Made by a program: the position numbers and the translations under genes
Part shown: positions 1 through 38,793 of the stretch, in pieces
Layout of the letters: every line of letters begins with the position of its first letter
How positions within the stretch are numbered: the first letter of the stretch is position 1
DNA from: a virus
Length of the DNA: 38,793 nucleotides
Virus record (IMG/VR): IMGVR_UViG_3300038479_000011
Span: 1-38,793 of that record
Direction: 5' to 3' (one strand)
The notes under the pieces: generated by a model
Told to the model about the DNA's origin: nothing
Database searches by the model: none
The model's input: the letters and a program-made list of their open reading frames with translations, nothing else

Positions 1-120
1 ATCAGTCGGTCAAGGAGGTCGAGTGCAGACGCTTGGAGACTGGTGACCGTGGGCTTTAGCGCATCCCCGGCGGCATCCCCGGCGGCATCCCTGGCGGCAG
101 CCCTGGCGGCAGCCCCGGCG
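1..120. repeat. terminal direct repeat, left copy
   Basis: These 120 bases are identical to the last 120 of the window (38674-38793). About 68 bases are unique sequence and the remainder is the beginning of a 12-bp tandem repeat array. The simplest reading is the overlap left when a circular or terminally redundant molecule is assembled as a linear contig. The reading frame of the gene lying here continues correctly across the join, which supports a true circle of 38,673 bp. A genuine short terminal redundancy cannot be excluded. Confidence 0.95.
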
Positions 121-761
121 GCAGCCCCGGCGGCATCCCAGGCGGCAGCCCAGGCGGCAGCCCTGGCGGCATCCCTGGCGGCAGCCCCGGCGGCATCCCA
201 GGCGGCATTCCTGGCGGCATCCCTGGCGGCATCCCTGGCGGCATCCCTGGCGGCATCCCTGGCGGCATCCCTGGCGGCATCCCAGGCGGCATCCCTGGCG
301 GCATCCCTGGCGGCATCCCCGGCGGCAGCCGCCTCCTCTCGGACAGTCTGGACGGTCGGGGACATCGACTTCCACTTTGCTGCGCTGGTCAACTCAGGCA
401 GACCACGAACCGTTGTCGCCTGTTCGGTCATCTTGGCCAGGTCCAACCATGCCGGAAGGTACGTGCGGACCATCCAGTCGGTGACCATCCAGGCCCGCCG
501 GTTCTCCTGCGCCTCCGTCCCTCGTGTGTTCAACAGCTTCGGCAGGTACGGGACCAACATCTGGCGGTCCTCGTCGGAGAGGTCGTCGTTCCACCGTCTG
601 CCGAATGCAGCGATAATCGGACTCACGCACTGTGGGTGATCGGACCACGGCTCGCCAGCCAGGTAGCTCGCCCACTCCAACAGACATCCCTCCGCACTTC
701 CGTTCGGAGCGTCGTGACTTCCTCGCTTCAACGCCACCGTGGTCAAGTCAACCGTGTTCAT
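1..761 (-). CDS. Ala-rich DAAx-repeat protein, N-terminal and central part (gene continues at the right end of the window)
   Basis: The gene starts with ATG at 761 behind a GAAAGGA Shine-Dalgarno. It runs leftward to base 1 and continues across the circular join to a TGA at 38655, giving 259 residues. Residues 1-140 form a globular domain with the motifs [10 protein letters not shown] and [14 protein letters not shown] associate this with an actinobacterial and phage family of unknown function that carries an alanine-rich repeat tail. From about residue 145 the chain is roughly 22 tetrapeptides of the type [12 protein letters not shown], encoded by a 12-bp tandem repeat, and it ends with a short Leu-rich segment. 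The repeats would form a continuous alanine-rich helix. An in-frame ATG at 806 would add 15 residues but has a poorer ribosome site. It lies between the Rad52-like operon genes and the Cys-rich gene cluster. Function unknown. Confidence 0.8.
69..330. repeat. 12-bp tandem repeat array, about 22 units
   Basis: About 22 consecutive 12-bp units of the form GGCGGC(A)(T/G)CCCN, with variation mainly at two positions, encode the DAAx/GAAx tetrapeptides on the minus strand. Unit number is likely to vary between relatives and is prone to collapse in short-read assembly. The terminal overlap of the contig ends inside this array, so the exact repeat count is the least certain part of the genome. Confidence 0.9.
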
Positions 762-808
762 TGCTTTTTCCTTTCGCTCGCCGTCACTCCCCATTGAAAT
801 CTTCATCC

Positions 809-1090
809 TCAATAAGCCTCCGTGAGCACCCACAGGGAAACATCTTGAGTCCCTAGAGGCGGGCACGGGTCAGGAACCGCCACTTGCACGATCGTCACGC
901 CCTCTTGCTCGAAATCGAGTCCGACGATCTTTCCTTCCCGCAAGAGTTCGATGGTGGCGAAGGACCCGGCGAGAGTGGCCGCGAGTGGCAGATGGTCAAG
1001 TTCCCACGTTGCCAACGAGCGGAGCCGTTGACGCCAAAACCCCTCCAACTCGTCCGTCAGTGGTACGGCCCCATCTGATGCGTTATTCAT
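809..1090 (-). CDS. hypothetical protein, 93 aa
   Basis: Not recognised. A 93-residue soluble protein whose ATG overlaps the last codons of the Rad52-like gene by 8 bases, so it is probably translationally coupled to it. The N-terminal half looks helical and includes FWRQRLRSLATWELDHLPL; the C-terminal half looks like short beta strands (VTIVQVAVPD). The next gene begins within about 50 bases. Its position suggests a role with the recombination genes, but nothing in the sequence proves it. Confidence 0.7.
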   Translation of the reverse strand: MNNASDGAVPLTDELEGFWRQRLRSLATWELDHLPLAATLAGSFATIELLREGKIVGLDFEQEGVTIVQVAVPDPCPPLGTQDVSLWVLTEAY

Positions 1091-1649
1091 CGAACAGCTT
1101 CTCTTCGGCTTGTGCCTTGGCCACGGCCCGGAGTTGCTGCACGCGCTCGACGTTGGGATTGGGGGGAGCGTCTGGGTGTCCGAGGGTGACTGAGAGGGTC
1201 GAATCCGTGCTCCCCTGGTTGTAGAGGCTCAGGCCGAACTGGTCCCCCAAGTCCTTGGCGCATCGTTTGAGGGCGTAGCTGATGGCGTTCTTGTAGGCGA
1301 AGTCGTGCGCCTCCCCCTTGGAGGGGATGTGGTTTGCGCTTCCGCACGCCCCCTCCTCCACGACCTTCATAACGTTGTGCTCGGGGTCGCGGATGGTCAG
1401 CCTCATCAGACAGCGGTAGGTGATGTTCCAGCCCTGCTTCTCCTGGGATCCACGCGTGTAGGTCTCGAGCGTCTCGTCCACCAGGTCTATGGAGACGATC
1501 TCCTTGTCCCAACCCTCGAAGCCGAAGACCCTGGTCAGGTGGGCGACGACATCCCAGGACGGGAGGTTGGAAAAGCCCTTGTCGTCTGAGACCACGCGCC
1601 TCGGATTGACCGGACGGAGCAGCGTCGTCACCTGTTCATCGCTTAGCAT
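1083..1649 (-). CDS. Rad52/22-family single-strand annealing protein
   Basis: A 188-residue protein with the features of phage Rad52-like annealing proteins: an N-terminal segment with W at FEGWDKEIVSI, a beta-rich core (YTRGSQEKQGWNITYRCLMR), the family-typical EGACGS and GEAHDFAYKNAISYALKRCA helix, and DLGDQFGLSLYNQG. These proteins bind single-stranded DNA as rings and anneal complementary strands during recombination-dependent replication or repair. The start is placed at ATG 1649 (GGGACGGGAC upstream); an in-frame GTG at 1673 is less likely. It sits in one operon with a Cas4-like exonuclease, the usual SSAP/exonuclease pairing. Family assignment is fairly confident; the role in this phage is inferred. 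Confidence 0.88.
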   Translation of the reverse strand: MLSDEQVTTLLRPVNPRRVVSDDKGFSNLPSWDVVAHLTRVFGFEGWDKEIVSIDLVDETLETYTRGSQEKQGWNITYRCLMRLTIRDPEHNVMKVVEEGACGSANHIPSKGEAHDFAYKNAISYALKRCAKDLGDQFGLSLYNQGSTDSTLSVTLGHPDAPPNPNVERVQQLRAVAKAQAEEKLFDE

Positions 1650-1755
1650 GTCCCGTCCCTTCACAAGCCTCACAGGCCCACGGCTCCCCCAGATGCAGAA
1701 CGAGTCCGCTTCCCAGGCAGACCGGACACTTGTCGTCCAAGAGGAGTTTGATCAT
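1636..1755 (-). CDS. 39-aa zinc-finger protein with two DnaJ-type CxxCxGxG motifs
   Basis: A very short gene with ATG at 1755 preceded by AAGGA (spacing 6). It contains CPVCLGSG and CEACEGTG, two complete CxxCxGxG motifs of the kind that bind zinc in DnaJ. Four cysteines would make one zinc site. It overlaps the Rad52-like start by 14 bases and follows the 67-residue gene, so it belongs to the recombination operon. It may bind single-stranded nucleic acid or a protein partner; no specific function can be assigned. Confidence 0.75.
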   Translation of the reverse strand: MIKLLLDDKCPVCLGSGLVLHLGEPWACEACEGTGHAKR

Positions 1756-1763
1756 CAGTTCCT

Positions 1764-1967
1764 TCAGCTTTCGCACATCTCTGCCCGATCATGCTCTGCC
1801 CCGTCCAGAACATGACCGAGTTCCCGGTGCAGTCGTTCCGCCATCTCCTGCGTCATATTCAGCCACAGCCCGCCCGACCCGTCGAAGCAGATGGTGATGG
1901 GCCAGTGGTTGTCGGAGGACTTGACGCTGATGCCATCCTGCACGAAAAAGCTTCCTGCGAACTTCAT
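1764..1967 (-). CDS. hypothetical protein, 67 aa
   Basis: Start ATG overlaps the stop of the upstream exonuclease gene as ATGA, with AAGGAG just upstream. The protein has a beta-strand-like first half (DNHWPITICFDGSGGLWLN) and a helical second half (TQEMAERLHRELGHVLDGAE). Short proteins with this strand-then-helix layout are frequent in actinophage early operons, function unknown. Probably co-translated with the exonuclease. Confidence 0.75.
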   Translation of the reverse strand: MKFAGSFFVQDGISVKSSDNHWPITICFDGSGGLWLNMTQEMAERLHRELGHVLDGAEHDRAEMCES

Positions 1968-2779
1968 GGTGTCTCCTTACAGGTGTCGAAGTGGTTGCAG
2001 TACAGACAGTGCCAATCAGGCTGGGAGGCGTTGGGGTTGAGCTTGATGATCTCGAACTCGTCCCCGACCGCTTCTCGGGCCGGCACGAATCCCTCCTCCA
2101 TCACGTCTTTGACCGCGGCCAGGCGCTCCATCTCGTCCTGCGCCCAGACACCGAACTCCTGCTTGGAGAAGTGCCACTCGGCCACCGTTCGACCGATGTC
2201 GTCTATCCCCATCTTGTCCGCGAACCCTTTCGAGGCCGCTTCCATGCCGATCATGCCGATGACCAGGAGATCTGCGTCGATTGCCGTGGCGTTCAACGCC
2301 CCTTGAATGCGGTCTGAGGTCTTGGGGCCTTCGGGCATCTGGGTCAACCAGTTCTTCCGTCTCCACCCGACGGCTTTGTCAAAGCCGGTCGAACCCCGAG
2401 TCTTGAGCTCGAACAGGATCTTCGTCCCGTCGTCCAGGGTCACGATGGCGTCGGCGTGGCCCGAGGACAGCTCTCCGTGCCTCAGAGGGGTCTCGATCTT
2501 GGCGTCAGGGAATCGCTCGGGCAGACAGCGCTGGAGTTCCTGGTGGAGCAGGGTCCCGATCCACATCACCCAGGCTGAGGAGACGTCCGGGGGGTTGCTC
2601 GGCTCGACCTTGTTGTGCTCGAACCACAGGTATCTGCCGCACTTCCCGGCGTCCGAATGCCGGAACCAGGTGGGAAAGGCAAAGGCTTTGCGCTCCGAGA
2701 TCATCATCTCCCGATGGATCGACCGCGCCAGAACGTCTGTGATCAGAGGGTTCTTGACGGGGAAGTCGCTGTGTGCCAT
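1964..2779 (-). CDS. Cas4/RecB-like PD-(D/E)xK exonuclease with Fe-S cluster signature
   Basis: A 271-residue nuclease. Seen motifs: GTLLH with H79, GHADAI with D110, and FELKT with E124 and K126. Together these form the PD-(D/E)xK active site of the RecB/Cas4 superfamily. One early cysteine (C47 in GKCGRY) plus a C-terminal triplet (C258, C261, C267 in HCLYCNHFDTC) match the four-cysteine 4Fe-4S pattern of Cas4 and AddB. The likely role is 5' or 3' resection of DNA ends to feed the Rad52-like annealing protein two genes downstream. No Shine-Dalgarno precedes the ATG. A promoter whose -10 ends six bases before the ATG suggests a leaderless mRNA, and a 14-bp palindrome fills the promoter spacer. 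A CRISPR role is not supported because no cas1/cas2 or array is present. Confidence 0.88.
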   Translation of the reverse strand: MAHSDFPVKNPLITDVLARSIHREMMISERKAFAFPTWFRHSDAGKCGRYLWFEHNKVEPSNPPDVSSAWVMWIGTLLHQELQRCLPERFPDAKIETPLRHGELSSGHADAIVTLDDGTKILFELKTRGSTGFDKAVGWRRKNWLTQMPEGPKTSDRIQGALNATAIDADLLVIGMIGMEAASKGFADKMGIDDIGRTVAEWHFSKQEFGVWAQDEMERLAAVKDVMEEGFVPAREAVGDEFEIIKLNPNASQPDWHCLYCNHFDTCKETP

Positions 2780-2785
2780 GCAGCT

Positions 2786-2814
2786 AGTCTAAGCGCAAGG
2801 TTCCTTGCTGTCTA
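2786..2814 (-). promoter_or_regulatory. predicted promoter of the exonuclease/Rad52 operon, leaderless
   Basis: Reading leftward: TAGACA, 17 bases, TAGACT, six bases, then the ATG at 2779. The spacing is ideal for a sigma-70/SigA-type promoter, and transcription would begin at or next to the start codon. Leaderless mRNAs are common in Actinobacteria. The spacer contains the complete 14-bp palindrome at 2795-2808, so a bound repressor would block RNA polymerase. Confidence 0.6.
2795..2808. promoter_or_regulatory. operator-like palindrome, copy 1
   Basis: GCAAGGTTCCTTGC, a palindrome except for the two central bases. It occupies most of the 17-bp spacer of the promoter for the Cas4-like exonuclease. 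It matches four other copies at 30899, 30918, 32369 and 33307. Confidence 0.75.
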
Positions 2815-2834
2815 GTGCTAATCCAAAAAGGGGG

Positions 2835-3437
2835 TCAAGCAGGGGCGGGAAGCGTTTCCGAGCCGCCTCCGGGCGAGGTCCAGGTGGTTGCGCCGGCATT
2901 CTGCCACCAGTGGAACACGGTCCCGTTCGGATTCACCACGAAGACGTGCATCTGGTTCCCGAACTCGATGGTTGAGATCGTCATGGGATCCACCGTAGTC
3001 GGGTCGGGGGGAACGGGTGGGGGAACGGGGGGAGGAACGGGGTTTGGCGGGCTCTGCGGGGCGTTGAAGGGTCCGGGGATCGGGATCTCTGCGATGTGCA
3101 ACAGATCCCCCCCGTAGTGGTCTGCGCTCCACGGAGAGGTCACTACGGCTGCGCTGAAGGCGTCCGTGGGGGCATTCTGGGCCAAGGTACCGTAGATGCC
3201 GATCATGTTGGCCTGGCGCAACACAGCCGCCGTGGCTGTAATCGACGCTTCCAGGCTCGGGAAGGACTCCTGACCGCCCTGGGTGAGGTTGTTGACGTTC
3301 AGAGGGTCGTTGTTGTGCCACCAGTTCTCGGGTGGTTCCTCTGCCGCCATCCACCGGACGACGTTGTCCACATTGTTCTGGCTGCTGAGAAGCGGGACTG
3401 CGGCCAGGACAGCTTGCGCCCAACCAAACTGATTCAC
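2835..3437 (-). CDS. endolysin, lysozyme-like domain with C-terminal accessory domain
   Basis: A 200-residue protein. Residues 25-110 carry the pattern of actinophage lysozyme-like domains: WMAAEEP with candidate catalytic E33/E34, then WWHNNDPLN, GGQESFPSLEASITATA, a Tyr in IYGTL and SPWSADHYGG. A Pro-rich linker (about 125-145) leads to a 50-residue beta domain (MHVFVVNPNGTVFHWW) resembling one blade of a lectin-like propeller, which may bind the wall. It should cleave host peptidoglycan from inside at lysis. The GTG start overlaps the holin stop as GTGA, and there is no signal peptide, so export by the holin is expected. It is the last gene of the late operon. Confidence 0.8.
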   Translation of the reverse strand: MNQFGWAQAVLAAVPLLSSQNNVDNVVRWMAAEEPPENWWHNNDPLNVNNLTQGGQESFPSLEASITATAAVLRQANMIGIYGTLAQNAPTDAFSAAVVTSPWSADHYGGDLLHIAEIPIPGPFNAPQSPPNPVPPPVPPPVPPDPTTVDPMTISTIEFGNQMHVFVVNPNGTVFHWWQNAGATTWTSPGGGSETLPAPA

Positions 3438-3646
3438 GTCCGAGTGGCAGGAGTGGGGGCAGGCGAAGGAGAAGCGGTGATCGACGTCCAGGGATGCAAG
3501 AGAATGCCGAACACGCCCAGGATGGCCGAGGCGGTCGGAGACAGGTGGATGCCCGACAGAGCCTGAGTCAGCACCCCGAAGACAACGGCGGCATCGGCCA
3601 TGACGTGCTGCAAAACCGTTTTGAGCTGGGTGGTGGTGATGTTCAT
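3434..3646 (-). CDS. holin candidate, 70 aa
   Basis: A small membrane protein directly upstream of the endolysin. Two hydrophobic stretches (about residues 17-34 and 38-54, the second ILGVFGILLHPW) are followed by a Pro/Thr-rich tail with a terminal Arg. Size, position and hydrophobicity fit a class II-like holin that permeabilises the membrane and releases the lysin. Its start overlaps the preceding gene as ATGA. No family-specific motif was recognised, so the call rests on context. Confidence 0.7.
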   Translation of the reverse strand: MNITTTQLKTVLQHVMADAAVVFGVLTQALSGIHLSPTASAILGVFGILLHPWTSITASPSPAPTPATRT

Positions 3647-3840
3647 GGGTCCTCCGCTGGTTGGGTCTTCTGGAACTTTACCTCAGCGGTCAGCGCCGCG
3701 TTCTTGGTCATGATCTCATCCAACTGATTGTTCACCAGGATATGGACTTCTTTGACCTTTCCGCTGATCTTGGCTGCCCACACCGTTCCTCCCACGGACG
3801 CAAAGGAGACGATGAGGAGGGTGATTGCGTTGACCCACAT
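3643..3840 (-). CDS. small membrane protein with coiled coil in the lysis cassette
   Basis: 65 residues: one N-terminal transmembrane helix (residues 3-22, AITLLIVSFASVGGTVWAA) followed by a Lys/Glu helical stretch (VKEVHILVNNQLDEIMTKNA). Proteins of this shape are common next to phage holins and are annotated as holin-like or spanin-like. A host with a single membrane would not need a spanin, so a second holin or an antiholin is more likely. It overlaps the holin gene by four bases and lies nine bases after the glycosyltransferase. Confidence 0.7.
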   Translation of the reverse strand: MWVNAITLLIVSFASVGGTVWAAKISGKVKEVHILVNNQLDEIMTKNAALTAEVKFQKTQPAEDP

Positions 3841-3849
3841 GCCCAGATA

Positions 3850-4875
3850 CTAGGCGTAGAACCCGTCTTCCCAGAGCGTCAGAAGACGCTGAAAGTACAT
3901 CTCGTACTGCGGAGCCACGACCTCGGTCGAGAAGCGCGACAGGGCGTATCTACGGATCTGGCGTCGGTTGAGTTCAGGGGCCAGCTTGGTCGCCTCGCAG
4001 AACTCCCTGAAGCTCCGGCATCTGAAGCCGACCTTCGGAGTCACCGTCTCTGTGAACACGCCCCAATCCGTCGTGATCACAGGCGTCCCGCACAGCATGG
4101 ACTCTACGTGGACCCCTCCGAAGGGCTCGATGTATTGGGTGGGGACGAAGGTGGCGACGGCTCCGCCCAACAGATCTGATCGCTGTTCTGGGTCGACCAC
4201 TCCCACATACGTGCAGTTGTCAGGGAGGTCTCCGGGGTCTCCCGCACCTGCGAGGATGAGGCGAACACCCATCCGCTGTGTGACCTCGACTGCAAGCCGC
4301 CATCCCTTTCGGTCGATCAGTCGCCCAATGTAGAGGAAGTAATCCTCAGGTGTCCCAGAATACTTGAACTCTTTCGGGTCGAAGTAGTTCGGGATCACGG
4401 CATCGAAGTAGTGCCCGTCGGCTTCGTAAGCGCCTGTCTGGCCGTAGACCATGTGCATCCAGGCATACGACTCGAACACCCGGTAAGCAGAGAACGTTCC
4501 CGCGTACCCGACCCCGTACTCCACTGACATGTGCCCTGGGTACGCCTCTGCGATGTCTCTCTGGGCGTATCCCCCGATGATGCAGATGAAGTCTCGAGGA
4601 GCGAGTCTGGTGCTCAGCGCCTGAATGACGAGTCTGTCAAAGAACTCGAAGTTCTCGTCCGTGAACTCGGGGATGTTTGCCGGATCGTTCTTCGGGATGA
4701 CGAGGGAGACAAGTTCTGAGACCTGGGCCTCGTTCTCGGGGCCGGCATACAAGATGACCTCATGCCCGAGGTCGGTCATCATGTCGCAGAACCGACGGAC
4801 CTTTGTCGTGTAGGCGCACCAGGAATAGGCCTTGGTGGTGTTGGTCCACGGGAGCCCGACGACGTGGAACCTCAC
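3850..4875 (-). CDS. glycosyltransferase, GT4/GT-B family
   Basis: A 341-residue GT-B fold enzyme. The C-terminal half has the sugar-nucleotide binding pattern: FLYIGRLIDRKGW near 180-192, LILAGAGD near 207, and the E-x7-E motif (E250 and E258 in EPFGGVHVE) followed by SMLCGTPVI. The N-terminal half begins with a typical acceptor-side Rossmann segment, and an internal CIIGGYAQ loop is present. It transfers a sugar from a nucleotide donor to an unknown acceptor. It lies between fibre genes and the lysis cassette, so the acceptor may be a virion fibre or the cell surface. Start GTG overlaps the preceding stop as GTGA. Confidence 0.88.
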   Translation of the reverse strand: MRFHVVGLPWTNTTKAYSWCAYTTKVRRFCDMMTDLGHEVILYAGPENEAQVSELVSLVIPKNDPANIPEFTDENFEFFDRLVIQALSTRLAPRDFICIIGGYAQRDIAEAYPGHMSVEYGVGYAGTFSAYRVFESYAWMHMVYGQTGAYEADGHYFDAVIPNYFDPKEFKYSGTPEDYFLYIGRLIDRKGWRLAVEVTQRMGVRLILAGAGDPGDLPDNCTYVGVVDPEQRSDLLGGAVATFVPTQYIEPFGGVHVESMLCGTPVITTDWGVFTETVTPKVGFRCRSFREFCEATKLAPELNRRQIRRYALSRFSTEVVAPQYEMYFQRLLTLWEDGFYA

Positions 4876-5075
4876 CGTTTCAATGCGGCTCGGCGCTGCT
4901 CACGATTCGGCGGTCCTTCACCATTCATAGGACTTCCCTGTTGGAGCTGCGCGATCCGCTCGTTGATGACCCGGAGGTTCTGCTGGCACTGCTCGACCAT
5001 CGCTAACTGGTCGTAGGCCAATGCCTTGAGTTCTTTGACATCGGTTACCGCAGTGATATCGGTCTCAGGTTCCAT
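4872..5075 (-). CDS. short coiled-coil protein, 67 aa
   Basis: Start ATG at 5075 is fixed by GAAAGGAACCCC upstream. After a 10-residue acidic leader the protein is a single amphipathic helix (VKELKALAYDQLAMVEQCQ, then LRVINERIAQLQQ) ending in a basic tail (NREQRRAALKR). I recognise this type of small coiled-coil protein from fibre/lysis regions of podovirus-like phages, where it is usually unassigned or suggested to be a fibre chaperone. Location directly after the fibre genes fits. Function not proven. Confidence 0.75.
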   Translation of the reverse strand: MEPETDITAVTDVKELKALAYDQLAMVEQCQQNLRVINERIAQLQQGSPMNGEGPPNREQRRAALKR

Positions 5076-5086
5076 GGGGTTCCTTT

Positions 5087-5758
5087 CTAGAGGACCAGAA
5101 ACATACCGCTCTTGGTGCCGCTGGCTGGTGGGGTCAGGGCGATAGCCAGAAGTCCAGCCGCCCCGCTTGTGGCCCAGTTGGCGGTCGGGGTGATCGAAGT
5201 CTTGGTCGTGCCGGGGATGAGCGAGCCGGCGAAGCACCGTGAGGTCGTGGTCACTGATTGGGTGAGTACCGTGCTAGTCCAGGCACTGATGGTGCCAGAG
5301 GCTGCGACTCTCCCGACGCCCACCAGGATAACGCTGCCAGTGTTGGTGGTGGAGAACGAAGTCGAGGCCAGGGAGGTAAGCGTTGTGCTTGTTGTGTTGG
5401 TAGCCACAGGGAACGAGGAGCCGCTGTCAAGAGTGGTCGAGGCCCCCGCCAACTCGAAATAGGAGATTCCTTGCAGGGTTCCACCCGTCCCCGCTGTGGG
5501 AGTCAGGCTGGTCTCCGACCCGTTGGCGGTCTTGGTCATCACCCAAATGGAGTCGACACCGGCAGTTCCGAATGTGGCTGAGGTGGTCAGGGTCGTCCAC
5601 GATCCACTACCACTGTTGTCCCCGCCCGTGATCGTAAGGATGGACGACAACTGAGACACGAACATGACGAGGCGGTTCCCACTGGTAGGGGCGGTGATCG
5701 ACAAGGTACTGCTTGCCGATCCTCCCGTCTGGGCGTAATGCGGGATGGTGATTGCCAT
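5087..5758 (-). CDS. virion-associated beta-rich protein, probable fibre or receptor-binding component
   Basis: 223 residues, very rich in Ser, Thr and Gly, with almost no charged residues and alternating beta strands (ILTITGGDNSGSGSWTTL, GLLAIALTPPASGTK). Cysteine is rare and no signal peptide is seen. Such composition is typical of phage appendage proteins with jelly-roll or beta-sandwich domains. It follows the 522-residue fibre candidate with no gap, so both are likely parts of the same adhesion apparatus. No catalytic motif was recognised. Confidence 0.7.
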   Translation of the reverse strand: MAITIPHYAQTGGSASSTLSITAPTSGNRLVMFVSQLSSILTITGGDNSGSGSWTTLTTSATFGTAGVDSIWVMTKTANGSETSLTPTAGTGGTLQGISYFELAGASTTLDSGSSFPVATNTTSTTLTSLASTSFSTTNTGSVILVGVGRVAASGTISAWTSTVLTQSVTTTSRCFAGSLIPGTTKTSITPTANWATSGAAGLLAIALTPPASGTKSGMFLVL

Positions 5759-7327
5759 TTAGGTCACCGCTACGCATCGCCACTTGGATGTCTGCCCGTT
5801 GAAAATGAACCCGACTGTCAACGGGAGTGTGGTCGATCCGTTGGAGGTTGTCGGAACAGATGCTTGGCTGTTCTCGGTGTTGGTCCAGCCGATGGTTTCG
5901 GTTGCCGCCGAGAAGTCGTAGATACGGACGATGGCTTTCTGCCCGTCAACTGCTCCCGTCGTGGACATGGTAATGGCCATGGTCGCCGCGGACGAGTTGG
6001 TAAAGGTGCTGAGGTAGGCGGTCGAGGCCACCGTGCCGGCGTTGGACGTGACCGTGACGGCGTTGTTGGTGGCGATGAACGCCCCCTGCTGCGCCAAGGA
6101 TGAGAGGTTCTGGATGCCTGTGTTTGTGGTGGCACCCGTAAGGGCAGGGATGTTGAGCCCTATCTGAGTGGTGATGGTGCCGGTGATAGTCGGGACTAGA
6201 ACACTGAAGTGAATCAGATTCGTCATGGTGACGCCCGTTGAAACTGTCGCAGTCGACGAATAGTTGTAGAGAGACCCGCCAGTGATAGTCCCGGCATTGA
6301 TGACATTCCACGTCGGAGAAGCGAAGAACGACTGATGAGCGCCAGCGGTGATCGACTGGGTATCGGCTTGGACATTGACGGAGTTCCCGTAGCCTATGAC
6401 CCCTGCCAAGTTGGCGGCTACAGATGAGATGTTCTTCACGACGGGATCGGCGTTGAACATCGTCATCAGCCCCAGCACGAAGGCGGACTGCTGGCAGACG
6501 ATGGTGCCGCCGCAACCAACAAGAGTCGAAAGGCGGGCATTGGAGAAGTTCAGCGTGGTCGTTCCAGGCAGAAGGTCAATCAGACTGCCTGTCAAGGCGG
6601 CGGTGAGTGTCGTCGGCCCTCTACCGATGGCGATAGGGGTGTTCGTGGTGCTGGCGGTGGTGAGAAGCGGGATGTCTACGCCATAGGAGTTGGTCAGCGT
6701 CCCCGAGACGGTAGGTTGAACGACCTTGAACTGAGACATGGTGGTGACAGTGGCATTGGACAGAATCGTCGCCCCGCCGCTGTAGTTGACGACGGTGGTA
6801 CAGGCCATCGTCCCGCCGTTGGTGCCTTCAAAGGCGGGCGATACCCCCACGTCGGTCTGTGCGGATATCGCGCACGCCGCAGCGTTGGCGAGGTAGGTGG
6901 TCGTACCGACGAGTGTTTGCAGACTGGTCATCCCTGGGACCGCTGCCCCCGCCTGGTTGACAATGGTGACGTTATTCTCAAAGACGGTCGGACCGCCGCC
7001 GCCTGTAGGGGTGATGACAAGGGTACCGGCAGCGTTATACATGGATGAGAACGGCGACACACCCTGGACTGTGGTCTCACCTGAGAGAATGTTGCAGATG
7101 GACCCGCGGTCTTCGGGATAGGTAAGGCTCAGAGACGGCGACGCCCAGGATGTATTGATGAGGCGGGTGGCTCCTGCTTTGTTGACATTGGTGGAATCGG
7201 GGTAGCCCCACATTCGGTGTTCGTCGGTCGAAATGCGGCCACGGTTTCCGGCCCATGACCCCGAGTGGGGCATTGGGTTGTAGGTTCCCTGTGCATTTTC
7301 AAACCCATCGAGACAACCTTCATTCAT
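5759..7327 (-). CDS. tail fibre / receptor-binding protein candidate, 522 aa
   Basis: A long Thr/Ser/Gly/Ala-rich protein of repeated short beta strands, for example SGTLTNSYGVDIPLLTTAST near the middle and GTITTQIGLNIPALTGATTN further on. These two segments are internal repeats of one another. The C-terminal part (IVRIYDFSAATETIGWTNTE, then PLTVGFIFNGQTSKWRCVAV) looks like a separate globular head. This is the architecture of a trimeric beta-helical fibre with a tip domain. It sits between a small structural gene (1-base overlap) and another beta-rich protein. Substrate or receptor cannot be predicted. Confidence 0.72.
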   Translation of the reverse strand: MNEGCLDGFENAQGTYNPMPHSGSWAGNRGRISTDEHRMWGYPDSTNVNKAGATRLINTSWASPSLSLTYPEDRGSICNILSGETTVQGVSPFSSMYNAAGTLVITPTGGGGPTVFENNVTIVNQAGAAVPGMTSLQTLVGTTTYLANAAACAISAQTDVGVSPAFEGTNGGTMACTTVVNYSGGATILSNATVTTMSQFKVVQPTVSGTLTNSYGVDIPLLTTASTTNTPIAIGRGPTTLTAALTGSLIDLLPGTTTLNFSNARLSTLVGCGGTIVCQQSAFVLGLMTMFNADPVVKNISSVAANLAGVIGYGNSVNVQADTQSITAGAHQSFFASPTWNVINAGTITGGSLYNYSSTATVSTGVTMTNLIHFSVLVPTITGTITTQIGLNIPALTGATTNTGIQNLSSLAQQGAFIATNNAVTVTSNAGTVASTAYLSTFTNSSAATMAITMSTTGAVDGQKAIVRIYDFSAATETIGWTNTENSQASVPTTSNGSTTLPLTVGFIFNGQTSKWRCVAVT

Positions 7328-7728
7328 TAGAAGTTGCCTCCCATGGCCAGGAGCGCGAATCCGGCAGCGGTTGGGCCGGATGAGGACTGGACGGTGTTGC
7401 CGATGGAAATGATGTCAGAAGCGTCCAGGACGAGGTTGCCGTAGATGATGTCGACGGGAGTCGCCTCGCTGGTACTGGAGAGGGTCGTCGCTGAATAAGC
7501 GTATTGGTCGAGCAGATACACGGTTGACGAGCGACTGACGAAGATGTTGATGATGCCTGCTGCGGTGGTGGTGAGAATCTGAGAAATCCTAATGATGTTG
7601 ACCCGTCCGCCACCGGAACCCGCTGTCCACAGAGTTCCGGCACCCGTGCCGGCGATGGGCACTGCCGCCGACGGAGTAATGGCGAGGCCGAGATTTGGGG
7701 TAGCCGCAAACGCTGGTGCAGTAGCCAT
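7327..7728 (-). CDS. small structural protein, 133 aa
   Basis: A hydrophobic, Ser/Thr/Ala-rich protein with a beta-sandwich look (VNIIRISQILTTTAAGIINI, DIISIGNTVQSSSG) and no signal peptide logic beyond an Ala-rich start. Similar small beta proteins occur in fibre regions of actinophages as decoration or fibre-head subunits. It is located between the collagen-like gene and the long fibre gene. It shares composition with the 107-residue protein at 8402-8725 (both have NxxxLxxxD and nucleation-type strands), which may be a paralogue. Confidence 0.7.
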   Translation of the reverse strand: MATAPAFAATPNLGLAITPSAAVPIAGTGAGTLWTAGSGGGRVNIIRISQILTTTAAGIINIFVSRSSTVYLLDQYAYSATTLSSTSEATPVDIIYGNLVLDASDIISIGNTVQSSSGPTAAGFALLAMGGNF

Positions 7729-7737
7729 GGTGATCCT

Positions 7738-8315
<578 letters not shown>

Positions 8316-8316
<1 letters not shown>

Positions 8317-8399
8317 CAGGCGAACCCGCCGAAGTTGGAGCCGAGCGCGCCGTTCGGACTGTGGGATTGAGCGCTGATACCGCGGCGTTTTGCGCCCAC
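8316..8399 (-). CDS. possible 27-aa basic peptide
   Basis: A GTG-started frame (start 8399) with GAGG ten bases upstream. It encodes a peptide beginning [11 protein letters not shown] and ending NFGGFA, and its TGA overlaps the ATG of the collagen-like gene (TGATG). It fills the only space between two structural genes. Size and weak ribosome site make it uncertain; it may serve mainly to couple translation of the collagen-like gene. Confidence 0.4.
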
Positions 8400-8401
8400 G
8401 G

Positions 8402-8725
8402 CTACTGCCTCAGGACAAGAAGCTGAACAGGCTGCGTAGAGGAGGCGACGATGCCGTAGAGCGAGTCCCCTCCAATGCAGTTGTAACTCATCGTGACGAC
8501 GCCTGTCATCAGGGCTCCTGCCGAGGTGGTGACTGCCGACCCCCCGCAGTAGATCGTGTTGGTCACGGAAAAGACCAGGAGGATCGGAAGGGGAACATTC
8601 TCGTCGCCGCACTTGAAGATGTTGGCGGCGGGGGAGCTCAGGGCGTTGTAGGCGTTGACGTCGAGCGTCTGGTAGATCAGGGTCGCCGTCGCTCCGACCG
8701 AGATGGTTTGGCCATTGGCTGCCAT
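8402..8725 (-). CDS. small structural protein, 107 aa
   Basis: Beta-rich Ser/Thr/Ala protein ([32 protein letters not shown]) with three cysteines and no obvious membrane anchor. Overall composition resembles the 133-residue protein at 7327-7728. Its location at the head of the fibre genes suggests a fibre-base or decoration subunit; this is inference from position and composition only. Confidence 0.7.
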
Positions 8726-8734
8726 ACGGGGATG

Positions 8735-9220
8735 TTAGCCCTCTTTGAGTCTGGCTTCCCGTTCTCTCTGAACGTCCCGGATGATGGCCTTGGCCCGGTT
8801 CTTCAACTCGAGCCTGGTGTCGTGGGGGAGGCCGTCGTGGGCCTTGGCGGAATAGGCGTCGTCCCTCAGCTTTTCCATCTTCAGGGCTTCCTCGGGCGTC
8901 ATCTCGCCCAGGAACTTCACGTACAGCTCTCGGTCGGCCCACGTGCCTTTCACAAGCCTCCCCGATACCCTCCAGTCTTCGAGGGGGAACTCAGTCAGCA
9001 GCCATCTCCACACCTTGGCCCTGGCCGAACTGAGTGCGGCCTCCGTCTCCTTCTTCCCGCCTTTGTATACGGCGATCTTGGCCCACTCTCCGGGATGGTC
9101 TCGGACCATGGCCAGGATCTTCTCGAACTCGAACGGCTTGTGCGCCCTTCTCCCGACCTGTTCGGGGGGGATCGGCCCGAACAGGGGCGTCTCCAGGAAC
9201 CCGCCTTTTATTTCATCCAT
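8735..9220 (-). CDS. hypothetical helical protein, 161 aa
   Basis: The start is placed at ATG 9220, preceded by GGAGGAAGAGG; a longer frame to 9253 lacks such a site. The protein is charged and helical, with EFEKILAMVRDHPGEWAKI followed by a variable segment and a Lys/Arg/Glu-rich C-terminus (RAKAIIRDVQREREARLKEG). The first part recalls small actinophage proteins in which a short residue-rich helix pairs with a basic tail, possibly DNA-binding. It follows a ribbon-helix-helix gene with an 8-base overlap. Not recognised further. Confidence 0.7.
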   Translation of the reverse strand: MDEIKGGFLETPLFGPIPPEQVGRRAHKPFEFEKILAMVRDHPGEWAKIAVYKGGKKETEAALSSARAKVWRWLLTEFPLEDWRVSGRLVKGTWADRELYVKFLGEMTPEEALKMEKLRDDAYSAKAHDGLPHDTRLELKNRAKAIIRDVQREREARLKEG

Positions 9221-9395
9221 CCTCTTCCTCCAGAGCCCATCGGTATACGGCATCCTGCAACACTTCTGATCTGTTCTTCAGCTCCTCGGACAGGTGATCG
9301 TCTATGAAATCGACCAGAGGCCGAGCCAGGCGGACGGTGCAGACCACGGTCTCGCCCTTCCACTCCTGGGCTCGGTTCGAGAACCTAGGCGGCAT
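9213..9395 (-). CDS. ribbon-helix-helix DNA-binding protein, 60 aa
   Basis: The core TVVCTVRLARPLVDFIDDHL followed by SRSEVLQDAVYRWAL-like sequence (here NRSEVLQDAVYRWALEEE) is the classic ribbon-helix-helix pattern: a strand, helix A, a turn with an R/K-S start, and helix B. Such proteins dimerise and bind DNA in the major groove through the strand. Its location inside the late operon suggests control of late genes or of virion assembly/DNA condensation. It overlaps the 30-residue zinc-ribbon gene by 11 bases. Target unknown; it is one candidate for binding the 14-bp palindromes. Confidence 0.75.
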   Translation of the reverse strand: MPPRFSNRAQEWKGETVVCTVRLARPLVDFIDDHLSEELKNRSEVLQDAVYRWALEEEDG

Positions 9396-9477
9396 CGGGG
9401 TCGGGCCGGCACTGTTGGCACAGGGTCTCGTAGTGGGTTCCCTTGAACCACTTCCCGCACCGCCTACAGATCCTCAC
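9385..9477 (-). CDS. 30-aa zinc-ribbon peptide
   Basis: GTG start at 9477 with AGG six bases upstream. The peptide has ICRRCG and LCQQCR, that is two CxxC knuckles 16 residues apart, followed by an acidic tail. It fills the gap between the 1447-residue protein and the ribbon-helix-helix gene and overlaps the latter. The four cysteines are strong evidence for a zinc site; function unknown. Confidence 0.65.
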   Translation of the reverse strand: MRICRRCGKWFKGTHYETLCQQCRPDPDAA

Positions 9478-9493
9478 GGACCTACTGTATACC

Positions 9494-12400
9494 TCAATAC
9501 CCCGCGGGGGTTGGGGGAGGCAACAACACGTTGATGGGCTGCTGGCCCGGATACGACGCCAGTGCGTTGTTGTACACGGCTTCGAGTTCCTTGGGCGTGA
9601 TCTCGTAGTCGGGGTTCAACGGGTTGGGGACCGAGGAGTAACCAGCCAGAAGGCCAAAGTCTCCCGAGGAGAAGGCGTTCGTGGCTGCCTGCTTGGCCAC
9701 GTCGTATCGGGCGATCTCGTCCTTGGCCGCGATCTGCTTGACATTCACCTTCTGGACCTGGGCAAATGGGATGTTCAGGCTGTTGAAGACGCTCTTGTAG
9801 AAGGCGTTCGGGTCCGACGTGGCTTCCGACCGGGCGTTCGTGGCTGCCTCCAGGGCCTGAGAAAGGGCGCCGAGCTGGGGAACGAACTGCTGCAATCCCG
9901 ACACCGCGTTCCCCTGAGCGCCCGCCGTCTCGATCCCGTACATGTCGTTGTAGGTCAGGTTCGGGTACAGGCTCGTGGAGCCGTAGACCAACTGGGGGTC
10001 CATCATGGCCGCTGGCCCCAAGAACACGGGATTCAGGCCCTGGATCCACCCTCCCAAAGAGGCGTAGTTGGCCACGTCCCTGAGGGGGTCCATGAACCGG
10101 GTGTCGATGGCCGAGACGTTCCCCTGGCTGTCGGGAGACCCGAGGAAGAAGAGGAACTGGATCCGCTGAGGCAAGCCTTTGGGCACTTCCTCTGAGTTCT
10201 CGAAAGCTGTGAGGGCCAGGACCATCGCCCTCCATGGGTGATCCACGGGCATCGTAAGCACGTATTTCAGAATGTGGCGGGTCCAGCCGTAGAAGGGGAG
10301 GATGTTCTTGGCCACCTGTCGCTCCAGAGGAGACATCGAACGAAGATCCCCGAAGACCTCCTGGACGTGCCTCATCCCCTCGACCATGGCTCTTTCCTTG
10401 GTCATCGGCATCACCTGGCCCGAGACCTCATCGATGAACGACGTCTTGCGCTCGGCTGCGCTCATGTAGTCCATGTAGGCGATGGCGCTCTGCATCCGGG
10501 TGGCGTAGCGGGTGAAGCGGAAGTTGATGTCCGCGGCTGCCTTCAGGTAGTGGAAAGGAGACGCTTTGGACAGGAGCACCCCCTGGACCTTCTCGACGTG
10601 CTCCCCCACGGCCAGGTTGGCGAGTTGCTTGCCCGAAGAGAAGGCGTGCTCCTTCAGGGCGTACTGGAACCGTCCGTAGCCTTCCTGCGCCGGCTGCCGG
10701 AACACCTCATCTGGAATGGACCCGTCCTTCATGGCTTTCGCCGCTTTCAGGAGCATTGACGGCATGAAGGGAGTGGATCTGAGAGCGAGCAGAAAGGTCC
10801 CGCCGAAGAGGATGTGAGCCGTGTACCTGGGACTCAAGCCGAGAATCGAGTACCGGAAGACCTGATTGGTCTTGTCGAACAGACCCTTGTCCCCCTTCGA
10901 TTCCATGTCTCTCGTCTTCTGGAGGGCCTTGGCCAGTCCTGTGGGCAGGTAGGTGGCGTGAGCCTCCCACCTGGGCATGGAGAAGCCGAAGAGGTCCGTG
11001 GGGTCGAACCGGGTCAGCCCGAGTTCTTCCAGCTTGGAGGCGTAGGCGTCCAAGCTGGTTCCTACGTGGACGTCCAGATCCTCGAACCCAGGCAGCGCCT
11101 TGATCTGGGGGAGCAGTTCCTCCCCGGTGATCACTCTCGGTGAGATGGAGTGCTCCACGAAGTCGATGGTGGCGTCTCTGCGGAGGGTCTGAGCCATGGC
11201 TTTCGAGACTCCGAGCACGACGTCGTGCCTGGTCGCGGTCAGATCGTGGATCCGGGCGTGGGCCACATCGACGTGGGGGACCCCTTTCCCGACCATGGCC
11301 TTGATGGCTGAGCCCGGCCGGTCGAACGTCCCTGCCCGTGGCAGCCACATCGGGTGATAGCCCTGGGAAATGAGAGTGTTCAGTTCGTCAATCCCCGACT
11401 TCCTCACATCATCCATGGCCTCTTTGGCCGCGTCCACCAGTTCGGGTGTGAAGTTGGCCGGGTTCTCGTACACATCTCGGGTGAACAGATACACCTGCTC
11501 TCTGAGGAGATCGGGATTCTGGTGAAGCGCGTCCACTCTCGACTGCTCCCACCCTGACTTCTGCTTCAACTGCTTCTCGGTGGCGTCGATCAGTTCAGCG
11601 TTGTGGGCGTGCTCCATCAGTTGACGCTGGTAGATCTCCACTTCTGCGGAGGTGAACTCGTCCGAGGGGTGGTTGTACACCGCGTCATGGAAGTCCTTGA
11701 CGAGCTGTGAGTAGCTACGCATCTCCTCGGTCAGCTGGCCGTGGAAGATCTTCCAGTTCTCGTGGTGGGCAGCCAAGTCCTTGTCCTCGACGGCCTGCTT
11801 CTTGGCCAACGTGGCCTTGGCCTTCTCCGCGTCCAGTCGCGCCTTTGTCGCCTGCTGGTCGTAGTTCTTATTGGCCAGCTTCTTCGACTCGAACCACTTC
11901 TCTCGGAGGTCCGCGATGTCTCCCTTGACCTGTTGATAGATGACGTCGGCCTGAGCCTTCGTGGCTCTGACGGCGGCGTTGTCCCCTTTGGTCAGCGCGG
12001 CGTCCTTCATGTGCTCGTAGAGGTCGTCCAGGTTCTTGAGTTTCACCTGCCGGGCCGCGTTGATCTTCCCGAGAGAGGCTTTCAGGTTCTCTCTCTGCTC
12101 TGTCCTCTCAGCCACATGCCTCTGGGCGAGTTCCTTCTTCTCCCGATCTCGCTGGAGCTTGGCGTCCTTGGCCTCGCGCTCGGTCAGGTGCTTCTCACCC
12201 AGGATCCGGTGGTCGATCTCGTCGTTCATCTTCTGCCGGCCCTCGATGAGCTTGGCGATCTTGCTCACCTGATCGGCGACGGCCCGAAAGGCAGGGTTCG
12301 AACTGGCGTCCACGGAGTTCAGACCCCACTCAGACAGCCTTCTATCCAGGACAGGGACCAGGGACTCGACCTGATCATCTCTTCCCTTCTTCATGGCGTC

Positions 12401-13837
12401 GACCATCTGGTCCACCAGACCTGAGGGGCCGAAGACCTTCTGGGCCTGGTCTCTCTTCTTCCCGAAGGTCAGGGCCTCCTCTTTCTTCCCGATCTGGCGC
12501 TTCTGGACCACGTTCTCGAGGAGGGAATCGTCCTTCGGGACCGCCTCCTGAGCCCCCTTGTTGGCCTTGTCCAGAGTGGTAGCCAGCTCATATTGGGCCT
12601 TGTCCAGCCTTGTGACGTTCTGCACCAGCCTGTCAGTGGCGTCCAGACGCTCCAGGAACACTCTCCTGCCGTCTGAAAGGTCATCCCTGGCCCTCAGCAC
12701 CTCCCGAGCCTGTTTGGAGGCGTACAGGCCAATAGAGCCGTCCGGTTTCCGAACCGCGGCCACGTCCGGCTCCTCCCCGCCATGTCCTACCAGTGCTTCC
12801 TCGGTCTCGAACCTCACAGGCCCGTCCAGGTACTTTGTGACAGCCTCCCTGACAGGAAGCGTGACGCTCGGGTCTTTGAGGAGGTCCTGGATGTTCTTCC
12901 CCCGGTCCTGCTGGTAGAAGATGTCCTGGAAGGTCTTCTGCTCCTCGGGGGTCAGAGCCGAGTAGGCGTCCAGGGCCGGGGCCATCATATTTTGGTAGAT
13001 GCCCGTGGCCAGCTGGTTGTTCGTCATGTACTCCTTGACGAACTGCTGGACGGGGGCCGATGTACCGAGCCTGGAGTCCTGGAGCCAGGTCTGGATCCGA
13101 TCCCCAATCGTCACGTCCGAGATCCCCGCCGCCGCTGAGCCGGGCTTGATCCCGATGCCTGAGACCCGGTTTGTGAGGGCCTTCACAAAGCCTTTGGTGA
13201 CTCCGTGCTCGGCTGCCTGCTCTGCGGTTTCTCCCCCCATTTCCGCCAGCCGAGCTCCCATGGCCGTTTTGGCCACGACCCCCCCGAGGTCAGCCGGCAT
13301 GATGTCCAGAAGAGAGACCAGAGGATGGTCGGCCAGTGCTGAGAACCCCTCAGAGCCCGAGAGGTTCGGATCGGCTCTCAGCACTGTCCCGATGTCGTAC
13401 ATCCCCGGCACGAAGCTCAGGAGGGTGTTCTGGAGCCAGTTGGCGGCTGTCGTGCCCAGATTGGCCCCCTCTTCCTTCTCCGGGTCTGCGACCGCTTCGA
13501 CGGTGTTCTTCAGGGTGTCGAACAACCCTGTGACGAGGTGCTGCGGTTCCAATCCTGTGACAATCGAGGCCAGGTCGTTCCGGGCGTTGTCGAAGACGCT
13601 GGTTGGTTGGGGGTTGTCCGAAGGACTGGGAGTGACGTCGTTGGGGTTGTTGGCTGCCAGGATGGCGCGATTCCGCTCTGCCGCGCTCATCGGGTCGTAG
13701 CCGTTCTGAAGCCGTGAGGCGTCTTCCTGGTACACAGGAATGTAGGCAGAGGCGGAGATCCCCTGTGTCTGCGCCCAGGCGACAGCCTTGTTCCACTCCG
13801 AGGAGAAGGATTCGTCTACCGTCTTCGGCCTGCTCAT
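9494..13837 (-). CDS. internal virion (ejection) protein, 1447 aa
   Basis: By far the largest gene. Residues 1-250 are mixed helical. About 360-720 is a long charged coiled coil (runs such as LTEREAKDAKLQRDREKKEL). About 720-1000 is helical. The C-terminal third contains hydrophobic segments (YTAHILFGGTFLLALRSTPF, LPFYGWTRHILKYVLTMPVD) compatible with membrane insertion. In T7-like and other short-tailed phages a protein of this size and location forms part of the ejectosome that crosses the cell envelope during DNA entry. No lysozyme motif was recognised. The two genes upstream are Gln/Ala-rich like smaller ejection proteins. A tape-measure protein is the main alternative, but there are no tail-tube or tail-assembly chaperone genes. 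Confidence 0.78.
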   Translation of the reverse strand: MSRPKTVDESFSSEWNKAVAWAQTQGISASAYIPVYQEDASRLQNGYDPMSAAERNRAILAANNPNDVTPSPSDNPQPTSVFDNARNDLASIVTGLEPQHLVTGLFDTLKNTVEAVADPEKEEGANLGTTAANWLQNTLLSFVPGMYDIGTVLRADPNLSGSEGFSALADHPLVSLLDIMPADLGGVVAKTAMGARLAEMGGETAEQAAEHGVTKGFVKALTNRVSGIGIKPGSAAAGISDVTIGDRIQTWLQDSRLGTSAPVQQFVKEYMTNNQLATGIYQNMMAPALDAYSALTPEEQKTFQDIFYQQDRGKNIQDLLKDPSVTLPVREAVTKYLDGPVRFETEEALVGHGGEEPDVAAVRKPDGSIGLYASKQAREVLRARDDLSDGRRVFLERLDATDRLVQNVTRLDKAQYELATTLDKANKGAQEAVPKDDSLLENVVQKRQIGKKEEALTFGKKRDQAQKVFGPSGLVDQMVDAMKKGRDDQVESLVPVLDRRLSEWGLNSVDASSNPAFRAVADQVSKIAKLIEGRQKMNDEIDHRILGEKHLTEREAKDAKLQRDREKKELAQRHVAERTEQRENLKASLGKINAARQVKLKNLDDLYEHMKDAALTKGDNAAVRATKAQADVIYQQVKGDIADLREKWFESKKLANKNYDQQATKARLDAEKAKATLAKKQAVEDKDLAAHHENWKIFHGQLTEEMRSYSQLVKDFHDAVYNHPSDEFTSAEVEIYQRQLMEHAHNAELIDATEKQLKQKSGWEQSRVDALHQNPDLLREQVYLFTRDVYENPANFTPELVDAAKEAMDDVRKSGIDELNTLISQGYHPMWLPRAGTFDRPGSAIKAMVGKGVPHVDVAHARIHDLTATRHDVVLGVSKAMAQTLRRDATIDFVEHSISPRVITGEELLPQIKALPGFEDLDVHVGTSLDAYASKLEELGLTRFDPTDLFGFSMPRWEAHATYLPTGLAKALQKTRDMESKGDKGLFDKTNQVFRYSILGLSPRYTAHILFGGTFLLALRSTPFMPSMLLKAAKAMKDGSIPDEVFRQPAQEGYGRFQYALKEHAFSSGKQLANLAVGEHVEKVQGVLLSKASPFHYLKAAADINFRFTRYATRMQSAIAYMDYMSAAERKTSFIDEVSGQVMPMTKERAMVEGMRHVQEVFGDLRSMSPLERQVAKNILPFYGWTRHILKYVLTMPVDHPWRAMVLALTAFENSEEVPKGLPQRIQFLFFLGSPDSQGNVSAIDTRFMDPLRDVANYASLGGWIQGLNPVFLGPAAMMDPQLVYGSTSLYPNLTYNDMYGIETAGAQGNAVSGLQQFVPQLGALSQALEAATNARSEATSDPNAFYKSVFNSLNIPFAQVQKVNVKQIAAKDEIARYDVAKQAATNAFSSGDFGLLAGYSSVPNPLNPDYEITPKELEAVYNNALASYPGQQPINVLLPPPTPAGY

Positions 13838-13840
13838 GGG

Positions 13841-14713
13841 TTACCCCGGAGCGGAGCCGGTATCACTCGGAACCGAGGTCTGCGTCGCCCCCGCCGCCGC
13901 CTGTGGAATAGGGGGGATCTGGGGGGCGTTGGCTCGCTGGCCGGGAACGGCCAGATTGGAGAGGTCAGTGACGCCCGCTCCTCCGGCTCCGCCCGTCCCA
14001 GACTGCTGGAGGTAGTACAGAAGGGCAGGAGGAAGGTTCTCAGCCGTGGACGTGGGGATCTGGCCGTAGTAGTTGAGGTTCGACTGGAGGTGGGTCCCGA
14101 GCCCCTGGAGCCAGGTCTGCTCCGGTGCCGTCGTCACCCCGAGAGCGTTGGCTCCCGCCATCCCCGACAAGGCTTGATCGACTCCCTGCTGCCCCGCTCC
14201 GTAGGCCTGCCCGTAGGCATTCATGGCTGCCTGCATGGGGGAGTCGTTGGCGTTGGCCTGAGCGATGTTGGAGTCGAGCCATTGGGCGGCTGAGGAACCT
14301 GGGGACACGCCTGAGGCAGCCAGGGCTTGCCCGACCGCGCTCTGAGTTGCTGAGGCCGTGTCCCCACCCGAGATGGCTTTCTCGATAGGAGCCTGCTCTT
14401 GTTCCAGTTGTGTTACAAGTCCCTGACCAAGCTTGTTGAAGGGGTTCGCCGCGATCTGCGCTTCGATCTGGGCCTCGGTCAGAGGCTTGTCGGAGTCTGA
14501 CTTGGCCTTCTTCTTCGGGTCCTTCTTCTTCTCGGGAGCCGAGTCCCCGATCCCGAAGATGTTCAGGGGGTCGTGCTTGCCGATCTCGGTGGCGAAGTGC
14601 CCCACATCTCCCAAGGCCCCGGCAATGTCGTTGTAGCCAGCGGCGACGTCATGCCGCCCCTCTCCGAGAAGGCCCTGGTCATCGCCGGTTCCCTTGGTCT
14701 TCTTCTTGGCCAT
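13841..14713 (-). CDS. putative ejection/internal virion protein, 290 aa
   Basis: Starts with a Lys-rich segment (MAKKKTKG), has a second Lys cluster (EKKKDPKKKAKSDSDK) near residue 60, then a long Ala/Gln/Gly-rich helical region (ATQSAVGQALAASGVSPGS, MQAAMNAYGQAYGAGQQGV) and a Pro-rich tail. Composition resembles small internal virion proteins of podoviruses. It is placed directly before the 1447-residue protein and after a Gln-rich protein, making a three-gene block in the order expected for an ejectosome. No enzymatic motif. Confidence 0.7.
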   Translation of the reverse strand: MAKKKTKGTGDDQGLLGEGRHDVAAGYNDIAGALGDVGHFATEIGKHDPLNIFGIGDSAPEKKKDPKKKAKSDSDKPLTEAQIEAQIAANPFNKLGQGLVTQLEQEQAPIEKAISGGDTASATQSAVGQALAASGVSPGSSAAQWLDSNIAQANANDSPMQAAMNAYGQAYGAGQQGVDQALSGMAGANALGVTTAPEQTWLQGLGTHLQSNLNYYGQIPTSTAENLPPALLYYLQQSGTGGAGGAGVTDLSNLAVPGQRANAPQIPPIPQAAAGATQTSVPSDTGSAPG

Positions 14714-14722
14714 GCCTCTATC

Positions 14723-15586
14723 CTACGGCTGGTAGCCGACGGCGTTTGGTGCCGCGAAGTTCGGCCCCAGTCCTGTGGTTGCGCCGGCCTGGGAGAGCAC
14801 CGCCCCGTATCCTGAGGCTTGCCCTGCCTGGGCGGTGGCGGCTTGTCCGAGAAGTTGGGTCGGGTCTGCCTGGATCCCGAGTTGCCCGATCCCGTAGCCG
14901 AGTTGGGAGATGGCCTGCTGAACAGGGATCCCGGCCTCCTGAGCGGCCAGTTCGAGCTGCTGGTATTGGTTGCCGAACTGCGATTGCTGGCCTTGATACC
15001 CCACCTGCTCGGACTGCTGGCCGAGTTGGTTCAACTGGCCCTGGATGTACTCGGATTGCCCCTGAAGCCCGAGCTGCGCCCCCTGATAGGCGGCTTGCTG
15101 CTGGATCTGCCCCGTGGCCTGCTTGTTCCCCTGGGTGTTGAGAGCCCCTGTTGACGCGGCGGAGCCGGCCTGCTTTTGGTACTGGATGGGAGTCTGATAG
15201 GCCAGATTTGCCTCTGAGAGAGCCGTGCCCTGCTCTTTGAGCCCGAGTTCGGCCTGCTGCCCCTGGTACTGCTGTTGCTCGATGGCCTGCTGTTGAGCCG
15301 CCGTCCCCATCTGGGAGGCCAGACCCTGCTCCTGGAGTTGCGTGCCTTGCTCTCCCAACAGAGCGGAGGCGAGGTCGTAGCCCGTATTCGACTCTGCGTT
15401 GGCGATCCCGAGCCCAAGTCCTGCGTCGGCCACGCCTGCCTGAGCCTGAGCCTGAGCCCCTTGAAGCCCGTAGGCGGCGATGCCAGGCGCGGCCTCCCCT
15501 CCCAAGTACCCGGCGATCTGACTGAGGAAGGCAGGGTTGGCCAGGTCTTGCGCTGTCGCCTGGTTGTAACCCGAGGTGAAGGCCAT
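14723..15586 (-). CDS. Gln/Ala/Gly-rich internal virion protein, 287 aa
   Basis: A low-complexity protein in which Gln and Ala make up a large fraction. Repeated short motifs include QQQAIEQQQYQGQQAEL, GLQGQSEYIQGQLNQLGQQ and QFGNQYQQLELAAQEAG, all predicted helical. Proteins of this composition next to the adaptor and large ejection protein are typical of podovirus-like genomes, where they are packaged in the head and injected. The stop overlaps the start of no gene, leaving nine bases before the next. Function is inferred from position and composition. Confidence 0.7.
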   Translation of the reverse strand: MAFTSGYNQATAQDLANPAFLSQIAGYLGGEAAPGIAAYGLQGAQAQAQAGVADAGLGLGIANAESNTGYDLASALLGEQGTQLQEQGLASQMGTAAQQQAIEQQQYQGQQAELGLKEQGTALSEANLAYQTPIQYQKQAGSAASTGALNTQGNKQATGQIQQQAAYQGAQLGLQGQSEYIQGQLNQLGQQSEQVGYQGQQSQFGNQYQQLELAAQEAGIPVQQAISQLGYGIGQLGIQADPTQLLGQAATAQAGQASGYGAVLSQAGATTGLGPNFAAPNAVGYQP

Positions 15587-16269
15587 CAGTACCCGTCTGA
15601 CTCGCTATACGCATACACGGGCCATTGGGGGATCCCGGTGGTGATCTGCTCTCCCTGGTCCGTCATGTTCCGGGTCTTGTCCATCATCTGAGCCAGGTTG
15701 CCGTTGTAGAGCTGGAAGGCCTCCTGCCACGAGGGGTCGTTGGCCTTGCGCTTGGCCTTGTACACGGCGTAGTCGAATACGATGTCCTCCCATCCAGGCT
15801 GGACATCGATGTTCTGATTGGCTGTGGCCACGATGGCCTGGCGGTAGTAGTAGACGGTCAACTGCCCCTGAGAGCCCGGAGAGGGGTACATCATCAGATA
15901 GAAGCCGAGGACCGAGTTGCCCCTGATGGTGAAGTACTGAGGCCAGGCGGCAGGGAGGGAGTGGAGGATGCCCCAGATCTCGTCCATCTGGTTTATGCCG
16001 CGGTACTCGAGCGGGAAGGTCTGGTCGGTGTTGGAGAGTTGGAACTCCGCCCGGTGGCAGTTGAGGAAGTCGATGGGGAAGGGGTAGTTCTGGACCAACG
16101 GAGTCACGTTGATCGTCACCTCCTGCCACAGTGTCTCCGCCCTTCGTGCCACGTCCTGACAGCCCTGGTTGATCCAGGAGTCGATCTCGGTGTCGGTCCA
16201 GAACTGAGCCACGTTCTCGTCCAGGAGGCTTCTCACCTGGGTATTGGCGGCTGCGAGGGTGTAGGTCAT
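15586..16269 (-). CDS. head-tail adaptor / tail tube protein A-like, 227 aa
   Basis: The sequence begins with the helical pattern common to phage adaptor proteins: TLAAANTQVRSLLDE followed by FWTDTEIDSWINQGCQDVA, in which a DxEIxxWINxG motif recurs in the gp6/gp8-type adaptors that sit on the portal. Later segments (YPFPIDFLNCHRAEF, YYRQAIVAT, DIVFDYAVYKAKRKANDPSW) also fit that family. It would connect the portal ring to the tail nozzle. ATG 16269 is chosen because GAGG lies five bases upstream; GTG 16275 is in frame. Confidence 0.78.
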   Translation of the reverse strand: MTYTLAAANTQVRSLLDENVAQFWTDTEIDSWINQGCQDVARRAETLWQEVTINVTPLVQNYPFPIDFLNCHRAEFQLSNTDQTFPLEYRGINQMDEIWGILHSLPAAWPQYFTIRGNSVLGFYLMMYPSPGSQGQLTVYYYRQAIVATANQNIDVQPGWEDIVFDYAVYKAKRKANDPSWQEAFQLYNGNLAQMMDKTRNMTDQGEQITTGIPQWPVYAYSESDGY

Positions 16270-16276
16270 TTGCACC

Positions 16277-17188
16277 TCAAACTATCATCACCAGCATTCC
16301 GGTGGCTGCTACTGAGGCGGGAGTGATAACCAGGACTTCGGCGTTGGACAACCCTGTGGTGGTGTCCAAGAGGCTGTTGGACGGGCTTCCGTAAGCCTCG
16401 AACTGAGTGTTTTCCACGATCCAGTATTGGGCCGAGTCCGGAGTTGTGGCGATGCCCTGGCCCGCCGCCCCGATAGTCAGGTTGGTAACCGTGTTGGCTG
16501 GGATCTGGATCTCCCAGGCCACAGCGAAGAATCCCGAGGTGACGTAGAGGAAGTCGTTGTTGGCGGTGATAGCCAGATTGATTGCCAGTGACGCACCCGA
16601 CAGAGCGATGGTTGTCGTTGCATAGGTCCCAGCGTTAATGGCGGTGACCGATGGAGACGTGAAGTTGACGCAGTAGACGGTTGCTCCGTCCGAGGTGCAG
16701 ACGATGTTGGTCGGATCGGCACCGACGGCGATGGTCGTGATGGTTGTAAACGCGGTGGGGTCGAATACCCCGACGTTCCCTGAGATCTCCTCGCAAATGA
16801 ACAGGTTCCCGTCACCAGGCAGTTGGACGATGCCGTAGGGACTGGGGACGATGAAGCTTGTTATGGACGCCAGGGTGGCCGCATTCAGGACGTAGACGAC
16901 GTTTAATCCGCGGTCGGCCACGAACAGCCTCAGGCCGTCCGTCGAGGCGTAGACCGTGATATGGGACGCGTCTGCCGTGACAGTAGTCGTGGCGATAGGA
17001 GCCAGTGTGTTGGCGTTGAAGGAGGAGATGAGGCCGGAGTTGGTATCGCCGGTGTAGACAGTATTCCCGTCGGGAGACAGGCAGATCGACGCGACCGACG
17101 ACGACCCGAGGGGGACCGAGTTGATGAATGCGTAGGTGGTCGTGTTCCATTCGGTGAGGTTCGATCCCTCGACTATGTAGGCAGGCAT
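16277..17188 (-). CDS. YVTN-type beta-propeller protein, 303 aa
   Basis: Seven-bladed-propeller-like repeats can be seen: ASICLSPDGNTVYTGDTNSG, ITVYASTDGLRLFVADRG, GIVQLPGDGNLFICEE, NIVCTSDGATVYCVNFTSP and ATTPDSAQYWIVE. Each has the pattern of a strand, a (S/T)xDG turn and a strand, as in YVTN/40-residue repeat and lactonase-like propellers. No catalytic residues are evident, so a binding or structural role is likely, for example as a tail appendage. Start ATG overlaps the upstream stop as TGATG. Such propellers are unusual as separate phage structural genes. Confidence 0.75.
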   Translation of the reverse strand: MPAYIVEGSNLTEWNTTTYAFINSVPLGSSSVASICLSPDGNTVYTGDTNSGLISSFNANTLAPIATTTVTADASHITVYASTDGLRLFVADRGLNVVYVLNAATLASITSFIVPSPYGIVQLPGDGNLFICEEISGNVGVFDPTAFTTITTIAVGADPTNIVCTSDGATVYCVNFTSPSVTAINAGTYATTTIALSGASLAINLAITANNDFLYVTSGFFAVAWEIQIPANTVTNLTIGAAGQGIATTPDSAQYWIVENTQFEAYGSPSNSLLDTTTGLSNAEVLVITPASVAATGMLVMIV

Positions 17189-17661
17189 CAGACGGCGAAG
17201 TAGAAGGACACGGTAAGGCCGTCGGCTGAGGACACGGAGGTCACGACGGGCTGGAAGGTGTCGTTATTGGCGACCACGGCTCCGATGAACATGAACGTCG
17301 GGGTGGTCGAGGCAGTCGTCGCCCCGATCACCGACCCGTTGTGCTCGATGTTCAGATCACACGTTCCTGCTCGGAGGAGCGTGACGACGGCGTACAACCC
17401 CGTGGATTGATTGGACGCCACGGGCATGAAGAAGGGGGGCAGGTAGCCGGTGGCCCCGGACGGAACCACGACCGTCCCCGTCCAGGCGTAGGTGTGGGAG
17501 AGCTGGGCGAACCCCGTCGAGACGAGGTTGTTCCCCCATTGCTCGATGGACAGGGCGAGGGCCAGGTTGGCGGGGTCGAGTTCGTTCTTCCTCGGGATGA
17601 CCAGCTTCGGGTTCGGCGTCCCGTATCCGGTGAACGAGTTGGTGTCGCCGTTGTTGGTCAT
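17188..17661 (-). CDS. small virion structural protein, 157 aa
   Basis: N-terminal 45 residues are soluble and mixed. From residue 55 on the protein is beta-rich (TYAWTGTVVVPSGATGYLPP, GLYAVVTLLRAGTCDLNIEH, DGLTVSFYFAV) in a form reminiscent of jelly-roll tail proteins. It overlaps the flanking genes by one base on each side and sits between the nozzle candidate and the propeller protein, so it is probably a tail-tip or appendage subunit. No family was recognised. Confidence 0.7.
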   Translation of the reverse strand: MTNNGDTNSFTGYGTPNPKLVIPRKNELDPANLALALSIEQWGNNLVSTGFAQLSHTYAWTGTVVVPSGATGYLPPFFMPVASNQSTGLYAVVTLLRAGTCDLNIEHNGSVIGATTASTTPTFMFIGAVVANNDTFQPVVTSVSSADGLTVSFYFAV

Positions 17662-19550
17662 CAGTTGTTGGCCGGGACCGGAGCCCGCTCGTCGTAGAGG
17701 ATAGCGATGTCGTGGATGATGGCCATCTCCCCCGGAGAACTGTTCGTGACCTTGATCCTGATCTGGGGGTCGATGAGTCCGAGTCCTCCTGCGTTGAGCC
17801 CCGTGTTGAGCCGGATCATCTGGGGACCAGCGGTCAGGTCCCCCGTCATCGTCTCATCCCACACAAGGGTGCCGTTGGAGATGATGTACGCCTCGAAGGA
17901 GCAGTTGACATCCGAGCAGGTGGCGGTGACGATGATCTCCCTGATGTCACAGACGTGGTTCTGGGCCACCAGCTTCAGAGGGAGTGATTGCCACTGGTAG
18001 GTCTGGGCCGGCGTCGAGGTGTCGAAGGAGTACAGGAAGTCGCCAGTGCCTTTGAAGGACAGGTTGGCCGCGTAGATCAAAGGACCCGACACAGGGTTGA
18101 CCCAGAAGAGATTGGTCCCTCCCTGAGAGGATTGGGGGTAGTAGATCCACCACGAGTGGAGGGTCATGTCGTAGATCCAGTTGTTGGAGAAGTACGCCTT
18201 GTCCCCGATGCACTGGACGAAGTACCCGTAGTTGTTCGACTGCATCCCCCCTAAGAACTCCTCGGGGAGGAAGAAGTTGTCGTCCAACTGCATCGAGATC
18301 TTCTGAGCCGTGTTGCCCCCGTTCCACAGCCAGGCCCCGTTGGCGTAGGAGCAGTAGAAGATCCCCGGTGTCCCCGCCGCCGCCTGGCCGTACATCCCCC
18401 CCGTGGGCTGGACGCCGGGGTAGAAGGTGACGTTCGGGGAGTTGATGTCTCCGGTGAGCACGACCCCTCCGCCTCGTTTCTTGATGACGAACAACTCGCC
18501 CGCGGACACAGACGAGGCGCCCCCGTAGCCGTAGGGGTCTTCGGCTTGGAGCACCGTTCCCTGGAAGCCCAGGAAGGTCGAGTTGGGAGGATCGGTGTAG
18601 TTGATGGCTTCATTGGTGCCGAAGGTGGAAGTGGGCCAGGGATACACCGTTCCCGAGAAGATGATGATCCTGTTCTGGTGGGCGATCACCTGACCCGACC
18701 CCGAGCTCCAGGTACTTCCGCTTCCGGTGATCAGGGCGAGGGGCGTGTAGGACGTCGGGTTGGAAGGGTTCGGGTACATCCACACCTGACCGGGCTGTCC
18801 AGAAGCCACCGCCGGGCCTCCAGAGGGGAAGACGATGACCGGGTTCCCCGGCGTCTCGTCGTCACTTATCCCCACGATGGCGGTTCCGGTGGTCCCCCCG
18901 ATGGGGTTGGACATGGTAAGAGTCGAACCGACGACCGAGATGATCTCCGTGTCGAAGGGGATCGTCGGAGCGCCGGAGATGACCTCGTAGACCTGGATGC
19001 TTCCTCCGACCTGCACCCCGGTCCACGTCCCCGTGATGGTGTAGCTCCCTGCCGTGAGCGTCAGGGGGCTTCCTGAGGTCCCGAACTGCGTCAGGTTGGC
19101 CCGGCTGAACTGCGGATAGGGACTGCCGAATATCCCCGCCGCGGAGGTCTCGGTCGATTCCACGATCAAGGTGGCGGCAAGCGTCTGGAGGAGGAACGAA
19201 TACGCCTGCCAATGATGGTTGGTCCCGTCATCGAACTCCGAGATGATGATGGCCTCGGTATTCCCAGACGCCAGTTCGTCATGGACCAGCAGGCCGACGA
19301 GGTAGGCGGTGTGGGTTCCAGAGGTCAGCCCCGGCCAGGCATACGACGTGGCCAGTTCAGGGAGTGCCCCGAGTCCACCATTGGGGAGCGCGATGCACGA
19401 ATAGGTCTCAGCCGGATCGGCGGCGCCAATCGGGGCGGGGTTCAGCCGGTGCGCGGTGGCAGAGGTGGTTTCCGCATAGTTGATGCACCCCGCCGAAAAG
19501 TCCGAGATGTGGAGCCACTGGTTGGTCGCAAGCTGCGGCTTCCCTGGCAC
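17661..19550 (-). CDS. tail nozzle-like protein (tail tubular protein B type), 629 aa
   Basis: A long beta-rich protein with little charge. The N-terminus (LHISDFSAGCINYAE) and later segments (VFPSGGPAVASGQPGQVWMY, GSGQVIAHQNRIIIFSG, YGGASSVSAGELFVIKKRGG, GDKAYFSNNWIYDMTLHSWW) look like propeller blades, as in the nozzle proteins of short-tailed phages (T7 gp12 or P22 gp10 type). The position just before the adaptor fits that role. The C-terminal domain (LVAQNHVCDIREIIVTATCS, then EMAIIHDIAILYDERAP) is typical of such tail proteins, where it describes strain-dependent surfaces. The exact family is inferred from context. Confidence 0.68.
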   Translation of the reverse strand: MPGKPQLATNQWLHISDFSAGCINYAETTSATAHRLNPAPIGAADPAETYSCIALPNGGLGALPELATSYAWPGLTSGTHTAYLVGLLVHDELASGNTEAIIISEFDDGTNHHWQAYSFLLQTLAATLIVESTETSAAGIFGSPYPQFSRANLTQFGTSGSPLTLTAGSYTITGTWTGVQVGGSIQVYEVISGAPTIPFDTEIISVVGSTLTMSNPIGGTTGTAIVGISDDETPGNPVIVFPSGGPAVASGQPGQVWMYPNPSNPTSYTPLALITGSGSTWSSGSGQVIAHQNRIIIFSGTVYPWPTSTFGTNEAINYTDPPNSTFLGFQGTVLQAEDPYGYGGASSVSAGELFVIKKRGGGVVLTGDINSPNVTFYPGVQPTGGMYGQAAAGTPGIFYCSYANGAWLWNGGNTAQKISMQLDDNFFLPEEFLGGMQSNNYGYFVQCIGDKAYFSNNWIYDMTLHSWWIYYPQSSQGGTNLFWVNPVSGPLIYAANLSFKGTGDFLYSFDTSTPAQTYQWQSLPLKLVAQNHVCDIREIIVTATCSDVNCSFEAYIISNGTLVWDETMTGDLTAGPQMIRLNTGLNAGGLGLIDPQIRIKVTNSSPGEMAIIHDIAILYDERAPVPANN

Positions 19551-19554
19551 GGGA

Positions 19555-20193
19555 TTACTCCTCGGTTACACCTTCGCGGCTCTTCATCGACTCGTCCAGT
19601 CGGGCTTCCAGGAGGGCGATCCGCTCCCTCATGTCTTCGTTCTCGGCGGCAACGGCGTCGATCATCCGGCTCGTGTCGGAGTTGACGGCGTGCGGGTCGA
19701 TCATGGGAGCGGGCCAGGCCAGCATGTCGGGGAGCTGAGAGGGGAATCTCACCGCCTGCCCGGAGAGGGTCTTGGCCGAGATCTTCGGAGCGGCGCGGAC
19801 CAGATCGTCCATGTTCTCGTTCTCGATGGCGTACATGGCGAACAGGCGGGTGATCTCCGCGTACCGGTCCATGACGATGCCGCGGTTCCCCTGTCCGTCG
19901 GAGAACTTGACGAGTTGGTTATCCATCGACCGCGGGTCTCCGAGGGCGTTCACCAAGGCTTCGAAGGGGACGATCATCCTGTCTCCGGGAGCGATGGTGT
20001 AGTGCTTCTTGGCCCAGCGGAAGTCCCACGTCCTCTGATCTTCGTTGGTCACGTCCAGGAAATCCCCATCCATGAGGAAAGGAAGATCGCGTGCCGGCTT
20101 GGGAGTGTGCCTGTCCTCGGGCTGGGAGACATTGGCTCTCTTCATCTCCGTCACGGTGGGCGGGCCGAACTCGGGCTTGGTCAGTGCGGGCAT
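19555..20193 (-). CDS. hypothetical virion protein, 212 aa
   Basis: ATG 20193 is preceded by AGGAGAACA; the open frame extends further upstream without a ribosome site. The central part contains the phrase DFRWAKKHYTIAPGDRMIVP, which resembles small beta-barrel domains found in phage structural proteins, followed by a segment (YAEITRLFAMYAIENENMDD) and a C-terminal coiled coil (AAENEDMRERIALLEARLDE). It lies between the Gly-rich protein and the nozzle candidate. Probably a virion or assembly protein. Confidence 0.68.
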   Translation of the reverse strand: MPALTKPEFGPPTVTEMKRANVSQPEDRHTPKPARDLPFLMDGDFLDVTNEDQRTWDFRWAKKHYTIAPGDRMIVPFEALVNALGDPRSMDNQLVKFSDGQGNRGIVMDRYAEITRLFAMYAIENENMDDLVRAAPKISAKTLSGQAVRFPSQLPDMLAWPAPMIDPHAVNSDTSRMIDAVAAENEDMRERIALLEARLDESMKSREGVTEE

Positions 20194-20200
20194 TGTTCTC

Positions 20201-21250
20201 CTAGGCTGCGATGAGGATCTTGGTACCGGCAGACCCGGCGACTCCGGCAAGACCGGTCCCGGTCCCGGTCCCCCCGGCTCCTCCGGCCACGCTGACGACC
20301 TGGGTCGTGTTGGCCAGGCTCGGGCCTCCGTTGGAGACAGGAACCACTGAGCGGGAGACCACGATCACCACGCCTCCCCCACCTCCGCCGCCACCGGCCG
20401 AGTTCCCCGTGGAAGACGCGTTCCCCCCTGCTCCCCCCACGGCTTCGATGGTTCCTGCACCTGAGATCCGCTGAGCCACGACGACGACGACTCCCGCACC
20501 CCCACCCCCTCCACCGGAGAGGTTGGTGGCGTCTCCCCCACCCCCACCTCCGCCCGATCCCCCGATGATGGAGGCGAAGGCGGTGGTTGTCTGAAGGCGA
20601 CCCATCACGGCCAGAGGGTTGGAGAAGGGAAGCTGGACCGCGGCCGTCGGGGCGGTGGCGGTTCCTCCCGCGCCCCCGGCATGGGGGACGGCACTGGCTC
20701 CCCCGGCTCCCCCTGCTCCCCCGAGGCCGTTGGCGGCACCGTTCGTGCCCGCGTTGGAGGCTCCGGTCGCTCCCGCTCCGCCGACGGTCCCGACGGTGGT
20801 GGCCCCGAGGGTAGCGCTCGAGTAGGCCAAGGCCGCGCCCGCCGTGTTGGCGGAGGCGGCGTTCCCGTTGGACTGGATGGTCCCGGCGTTACTCAACTCG
20901 CCCTGGCAGAAGATCCTGAACCCAGCGGTGACGATGGAGACTCCGCTGCTGATCGAGGACTGGTCGGCCAGCCACAGATCCTGGGTCAGGGTGTAGACGC
21001 TGGACGACGGAGCCAGGGTCGTTCCGTTCCACAGGGTGATGGTGGCGGTCCCGTTGAAGGCCTGAACCCCGTCCACCCCGCTCCCGTAGGAGTCGTTGGC
21101 CGTACCGAACAGACCGCTGTCCAACTGCAACAGAATGGCGTGGTAGGTGTCGTTGACCTTCTGCGAGGTAGGGGGGGCACCCAGGTCGTGCAGGATGTTG
21201 GCCCAATGCTCATAGTCGGTGACGGGCGTTGAGAAGGGCAGGTTCGGCAT
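20201..21250 (-). CDS. glycine-rich structural protein, 349 aa
   Basis: The first 65 residues are ordinary (HWANILHDLGAPPTSQKVND). Residues 100-200 are strand-rich and start with DLWLADQSSISSGVSIVTAG. From 150 on, long Gly/Ala runs alternate with hydrophobic strands (GGGGGAGVVVVVAQRISGAG, GGGGGVVIVVSRSVVP). This is the pattern of glycine-rich domains seen in phage fibre and appendage proteins. It is located between capsid decoration and tail genes, so it may be a head fibre or tail appendage. Confidence 0.72.
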   Translation of the reverse strand: MPNLPFSTPVTDYEHWANILHDLGAPPTSQKVNDTYHAILLQLDSGLFGTANDSYGSGVDGVQAFNGTATITLWNGTTLAPSSSVYTLTQDLWLADQSSISSGVSIVTAGFRIFCQGELSNAGTIQSNGNAASANTAGAALAYSSATLGATTVGTVGGAGATGASNAGTNGAANGLGGAGGAGGASAVPHAGGAGGTATAPTAAVQLPFSNPLAVMGRLQTTTAFASIIGGSGGGGGGGDATNLSGGGGGGAGVVVVVAQRISGAGTIEAVGGAGGNASSTGNSAGGGGGGGGVVIVVSRSVVPVSNGGPSLANTTQVVSVAGGAGGTGTGTGLAGVAGSAGTKILIAA

Positions 21251-21260
21251 ACCGCTCCGA

Positions 21261-21890
21261 TCAGGTGATGTTCAGGTTGACCCAGCACAGGACGGCGGCC
21301 GACGACACCGTGACAGCCTGCAACGCGATCCCCAGCGTGGTCCCGATGGTCCGAGTCGTACCGCCCGTGTCGTGGCCGACCCCGACGTGGGCCGAGGTGG
21401 TGCCGATGTTGATGGTGTCCCCGATGGTGGTGGAGTTGTCCACGTACACCTGGCAGATGCCCCGCTTGGCCACCATGGCGACCAGCGCGGGGGTCGATGT
21501 GCCGGAAATGGTGTTCGGCACCACAGGGGCGGGCGCCCCCAACGAACTGACGCCGAGAAGGACGCCGGCGATGTAGGGCAGGTTGGTGGAGGTCGCACCC
21601 GTCATCGGGTCGACGTACTGCACCGTCCAGTTGTTCGGGAAGGTCGGATTCCCCGAACCACCCGAGTCACCGCCCGGATACGTCCCTCCGAGACCCAGGG
21701 GGGGATAGCTCCCCACGCCTGCGGTGTTCAACTGAAGCACGCACCCCGGCACCCAGCCCACGTTGTAGGCGGTCGGGAGAGTGACGGCAGCGGACGACGA
21801 CGGGTCGATGGCGATGGGCTCCCAGAGAACCTGATACTCAGGCATCTCATTGGCGGTCGCCGTTACGTTGTAACTGTTGGTCAGAGGCAC
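21261..21890 (-). CDS. probable capsid decoration/head protein, 209 aa
   Basis: Beta-rich, Gly/Thr/Ser-rich protein of 209 residues directly downstream of the major capsid gene (nine-base gap). It contains strands such as YQVLWEPIAIDPSSSAAVTL and PALVAMVAKRGICQVYVDNS, and ends in VSSAAVLCWVNLNIT. A small beta protein in this location is usually a capsid cement or head-fibre protein. No specific family motif identified. Confidence 0.68.
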   Translation of the reverse strand: MPLTNSYNVTATANEMPEYQVLWEPIAIDPSSSAAVTLPTAYNVGWVPGCVLQLNTAGVGSYPPLGLGGTYPGGDSGGSGNPTFPNNWTVQYVDPMTGATSTNLPYIAGVLLGVSSLGAPAPVVPNTISGTSTPALVAMVAKRGICQVYVDNSTTIGDTINIGTTSAHVGVGHDTGGTTRTIGTTLGIALQAVTVSSAAVLCWVNLNIT

Positions 21891-21899
21891 GATCTCTCC

Positions 21900-22865
21900 T
21901 TATGCCGTGAGGGCGGTGAACTTGCCCTGAACCTGGGGATTCGTGCAGATGAGGTTCCCGGCGAAGTAGACCAGCGACGTGATGACGAACTGGTTGGTGG
22001 GCTGTTGGAAGTCCCCGACCTCGAAGTCACCGTTCTGGTTGATGATGAGTTCGAAGTAGCTCTCGTTCAGGAAGAAGAGAAGACCTTCCGTCCCTGTGGT
22101 GGAGATGTGCTCGTCCACGATCCAGGGCTGGTTCCGGTACCAACCACCGGAGAACCCTCCCGAGGCAAACGACTGGTCGACCACCGCTGTCGGCTGGGTG
22201 TACTGCACCTGAGCCTGAAGCAGGTTCTCGAACCGGGTGAGGTTCGCCCGAGTCGACACGGTTACCGTCGGAGAACGAGCGCCCTTGGTCGACAGGTCCC
22301 AGAGGCTGTTCATGGCGGACATCGACAGCGTTGTGGTCGTGGTGTCCAACTGTGCCTTCAGGAAGGGGTAGGACGATCTCGACAGACCGGCGTAGTTGGC
22401 TGAGATGGTCCCGTTGTCCACGATCTCGTAGATGCCGTCGATGGCCTTGAAGTTCGTCCCGTCGCTCCAGATCCCGTAGGCGATCTTGTCGCGCATGTCC
22501 ATCTTGGCCAGTTCGCACTGTTCCACGACGTAGTTGGCGACGGCGTACTCACTGTCGGCCCGGATCAGGCTTCTCTGATCCAGGGTGACGTTGGTGTAGT
22601 ACTCCTTCCAGTCCCACGCGCCGGAGATCTCGGTGTCGGACGGCTCGACGTTCAGGACCTCAGGTCCGTAGAACGCGCCACCTGTCGCCCATGGCTGGTA
22701 GATGAACCGGGACTCGATGTGGAGCCCGCCCCGCCTCTTCACCCGGTTCTGCTGGAACAGTCTCCAGGTGAAGGGAGACCCGAGGTAGTACACGTCGGTG
22801 GCCTCCTCTCGGATGATCCGTCGAGAGATCGACGTGATCGTATCTACTCCGGTGGGGGTCACCAT
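21900..22865 (-). CDS. major capsid protein, HK97-fold type
   Basis: A 321-residue protein located after the scaffold gene. The order helix (SISRRIIREEATDVYYLGSP), extended arm, then strands and helices with KMDMRDKIAYGIWSDGTN, LSMSAMNSLWDLSTKGA and the terminal FFLNESYFELIINQNGDFEV is typical of phage major capsid proteins of the HK97 fold. The assignment depends on context plus size, since the fold lacks a strict motif. The protein would form the icosahedral shell around the scaffold. Confidence 0.82.
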   Translation of the reverse strand: MVTPTGVDTITSISRRIIREEATDVYYLGSPFTWRLFQQNRVKRRGGLHIESRFIYQPWATGGAFYGPEVLNVEPSDTEISGAWDWKEYYTNVTLDQRSLIRADSEYAVANYVVEQCELAKMDMRDKIAYGIWSDGTNFKAIDGIYEIVDNGTISANYAGLSRSSYPFLKAQLDTTTTTLSMSAMNSLWDLSTKGARSPTVTVSTRANLTRFENLLQAQVQYTQPTAVVDQSFASGGFSGGWYRNQPWIVDEHISTTGTEGLLFFLNESYFELIINQNGDFEVGDFQQPTNQFVITSLVYFAGNLICTNPQVQGKFTALTA

Positions 22866-22869
22866 CTAC

Positions 22870-23820
22870 CTAGAAGACTCCTTCGCTTTGCCTGGCCATG
22901 CCGTTCGCCAGCTCCTTTATCAAGTCCTGTCTCGACTTCTCGGTCAACCTACCATCACTTCCGACCTCTGCCTTGGCTCGCTGCGGCGCGGGTCCCGAGA
23001 CGGGAGAGGCTCCGGTGCTGATGGCCTTCAGTTTCCGCTTCCGATCCTGGGCCTCGGGCTGCTCACCGACCGGCTTTTTGGGTCCTTCACCCATGACCTT
23101 GTTGCGGAAGAGTTCATTGCCCCACAGCGTCGCTTCCAGAGCCTGTGTATACGCGTTGACAGGATCCCGCTTGCCTTCTGGCGAGGAGATGAACGCTCCA
23201 GCCAGTCCCGTCTGACCTGCGTACTTGGCGATCTCCAGGATCTCGTCCTGCGACAGCTTGTCCCCATACCGCTGGGAGAAGAGGTTCCCGGCTTGTGTGG
23301 CCGCGGTGGCGGCTTGCTGCTTGGCGAAGGCCTCGTTCTGATCCCTCGTGGCTCGGGAGATGCCGGAAAGGGACTGCTTGATCTCCTGCTGCTCCCGCCA
23401 GATCTGGGCTTCGAAGGACTCCGGGTCGATGTGGTCGGGGAGTTTGGCCTCTTGGACGGGCTGAGGTTCGCCCGACAGGATCTTGAACACCTGAGCGCGC
23501 TTGGACTCGTCCGACATGAGGGTCTGATCCAAGGCCAGCAGGGCGGCGCGTCTCTCCGGAGGGAGTTCAGCAAGGGGATCGGAAGGAGGGGAGGCAGCCG
23601 GAGGCGGTGCCGGCTCCTCCTCCTCCTCTTCCTCGCTCTCCTGAATGCCCTCAGCGGGAGCGGGAGGCTCTGGCTCTTCCTCCTCAGCCGTCTCTTCGGG
23701 CCTTGGCCGGTCGTTCAAGACATTGGTCACCTCATCCAGAACCTTGTCAATGTCTATCTGCTCCTCACCCCCCTCTTCCTGAAGGTCGGGGTCTGCGAAG
23801 AGTTCGCGAATGCTGGGCAT
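22870..23820 (-). CDS. capsid scaffolding protein
   Basis: 316 residues. The N-terminal 100 residues are extremely acidic (poly-Glu and Pro-rich, for example TAEEEEPEPPAPAEG and SEEEEEEEPAPPP). The middle is helical (EAQIWREQQEIKQSLSGISR). The C-terminus is basic (EAQDRKRKLKAI near 260, and EKSRQDLIKELANGMARQ at the end). An acidic, helical protein with a basic C-terminal hook upstream of the capsid gene is the hallmark of P22/phi29-like scaffolds. No protease domain is evident. Confidence 0.82.
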   Translation of the reverse strand: MPSIRELFADPDLQEEGGEEQIDIDKVLDEVTNVLNDRPRPEETAEEEEPEPPAPAEGIQESEEEEEEEPAPPPAASPPSDPLAELPPERRAALLALDQTLMSDESKRAQVFKILSGEPQPVQEAKLPDHIDPESFEAQIWREQQEIKQSLSGISRATRDQNEAFAKQQAATAATQAGNLFSQRYGDKLSQDEILEIAKYAGQTGLAGAFISSPEGKRDPVNAYTQALEATLWGNELFRNKVMGEGPKKPVGEQPEAQDRKRKLKAISTGASPVSGPAPQRAKAEVGSDGRLTEKSRQDLIKELANGMARQSEGVF

Positions 23821-23822
23821 AG

Positions 23823-24206
23823 CTAACCTGCCGTTCCTGCTTGAGCGCCGATCATGCGACGGATGTCATCGGCGGACGCACCGGATGGGCTCGGGCCTCC
23901 GCCTCCACCTGCCGAAGGACCGGCTGCGCCTTGTCCCATGAGTTGGTTGATGTTGGTCCCGCCACCTGGGGGCATCCCAGGGGGTCCGCCTGCCCCCGGA
24001 GGGCCGCCTTGAGCACCTGGCGGCTTGGGCTGCTGGGGCTGGTTGCCCTTCTGGATCGTCCCCACCGCCGCCTTGAGCATCTGCTCCAGGACGGGCAGGT
24101 GAGGTCCCGCGTCGGGGGCGGTCATCGCCGCCGAGATCGCCTGGACGATCCCGTTCATGCCCTCGGCTATCGAAGCCGGGGCACCGCTCCCTTTGGTGTT
24201 GGCCAC
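23823..24206 (-). CDS. hypothetical Pro/Gly-rich protein, 127 aa
   Basis: A helical N-terminal half (IVQAISAAMTAPDAGPHLPV, then LEQMLKAAVGTIQKGN) is followed by a Pro/Gly-rich linker (PPGAGGPPGMPPGGG) and a short C-terminal helix (DDIRRMIGAQ). The GTG start follows the preceding TAG directly. It is encoded between the tiny basic genes and the scaffold, so it may be a head-assembly factor. Not recognised. Confidence 0.68.
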   Translation of the reverse strand: MANTKGSGAPASIAEGMNGIVQAISAAMTAPDAGPHLPVLEQMLKAAVGTIQKGNQPQQPKPPGAQGGPPGAGGPPGMPPGGGTNINQLMGQGAAGPSAGGGGGPSPSGASADDIRRMIGAQAGTAG

Positions 24207-24359
24207 CTACAGCGGAGGGTTGTCTTTGACGTCGGGGATCTGACCCTTGGCCCCTGGATCCTGTCCGTAGGCGTCGTTCTCGGTCTGTCCCTGTCGCATG
24301 ATGTTCGCCCGACCCTTCGGCTGTCCGCCGTAGTTGGGCTTCACTTGGTTCTGATCCAT
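24207..24359 (-). CDS. 50-aa hypothetical protein
   Basis: Start ATG 24359 has a strong AAGGAGAGAC ribosome site. The peptide is polar and disordered (QVKPNYGGQPKGRANIMRQG, ending DVKDNPPL). It lies in the head-gene region between the hairpin at 24383-24422 and the Pro/Gly-rich gene. Function unknown; possibly a head-completion or scaffold accessory peptide. Confidence 0.7.
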   Translation of the reverse strand: MDQNQVKPNYGGQPKGRANIMRQGQTENDAYGQDPGAKGQIPDVKDNPPL

Positions 24360-24382
24360 GTCTCTCCTTGATTGGGTATCGA

Positions 24383-24422
24383 GGGGGGAGGGGCACAGCT
24401 CGGACACCCCACCCCTCCCCCC
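24383..24422. other. strong GC hairpin in the leader of the scaffold/capsid genes
   Basis: GGGGGGAGGGG (24383-24393) and CCCCTCCCCCC (24412-24422) form a perfect 11-bp stem with an 18-base loop. It lies between the last tiny basic gene and the strong ribosome site of the 50-residue gene. There is no U-tract after the stem on the minus strand, so a processing site or mRNA stabiliser is at least as likely as a terminator. Confidence 0.7.
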
Positions 24423-24448
24423 ACGATCTGCTGCACAGGGGGCTCGGA

Positions 24449-24526
24449 CTACCGGCCCTTGCGCCCGTGCTTCCGGCCGCCGCGATGACCCTTACGGTCA
24501 CGGGCCTCTGCGAGGTTCTTCTCCAT
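24449..24526 (-). CDS. 25-aa highly basic peptide
   Basis: The best ribosome site in the region (AAGGAGGTGAATC) precedes ATG 24526. The peptide starts MEKNLAEARDRKGHR and ends GRKHGRKGR; about ten of 25 residues are Arg, Lys or His. It follows two other very basic small proteins. Possible roles are DNA or RNA binding or packaging with DNA; there is no family match I can name. Confidence 0.7.
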   Translation of the reverse strand: MEKNLAEARDRKGHRGGRKHGRKGR

Positions 24527-24529
24527 GAT

Positions 24530-24700
24530 TCACCTCCTTCCGGCTCGATGGGTACGACTCGACTTGCGCTTGCCCCGCTTGCTCTTGCGGGCATTGCTCA
24601 AACTAGCAGCAACCGCCTGCTTCTGCGGGTGACCGGCGTCCATCATCTCTCTGATGTTGTTGGAGACGGTCTTCCGCGAGGAGCCTGACCGGAGCGGCAC
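24530..24700 (-). CDS. 56-aa basic protein with PQKQAVA motif
   Basis: GTG start at 24700 shares a base with the preceding TAG (TAGTG). The sequence has [20 protein letters not shown] followed by [16 protein letters not shown] recognise the pattern SxxTxSxNIxxxxxxGxPQKQAVAxAxxxA from small proteins found beside portal and capsid genes in many phages; function unsettled. The C-terminal 20 residues are almost entirely Lys, Arg and His. The end is a strong SD for the next gene (GGAAGGAGGTGA). Confidence 0.75.
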
Positions 24701-24798
24701 TAGCGGCCCTTCCGCATTCCCCTCTTGGACTTCCGGGTGTTCATCTTGTGGCTCATCTTGCCGGCGTGCTTCTTGCCGTGAAGGCGCATCTTGGCCAT
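24700..24798 (-). CDS. 32-aa highly basic peptide
   Basis: ATG at 24798 overlaps the previous TGA as TGATG. The peptide has the pattern [19 protein letters not shown] and ends [10 protein letters not shown]. It has about 17 basic residues and no acidic ones. It is the first of three consecutive small basic genes. Nucleic-acid binding is likely by composition; the role is unknown. Confidence 0.7.
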
Positions 24799-25088
24799 CA
24801 GATCCAGTCTCCTTGCTCGTCAGGTCCGCGGCACTCCCCGTCGTTTCCCCAGGGACCGGTCTGGAAGTCGCCGTCGAGGTCGTTGGTGTTGAGAGCGCAG
24901 TTCCCGCCGACATGCCCGTTGTCCCCGAACACGATGTCTTCCGGTTCCTGGAAGGCGTTCCTGCCCTTGAGGCCGCCGCGGCCCGGAGGCCAGGCCCGCT
25001 CGGCTCTCTCTGCTGGGAGGATCGAGCCCCGGTTCTTGGTGCTCATCTCGTGGGTCATGTTCGACCTATGAGGCGTGGCTTCTCTCAT
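24798..25088 (-). CDS. hypothetical protein, 96 aa
   Basis: A hydrophilic protein with an N-terminal basic half and a Gly/Asp/Asn-rich C-terminal half ([20 protein letters not shown]) that contains two cysteines. The exact start is uncertain: ATG 25088, 25058 and 25046 are in frame and none has a strong ribosome site. It follows the portal after 35 bases and leads into the basic-peptide cluster. Not recognised. Confidence 0.6.
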
Positions 25089-25123
25089 GCCAGGAATGTA
25101 CTACGGGTTTTGCCGGCTGTCTC

Positions 25124-26992
25124 TCACCCACCGGGCTTCGGTGCTTGGGAGGGCTGGCGCTTGGGACTTCCCCCGCCTTTCCCTGCGCTCTGACCTGCGG
25201 CTGCCTGGGCCTGGGCCAGTTGCATCTCCATCTGCTGCTGTGCCTGCTTCCGCTGCTGGACGGCCTTCCAATGGGACACGCGGTAGGCCTGGAGGACGTA
25301 CTGGTCGTCCACCACGTTCATCTGCTTCAGGGTGTTGGCCTCCTGGATCCTGGCGGCGCGGGACGTCGGTTTCGAGCTTCCGGCGTTCACCAGCATCGTG
25401 AACCTCAGCGGAGCAAAAGTAACTTGATTCTTGTAATCAACGGTTGGGGCGTAGAAGTGCTGAGCGGCAAGTCGAATAGAAGACATCTCTCCTTCGTCCC
25501 CGACAATGGCCACGAAACGCGGAACGTCGTAGTTGATGATGACGAGGTTGGCGAGGAGTTCACCGGCTTTACGGAGAGTGCGTTCCAGGTTTCGGATGGC
25601 AGATCGAATACGAATGAATCCTGCCTCCTGACCAGCTTGAACCTGTTTGTCCGTTGCTCGACCAGATGGTACTTCCCCCTTGTTTGTAGCCGAGAGACCG
25701 GCAATGCGCTCCATCTCCTCTCTCCAGAACTGGACGAACTGGATCAGTGCGGGCGGAAGGTTCGGCGGCTGCAACCACTCCGGCCGGTTGTTGCTCTGAC
25801 CCGGAGAACTATTGACGTCGTAGATCTGACCCGGCTTGTTCATCCACGTCGTTCTGTCGGCTCCCGATCCTTTGACTCCGATCACAACCGGGTTGCCGGT
25901 GTAGATGATGTTGTTCTGACCCATGGCCAGAAGCGTGTTCATGGCCTGCTGGCACGGAGCAAGGTCACGTAGTATGGGAGATCCCCAAAACTCGCCGGTC
26001 TCCACATCGACATATCTGACGTAGGGGTGTCGGTTGGTGTGAAAGAGATTTTCGGCCAGCTCGTCAAGGAGGATCCGGTTACCCGACATGACCACGACGC
26101 GCCATTGGTCGATGACGACCTTGCGGGGTTCATCTCCCATCGACGGATCCGTGGGCTCGACGTCTTCCTCGTAGTTCTCCCGGAGCCAGAACTCATAGAC
26201 GTTCACTCCCTCCTGTCTGGAGTTGGTGTGCTGCTTGGCCGAGCCCGGTGCCCCCCAGGTGGTCGCTCCCTGCCCGGCATCCACGGGGATCAGTGCCCCC
26301 GCCTGCTTCTGGCGATTGGTCACCTGATTGGGAGGAAGGTGATCCCGGTCCGTGTCCCCGGTCAGCGTTGCGTCGTGGATCATCTTCTGGGTGGTATCCG
26401 GGTATCTGCGCTCGATCTCCGCCGCGCTCATGGTGTGGACTTCGATGATGTACTGAGCGTCCTCCAAGTCCGTGGCATAGGGGTCGACGTACAGGCACCA
26501 GGGCGACGTGCATTTGAGGGCGACGTTCCCCATCCCCTCGGTGAGCCCGGAGTCCCAGACGCACTTCAAGAACCCGGCCCCGTACATGGCCGCGTCCCAC
26601 AGCATTTTAGTGATCTCACCGTCCCAATCGTCCGACCGCATGGTCGAGTTGAGGACGGACTCCAACTGCTCTCCGAGCGTGTCAGACACCATCGAGTACA
26701 TGGAGAAGGGATCACAGGCGGCGGTGATGGAGAACTGGATCTCCTGGTCGGTCATCCAGGCGATGCGTGAGTCGACGGTGGGGAAGGTCTCGTTGGCTCT
26801 CGTCCCTGGGGCGGCGGGGACGGCAGGGGCGGCGCGGTTCATAGTGACGCGGTAGTTCCGCTTCCACTCGTTGAGCATCGAGCCCTTGGTTTCCTTGGCC
26901 TGGTTGTAGACGTCGCGGAGCCGACTGATGAACTCGGCCTCGTCGTAGGACGGAGGGGGTTCGACCTGGATCAGCGTGCCGGATGCGGTCAC
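25124..26992 (-). CDS. portal protein, 622 aa
   Basis: Length and position (downstream of the large terminase) fit a podovirus-type portal. Visible segments: N-terminal helices (FISRLRDVYNQAKETKGSML), NETFPTVDSRIAWMTDQEI, GAGFLKCVWDSG, YVDPYATDLEDAQYIIEVHT, the wing (VNVYEFWLRENYEEDVEP), the crown-side helix IRSAIRNLERTLRKAGELLA and a C-terminal Gln-rich tail (QQRKQAQQQMEMQLAQAQAA). The dodecamer forms the DNA channel at one vertex. Start GTG overlaps the preceding stop as GTGA. Third-position GC drops clearly between about 25405 and 25710, suggesting recombination inside the gene. Confidence 0.85.
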   Translation of the reverse strand: MTASGTLIQVEPPPSYDEAEFISRLRDVYNQAKETKGSMLNEWKRNYRVTMNRAAPAVPAAPGTRANETFPTVDSRIAWMTDQEIQFSITAACDPFSMYSMVSDTLGEQLESVLNSTMRSDDWDGEITKMLWDAAMYGAGFLKCVWDSGLTEGMGNVALKCTSPWCLYVDPYATDLEDAQYIIEVHTMSAAEIERRYPDTTQKMIHDATLTGDTDRDHLPPNQVTNRQKQAGALIPVDAGQGATTWGAPGSAKQHTNSRQEGVNVYEFWLRENYEEDVEPTDPSMGDEPRKVVIDQWRVVVMSGNRILLDELAENLFHTNRHPYVRYVDVETGEFWGSPILRDLAPCQQAMNTLLAMGQNNIIYTGNPVVIGVKGSGADRTTWMNKPGQIYDVNSSPGQSNNRPEWLQPPNLPPALIQFVQFWREEMERIAGLSATNKGEVPSGRATDKQVQAGQEAGFIRIRSAIRNLERTLRKAGELLANLVIINYDVPRFVAIVGDEGEMSSIRLAAQHFYAPTVDYKNQVTFAPLRFTMLVNAGSSKPTSRAARIQEANTLKQMNVVDDQYVLQAYRVSHWKAVQQRKQAQQQMEMQLAQAQAAAGQSAGKGGGSPKRQPSQAPKPGG

Positions 26993-27333
26993 TTCTCCAC
27001 CTCAGACATCCGAGTGTCGTGGTCCCAGCCGTGGAGCTCGGAGATCCCCTCCTTGTCCCGTGCATCGACCGTTGCCAGCTTCACGTCCATGTTCAGCTTC
27101 TCGGCCTGCTCGTCCTGTCCCTTTGCCAGAAGGCTCCTGAACTGGCCGTCGTTCTCGACATAGGCTCCGACCACAGGATCCCACCTGTCCTGGGCCTTCA
27201 GGGAAGAGGCGATGACGCCCACCTGATACTTGCGCTTGGCGGTACGCCCGCACCGACAGGCAACGGTGTCCTCAGCGATGCCGTCCAGGTCGAAGTCTCC
27301 GCAGCGCGGACAGTGATACGCGAACCACTTCAC
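26989..27333 (-). CDS. zinc-ribbon protein, 114 aa
   Basis: The N-terminus contains CPRCGDFDLDG and, 16 residues later, CRCGRTAKRKY: a four-cysteine zinc ribbon. The rest is helical and charged, including a segment (QFRSLLAKGQDEQAEKLNMD). The GTG start follows the terminase stop immediately. Small zinc-ribbon proteins beside terminase are common in actinophages and may be packaging accessories. Function unproven. Confidence 0.72.
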   Translation of the reverse strand: MKWFAYHCPRCGDFDLDGIAEDTVACRCGRTAKRKYQVGVIASSLKAQDRWDPVVGAYVENDGQFRSLLAKGQDEQAEKLNMDVKLATVDARDKEGISELHGWDHDTRMSEVEK

Positions 27334-29043
27334 CTAGTACCACTCCTCCACTCCGATGGACAGGTCCGACGTCGGGACCCTGCCTGCGAATCTACTAGGC
27401 CCGATGAGACTGGGCACCTGCCCCTCCCCCGCGATCCTGGGTGGCGTGATGCCGGGGATGTAGGGCGGGTTGGGGCCGGCCATGGCGGCGTAGTCCAGGT
27501 TGGCTCCTTCGGTGACCACGGTCATCCAACCTATTCCCAATGAGATCACCGTGTCGTCATGCCCCGATCTCCGTGAGGGGCCGTAGGTCCCGTCCTCGTT
27601 GGTCACGTACCGGGTCATCTCGTAGTAGGTGGCGGGGTGGTGGATGGTGGCCTGCTGCCTGTGGATGATCCCCTGCATGGTCCCCAGCATCTGCTTCTTG
27701 GTCTCATAGGTGGAGTTCCAGCCGTAGGCCTGCATCAGGACTCGGGGTCTGTCCGGCCTTCTGTCCATCCAGATATGGGGGTAGTTCGCTTCCCTCCAGG
27801 CAGCCAGGACGACCTTCCCGCCTCCCTGGACCTCGGTGTTCAGGATGGTCTCCGGGCCGTAGTAGAGAGCCATGGCCAGACTTATCTCCCCGATGGTCTG
27901 AGGGTCGGCGGACCCGTGCCACACCGCCACCTGATCCATTGAGGCACGGTCGATGACCTGGATGCAGGCCGGATCACCCTCCACCGTCCACGTCGGGTCG
28001 CAGGCCACCACGTATCTGCGTCGTCCTCTGGCGTCGGGCTGCTTGTAGATGAACAGGTGTCCCTCTTCGGTGGCTCTGAACGCCAGTCGTCCTCCGTCGT
28101 TGTAGAGATAGCCCTGTTCGAACTCGACGTCGGGGTGGTACATCTTGGCCAGTTGCGAGAGAGGGAAGACGTTCGACCCCGTGGACAGGAATGCCTCCTC
28201 CATCGAGCAGGGGTATTCCTCCTTGAACTTCTCCGGGTTGTTGTACCCGGCGATCTTCCTGCGTCTCCAGGCCAGTTTGGGGATGGTCATCTCGGAATAG
28301 AGGGCCAGCAGCTCACGCTCGTCGTCATCCAGATCCTGGTACTTCAGGTGGGTGGTCTTGATCTCGTACTCGTCGTGCTTCCACCATTCGAAGAAGAAGG
28401 GGTGGTAGGCGGACTTGTGGCCCGAGGGGTCGATGGCCTTCATCCACTCGTCGTGGAAGAACCCGCCGACTCCCTGGGCGGTCGACTCCAGGACCACGAT
28501 GGTCCCGTGGCCTTCGGGAATGGCTTCTCCGAGGTCCCCGGCGATGTTGTCGGCGTCCTCCCAGAAGGCGCACTCGGACAGATGGGCGGCCTGGATGGTC
28601 ATGCCCCGTCCGGGGTTCTCCTTTCCCGCCGTCACCGTCGTGAAGGTCGACCCGATGGGCTCCTCCCACTCCAGATATCCGACCCGATTGTACTTCGGTT
28701 CGAAGAACCGTTTGAAGGGCGACGTCTCCCAGAACCTCTTGGTCATGGAGAAGAGGTAGTCGGACTTCTCCTGGTCCGAGGAAAGAACCACCGCGTTGGT
28801 CCCCTGGTGGATGAAGCACCAGAGGAACAGGATGGCCTCGGTCACCGTGGAGATGCCGATCTGCCGGCCCTTCAGGACGATGATCCGTACCGGCAGGCCG
28901 GCGTTGTACTGACGCTCGACTTCGGCCACGAACTGGCGTTGCGCCCAGGCGAAGGGGGCGTTGCGGTCGAACTTGATCGGGTTGGAGTTCTTGGGCTTGA
29001 GCGTCAACTGCTCGAGCAGCGGCCAGAGGTCGAGGTTAGGCAC
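27334..29043 (-). CDS. terminase large subunit
   Basis: 569 residues with both terminase activities visible. ATPase: Walker A KGRQIGIST (58-66), a Walker B region AAHLSECAFWED (153-163, E157 catalytic), and the coupling motif VLESTAQG (185-191). Nuclease: VACDPTW with D349, NTEVQG with E404, and GHDDTVISLG with D496/D497, an RNase-H-like catalytic triad. It powers DNA packaging into the procapsid through the portal and cuts the concatemer. It begins 8 bases before the end of the small-subunit candidate. Confidence 0.93.
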   Translation of the reverse strand: MPNLDLWPLLEQLTLKPKNSNPIKFDRNAPFAWAQRQFVAEVERQYNAGLPVRIIVLKGRQIGISTVTEAILFLWCFIHQGTNAVVLSSDQEKSDYLFSMTKRFWETSPFKRFFEPKYNRVGYLEWEEPIGSTFTTVTAGKENPGRGMTIQAAHLSECAFWEDADNIAGDLGEAIPEGHGTIVVLESTAQGVGGFFHDEWMKAIDPSGHKSAYHPFFFEWWKHDEYEIKTTHLKYQDLDDDERELLALYSEMTIPKLAWRRRKIAGYNNPEKFKEEYPCSMEEAFLSTGSNVFPLSQLAKMYHPDVEFEQGYLYNDGGRLAFRATEEGHLFIYKQPDARGRRRYVVACDPTWTVEGDPACIQVIDRASMDQVAVWHGSADPQTIGEISLAMALYYGPETILNTEVQGGGKVVLAAWREANYPHIWMDRRPDRPRVLMQAYGWNSTYETKKQMLGTMQGIIHRQQATIHHPATYYEMTRYVTNEDGTYGPSRRSGHDDTVISLGIGWMTVVTEGANLDYAAMAGPNPPYIPGITPPRIAGEGQVPSLIGPSRFAGRVPTSDLSIGVEEWY

Positions 29044-29392
29044 CGCGCATCTTCTCGAAGATGTCCATCCACTCGTCCCTGTCTTCTCTGTCTCCCTGCG
29101 GCGCTCTCCTCAGAGCCGCCGTCATCTGCTTGCCGAGGATAGCGGTGGCGACTTTGGCCTTGTCCGTGTTGGACCCTGAGGCCAGCGTGGTCCGCACCCA
29201 GTCGATGGTGTCCCACACCATCTGCTCGAAGAAGTCGTTCTGGTCGTCCGTGTTGTACTTGTGGACCCGCGCCTCCTTCTGGGCGGTCTTGACCAGTTCG
29301 ATGTCCAACTCGAAGACGCGCGACACGACTCCCGGTGGCACGCCCTCCACCAGGCACTTCTCCACGATGGAGGCCAGTTCTTCTCCGGTCAA
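29036..29392 (-). CDS. small terminase subunit candidate, 118 aa
   Basis: Helical, acidic-basic mixed protein immediately upstream of the large terminase. It contains an N-terminal helix-turn-like stretch (LVEGVPPGVVSRVFELDIEL), a central helix (KYNTDDQNDFFEQMVWDTI) and a C-terminal coiled region. Size, fold character and synteny fit a small terminase that recognises the packaging start. The start is TTG, overlapping the lipoprotein stop as TTGA. No strict motif confirms it. Confidence 0.75.
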   Translation of the reverse strand: MTGEELASIVEKCLVEGVPPGVVSRVFELDIELVKTAQKEARVHKYNTDDQNDFFEQMVWDTIDWVRTTLASGSNTDKAKVATAILGKQMTAALRRAPQGDREDRDEWMDIFEKMRGA

Positions 29393-29634
29393 TGGTTGTA
29401 CGGCCCCGTCGGGACTTCAGGTCCGTTGGCCGGCCAGGGGCCTACCGAGCTGCCCGGAATCTGGGCCGAGATCAGGTACGCCTCCGTGCAGGAGCCGCCG
29501 TAGAGGATGGTCCTCCCCTGTCCTGCCGCACCGGACGAATACACCACGCACTCGCCGGTGTAGCAGGCGGACAGCAGCGCCCCTCCCGCCGTCAGGCTCA
29601 CCAGGAGTGCGGCGATGCCTATGAGCTTTCTCAT
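29389..29634 (-). CDS. small lipoprotein, 81 aa
   Basis: ATG 29634 is preceded by GGAAGGACGGACAG. A textbook lipoprotein signal (MRKLIGIAALLVSLTAGGALLSAC) ends with lipobox LSAC at C24. The mature 57 residues contain two further cysteines and Gly/Pro-rich beta segments. It is expected on the outer face of the host membrane, where phage lipoproteins often block superinfection. It overlaps both neighbours by four bases and sits between a tiny membrane protein and the small terminase. Confidence 0.75.
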   Translation of the reverse strand: MRKLIGIAALLVSLTAGGALLSACYTGECVVYSSGAAGQGRTILYGGSCTEAYLISAQIPGSSVGPWPANGPEVPTGPYNH

Positions 29635-29726
29635 CTGTCCGTCCTTCCGTTCTTGTCGTGGGGCACGGCGCCCCAGACGCTCAGGATCCAGCACAGCCCG
29701 ACGATGACGCAGACGGTCTGGATCAT
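29631..29726 (-). CDS. 31-aa membrane peptide
   Basis: GGAGGAAGA precedes ATG 29726, and both ends overlap neighbours as ATGA. The peptide is one hydrophobic helix (VCVIVGLCWILSVWGAV) with a basic tail (DKNGRTDR). The precise fit between flanking genes with a strong ribosome site supports a real gene. A role in the membrane, perhaps together with the lipoprotein downstream, is inference. Confidence 0.65.
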   Translation of the reverse strand: MIQTVCVIVGLCWILSVWGAVPHDKNGRTDR

Positions 29727-29881
29727 TCTTCCTCCATGTAGATGTCGACCAGGACTTCCTTGTCCTGCAAGGCGTGGACTTTGAAGGCCTCTTCCGCCAG
29801 CTCGAAGGGGACGTGGAAGACCACGGAGACGGCCCCGCCCTTCAACCCGGTCACCGTCCGGGCCACGGCTTTCAGCGTCAC
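29723..29881 (-). CDS. 52-aa conserved-looking hypothetical protein
   Basis: GTG 29881 overlaps the preceding stop as GTGA. The chain reads as two strands then a helix: LKAVARTVTGLKGGAVSVVF, VPFELAEEAFKVHAL and LVDIYMEEE. Short phage proteins of this beta-beta-alpha shape near terminase genes are frequent, without a known function. A longer overlapping frame upstream (to 30361) has poor codon bias and is rejected. Confidence 0.68.
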   Translation of the reverse strand: MTLKAVARTVTGLKGGAVSVVFHVPFELAEEAFKVHALQDKEVLVDIYMEEE

Positions 29882-30366
29882 ATCGGGCTCACGGATTCGT
29901 CCGGTGGGACCAACCACGGCCCTGGTGAGGAGTCCGCCGAGCCGTTTTGCGCCATCTGATGGAGCTCCTCCGCCTGCAACTCCGCCATTCGCTTCTGCAA
30001 GGCGGCGCGCTCCTTCATCAAAACTTCTTGCTGGTCCTCCTCCAACTCTCTCGAAATCACCGCTTCGATCCCAGGCGACAGGGGCGTCGAGTCGTAGTCG
30101 AAGCTCGTCGGCTCCTCGCCTGAGAACGGAATCGAGGGCGGCTGTGTCTGTTCCGGCCTCCCCACCATCAGCGTCTCCATCATCGTCATCATCCTCGTCA
30201 TCACCTCCACCATTGGGTCCGAAGGCGTCGGCGGCGTCGAAGTAGGAGTCGGGGAAGGATTCTTCGACAAAGGGTTCCTTTGGAGGAACAGGAAGATGCA
30301 GCACCCCATCGTCACCGACAACAGGGATCCCATCAGGATCAAAGCCCAGTTCGTCACCCACGCCAC
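29878..30366 (-). CDS. membrane-anchored coiled-coil protein, 162 aa
   Basis: An N-terminal transmembrane helix (WALILMGSLLSVTMGCCIFL) is followed by a Pro/Thr-rich linker (NPSPTPTSTPPTPSDP), a Met-rich helix (VMTRMMTMMETLMVG), and a coiled coil (EEDQQEVLMKERAALQKRMA). GTG start at 30366, overlapping the HTH gene by 13 bases. Third-position GC bias supports this frame over the overlapping one. Anchored coiled-coil proteins are sometimes superinfection or assembly factors; no assignment is made. Confidence 0.65.
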   Translation of the reverse strand: MAWVTNWALILMGSLLSVTMGCCIFLFLQRNPLSKNPSPTPTSTPPTPSDPMVEVMTRMMTMMETLMVGRPEQTQPPSIPFSGEEPTSFDYDSTPLSPGIEAVISRELEEDQQEVLMKERAALQKRMAELQAEELHQMAQNGSADSSPGPWLVPPDESVSPM

Positions 30367-30593
30367 AGCTCCCCGGAATGGGAGCCGATCCCAGGGGCCG
30401 GCGTCATGTGCTTGGCGTACCGCTCGGTGGCCGCTTGTCTGGAGACGCCCAGGGCCATCCCGATCCGCTCCCAGGAGACGTAGTTGTCGCGAGCCCGTTG
30501 GATGGTCTCGATGACCAGCTTGTCGTACATGGCCCTCCCGCGCGCCGCCGTGGTGATCTCCTCTAAGTAGTTGGTCGGGAGGACCTTCTTCAT
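30354..30593 (-). CDS. helix-turn-helix DNA-binding protein, 79 aa
   Basis: The segment WERIGMALGVSRQAATERYA (residues 41-60) is a clear HTH, with the phrase GVSRQAA typical of actinobacterial and phage regulators. N-terminal helices (ITTAARGRAMYDKLVIETIQ) may dimerise. It is the second gene after a pair of 14-bp palindromes (30899 and 30918), so it is the best candidate in the genome for the protein that binds them and autoregulates. ATG overlaps the upstream stop as ATGA. Confidence 0.78.
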   Translation of the reverse strand: MKKVLPTNYLEEITTAARGRAMYDKLVIETIQRARDNYVSWERIGMALGVSRQAATERYAKHMTPAPGIGSHSGELWRG

Positions 30594-30898
30594 TGCTGGG
30601 GGAACTTCCCCTCCACCACGGAACCGGGATTGGTGATCTTGGCTCTCCGCGCCTGGAGCTCCAGCGAGGTCAACAGATCGCTGGTCTTCTCCGCGAAGGC
30701 GATCTTGGCCTTGTACAGGGAGTCCTCCGATCCTTCGTGGTCGCAGAGGACCAGGAGGTGCTCGAGGTACGTGGTGATCTGGATGAGCTCGAACGTGCCA
30801 GGCTGGAGTTGGACGGCGATGCCGTGCTTCCCCCGGATCAGGTCGTTGAGCCGCTCGGCGTTCTCAGCTTCGAGGTTGACCAGTTCGTTGGCGTCCAT
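30590..30898 (-). CDS. hypothetical protein, 102 aa
   Basis: Helical and acidic, for example ELVNLEAENAERLNDLIRG, then TFELIQITTYLEHLLVLCDH, then AKTSDLLTSLELQARRAK-like sequence. The ATG at 30898 directly abuts the palindrome 30899-30912, whose left half also supplies the AAGGA ribosome site; a GTG at 30916 would add six residues. Co-translated with the HTH gene. Not recognised. Confidence 0.7.
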   Translation of the reverse strand: MDANELVNLEAENAERLNDLIRGKHGIAVQLQPGTFELIQITTYLEHLLVLCDHEGSEDSLYKAKIAFAEKTSDLLTSLELQARRAKITNPGSVVEGKFPQQ

Positions 30899-30912
30899 GC
30901 AAGGATCCTTGC
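30899..30912. promoter_or_regulatory. operator-like palindrome, copy 2
   Basis: GCAAGGATCCTTGC, perfectly palindromic, ends one base before the ATG of the 102-residue gene. It contains that gene's AAGGA ribosome site, so a bound protein or an RNA hairpin formed from it could block translation. Centre-to-centre distance to copy 3 is 19 bp, close to two helical turns. Confidence 0.75.
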
Positions 30913-30933
30913 ACACGGCAGGGTTCCTTGCAA
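30905..30933 (-). promoter_or_regulatory. possible promoter of the HTH operon
   Basis: Reading leftward: TTGCAA, 17 bases, AAGGAT, six bases, ATG. The geometry matches the exonuclease promoter but the -10 is poor, so the same AAGGA may instead be a ribosome site. Both palindromes 30899 and 30918 lie within it. Confidence 0.35.
30918..30931. promoter_or_regulatory. operator-like palindrome, copy 3
   Basis: GCAGGGTTCCTTGC, one mismatch to copy 1. It overlaps the -35-like TTGCAA at 30928-30933 and is paired with copy 2, so cooperative binding is possible. Confidence 0.65.
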
Positions 30934-30942
30934 GCGGGAGGG

Positions 30943-31006
30943 GCCCCCGGACCCTTTCGTGGACTGGGCCTGATTGATCACCGACCTGACGTCGCGGTCC
31001 GGGGGC
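30943..31006. other. 11-bp perfect inverted repeat with 42-base loop
   Basis: GCCCCCGGACC (30943-30953) and GGTCCGGGGGC (30996-31006) can form a very stable stem. It separates the first group of minus-strand genes from the HTH operon. A terminator is possible, although the U-tract is absent. A packaging (pac/cos-like) site is an alternative because the terminase genes follow within 2 kb. The loop encodes nothing recognisable. Confidence 0.65.
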
Positions 31007-31042
31007 ACCCCACCTAGGGGCAAATCATAGCGTCGAGTTCGG

Positions 31043-31321
31043 TCATGCGAGGTGCTTCTCCAGGTCGATGAAGTCCGATCCCTTGTGTTGGTCGAGTGGG
31101 ATGAAGCAACACGGCCCAGAGTGGTCCTGGAGGTGGTGGCAGTGCAGTTCCTGATCCGAGTCGATTTTCCACACTAGTTCACCGGTCAAATACACCTCCT
31201 CAGGTATGAAGATGGCCGTTTTTTTACATTGCACAGTGGTCACTTCTACGCTCCTGTGGTTGGGGACAGCGGCCTCGGCGGCGATGTCGAGGAGCACCCG
31301 GGCCTGGGAGGGCCAGATCAC
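31043..31321 (-). CDS. Cys/His-rich hypothetical protein, 92 aa
   Basis: GTG 31321 overlaps the preceding stop as GTGA. The N-terminal half is an ordinary helix and strand. The C-terminal half includes LHCHHLQDHSGPCCF, a cluster of three Cys and three His that could bind zinc. The C-x2-H...H-x-G-x-C layout is similar to the His/Cys pattern of the 133-residue protein at 37546. A 10-codon frame (MTELDAMICP, 31014-31046) overlaps its stop as ATGA and is probably not a gene. Confidence 0.68.
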   Translation of the reverse strand: MIWPSQARVLLDIAAEAAVPNHRSVEVTTVQCKKTAIFIPEEVYLTGELVWKIDSDQELHCHHLQDHSGPCCFIPLDQHKGSDFIDLEKHLA

Positions 31322-31818
31322 GACACCGTGGTCGTGAGGGTCCCCGAGGCGGTGGCGGGCGTGGACTCGCTGTCGGTGACGGTGATGGTGTCGGTGAACG
31401 TGCCTGCCGTCGGCGCCGTGCCGGTGACGGTGCCGTTGGCGTCCAGCACCAATCCCGAAGACAGGGTGGCGGCGGTCCAGGCGTAGGGGGGGGTGCCCCC
31501 GTCGGCGGCCACCGAGGCGTTGACGCCCGTCCCCACCGAGGCGTCGACGGTCTGGTCGGGCACGGAAAGAGGCGTCTCGGTGGGCGTGACGTCCCCGGTG
31601 AGGGCGGTGGTGGCGGCGGTGATGGCTGCCGTGTTGGCGTCGATCTGGGTGACGGCGGCGGCTTCGTCGGAGTCGTTGGGGATGGCGGCCACGGCGGCGG
31701 TGAGGGCGGTGACGGCGGTGGTCTGGGCGGCTACTGCATCGGTGAGAGCACTCATGGTGAGGAATATCTCCTGTTGTAGGGAATGGATGGCGTCGAGGAT
31801 TTCTTGGTCTCGGCTCAT
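31318..31818 (-). CDS. coiled-coil plus Ig-like domain protein, 166 aa
   Basis: N-terminal 75 residues form an Ala/Thr heptad-like coiled coil (MSALTDAVAAQTTAVTALTA). The C-terminal 85 residues look like a putative Ig (He_PIG/cadherin-like) domain: VPDQTVDASVGTGVNASVAA, GGTPPYAWTAATLSSGLVLD, ANGTVTGTAPTAGTFTDTIT. The YxWxxxxLPxGLxLxxxTGxIxGTPT-type pattern is clear. Such domains decorate capsids or tail fibres of phages. It lies upstream of the packaging genes, next to another beta-rich protein, so it is probably a surface-exposed virion protein. Confidence 0.75.
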   Translation of the reverse strand: MSRDQEILDAIHSLQQEIFLTMSALTDAVAAQTTAVTALTAAVAAIPNDSDEAAAVTQIDANTAAITAATTALTGDVTPTETPLSVPDQTVDASVGTGVNASVAADGGTPPYAWTAATLSSGLVLDANGTVTGTAPTAGTFTDTITVTDSESTPATASGTLTTTVS

Positions 31819-31827
31819 AGCCTAGTT

Positions 31828-32187
31828 CTAGATGAACTGGACGCCGATGTCCACCGAGGAGGCCGAGACGAGGTAGACGTCGACGGGGAGGTTGGAGGGG
31901 TCGAAGTTGATGAAGCTCGGGAGGCTGGGGTTCAGGTAGACGCCCGAGTCCGCCGAGACCGTTTTGAAGCGGAAGGCCACCGTCCCGCCCGTGGGGGGGA
32001 TGATGAGGACGCCCTGGGGCACGTAGACCGAGGGGACCGTGATGGTGATGGACGTGTTGACGCCGTAGATGTTGGTGTCCTGGTTGCCCGAGCACGGGAT
32101 GGCGAAGGGGCCGATGCCCTGGATCCCCCCTCCGGGAAGGCCCTGCTGGATGCCGTTGATGTACAGGGCGCCGAACGTGTCGCTCAT
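31828..32187 (-). CDS. beta-rich structural protein, 119 aa
   Basis: ATG 32187 overlaps the stop of the 27-residue membrane peptide as ATGA. The chain is beta-rich and Gly/Pro/Ser-rich (GVNTSITITVPSVYVPQGVL, GGTVAFRFKTVSADSGVYLN, PVDVYLVSASSVDIGVQFI), similar in style to capsid or fibre decoration proteins. It is the first sizeable gene of the late operon. No family was recognised. Confidence 0.7.
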   Translation of the reverse strand: MSDTFGALYINGIQQGLPGGGIQGIGPFAIPCSGNQDTNIYGVNTSITITVPSVYVPQGVLIIPPTGGTVAFRFKTVSADSGVYLNPSLPSFINFDPSNLPVDVYLVSASSVDIGVQFI

Positions 32188-32267
32188 CGGAGCCTCCCGA
32201 TGATGGCGCCCAGGATGAACAGGACCAAGGCGATCACTCCCAGGATCTCGAGCCAGTGGACGAGCAC
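32184..32267 (-). CDS. 27-aa membrane peptide
   Basis: GTG 32267 with AAGGTGGGG upstream. The peptide starts MLVHWLEILGVIALVLFIL and ends GAIIGRLR: one hydrophobic helix with a positive end. Its TGA overlaps the next ATG as ATGA. It is the first gene of the minus-strand late operon. Real expression is likely from the coupling; the role is unknown. Confidence 0.6.
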   Translation of the reverse strand: MLVHWLEILGVIALVLFILGAIIGRLR

Positions 32268-32282
32268 GACCCCACCTTAGAC

Positions 32283-32324
32283 GCGAGAAACCCCCCCGGA
32301 GAATGGTGTACGGGGGGGACTCGC
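32283..32324. other. hairpin between divergent operons
   Basis: GCGAG and CTCGC flank an 8-bp perfect C/G stem (32291-32298 with 32311-32318), with a 12-base loop and a small internal bulge. It lies in the 5' leader of the minus-strand operon, just upstream of the ribosome site of the 27-residue gene. It may act as a leader stabiliser or attenuator. Confidence 0.6.
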
Positions 32325-32355
32325 CAAACCGATCGAGGTCCAGTCGATCAGGTCC

Positions 32356-32384
32356 AGTATGGCCCAGGGCAAGGAACATTGCAA
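32356..32384 (-). promoter_or_regulatory. predicted promoter of the late minus-strand operon
   Basis: Reading leftward: TTGCAA, 17 bases, CATACT (each hexamer 4 of 6 to the SigA consensus). Transcription would start near 32349. The palindrome 32369-32382 overlaps the -35 and spacer. Confidence 0.5.
32369..32382. promoter_or_regulatory. operator-like palindrome, copy 4
   Basis: GCAAGGAACATTGC, one mismatch to copy 1 read on the other strand. It lies between two divergent promoters: it overlaps the -35 of the minus-strand promoter and is 14 bases upstream of the plus-strand -35. One bound protein could control both. Confidence 0.7.
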
Positions 32385-32395
32385 GAAACAGGGGG

Positions 32396-32424
32396 TTGAC
32401 AAGCTCTCCCCGAAGGTTCACAAT
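32396..32424 (+). promoter_or_regulatory. predicted promoter of the plus-strand operon
   Basis: TTGACA, 17 bases, CACAAT: a perfect -35 and a 4-of-6 -10 with ideal spacing. Transcription would start near 32431, giving a short leader before the zinc-finger gene. Confidence 0.65.
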
Positions 32425-32489
32425 CGGAGAAGCCAGCGTGGTCCACTGGCGGAAGGAGAGTGGATGACCCCCTGCCTAGGGAATGCCAA

Positions 32490-32717
32490 GTGAAGGGCCA
32501 GGAGGGCTTTCACGCGGCCTACAAGGGCCGCTGCAAGGGCTGTGGGGAGTTCTACGTCCCCGGAGACACCATCTGGTCCCCAGGCAAGGGCGGAGGCGCC
32601 TTCCACATCCGGTGCCAGCCTCCCCTGAAGTTCCGTGAGGCGACCGCTCAGGACGTCGAGGAGCTGACCTCCCGCTCACAAGCCCGCAGGAAGGGGATCT
32701 ATTCGGACCCCCTCTGA
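32490..32717 (+). CDS. zinc-finger protein, 75 aa
   Basis: Contains CKGCGEFYVPGD and, 20 residues later, HIRC: a C-x2-C...H-x2-C site of the kind seen in small phage zinc-finger proteins with a lysine/glycine-rich loop (SPGKGGGAFHIRC). GTG 32490 overlaps the stop of a 9-codon frame (MTPCLGNAK, 32464-32493) which has AAGGAG upstream; this leader may couple translation. An in-frame GTG at 32460 is possible but lies too close to the ribosome site. The tail is basic. First gene of the plus-strand operon. Confidence 0.7.
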   Translation: MKGQEGFHAAYKGRCKGCGEFYVPGDTIWSPGKGGGAFHIRCQPPLKFREATAQDVEELTSRSQARRKGIYSDPL

Positions 32718-33150
32718 CTTCCCCCCCGAGCTGAGAGATCCCGTAAAAGTGGGTAGCGGAGCGAGACTCAACCCTACGATCCGTCCTCAGAATGTAGAGA
32801 TTTCTCCCTGGTCAACAGGTTATTCCCAGTTTTCTGGCCCGGCTGCAAGTAGGGAAGAAGTTCGCCTTGAAACCAGTGCTCCGCTAGGGATCGGCGCAGC
32901 CGATAAAAGCTTCTGCCGCCTGCCTCCGGCAGTTGGCCTCGATGCAAAATCCACCTGCGATTTTTTCAGATCCGCCGTTTTTCTGCGCTGTGGATTTAGA
33001 AACAGAGGGGTGTGGAAGCTCCAACAGCTTTCTATACATGCTGGTCACAGGGCCAAATGGATCACCTGGTGGTGCGGCGTGGGGAGCGCACCGGGGGGCC
33101 GGCAGAGAGGGTGGAATGGGGCCGCCGTGGCTATGGTAGAACACCGACGC

Positions 33151-33168
33151 TTGTACCGGTCGGTACAA
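33151..33168. promoter_or_regulatory. TetR-type palindrome, copy A
   Basis: TTGTACCGGTCGGTACAA: two 8-base half sites (TTGTACCG / CGGTACAA) around a 2-base centre. It has the size and spacing of TetR-family operators in Actinobacteria. Confidence 0.75.
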
Positions 33169-33234
33169 CAACAGACGATCTCGACCATCGTCCATTGACG
33201 TCTGATGAGCCATCGTCGCTTCGCTGCGTCTTGT

Positions 33235-33252
33235 TTGTACCGGTCAGTACAA
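33235..33252. promoter_or_regulatory. TetR-type palindrome, copy B
   Basis: TTGTACCGGTCAGTACAA, one mismatch to copy A, in the second half site. Its centre is 84 bp from copy A and 28 bp from copy C. Confidence 0.7.
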
Positions 33253-33262
33253 CGGTTCAGTC

Positions 33263-33281
33263 TTGTACCGGTCGGTACAAT
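33263..33281. promoter_or_regulatory. TetR-type palindrome, copy C, overlapping a TACAAT -10 box
   Basis: TTGTACCGGTCGGTACAA, identical to copy A. The last bases plus the next T read TACAAT (33276-33281), five of six to the -10 consensus, so repressor binding would cover a possible promoter. The matching -35 is weak. Confidence 0.7.
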
Positions 33282-33306
33282 AAGTGGATCTCATCAGAAT
33301 TGCCGA

Positions 33307-33320
33307 GCAAGAAACCTTGC
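33307..33320. promoter_or_regulatory. operator-like palindrome, copy 5
   Basis: GCAAGAAACCTTGC, one mismatch to the consensus. Its right half overlaps the -35 (TTGCTT) of the predicted promoter at 33317-33345, upstream of the acidic protein gene. Confidence 0.65.
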
Positions 33321-33345
33321 TTTTTGCTAAAGGTTCCGTCAGAAT
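33317..33345 (+). promoter_or_regulatory. predicted promoter of the acidic-protein gene
   Basis: TTGCTT, 17 bases, CAGAAT (each 4 of 6). Transcription from about 33352 gives a 36-base leader with the GGGAGG ribosome site of the gene at 33388. Expression would depend on both operator families. Confidence 0.5.
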
Positions 33346-33387
33346 GGACGATAGAGATACCAACCGATACGAACTGGGAGGTTCGAG

Positions 33388-33681
33388 ATGGATGAAACAC
33401 TGATTGAGCCGGAAGTCGTGTTCAACATGGATCTCGCAAACGGTCCGACTGGTGAGCGCTTCTGTCGTGAGGCGTGCGACGTTATGGGCCTGCTGGTCGA
33501 TGATTCGTACTTCACGGACGACGATGAGGAGTCATTCCTGGGCGAGTACATCGACTGGCTGGATGACCAGCTCTCGATGCGTGGCTACCACGCACACTGG
33601 GATGCCGGCGACGTTGTGGTCTATGACCTTCGCCCATTGTCCGACGATGAGCGCGACGCGTTCTTCGAGCAGCTCGCCTGA
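33388..33681 (+). CDS. highly acidic 97-aa protein, possible DNA mimic
   Basis: GGGAGG lies six bases before ATG 33388. By direct count the protein has 27 Asp/Glu and only five Arg with no Lys, a net charge near -22. Acidic clusters include FTDDDEESF and LSDDERDAFFEQL. Small, very acidic early phage proteins often mimic DNA and inhibit restriction enzymes, nucleoid proteins or other DNA-binding proteins. The fold is unknown, so this is inference from charge. It lies directly after the palindrome-rich region and starts the second part of the plus operon. Confidence 0.72.
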   Translation: MDETLIEPEVVFNMDLANGPTGERFCREACDVMGLLVDDSYFTDDDEESFLGEYIDWLDDQLSMRGYHAHWDAGDVVVYDLRPLSDDERDAFFEQLA

Positions 33682-33744
33682 GTCAATCGACCCAGCTGGC
33701 GGACTGGGCCGATCTACTCCGGATCGGATGAACAAGGGGCAGTC

Positions 33745-34005
33745 ATGACCAGGACAGAAATCGCAGAGACGGTGGCGAGGATCGAGCGGCGGGAGGTAGA
33801 CCGACGGATGGCTTCTCGCATGGACGCGGGCCGGCGTCTGGTTGACGCTCGCAAGCACAACCAGGCAGTCATGCAATCGCTCGAGCTGGATGCATTGCAC
33901 CTGGCCATCACCGGGAACGTCCATGACGTCGCCATCATGGACTTCAAGCCGGCTCCCATCGTCGACAGCGTTGGCTTCGATGACGTCTGGGGTGACGCAC
34001 GCTGA
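33745..34005 (+). CDS. hypothetical protein, 86 aa
   Basis: AAGGGG precedes ATG 33745. The N-terminal half is a charged helix (IAETVARIERREVDRRMASR), the middle is LDALHLAITGNVHDVAIMDF, and the tail is Asp-rich. Hairpins lie both upstream (CCGATC/GATCGG, 33712-33729) and downstream of the gene. Not recognised. Small soluble early protein. Confidence 0.7.
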   Translation: MTRTEIAETVARIERREVDRRMASRMDAGRRLVDARKHNQAVMQSLELDALHLAITGNVHDVAIMDFKPAPIVDSVGFDDVWGDAR

Positions 34006-34013
34006 CCCGGTTG

Positions 34014-34057
34014 ATCGTCCCGAGCGCCTTTCCTCCTCGTTGGGCGCTTGGGTCGAT
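34014..34057. other. intercistronic hairpin in the plus-strand operon
   Basis: The arms 34014-34027 and 34044-34057 pair over 14 positions with one G-T wobble and one T-T mismatch, around a 16-base pyrimidine-rich loop. No U-tract follows. It sits between the 86-residue gene and the LAxTG membrane-protein gene and may adjust relative expression or mRNA decay. Confidence 0.6.
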
Positions 34058-34080
34058 TCACCGAACGAAAGGAAATCACA

Positions 34081-34317
34081 ATGACAGGCTGTGGGTCGTT
34101 CTCAGACGTTTCCTGTTCCAGTCCGCAACTCGGCACCGCTATCAGCGCTCCAGCGCCTCACGTTCAATCCTACGGTCCTCTCGTGCCACATGCGTCGAAT
34201 CTGGCCATGACTGGAGCGGATATCGTGACCATTCTGTTCTGGGGGTGCTTGCTGGTGACTGTGGGAGTGCTTGCAATGGTGAGCGGGCACAAGGCGAAGG
34301 GCAAGACCCCCAAGTGA
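34081..34317 (+). CDS. small membrane protein with LAxTG sortase-type signal, 78 aa
   Basis: GAAAGGAAATCACA fixes ATG 34081; an in-frame upstream ATG at 34048 has no such site. The C-terminal 38 residues are a complete cell-wall sorting signal: LAMTG (41-45), a hydrophobic helix (about 48-67) and a Lys-rich tail (HKAKGKTPK). LAxTG is the motif used by class E sortases of high-GC Actinobacteria. The first 40 residues are Ser/Pro-rich with two cysteines and lack a signal peptide, so an N-out single-pass insertion is needed. If processed, the short N-terminal part would be attached to the wall. A superinfection-exclusion role is a reasonable guess. Confidence 0.75.
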   Translation: MTGCGSFSDVSCSSPQLGTAISAPAPHVQSYGPLVPHASNLAMTGADIVTILFWGCLLVTVGVLAMVSGHKAKGKTPK

Positions 34318-34481
34318 CGCCTGACGAGGAACTGACGGAAGCCCTGATCGACTGCCCCGCCTGTGGGCCCGTCGTTCACCAGCGGATTCCGGAGGATGAA
34401 GCCCATTGCCGGTGCACTCGAGGTGAATTGAAGGGTGTCTCCGGTACGTGGTTGATCTGTTCCTGCCCCTGCCATGGATGA
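34314..34481 (+). CDS. Cys-rich 55-aa protein
   Basis: GTG 34314 overlaps the previous stop as GTGA. Six cysteines and three histidines appear as CPACGPVVH, HCRC and CSCPCHG, enough for one or two zinc sites. The start (acidic, VTPDEELTE) is similar to the starts of other Cys-rich genes in this genome. It overlaps the WhiB gene by eight bases. Function unknown. Confidence 0.7.
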   Translation: MTPDEELTEALIDCPACGPVVHQRIPEDEAHCRCTRGELKGVSGTWLICSCPCHG

Positions 34482-34833
34482 GTGGAAGGTCAGAGCTGCC
34501 TGCCGGGAGGCGCCGGACAAATCCGTCTTCTTCCCTGAACGTGCTACCGAAGTGGCCACTCAGAACCTGGTCAAGCAGGCGAAAGCCATCTGCAAACGCT
34601 GTCCGGTGAGGCGTGAGTGCCTGGACTACGCGCTCGAGCACTACGAGAAGCATGGCGTATGGGGCGGGACCACAGAGCGCGAGCGTCGGAAGCTCGAGAA
34701 GCCCCAGAAGCCGGACCCACGCTACGCCCACGGGACGCCGGAGAAGTACCGCTATGGAGGGTGCCGCTGCCTACCCTGTTCGATGGCCTGGTCTCGACAC
34801 CGGGCCTCGAATCCGTCAATGCGTGGCTTTTAG
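34474..34833 (+). CDS. WhiB-family transcriptional regulator with C-terminal extension
   Basis: A 119-residue protein. The WhiB domain (1-75) has the four Fe-S ligands C10, C40, C43 and C49 (CxxCx5C), the IC-RCPVRRECL core, and the GVWGGTTERERRKL turn that contacts region 4 of SigA. An added C-terminal segment (HGTPEKYRYGGCRCLPC) resembles small Cys-rich modules found separately in actinophages and is not part of ordinary WhiB proteins. Phage WhiB proteins modify host transcription or exclude superinfection. It ends the plus operon and overlaps the convergent nuclease gene by 18 bases. Confidence 0.92.
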   Translation: MDEWKVRAACREAPDKSVFFPERATEVATQNLVKQAKAICKRCPVRRECLDYALEHYEKHGVWGGTTERERRKLEKPQKPDPRYAHGTPEKYRYGGCRCLPCSMAWSRHRASNPSMRGF

Positions 34834-35133
34834 CACACGTTCGACAACGGCCAGCGCCGACCCGTCCTCGATCTGGGAGCCGGTGAACCTGAGCACACGC
34901 CATCCGAGCTCCACGGCCGTATTGTGCTTCTCGAAGTCCTTGACCTGTCCCTGTGGGCGGTTGTGCCGGCCGTAGACCCACCCTCCGCCCTCGATCTCCA
35001 CGGCCAGCATGTGGGCCGGCCAGGCGAAGTCGAACCTCCATTTCCTCGGCGTTGCGAACGTGAGCTCCCTCACCCACGGCGAACACTTCGCCACCTTCAG
35101 TTGGTACTCGAAAGCGTCCTCGAGGTCGCTCAA
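34816..35133 (-). CDS. VSR-like/DUF559-type small endonuclease, 105 aa
   Basis: Motifs of the VSR/RecB-like PD-(D/E)xK fold: an N-terminal helix (MSDLEDAFEYQL), RKWRFDFAWPAHMLAVEIEG (the D and E plus EIEGG loop), then a H-containing loop and an ending WRVLRFTGSQIEDG. I recognise this as the common actinophage protein with RRFRFDFAWP...AVEVEGG...WRVLRFT. The likely role is DNA nicking or repair, possibly Holliday-junction processing. The start is TTG, overlapping the upstream stop as TTGA. Its 3' end overlaps the WhiB gene tail to tail. Confidence 0.85.
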   Translation of the reverse strand: MSDLEDAFEYQLKVAKCSPWVRELTFATPRKWRFDFAWPAHMLAVEIEGGGWVYGRHNRPQGQVKDFEKHNTAVELGWRVLRFTGSQIEDGSALAVVERVLKATH

Positions 35134-35246
35134 CGCTTCAGCCAGGACAGGAAGTCCATGAGCTTGTCCCTACAACGTCCACAGACGGGCTCGTTGCGCC
35201 GGGATATGTCGTAGATGCTCATTTCGCAGAACCAGCAGCTATTCAC
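35130..35246 (-). CDS. 38-aa zinc-finger peptide
   Basis: GTG 35246 overlaps the stop of the lipoprotein gene as GTGA. The peptide contains CWFC and, 15 residues on, CGRC, a standard four-cysteine knuckle, with a hydrophobic C-terminal helix (KLMDFLSWLKR). The longer frame to 35348 overlaps the lipoprotein gene and is unlikely. Co-translated with the nuclease downstream. Confidence 0.68.
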   Translation of the reverse strand: MNSCWFCEMSIYDISRRNEPVCGRCRDKLMDFLSWLKR

Positions 35247-35836
35247 CACGAGGCGCACCCGTCCTGGTCTGGGGGATCGGACTGGATCCTCTCGGCAACG
35301 AGAATCTGAGCATCTGGAGATAGGTCGGAAGTCCCCCCGTTCCCCCACCAGTTGGCAGCGGATATTCCCAGACTGTCCGGGTACTCAGGGCCGGCGTATC
35401 CGATCCAGCCGCCCTCCTCGCAGACAGCCACCTTGGTCCATTCGGCGTACTCAAGAGGGGTCACCGTGCCAGTGCTTGACGCCGCCGCAGGGGCAGGAGT
35501 CGTCATCGCAGGGCTGTCGTCCGATGATGGTTGTGTTACCGGGCCATCTGTAGACGGGGCCGATGGAGGAGGAAGCGGCGGGGATTCTGACGGTGCCTGA
35601 GTCGTTGGAGTAGAGGTAGTCGGTGGTGGCGATGGCGTAGAAGCCGCCGCTGTTGTCGTAGACGGTGGTGTTGTCGGCAGCTTCAGCAACGGCAGCGACG
35701 ATCTTGTGCCAAAGAAACGTTGACCACCACTCTCGTGACTTGCGTGCGGCTGCGATTGTTTCGTAGTCCAGGTCGATGAGCATGCTACTCCAGTCAGAAT
35801 AACGACGAATAGGGCTATAACCAGGGGTTTCTTCAC
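35243..35836 (-). CDS. Rpf-like transglycosylase lipoprotein, 197 aa
   Basis: Residues 1-19 are a lipoprotein signal with lipobox GVAC (C19). Residues 50-125 are a Pro/Thr/Ser-rich linker that could span the cell wall. Residues 129-197 resemble the resuscitation-promoting-factor domain: EWTKVAVCEEGGWIGYAG with candidate catalytic E140, YPDSLGISAANWWGNGG, and Ala/Arg helix DAQILVAERIQ, plus the second Cys (C194). Rpf domains cleave the glycan chain of peptidoglycan. Because it is exported and lipid-anchored, it would act from outside the membrane, unlike the endolysin. The GTG start at 35836 lies beside a hairpin that hides its ribosome site. Confidence 0.82.
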   Translation of the reverse strand: MKKPLVIALFVVILTGVACSSTWTTKQSQPHASHESGGQRFFGTRSSLPLLKLPTTPPSTTTAAASTPSPPPTTSTPTTQAPSESPPLPPPSAPSTDGPVTQPSSDDSPAMTTPAPAAASSTGTVTPLEYAEWTKVAVCEEGGWIGYAGPEYPDSLGISAANWWGNGGTSDLSPDAQILVAERIQSDPPDQDGCASW

Positions 35837-35838
35837 TT

Positions 35839-35872
35839 GTGATGCCTTCCGCTTTTAGGTGGTGGGCATCAC
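35839..35872 (-). promoter_or_regulatory. hairpin that covers the ribosome site of the Rpf-like gene
   Basis: GTGATGCC (35865-35872 in minus reading) pairs with GGCATCAC (35839-35846), an 8-bp perfect stem with an 18-base loop. The GGAAGG ribosome site falls partly in the stem, two bases before GTG 35836. It may keep translation low until the structure opens. Confidence 0.55.
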
Positions 35873-36003
35873 TTGGTCATGTAAGGCGCCGGGGCGGTAG
35901 CGGGAAGGCTTGCCGGCCCTGGGATTGAGGTCCGTGCGCTATGGAGTGATGTTGGGATCCCGAGGTTCTAGTTGTTCGTTTCAGTTCTCCTTCAAAGAAT
36001 GCT

Positions 36004-36044
36004 GAGGCGGGCACCCAAGGTCGGGCGACTCAGATGCCCGCCTC
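36004..36044 (-). terminator. possible terminator after the small membrane-protein genes
   Basis: GAGGCGGGCA and TGCCCGCCTC form a perfect 10-bp stem with a 21-base loop directly after the 36-residue gene; the bases after the stem (ATTCTTTG) are only moderately T-rich. It could separate the 38.6-36.0 kb group from the Rpf/nuclease group. Confidence 0.5.
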
Positions 36045-36048
36045 GCCA

Positions 36049-36159
36049 CTATTTGAGTCTGACTCCGCTCCACTTGGGAGCCTCAGCGGCGACTGTCGTC
36101 AGTACCAGGAGCACCGGGACAGCCAGCGATGCGTACATCGCCTTCGTCTTTAGTTTCAC
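36049..36159 (-). CDS. 36-aa membrane or secreted peptide
   Basis: GTG 36159 follows a strong GGAGGGGAGGAAAC ribosome site. The peptide has a basic start (MKLKTKA), one hydrophobic helix (MYASLAVPVLLVLTTVAAEA) and a short basic tail. It could be a signal-anchor peptide or a secreted one cleaved after AEA. The larger overlapping frame to 36438 has no ribosome site. Function unknown. Confidence 0.65.
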   Translation of the reverse strand: MKLKTKAMYASLAVPVLLVLTTVAAEAPKWSGVRLK

Positions 36160-36185
36160 GTTTCCTCCCCTCCATTTCTCTAGCC

Positions 36186-36419
36186 TCAAGAAGTGTGACG
36201 TTGGGAAATCGTTTGCGTTCGTTTTCCATAGCTTCCCACCTTTCGTAAGAGGATGCTCACGAGGACTCCGACCATCGCGACCAGGATGAGTACCTGTAAC
36301 AGAGCGCTTCCGCCACCAGCCTCGGCGCACGTCGGGACCTGTAGCCCGTTGGGTGGCGGCACGGTGACACAGGTGACACAGGTAGGCGCAGAAGTGCCGT
36401 TCAGCTGGACGCAAGTCAT
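36186..36419 (-). CDS. small membrane protein with Cys-rich N-terminal segment, 77 aa
   Basis: GAGGA precedes ATG 36419. The first 38 residues hold five cysteines with Pro/Gly and Thr (MTCVQLNGTSAPTCVTC, then VPTCAEAGGGS). A transmembrane helix follows (LLQVLILVAMVGVLVSILL) and then a basic tail (RKVGSYGKRTQT). Positive-inside logic places the N-terminus outside. The layout mirrors the LAxTG protein at 34081 but without a sorting motif. Both may be surface-exposed exclusion proteins. Confidence 0.68.
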   Translation of the reverse strand: MTCVQLNGTSAPTCVTCVTVPPPNGLQVPTCAEAGGGSALLQVLILVAMVGVLVSILLRKVGSYGKRTQTISQRHTS

Positions 36420-36434
36420 CGTTGGATGTCCTCG

Positions 36435-37097
36435 TCACTCATTGTCCGTGACCTTCCTGGTAGTGAGGGCAGCGGCAGGTCTGACCACCCATTCGAGAAT
36501 GATCCGCACCAGTTCGTCCCGTTCAGCCTCAGCGGTGGTGGCACGTTCCTGAAACTCTGTGACCCTGGACTCAGCAATGTTGCCGAACACGCTGGGTGAT
36601 TCGTCCTCGGGTCGTGGTACTTGCTCTGAAGGGTGTGCCCCGATCACCGGCTCGTAGTTGTCGTCGGAGTCGCTGAGGGACGAGTCGCCTCGGTGTGCGT
36701 GGCGCTCGCAAAAAGCTTGGGCGTAGTCAGTACCCTCGTAGGCATCCCGACGACTCCCACAGCGACCACAGCCCTCTTTCACCCGCCTGTAGAGCACCGT
36801 CCATGGTTCGGCGCACCCTGGCTGATCGCACAAGTCCTCGGCCATCCGTGGCTCGGGGATCGCCTCATCGTCTGTCCACCAGTCGTTCGTCGCCATCATC
36901 TGCTGGGCGTAGGCGATGTCTCCTACCGTGCGTTCCTTGATGCGACGCCCCTTCCGGTAGGCGATGCAGAGGACGCTGGTCCGCCATTCATCGCCGCTCA
37001 TGCCCGAGGTCTTGAATCGGGGCACAGTTTCAATCGTGATGGCGTCGATGAACTTGTCATCGTCCAGCCTCGGCCGAAACCACTTCTTCTCGCTCAT
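36435..37097 (-). CDS. zinc-binding hypothetical protein, 220 aa
   Basis: ATG 37097 has GAAGGAGATGGA upstream; the open frame extends 132 bases further without a ribosome site. N-terminal 70 residues are mixed (KKWFRPRLDDDKFIDAITIE). Residues 108-160 contain CDQPGCAEP, CGRCG and CERHAHRG, a Cys/His-rich region resembling zinc ribbons in actinophage proteins that look like DUF-type replication-adjacent proteins. The C-terminus is helical (EFQERATTAEAERDELVRI). Largest gene of the Cys-rich cluster. Function unknown. Confidence 0.7.
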   Translation of the reverse strand: MSEKKWFRPRLDDDKFIDAITIETVPRFKTSGMSGDEWRTSVLCIAYRKGRRIKERTVGDIAYAQQMMATNDWWTDDEAIPEPRMAEDLCDQPGCAEPWTVLYRRVKEGCGRCGSRRDAYEGTDYAQAFCERHAHRGDSSLSDSDDNYEPVIGAHPSEQVPRPEDESPSVFGNIAESRVTEFQERATTAEAERDELVRIILEWVVRPAAALTTRKVTDNE

Positions 37098-37110
37098 TCC
37101 ATCTCCTTCT

Positions 37111-37383
37111 CTATGTAGGGGGCTGGGCACGGTCCAACGTCTGACGAAAGTGGCCGGTACACATTCCGCCACGGCGTGCCCACTGGTGACAGTTCGGCCA
37201 CCGACACTCCCGCTCCCGCTGTTGAGCAAGTGTCCGTCCCTCCTCCACTTCTGTGGGCGTCGGCTCCGAAGGGGTCACGATCGCAGGTCCACGCAATCGC
37301 ACAGTGAGCACGGCATGGAGGGAGTCGATGGTGGCGATGAGGTCGTCCGCTTGCGCTCCCTCAGGAGCTGGATCAGGAGTCAC
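37111..37383 (-). CDS. zinc-finger protein, 90 aa
   Basis: GTG 37383 overlaps the preceding gene by 11 bases. The N-terminus is acidic-helical (DDLIATIDSLHAVLTVRLRG). The C-terminus contains CRWPNCHQW and CTGHFRQTLD, a C-x4-C...C-x2-H site typical of small phage zinc fingers. The middle carries a 28-base stretch (37251-37278) identical to the start of the 69-residue gene at 38188, in the same reading frame. Function unknown. Confidence 0.7.
   Translation of the reverse strand: MTPDPAPEGAQADDLIATIDSLHAVLTVRLRGPAIVTPSEPTPTEVEEGRTLAQQRERECRWPNCHQWARRGGMCTGHFRQTLDRAQPPT
37251..37278. repeat. 28-bp direct repeat, copy 1
   Basis: Identical to 38161-38188 over 28 bases. Read on the minus strand it codes for VTPSEPTPT. 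Here it is internal to the 90-residue gene; at 38188 it is the start of another gene. Confidence 0.9.
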
Positions 37384-37549
37384 AAGGATTCCATTCGTAT
37401 CGCGATCGTTGTCTCACATAGACGTGACGCCCCGCTTCGCCGCAATGACAGGTCGGGCAATGGACGAGACAGCGCCCCCACTGTCTGCAAACACAACGAG
37501 TGAAGTCATGGGTCGGTTGCTGGGGTGGCTCTACCGGGGGATCAGTCAC
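37373..37549 (-). CDS. Cys-rich 58-aa zinc-binding protein
   Basis: GTG 37549 overlaps the upstream stop as GTGA. The protein starts with a Pro-rich segment, then CVCRQWGRCLVHCPTCHCGE, six cysteines and a His in 20 residues, a further His (GRHVY) and a final Cys. This is likely to bind one or two zinc ions. It overlaps the next start by 11 bases, an unusually tight fit. Function unknown. Confidence 0.72.
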   Translation of the reverse strand: MTDPPVEPPQQPTHDFTRCVCRQWGRCLVHCPTCHCGEAGRHVYVRQRSRYEWNPCDS

Positions 37550-37947
37550 AGCGGGTATACCGCTTCCTCAGCCTCTCGGAGGGCCGTCATCATCGCTTTC
37601 CACAGTTCGCTCGGGCGGGGCCTCTCGTCGCTCTCGACGTAACGATCTACGGCGATCACCAAGTTCCGCAATAGCGTCTCGCATGGAGGTGACGCACCAG
37701 CACCACTCATATCGGTGGAGGTTTCCGCAGGTGAGGGGGGATCAGTCATCGAAGGCTGCCATCCCGGCGATATGTCCACCTCATTGCCGTCAGAATCCGT
37801 GAATCGAACACCGATCTGGCTGTCCGGTGTGAACTCATGGTCGCCCTCGTGCCCGTGTTCCAACATGCAGGTGTGGTGATGGTCGGGCGAGTCCTCCCAA
37901 CAATGCAGCACCTTCCCTCTCCCTTCGGGTGGCTTTACCGGGTCCAT
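37546..37947 (-). CDS. Cys/His-rich hypothetical protein, 133 aa
   Basis: N-terminal HCWEDSPDHHHTCMLEHGHE then GDHEF: the C...C-x4-GH-x-GDH arrangement seen in small actinobacterial and phage zinc-binding proteins. The central part is acidic (FTDSDGNEVDISPGWQP). The C-terminal third is helical (RNLVIAVDRYVESDE, LWKAMMTALREAEEAVYPL). The ribosome site is weak. Function unknown. Confidence 0.7.
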   Translation of the reverse strand: MDPVKPPEGRGKVLHCWEDSPDHHHTCMLEHGHEGDHEFTPDSQIGVRFTDSDGNEVDISPGWQPSMTDPPSPAETSTDMSGAGASPPCETLLRNLVIAVDRYVESDERPRPSELWKAMMTALREAEEAVYPL

Positions 37948-37978
37948 CAGAAACCCGATGCGGGCGTCGGCTCCGACA

Positions 37979-38188
37979 TCACGACATCATCTTTCGGACT
38001 CGGGTTACGGCTGGGTTTTCACCTTCGCTACCAACGGGGTACGTCCAGGTGTCCTCGCGTGCGGGAGTATTCGGCCGGATTGCCCCGCACTCGTAGCACC
38101 ACAGCAGCATGCCGCCCCGCAGAACCCAGCACTTTCGATGACGACTCTTGCAACGTCGCCCTGTGGGCGTCGGCTCCGAAGGGGTCAC
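37979..38188 (-). CDS. Cys-rich 69-aa protein
   Basis: GTG 38188 overlaps the preceding stop as GTGA; the longer frame to 38584 lies inside another gene. After the repeat-encoded start VTPSEPTPT come CKSRHRKCWVLR and CYECGAIRPN, a four-cysteine zinc site with a Trp/Gly core (WVLRGGMLLWCYECG). I recognise this pattern from short actinophage zinc-finger proteins. Function unknown. Confidence 0.7.
   Translation of the reverse strand: MTPSEPTPTGRRCKSRHRKCWVLRGGMLLWCYECGAIRPNTPAREDTWTYPVGSEGENPAVTRVRKMMS
38161..38188. repeat. 28-bp direct repeat, copy 2
   Basis: Second copy of the 28-bp repeat (see 37251). Here its minus-strand GTG is the start codon of the 69-residue gene and overlaps the TGA of the gene before it. 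Confidence 0.9.
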
Positions 38189-38607
38189 AGGGCGCTCGCA
38201 GTTTCCATGACGCGAACGGCGTGGGCGGTGGCGAACTTGGTCAGGCTCTTGGCTTTGGCGATTGACACGCCATCCCACCTGTTGCGCATGGCGGCGAGGA
38301 GATGGGCGAACGAGCGGCAGCGGAACTCGTCGGTCTCGTCCCAGTGCTCGGCCAGGTCGTCCTGTATCGAGCCGTAGATGTAGCCATGGCATACCCGTTG
38401 CAGCCAGTCGGCGGCGATGGTGCAGTGCGGGCAGACCTTCACGGTCATCGGACCCTGACCGTTCTCCAGCCACGTCCCGTAGGTGTACGACTCGCTCTTG
38501 ACGATGGTGCGACCGCACTCGCCGCACCTGTGCTCTTTGCGTGCCGTGACCGGATGCGGTTCCTCCAACCACAACCCATCGCAATCGGCGTATTCAATCA
38601 TGCACAT
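38185..38607 (-). CDS. zinc-finger protein, 140 aa
   Basis: AAAGGAGAACCGAC fixes ATG 38607. A zinc site is formed by HRCGECGRTIVKSESYTYGT and, later, CPHCTIAADWL, matching small actinobacterial proteins with CxxCGRxIxxGExY...CxHCxxAxxWL and a following CxGYxYxxIxxDLxEH stretch (here CHGYIYGSIQDDLAEH). The C-terminal half is helical and basic. It is the first gene of the Cys-rich cluster after the circular join. Function unknown; nucleic-acid binding is likely. Confidence 0.75.
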   Translation of the reverse strand: MCMIEYADCDGLWLEEPHPVTARKEHRCGECGRTIVKSESYTYGTWLENGQGPMTVKVCPHCTIAADWLQRVCHGYIYGSIQDDLAEHWDETDEFRCRSFAHLLAAMRNRWDGVSIAKAKSLTKFATAHAVRVMETASAL

Positions 38608-38654
38608 GTCGGTTCTCCTTTCACGGCGTCGGCTCCCCTCTCAGAGAGGGACGG

Positions 38655-38793
38655 TCAGACATGGGTGACTTCGATCAGTCGGTCAAGGAGGTCGAGTGCA
38701 GACGCTTGGAGACTGGTGACCGTGGGCTTTAGCGCATCCCCGGCGGCATCCCCGGCGGCATCCCTGGCGGCAGCCCTGGCGGCAGCCCCGGCG
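38655..38793 (-). CDS. Ala-rich DAAx-repeat protein, C-terminal part (gene starts at 761 across the circular join)
   Basis: Continues the gene described at 1-761. The non-repetitive end reads [20 protein letters not shown] and closes with LIEVTHV before the TGA at 38655. Bases 38674-38793 duplicate 1-120, so only 38655-38673 adds new sequence. The next gene starts 47 bases downstream. Confidence 0.8.
   Translation of the reverse strand, partial: AGAAARAAARDAAGDAAGDALKPTVTSLQASALDLLDRLIEVTHV
38674..38793. repeat. terminal direct repeat, right copy
   Basis: Exact copy of bases 1-120; see the left copy. It should be removed when the sequence is circularised. Confidence 0.95.

Follow-up and report, generated by a model that had tools for sequence, protein, structure and literature searches.

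Which protein, if any, recognizes three near-identical 18-bp palindromes that precede the one rightward operon of a phage? The initial annotation of this locus took them for operators of an actinobacterial TetR repressor, in a phage that encodes no TetR protein of its own. The window analysed here is the whole of one virus record, 38,793 bp from an uncultivated phage, and its features are collected in Table 1. The record ends in a 120-bp direct terminal repeat, as expected of a complete circular assembly, and low-complexity repeats of the GGCGGCATCCC type (43-640) are also seen at the record ends. Nearly all genes run leftward, with a single rightward operon at 33388-34833. The structural genes include one for a collagen-like Gly-X-Y protein (7738-8316), and a glycosyltransferase is encoded at 3850-4875 (phrog_3408, 2.7e-72). 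No tyrosine integrase was found in the phage, and no phage repressor was recognised, though ribbon-helix-helix-like (RHH) and HTH proteins are present.

Table 1. Features of the phage record considered in the analysis, with positions in the window
Feature	Position	Strand	Remarks
Source record IMGVR_UViG_3300038479_000011 (G000)	whole window, 38,793 bp		uncultivated phage; window is one virus record
Rad52-like protein	1083-1649	leftward	
Cas4-like nuclease	1964-2779	leftward	
Ribbon-helix-helix-like protein, 60 aa	9213..9395	-	main alternative binder (candidate)
Capsid	21900-22865	leftward	
Portal	25124-26992	leftward	
Terminase large subunit	27334-29043	leftward	
HTH protein, 79 aa	30354..30593	-	also present in most of the relatives that lack the sites
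Noncoding stretch 5' of operator A	33008..33092 (region 32940-33140)	+	conserved in L061 and L049/L067, where the operators are missing
Operator A (putative)	33151..33168	.	TTGTACCGGTCGGTACAA, exact, 8-2-8 dyad; identical to the DUF1348-tetR promoter palindrome in 5 genomes
Operator B (putative)	33235..33252	.	TTGTACCGGTCAGTACAA, 1 change: half-site CGGTACAA to CAGTACAA
Operator C (putative)	33263..33280	.	TTGTACCGGTCGGTACAA, exact; right half continues into TACAAT
Possible -10 box TACAAT	33276..33281	+	inside/after operator C; inferred by reading the sequence
Gene 1, very acidic, 97 aa	33388..33681	+	27 D/E, 5 K/R; first in the rightward operon
Gene 2, 86 aa	33745..34005	+	no assigned function
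Gene 3, 78 aa	34081..34317	+	one predicted membrane stretch (from the translation)
Gene 4, 55 aa, Cys-rich	34314..34481	+	CPAC...CRC...CSCPC; short match at the same position in relative L061
Gene 5, WhiB-like, 119 aa	34474..34833	+	last gene of the operon; PF02467 8.8e-24; PHROG WhiB 8.8e-25

Cultured relatives were tried as a guide to the host and rejected: none is close, and the TerL and capsid matches fall below 35% identity and have mixed hosts. Judged from WhiB only, the host is probably actinobacterial, because the phage matches of this gene are overwhelmingly to phages of Mycobacterium, Gordonia and Streptomyces, and among 14 control genomes WhiB occurs in Corynebacterium only. The WhiB gene is in none of the 20 related records searched. 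For the acidic protein at the head of the operon no relatives were found; it is modelled as a small alpha/beta fold, for which the PDB gave no match. An unrelated virus-like contig, G032 (L003), also holds a WhiB gene, with one TTGTACCGATCGGTACAA site about 5 kb away.

The initial annotation described the palindromes correctly. There are two exact copies and one with a single change, their starts are spaced by 84 and 28 bp, and copy C reads into a TACAAT box. All three are intergenic, 5' of the rightward operon, between the noncoding stretch conserved in relatives and the first rightward gene; the 84 bp between A and B amount to 8.0 helical turns. Across the window no further match to the family occurs at up to 3 mismatches, and shuffled sequences contain a mean of 0.02 matches to the 18-mer family. 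The window holds just this one repeated 7-4-7 palindrome family, while 0 of 100 random sequences contained a 7-4-7 palindrome that recurred, with at most 1 mismatch, inside 300 bp; these were first-order sequences with the window's dinucleotide composition, and any 7-4-7 palindrome was accepted, which corrects for the choice of pattern. The three-site observation is real and lies beyond chance. Because the flanks (20 bp per side) are identical at only 4-8 of 20 positions, the conserved unit is the 18-bp operator and not a longer duplication, and this dissimilarity argues for selection on the 18 bp. A perfect 10-base inverted repeat, ATCGTCCATT/AATGGACGAT (33187-33196 and 33343-33352), flanks sites B and C.

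The identity of the sites is best addressed through bacterial genomes that carry the same dyad. One scan of 84,980 prokaryote species genomes returned the exact 18-mer five times, in two orders (Mesorhizobium four times, Sphingomonas once), and all five occurrences belong to DUF1348-tetR operon promoters, immediately 5' of a DUF1348 gene that is followed by a tetR gene. With the two-base centre left free (TTGTACCGNNCGGTACAA), the dyad is present in 4 of 299 Pseudomonadota genomes, one of the four being the Mesorhizobium genome used as search centre, and each time (4/4) it stands at a DUF1348-tetR operon. On these counts the 18-bp site is a near-specific marker of one widespread, uncharacterised regulator. 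This regulator combines TetR_N with an LmrA/YxaF-like C-terminal domain (PF21993), and its nearest solved structure is YxaF (1sgm); a literature search gave no paper naming DUF1348 and TetR together. At DUF1348 genes without an adjacent tetR (in Streptomyces, Burkholderia and Klebsiella) there is no such site, the pattern that a site tied to the TetR should give.

Operators that fit the same dyad with variation were found at the DUF1348-tetR operons of Sphingopyxis (TTGTACCGAACGGTACAA), Methylobacterium (TTGTACCGATCGGTACAG), Aminobacter (TTGTACCAATCGGTAAAC and TATTACCAAGCGGTACAA), Ensifer and Rhodococcus (ATGTACTGGTCAGTACAT, plus two weaker sites). The Rhodococcus operon is the one actinobacterial case found with clear operators, and it uses TGTACTGGTCAGTACA, whose half-site is the same as the changed half of phage site B (CAGTACA, CAGTACAA). 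Tandem operators 19 (once 20) bp apart occur at the DUF1348-tetR operons of Aminobacter, Agrobacterium, Pararhizobium, Ensifer, Tistrella, Novosphingobium and Rhodococcus; in the last (L068, 1952-2008) three of them lie in tandem upstream, 19 bp apart. The phage sites carry the 18-bp dyad TTGTACCG-N2-CGGTACAA, or a close variant of it, that characterizes a DUF1348-linked TetR operator. Since every genomic match tested sits at a DUF1348-tetR promoter, they resemble bona fide TetR-class operators, and the view that they are TetR-type operators is well supported. Of the earlier description as actinobacterial TetR operators, the TetR part therefore stands and the actinobacterial part, for the exact sequence, does not, all five exact matches being alphaproteobacterial. 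The genome search proposed there, run with the exact 18-mer, did end at tetR operons, none of them in Actinomycetota among the 84,980 genomes scanned. Absence from all candidate hosts, named in advance as evidence to the contrary, was thus found in part, for the exact 18-mer only, and it counts against control by a host TetR.

The best explanation of the locus, which may well be right and may equally well be wrong, is that an LmrA/YxaF-type TetR of the host, not encoded by the phage, represses the rightward operon through A, B and C. The absence of a phage TetR claimed at the outset is borne out, as TetR_N (PF00440) went unmatched in a six-frame search of the phage at E<=10, and likewise in the 20 related phage records at E<=1. 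Because the phage carries no such repressor, it probably borrows that of its host. Bound to site C, a dimer of the host TetR would mask the -10 box TACAAT and shut the promoter of the operon, and with it the acidic 97-aa protein, three small proteins and WhiB, while sites A and B would raise repressor occupancy. Were the host repressor to meet its ligand, or to be absent or limiting, the operon with its WhiB regulator would be expressed, and part of the phage programme would thereby be tied to the chemical or stress state of the host. Within this explanation we infer the actinobacterial host, a host TetR of this specificity, its binding, the repression and the ligand. That the sites let the phage sense its host is plausible.

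The candidate promoter at site C gives a mixed picture. Its -35 element is poor (CGGTTC, at 17 bp), and a consensus promoter scan makes no call there, which counts against repression by a host TetR. In the Mesorhizobium DUF1348-tetR operons the palindrome also supplies TACAAT, 15-16 bp 3' of a TTGACN -35. The best consensus promoter of the region is at 32396-32424 (TTGACA-17-CACAAT), 5' of a small zinc-ribbon-like gene (32490-32717).

A wider and distinctly more tentative proposal from these patterns is that a probably virulent actinobacterial phage senses the chemical or stress state of its host through a host LmrA/YxaF-type TetR, acting on three operators that gate a WhiB-ending operon, as a TetR counterpart of CtrA and Spo0A. 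Among one-component sensors of bacteria, ligand-responsive repressors form the largest class. If a host TetR does gate a phage operon, such repressors have a share in deciding on lysis, and a phage could be turned on or off by a small molecule. We know of no TetR case in which a phage borrows the regulator of its host, and a literature search (TetR with host-encoded control and phage lysogeny, with subscription papers outside its scope) returned none on host TetR at phage promoters by title or abstract.

Relatives of the phage were found by terminase and capsid searches, with capsid identity up to 97%. At up to 3 mismatches they contain none of the sites, a point against a host TetR; the one exception, a 3-mismatch match in G014 (TTCCACCGGTGGGTACAA), probably arose by chance. 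Since the relatives include several fragmentary records, absence of the sites is firm only for L061 and L049, where the control region could be read. The early regions of the relatives cannot be aligned with that of the phage except at the kept noncoding stretch, and L061, the nearest relative, has a different palindrome, TTGACCGCGTGGTCAA, 5' of its first rightward gene. From both observations it follows that the control sites of this phage lineage turn over quickly. The control-promoter palindromes of L061 lie at 13318-13337 (TTGACCGCGTGGTCAA) and at 14371-14391 (TGTCAATAGGGGGTATTGACA, which overlies a -35 box). The kept noncoding stretch (gtgtggaagctccaac...agggccaaa) has T-runs, and its L049 version includes a DnaA box that is exact, TTATCCACA; it is perhaps a replication origin.

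Among viral contigs more widely, TTGTACYGNNCRGTACAA is found in 21, with one site each, mostly within ORFs, which is why we regard these single sites as chance level. In two of the contigs, L098 and L003, the site is intergenic, but it is single and the contigs are unrelated to the phage. L098 (65 kb, GC 63%) carries at 750-767 an exact copy of site B that continues into TACAAT. Several such sites on one viral contig occur in the window only, hence without recurrence, a further point against a host TetR. Searched against plasmid and phage collections, the 32-bp site had no exact match.

In the most serious rival, a phage regulator outside the TetR family binds A, B and C as an ordinary phage operator system. 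The likeliest such regulator is the RHH-like protein, which is real, is kept in relatives and, as modelled, shows both helices expected of an RHH monomer; the HTH protein is the second candidate. Three operators at an early promoter are ordinary phage design, and the early regions of relatives are wholly different, as operator-repressor pairs are, with TTGACCGCGTGGTCAA in place of the sites in L061. However, both genes lie in the late operon, and their homologues occur in relatives without the sites, which makes the two proteins less likely binders. Binding by a phage protein would also leave as coincidence the exact identity with TetR-operon promoters of unrelated bacteria, and as no tyrosine integrase was found there is no sign of an immunity repressor. 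On balance we consider this rival unlikely, though worth keeping in view.

The sites could instead act as decoys that titrate a scarce host TetR; as the phage replicates, the host regulon of this TetR would be derepressed, and phage transcription would hardly change. Three near-perfect copies, of which A and B form no full -10 box, are compatible with this function, and site copy number would presumably rise with replication. We find it improbable all the same: the sites are confined to one promoter region rather than scattered, site C makes a -10 box, and three is no unusual dose, given that native operons hold up to three (Rhodococcus). Less probable again is a relic, in which the sites came with a fragment of a host promoter and now belong to a constitutive phage promoter with nothing bound in the present host. 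The absence of the exact site from Actinomycetota in the scan agrees with such an origin, but three copies with different flanks, two of them exact 18-mers, are unlikely to survive unselected in a variable early region. An RNA element, with B and C paired as an 18-bp hairpin in the operon leader, has very little probability and was rejected: although folding of the region is stronger than in shuffles (z -3.1 and -4.1) and pairs B with C, the low energy is caused by the palindromes themselves, the corresponding region of a relative shows no unusual folding, no Rfam match reaches its cut-off, there is no T-run 3' of C, and hairpins require complementarity, not three identical copies.

Control by a host TetR can be set beside several known systems. 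The DUF1348-tetR operators are closest, sharing with the phage an identical 18-mer (five genomes), the same 8-2-8 dyad and, as in Mesorhizobium, a right half that supplies TACAAT. They adjoin their own cognate tetR gene, whereas the phage is without TetR_N anywhere and hence without any tetR. The native operons also have a single perfect site or an imperfect 19-bp tandem, unlike the 84- and 28-bp spacings of the phage, a difference that counts against a host TetR. CgmR of Corynebacterium glutamicum is an actinobacterial TetR whose 32-bp operator, CGTAACTGTACCGA-N4-TCGTTACAGTTACG, contains the half-site TGTACCGA common to the phage sites (PMC9210681). The likeness is to the half-site only; the operator is longer, its half-sites are spaced differently, and CgmR is a multidrug repressor of another subfamily (PMC9210681). 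QacR IR1, in the form quoted in PMC9210681 (CTTATAGACCGATCGATCGGTCTATAAG), shares the ACCG...CGGT core of a TetR operator but has another outer half-site and is longer. As for the use of host regulators by phages, CtrA sites in the promoters of Alphaproteobacteria phages have been proven by binding and reporter tests to confer host control (PMC9437464), and further cases of control by a host regulator cited there are the Spo0A sites of phi29 and, for temperate phages, LexA. The present locus is like them in its clustered, high-scoring sites in an intergenic phage promoter region and in a factor that is not phage-encoded, here or in the 20 related records. In those cases host and regulator are known and both binding and expression were tested, whereas here the host is a probable one, the regulator a putative one, and the family is TetR. 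Host-regulator sites in phage promoters are thus already established, and a TetR version would be new if confirmed.

Follow-up and report, generated by a model that had tools for sequence, protein, structure and literature searches.

The window, which is the whole stretch of DNA analysed here, is the entire linear IMG/VR virus record IMGVR_UViG_3300038479_000011 and has 38,793 bases, from a soil or peat phage that probably has an actinobacterial host. Its portal is P22-like (PF16510), its terminase matches phrog_2 and its structural genes are located on the minus strand. Repetitive sequences are found at 10-375 and 7738-8316 (minus strand), with long tandem repeat coding (MPPG and AAS repeats) where the contig starts and, amid the minus-strand genes, a collagen-like protein with GxT/GPT repeats. 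Another minus-strand gene, at 35243-35836, codes for a possible lipoprotein (MKKPLVIALFVVILTGVACSS), whose C-terminal domain is weakly transglycosylase/RpfC-like.

Genes for a 97-aa protein, an 86-aa protein, the mini-protein studied here, a Cys-rich protein of 55 aa and a WhiB protein make up a small cluster on the plus strand (33388-34833; Table 1). The sequence-only reading described it as an early operon with WhiB; the genes are indeed on the same strand and overlap tightly, WhiB included, but the word "early" found no backing, as no sigma-70-like promoter adjoining the cluster was found. Upstream of the cluster, the near-palindrome TTGTACCGGTCGGTACAA occurs three times with spacings of 84 and 28, is absent elsewhere in the window and has a chance expectation of 0.02. 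These copies look like operators for a dimeric regulator and are likely an operator array of the cluster, which suggests that the cluster is regulated.

Table 1. Features of the plus-strand cluster and small proteins of Microbacterium phages used for comparison
Feature	Position	Strand	Basis or context
97-aa acidic protein, first likely gene of the cluster	33388-33681	+	ORF list, profile searches, codon bias
86-aa protein	33745-34005	+	ORF list, profile searches; 75 bp 5' of the mini-protein gene
78-aa mini-protein: K/R-free N-tail 1-40, LAMTG 41-45, TM helix about 46-69, basic tail 70-78	34081-34317	+	
LAMTG codons (residues 41-45), class E-type sortase pentapeptide	34201-34215	+	sequence
55-aa Cys-rich (zinc-ribbon-like) protein	34314-34481	+	its GTG start and the stop of the mini-protein share GTGA
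WhiB-family regulator	34474-34833	+	PF02467, 84.3 bits; 8-bp overlap with the 55-aa gene
18-bp near-palindrome TTGTACCGGTCGGTACAA, three copies	33151-33168, 33235-33252, 33263-33280		upstream of the plus-strand cluster
50-51-aa MYN..LAATG..IWWLL..PRR proteins of Microbacterium phages	L116 1144-1299, L117 1129-1281, L118 1129-1281, L119 and L120 1429-1581		directly behind a family 2 glycosyltransferase gene

The mini-protein ORF lies exactly where it had been placed before and codes for MTGCGSFSDVSCSSPQLGTAISAPAPHVQSYGPLVPHASN-LAMTG-ADIVTILFWGCLLVTVGVLAMVSG-HKAKGKTPK. A good ribosome-binding site, AAAGGAAA, is present 5' of its ATG, and its stop shares the four bases GTGA (34314-34317) with the start of the 55-aa gene. 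Searches of 50,697 phage records, plasmids, IMG/VR, the genome collection and nine phage records related to the window gave no homologue of the mini-protein, so that the gene is an orphan in the collections searched; a match in L001 is a 13-residue chance match in an unrelated contig and was rejected. When the 86-aa and 55-aa neighbours were used as bait in the viral_contigs collection, no match was obtained, and the 55-aa protein was found by tblastn in the individual loci L048 and L049. L049, the closest comparable relative, has a portal 87% identical to that of the window and encodes the 55-aa homologue at 3271-3146 (minus strand) with the same GTGA overlap. The gene before it, in the slot of the mini-protein, codes for an unrelated 153-aa protein, which indicates that the slot is variable, as expected for accessory genes.

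The ORF could also be a chance frame in a region that is coded otherwise, as it has a weak codon bias (-0.13 bits per codon, GC3 0.66), is overlapped by longer ORFs and lacks homologues in the collections searched. One antisense frame over it scores slightly better (-0.05), so composition is insufficient to prove coding. This explanation is nevertheless improbable, given the ribosome-binding site and ATG, the GTGA overlap with a conserved gene, the same style of junction in L049 and a coherent architecture in which a membrane segment is combined with a sorting signal. The ORF is thus likely coding.

The C-terminus of the mini-protein has the class E pattern, in which LAxTG is followed by a hydrophobic helix and then by a basic tail (KxKxKxxK). 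The best 19-residue hydropathy window starts at residue 48 and reaches 2.47, and AlphaFold predicts a single helix at residues 45-69, with a disordered, low-confidence N-tail. A LAxTG or LPxTG motif adjoining the helix arises in 0.2% of local shuffles, and among 63 ORFs with a C-terminal TM segment, in 505 kb of phage DNA, 0.12 such cases are expected and one is observed; taken by itself, the motif argues only modestly against chance. The full sorting signal is better evidence. On an HMM built from 26 Acidimicrobiia sorting signals, which were collected via NCBIfam NF058583, the mini-protein scores 19.1 bits, and 4.4 bits when the motif is removed. This score is reached by none of 5000 full shuffles, by none of 5000 block shuffles and by 3 of 5000 sequences in which LAMTG is kept and shuffling is confined to the helix and tail. 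Of the 9194 six-frame ORFs taken from the window and 61 viral loci (505 kb), the mini-protein also has the highest score. Some selection bias remains, as the mini-protein had been picked among many features. The alignment spans LAMTG and the G/L spacing in the helix (ASNLAMTGADIVTILFWGCLLVTVGVLAMV), and the second-best phage ORF (L010, 2764-3240) was rejected, having no pentapeptide. The NCBIfam LAXTG model NF058583 itself matches residues 39-71 only (E 4.5e-5), and its 23.0 bits are far below the whole-protein cut-off of 65 bits; in a set of 50 related viral records this model gives nothing beyond one weak chance match. The earlier description of LAMTG, hydrophobic helix and Lys-rich tail as a complete class E-type signal is therefore borne out, with a quantitative match to the sorting signals of Acidimicrobiia.

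Only 40 residues precede LAMTG and a signal peptide is absent, both as originally described. No Sec signal peptide was detected at the N-terminus, where the best 11-residue hydropathy window is 0.53. Most sortase substrates have a signal peptide, and so do most of the Acidimicrobiia sorting-signal proteins examined, unlike the mini-protein. The mini-protein has no lysine or arginine before residue 71, and its four lysines are all in the C-tail, after the helix. According to the positive-inside rule, a K/R-free N-tail and a basic C-tail predict an N-out/C-in orientation. Short N-terminal tails of this exoplasmic type are inserted by YidC without Sec (PMC13261788, PMC9360617). Two other roles were considered for the mini-protein and rejected. 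It is not a lipoprotein, as it has neither a signal peptide nor a lipobox context, and it is not the lysis holin, since a likely lysin and small downstream membrane proteins are at 2835-3840, 30 kb from it; the lysin call is based on the appearance of the sequence, Pfam giving DUF346 only.

The same topology would also suit a phage protein that acts within the membrane, perhaps in exclusion or together with a host envelope enzyme, and in which LAMTG is coincidental and unprocessed. The lack of a signal peptide is in line with this possibility, and so is a second small protein of the window, encoded at 36186-36419 (minus strand), whose 77 residues form a Cys-rich, K/R-free N-tail, one TM segment and a basic tail with no LPxTG-like motif. 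The exact placement of LAMTG, rare as it is in local shuffles, and the fit of the full signal to the HMM, which block shuffles do not reproduce, argue for a real sorting signal. A small membrane protein with a coincidental LAMTG is only a little less likely than an anchored one.

Relatives of the portal (45% identity) and TerL (46% identity) are found in an uncultured Acidimicrobiaceae MAG, and a TerL relative with 40% identity is found in a second Acidimicrobiia MAG; in a sample of 396 genomes from the phylum, phage relatives were found in the first MAG and in none of the other genomes. Both contigs with phage relatives are ~36 kb, near the full phage size for this group, which gives them the look of binned viruses and not of prophages; the host is assigned with moderate confidence. 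The phage probably infects an actinobacterium of the class Acidimicrobiia, an assignment drawn from these distant relatives only. In the first MAG, a class E sortase scores above the curated NCBIfam cut-off, a sortase is present in 121 of 148 Acidimicrobiia genomes, and LAxTG signals are common at the C-terminus of Acidimicrobiia surface proteins. No phage-encoded sortase was found. LAXTG is the recognition motif of class E sortases, and in Streptomyces SrtE1 and SrtE2 anchor the long chaplins ChpA-C (PMC5148588).

The mini-protein is probably a phage protein that lacks a signal peptide and carries a host-like class E sorting signal. From the sequence we infer its topology, cleavage and anchoring as follows. 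It would be inserted in the N-out/C-in orientation by its own hydrophobic segment, with no cleavable signal peptide and in the manner of YidC-type substrates, which would place LAMTG directly outside the membrane. A host class E sortase could then cut LAMTG between T and G and join the resulting 44-residue N-terminal peptide to the cell wall. Processing is probable but not certain, and wall anchoring is plausible, at odds slightly short of even. The whole reading, in which the ORF is a genuine accessory gene, belongs to a lineage-specific phage and codes for an N-out/C-in protein with LAMTG outside that is anchored by a class E sortase, has a probability of about 0.47.

An anchored peptide may change the cell surface, exclude superinfecting phages or compete for the sortase. 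Superinfection exclusion, which had been put forward for this protein, is a guess. The mini-protein has no sequence match to known exclusion proteins in PHROGs or Pfam, and the papers searched yielded no precedent for phage-encoded LPXTG or LAXTG anchoring in exclusion. Processing of the signal would mean that a sortase substrate needs no signal peptide to get to the membrane surface and that one tiny phage gene can remodel an actinobacterial wall, and it would suggest a purpose for the signal-peptide-less LAxTG mini-proteins that are in NCBIfam without a stated function. A more general proposal, which we regard as rather unlikely, is that the phage displays a short peptide on the host wall via the class E sortase, that the sorting signal acts as a reverse signal-anchor and that bacterial LAxTG proteins without a signal peptide use the same route.

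Among known systems, class E sortase substrates such as ChpA-C share LAxTG, the hydrophobic helix and the basic tail with the mini-protein, which differs from them in having no Sec signal peptide, only its short stretch before the motif, and a phage origin. Members of the NF058583 family (LAXTG_small_WW) are likewise very small, have no room for a signal peptide and carry LAxTG followed by a helix and basic tail, whereas the mini-protein has a longer N-tail, no WW region and no glycosyltransferase neighbour. A bacterial 50-aa ORF (L115 5102-5254; MYQTIGAPAAAGIGALAYTGSDLLW...), which immediately follows the gene of a family 2 glycosyltransferase, has only 15 residues before LAYTG and no signal peptide. 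Almost all of it is covered by its NF058583 match (E 3.4e-7; 29.8 bits, also under the cut-off of 65), and it scores 32.3 on the Acidimicrobiia sorting-signal HMM, so bacteria apparently have sorting-signal proteins that lack a signal peptide. As this ORF has almost no sequence before its signal, and as the signal is the sole recognisable part of the mini-protein, with its short N-tail predicted to be disordered, the signal could instead be a decoy that occupies the class E sortase of the host, or saturates it, and so keeps the host's own surface proteins, which may be receptors for other phages, from being displayed. We consider this very improbable, as the substrate looks cleavable and the sequence gives no hint of inhibition.

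Small proteins of Microbacterium phages, which include Count gp61, RobsFeet gp87 and relatives in Merry, Tyrumbra and Fireman, are also phage-encoded and have a LAxTG-like pentapeptide, a single helix and a basic tail without a signal peptide. They differ from the mini-protein in that LAATG is in another helix register and the gene is adjacent to a family 2 glycosyltransferase gene, and no homology is detectable beyond the motif. Their scores on the sorting-signal HMM are poor (10.8 and 6.4 bits), and a bacterial relative of them has LAYTG in register with the helix; this shows that motifs of this kind can drift or be incidental, which adds to the case for a coincidental LAMTG. These proteins serve both as a precedent for the format and as a warning of a possibly incidental motif. 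For the preferred N-out/C-in insertion, the nearest likeness is with Pf3 coat-type proteins, which are inserted by YidC only and have a short uncharged N-tail, no signal peptide and a basic C-tail expected inside, but Pf3 coat is a structural phage protein and, unlike the mini-protein, has no sorting signal.
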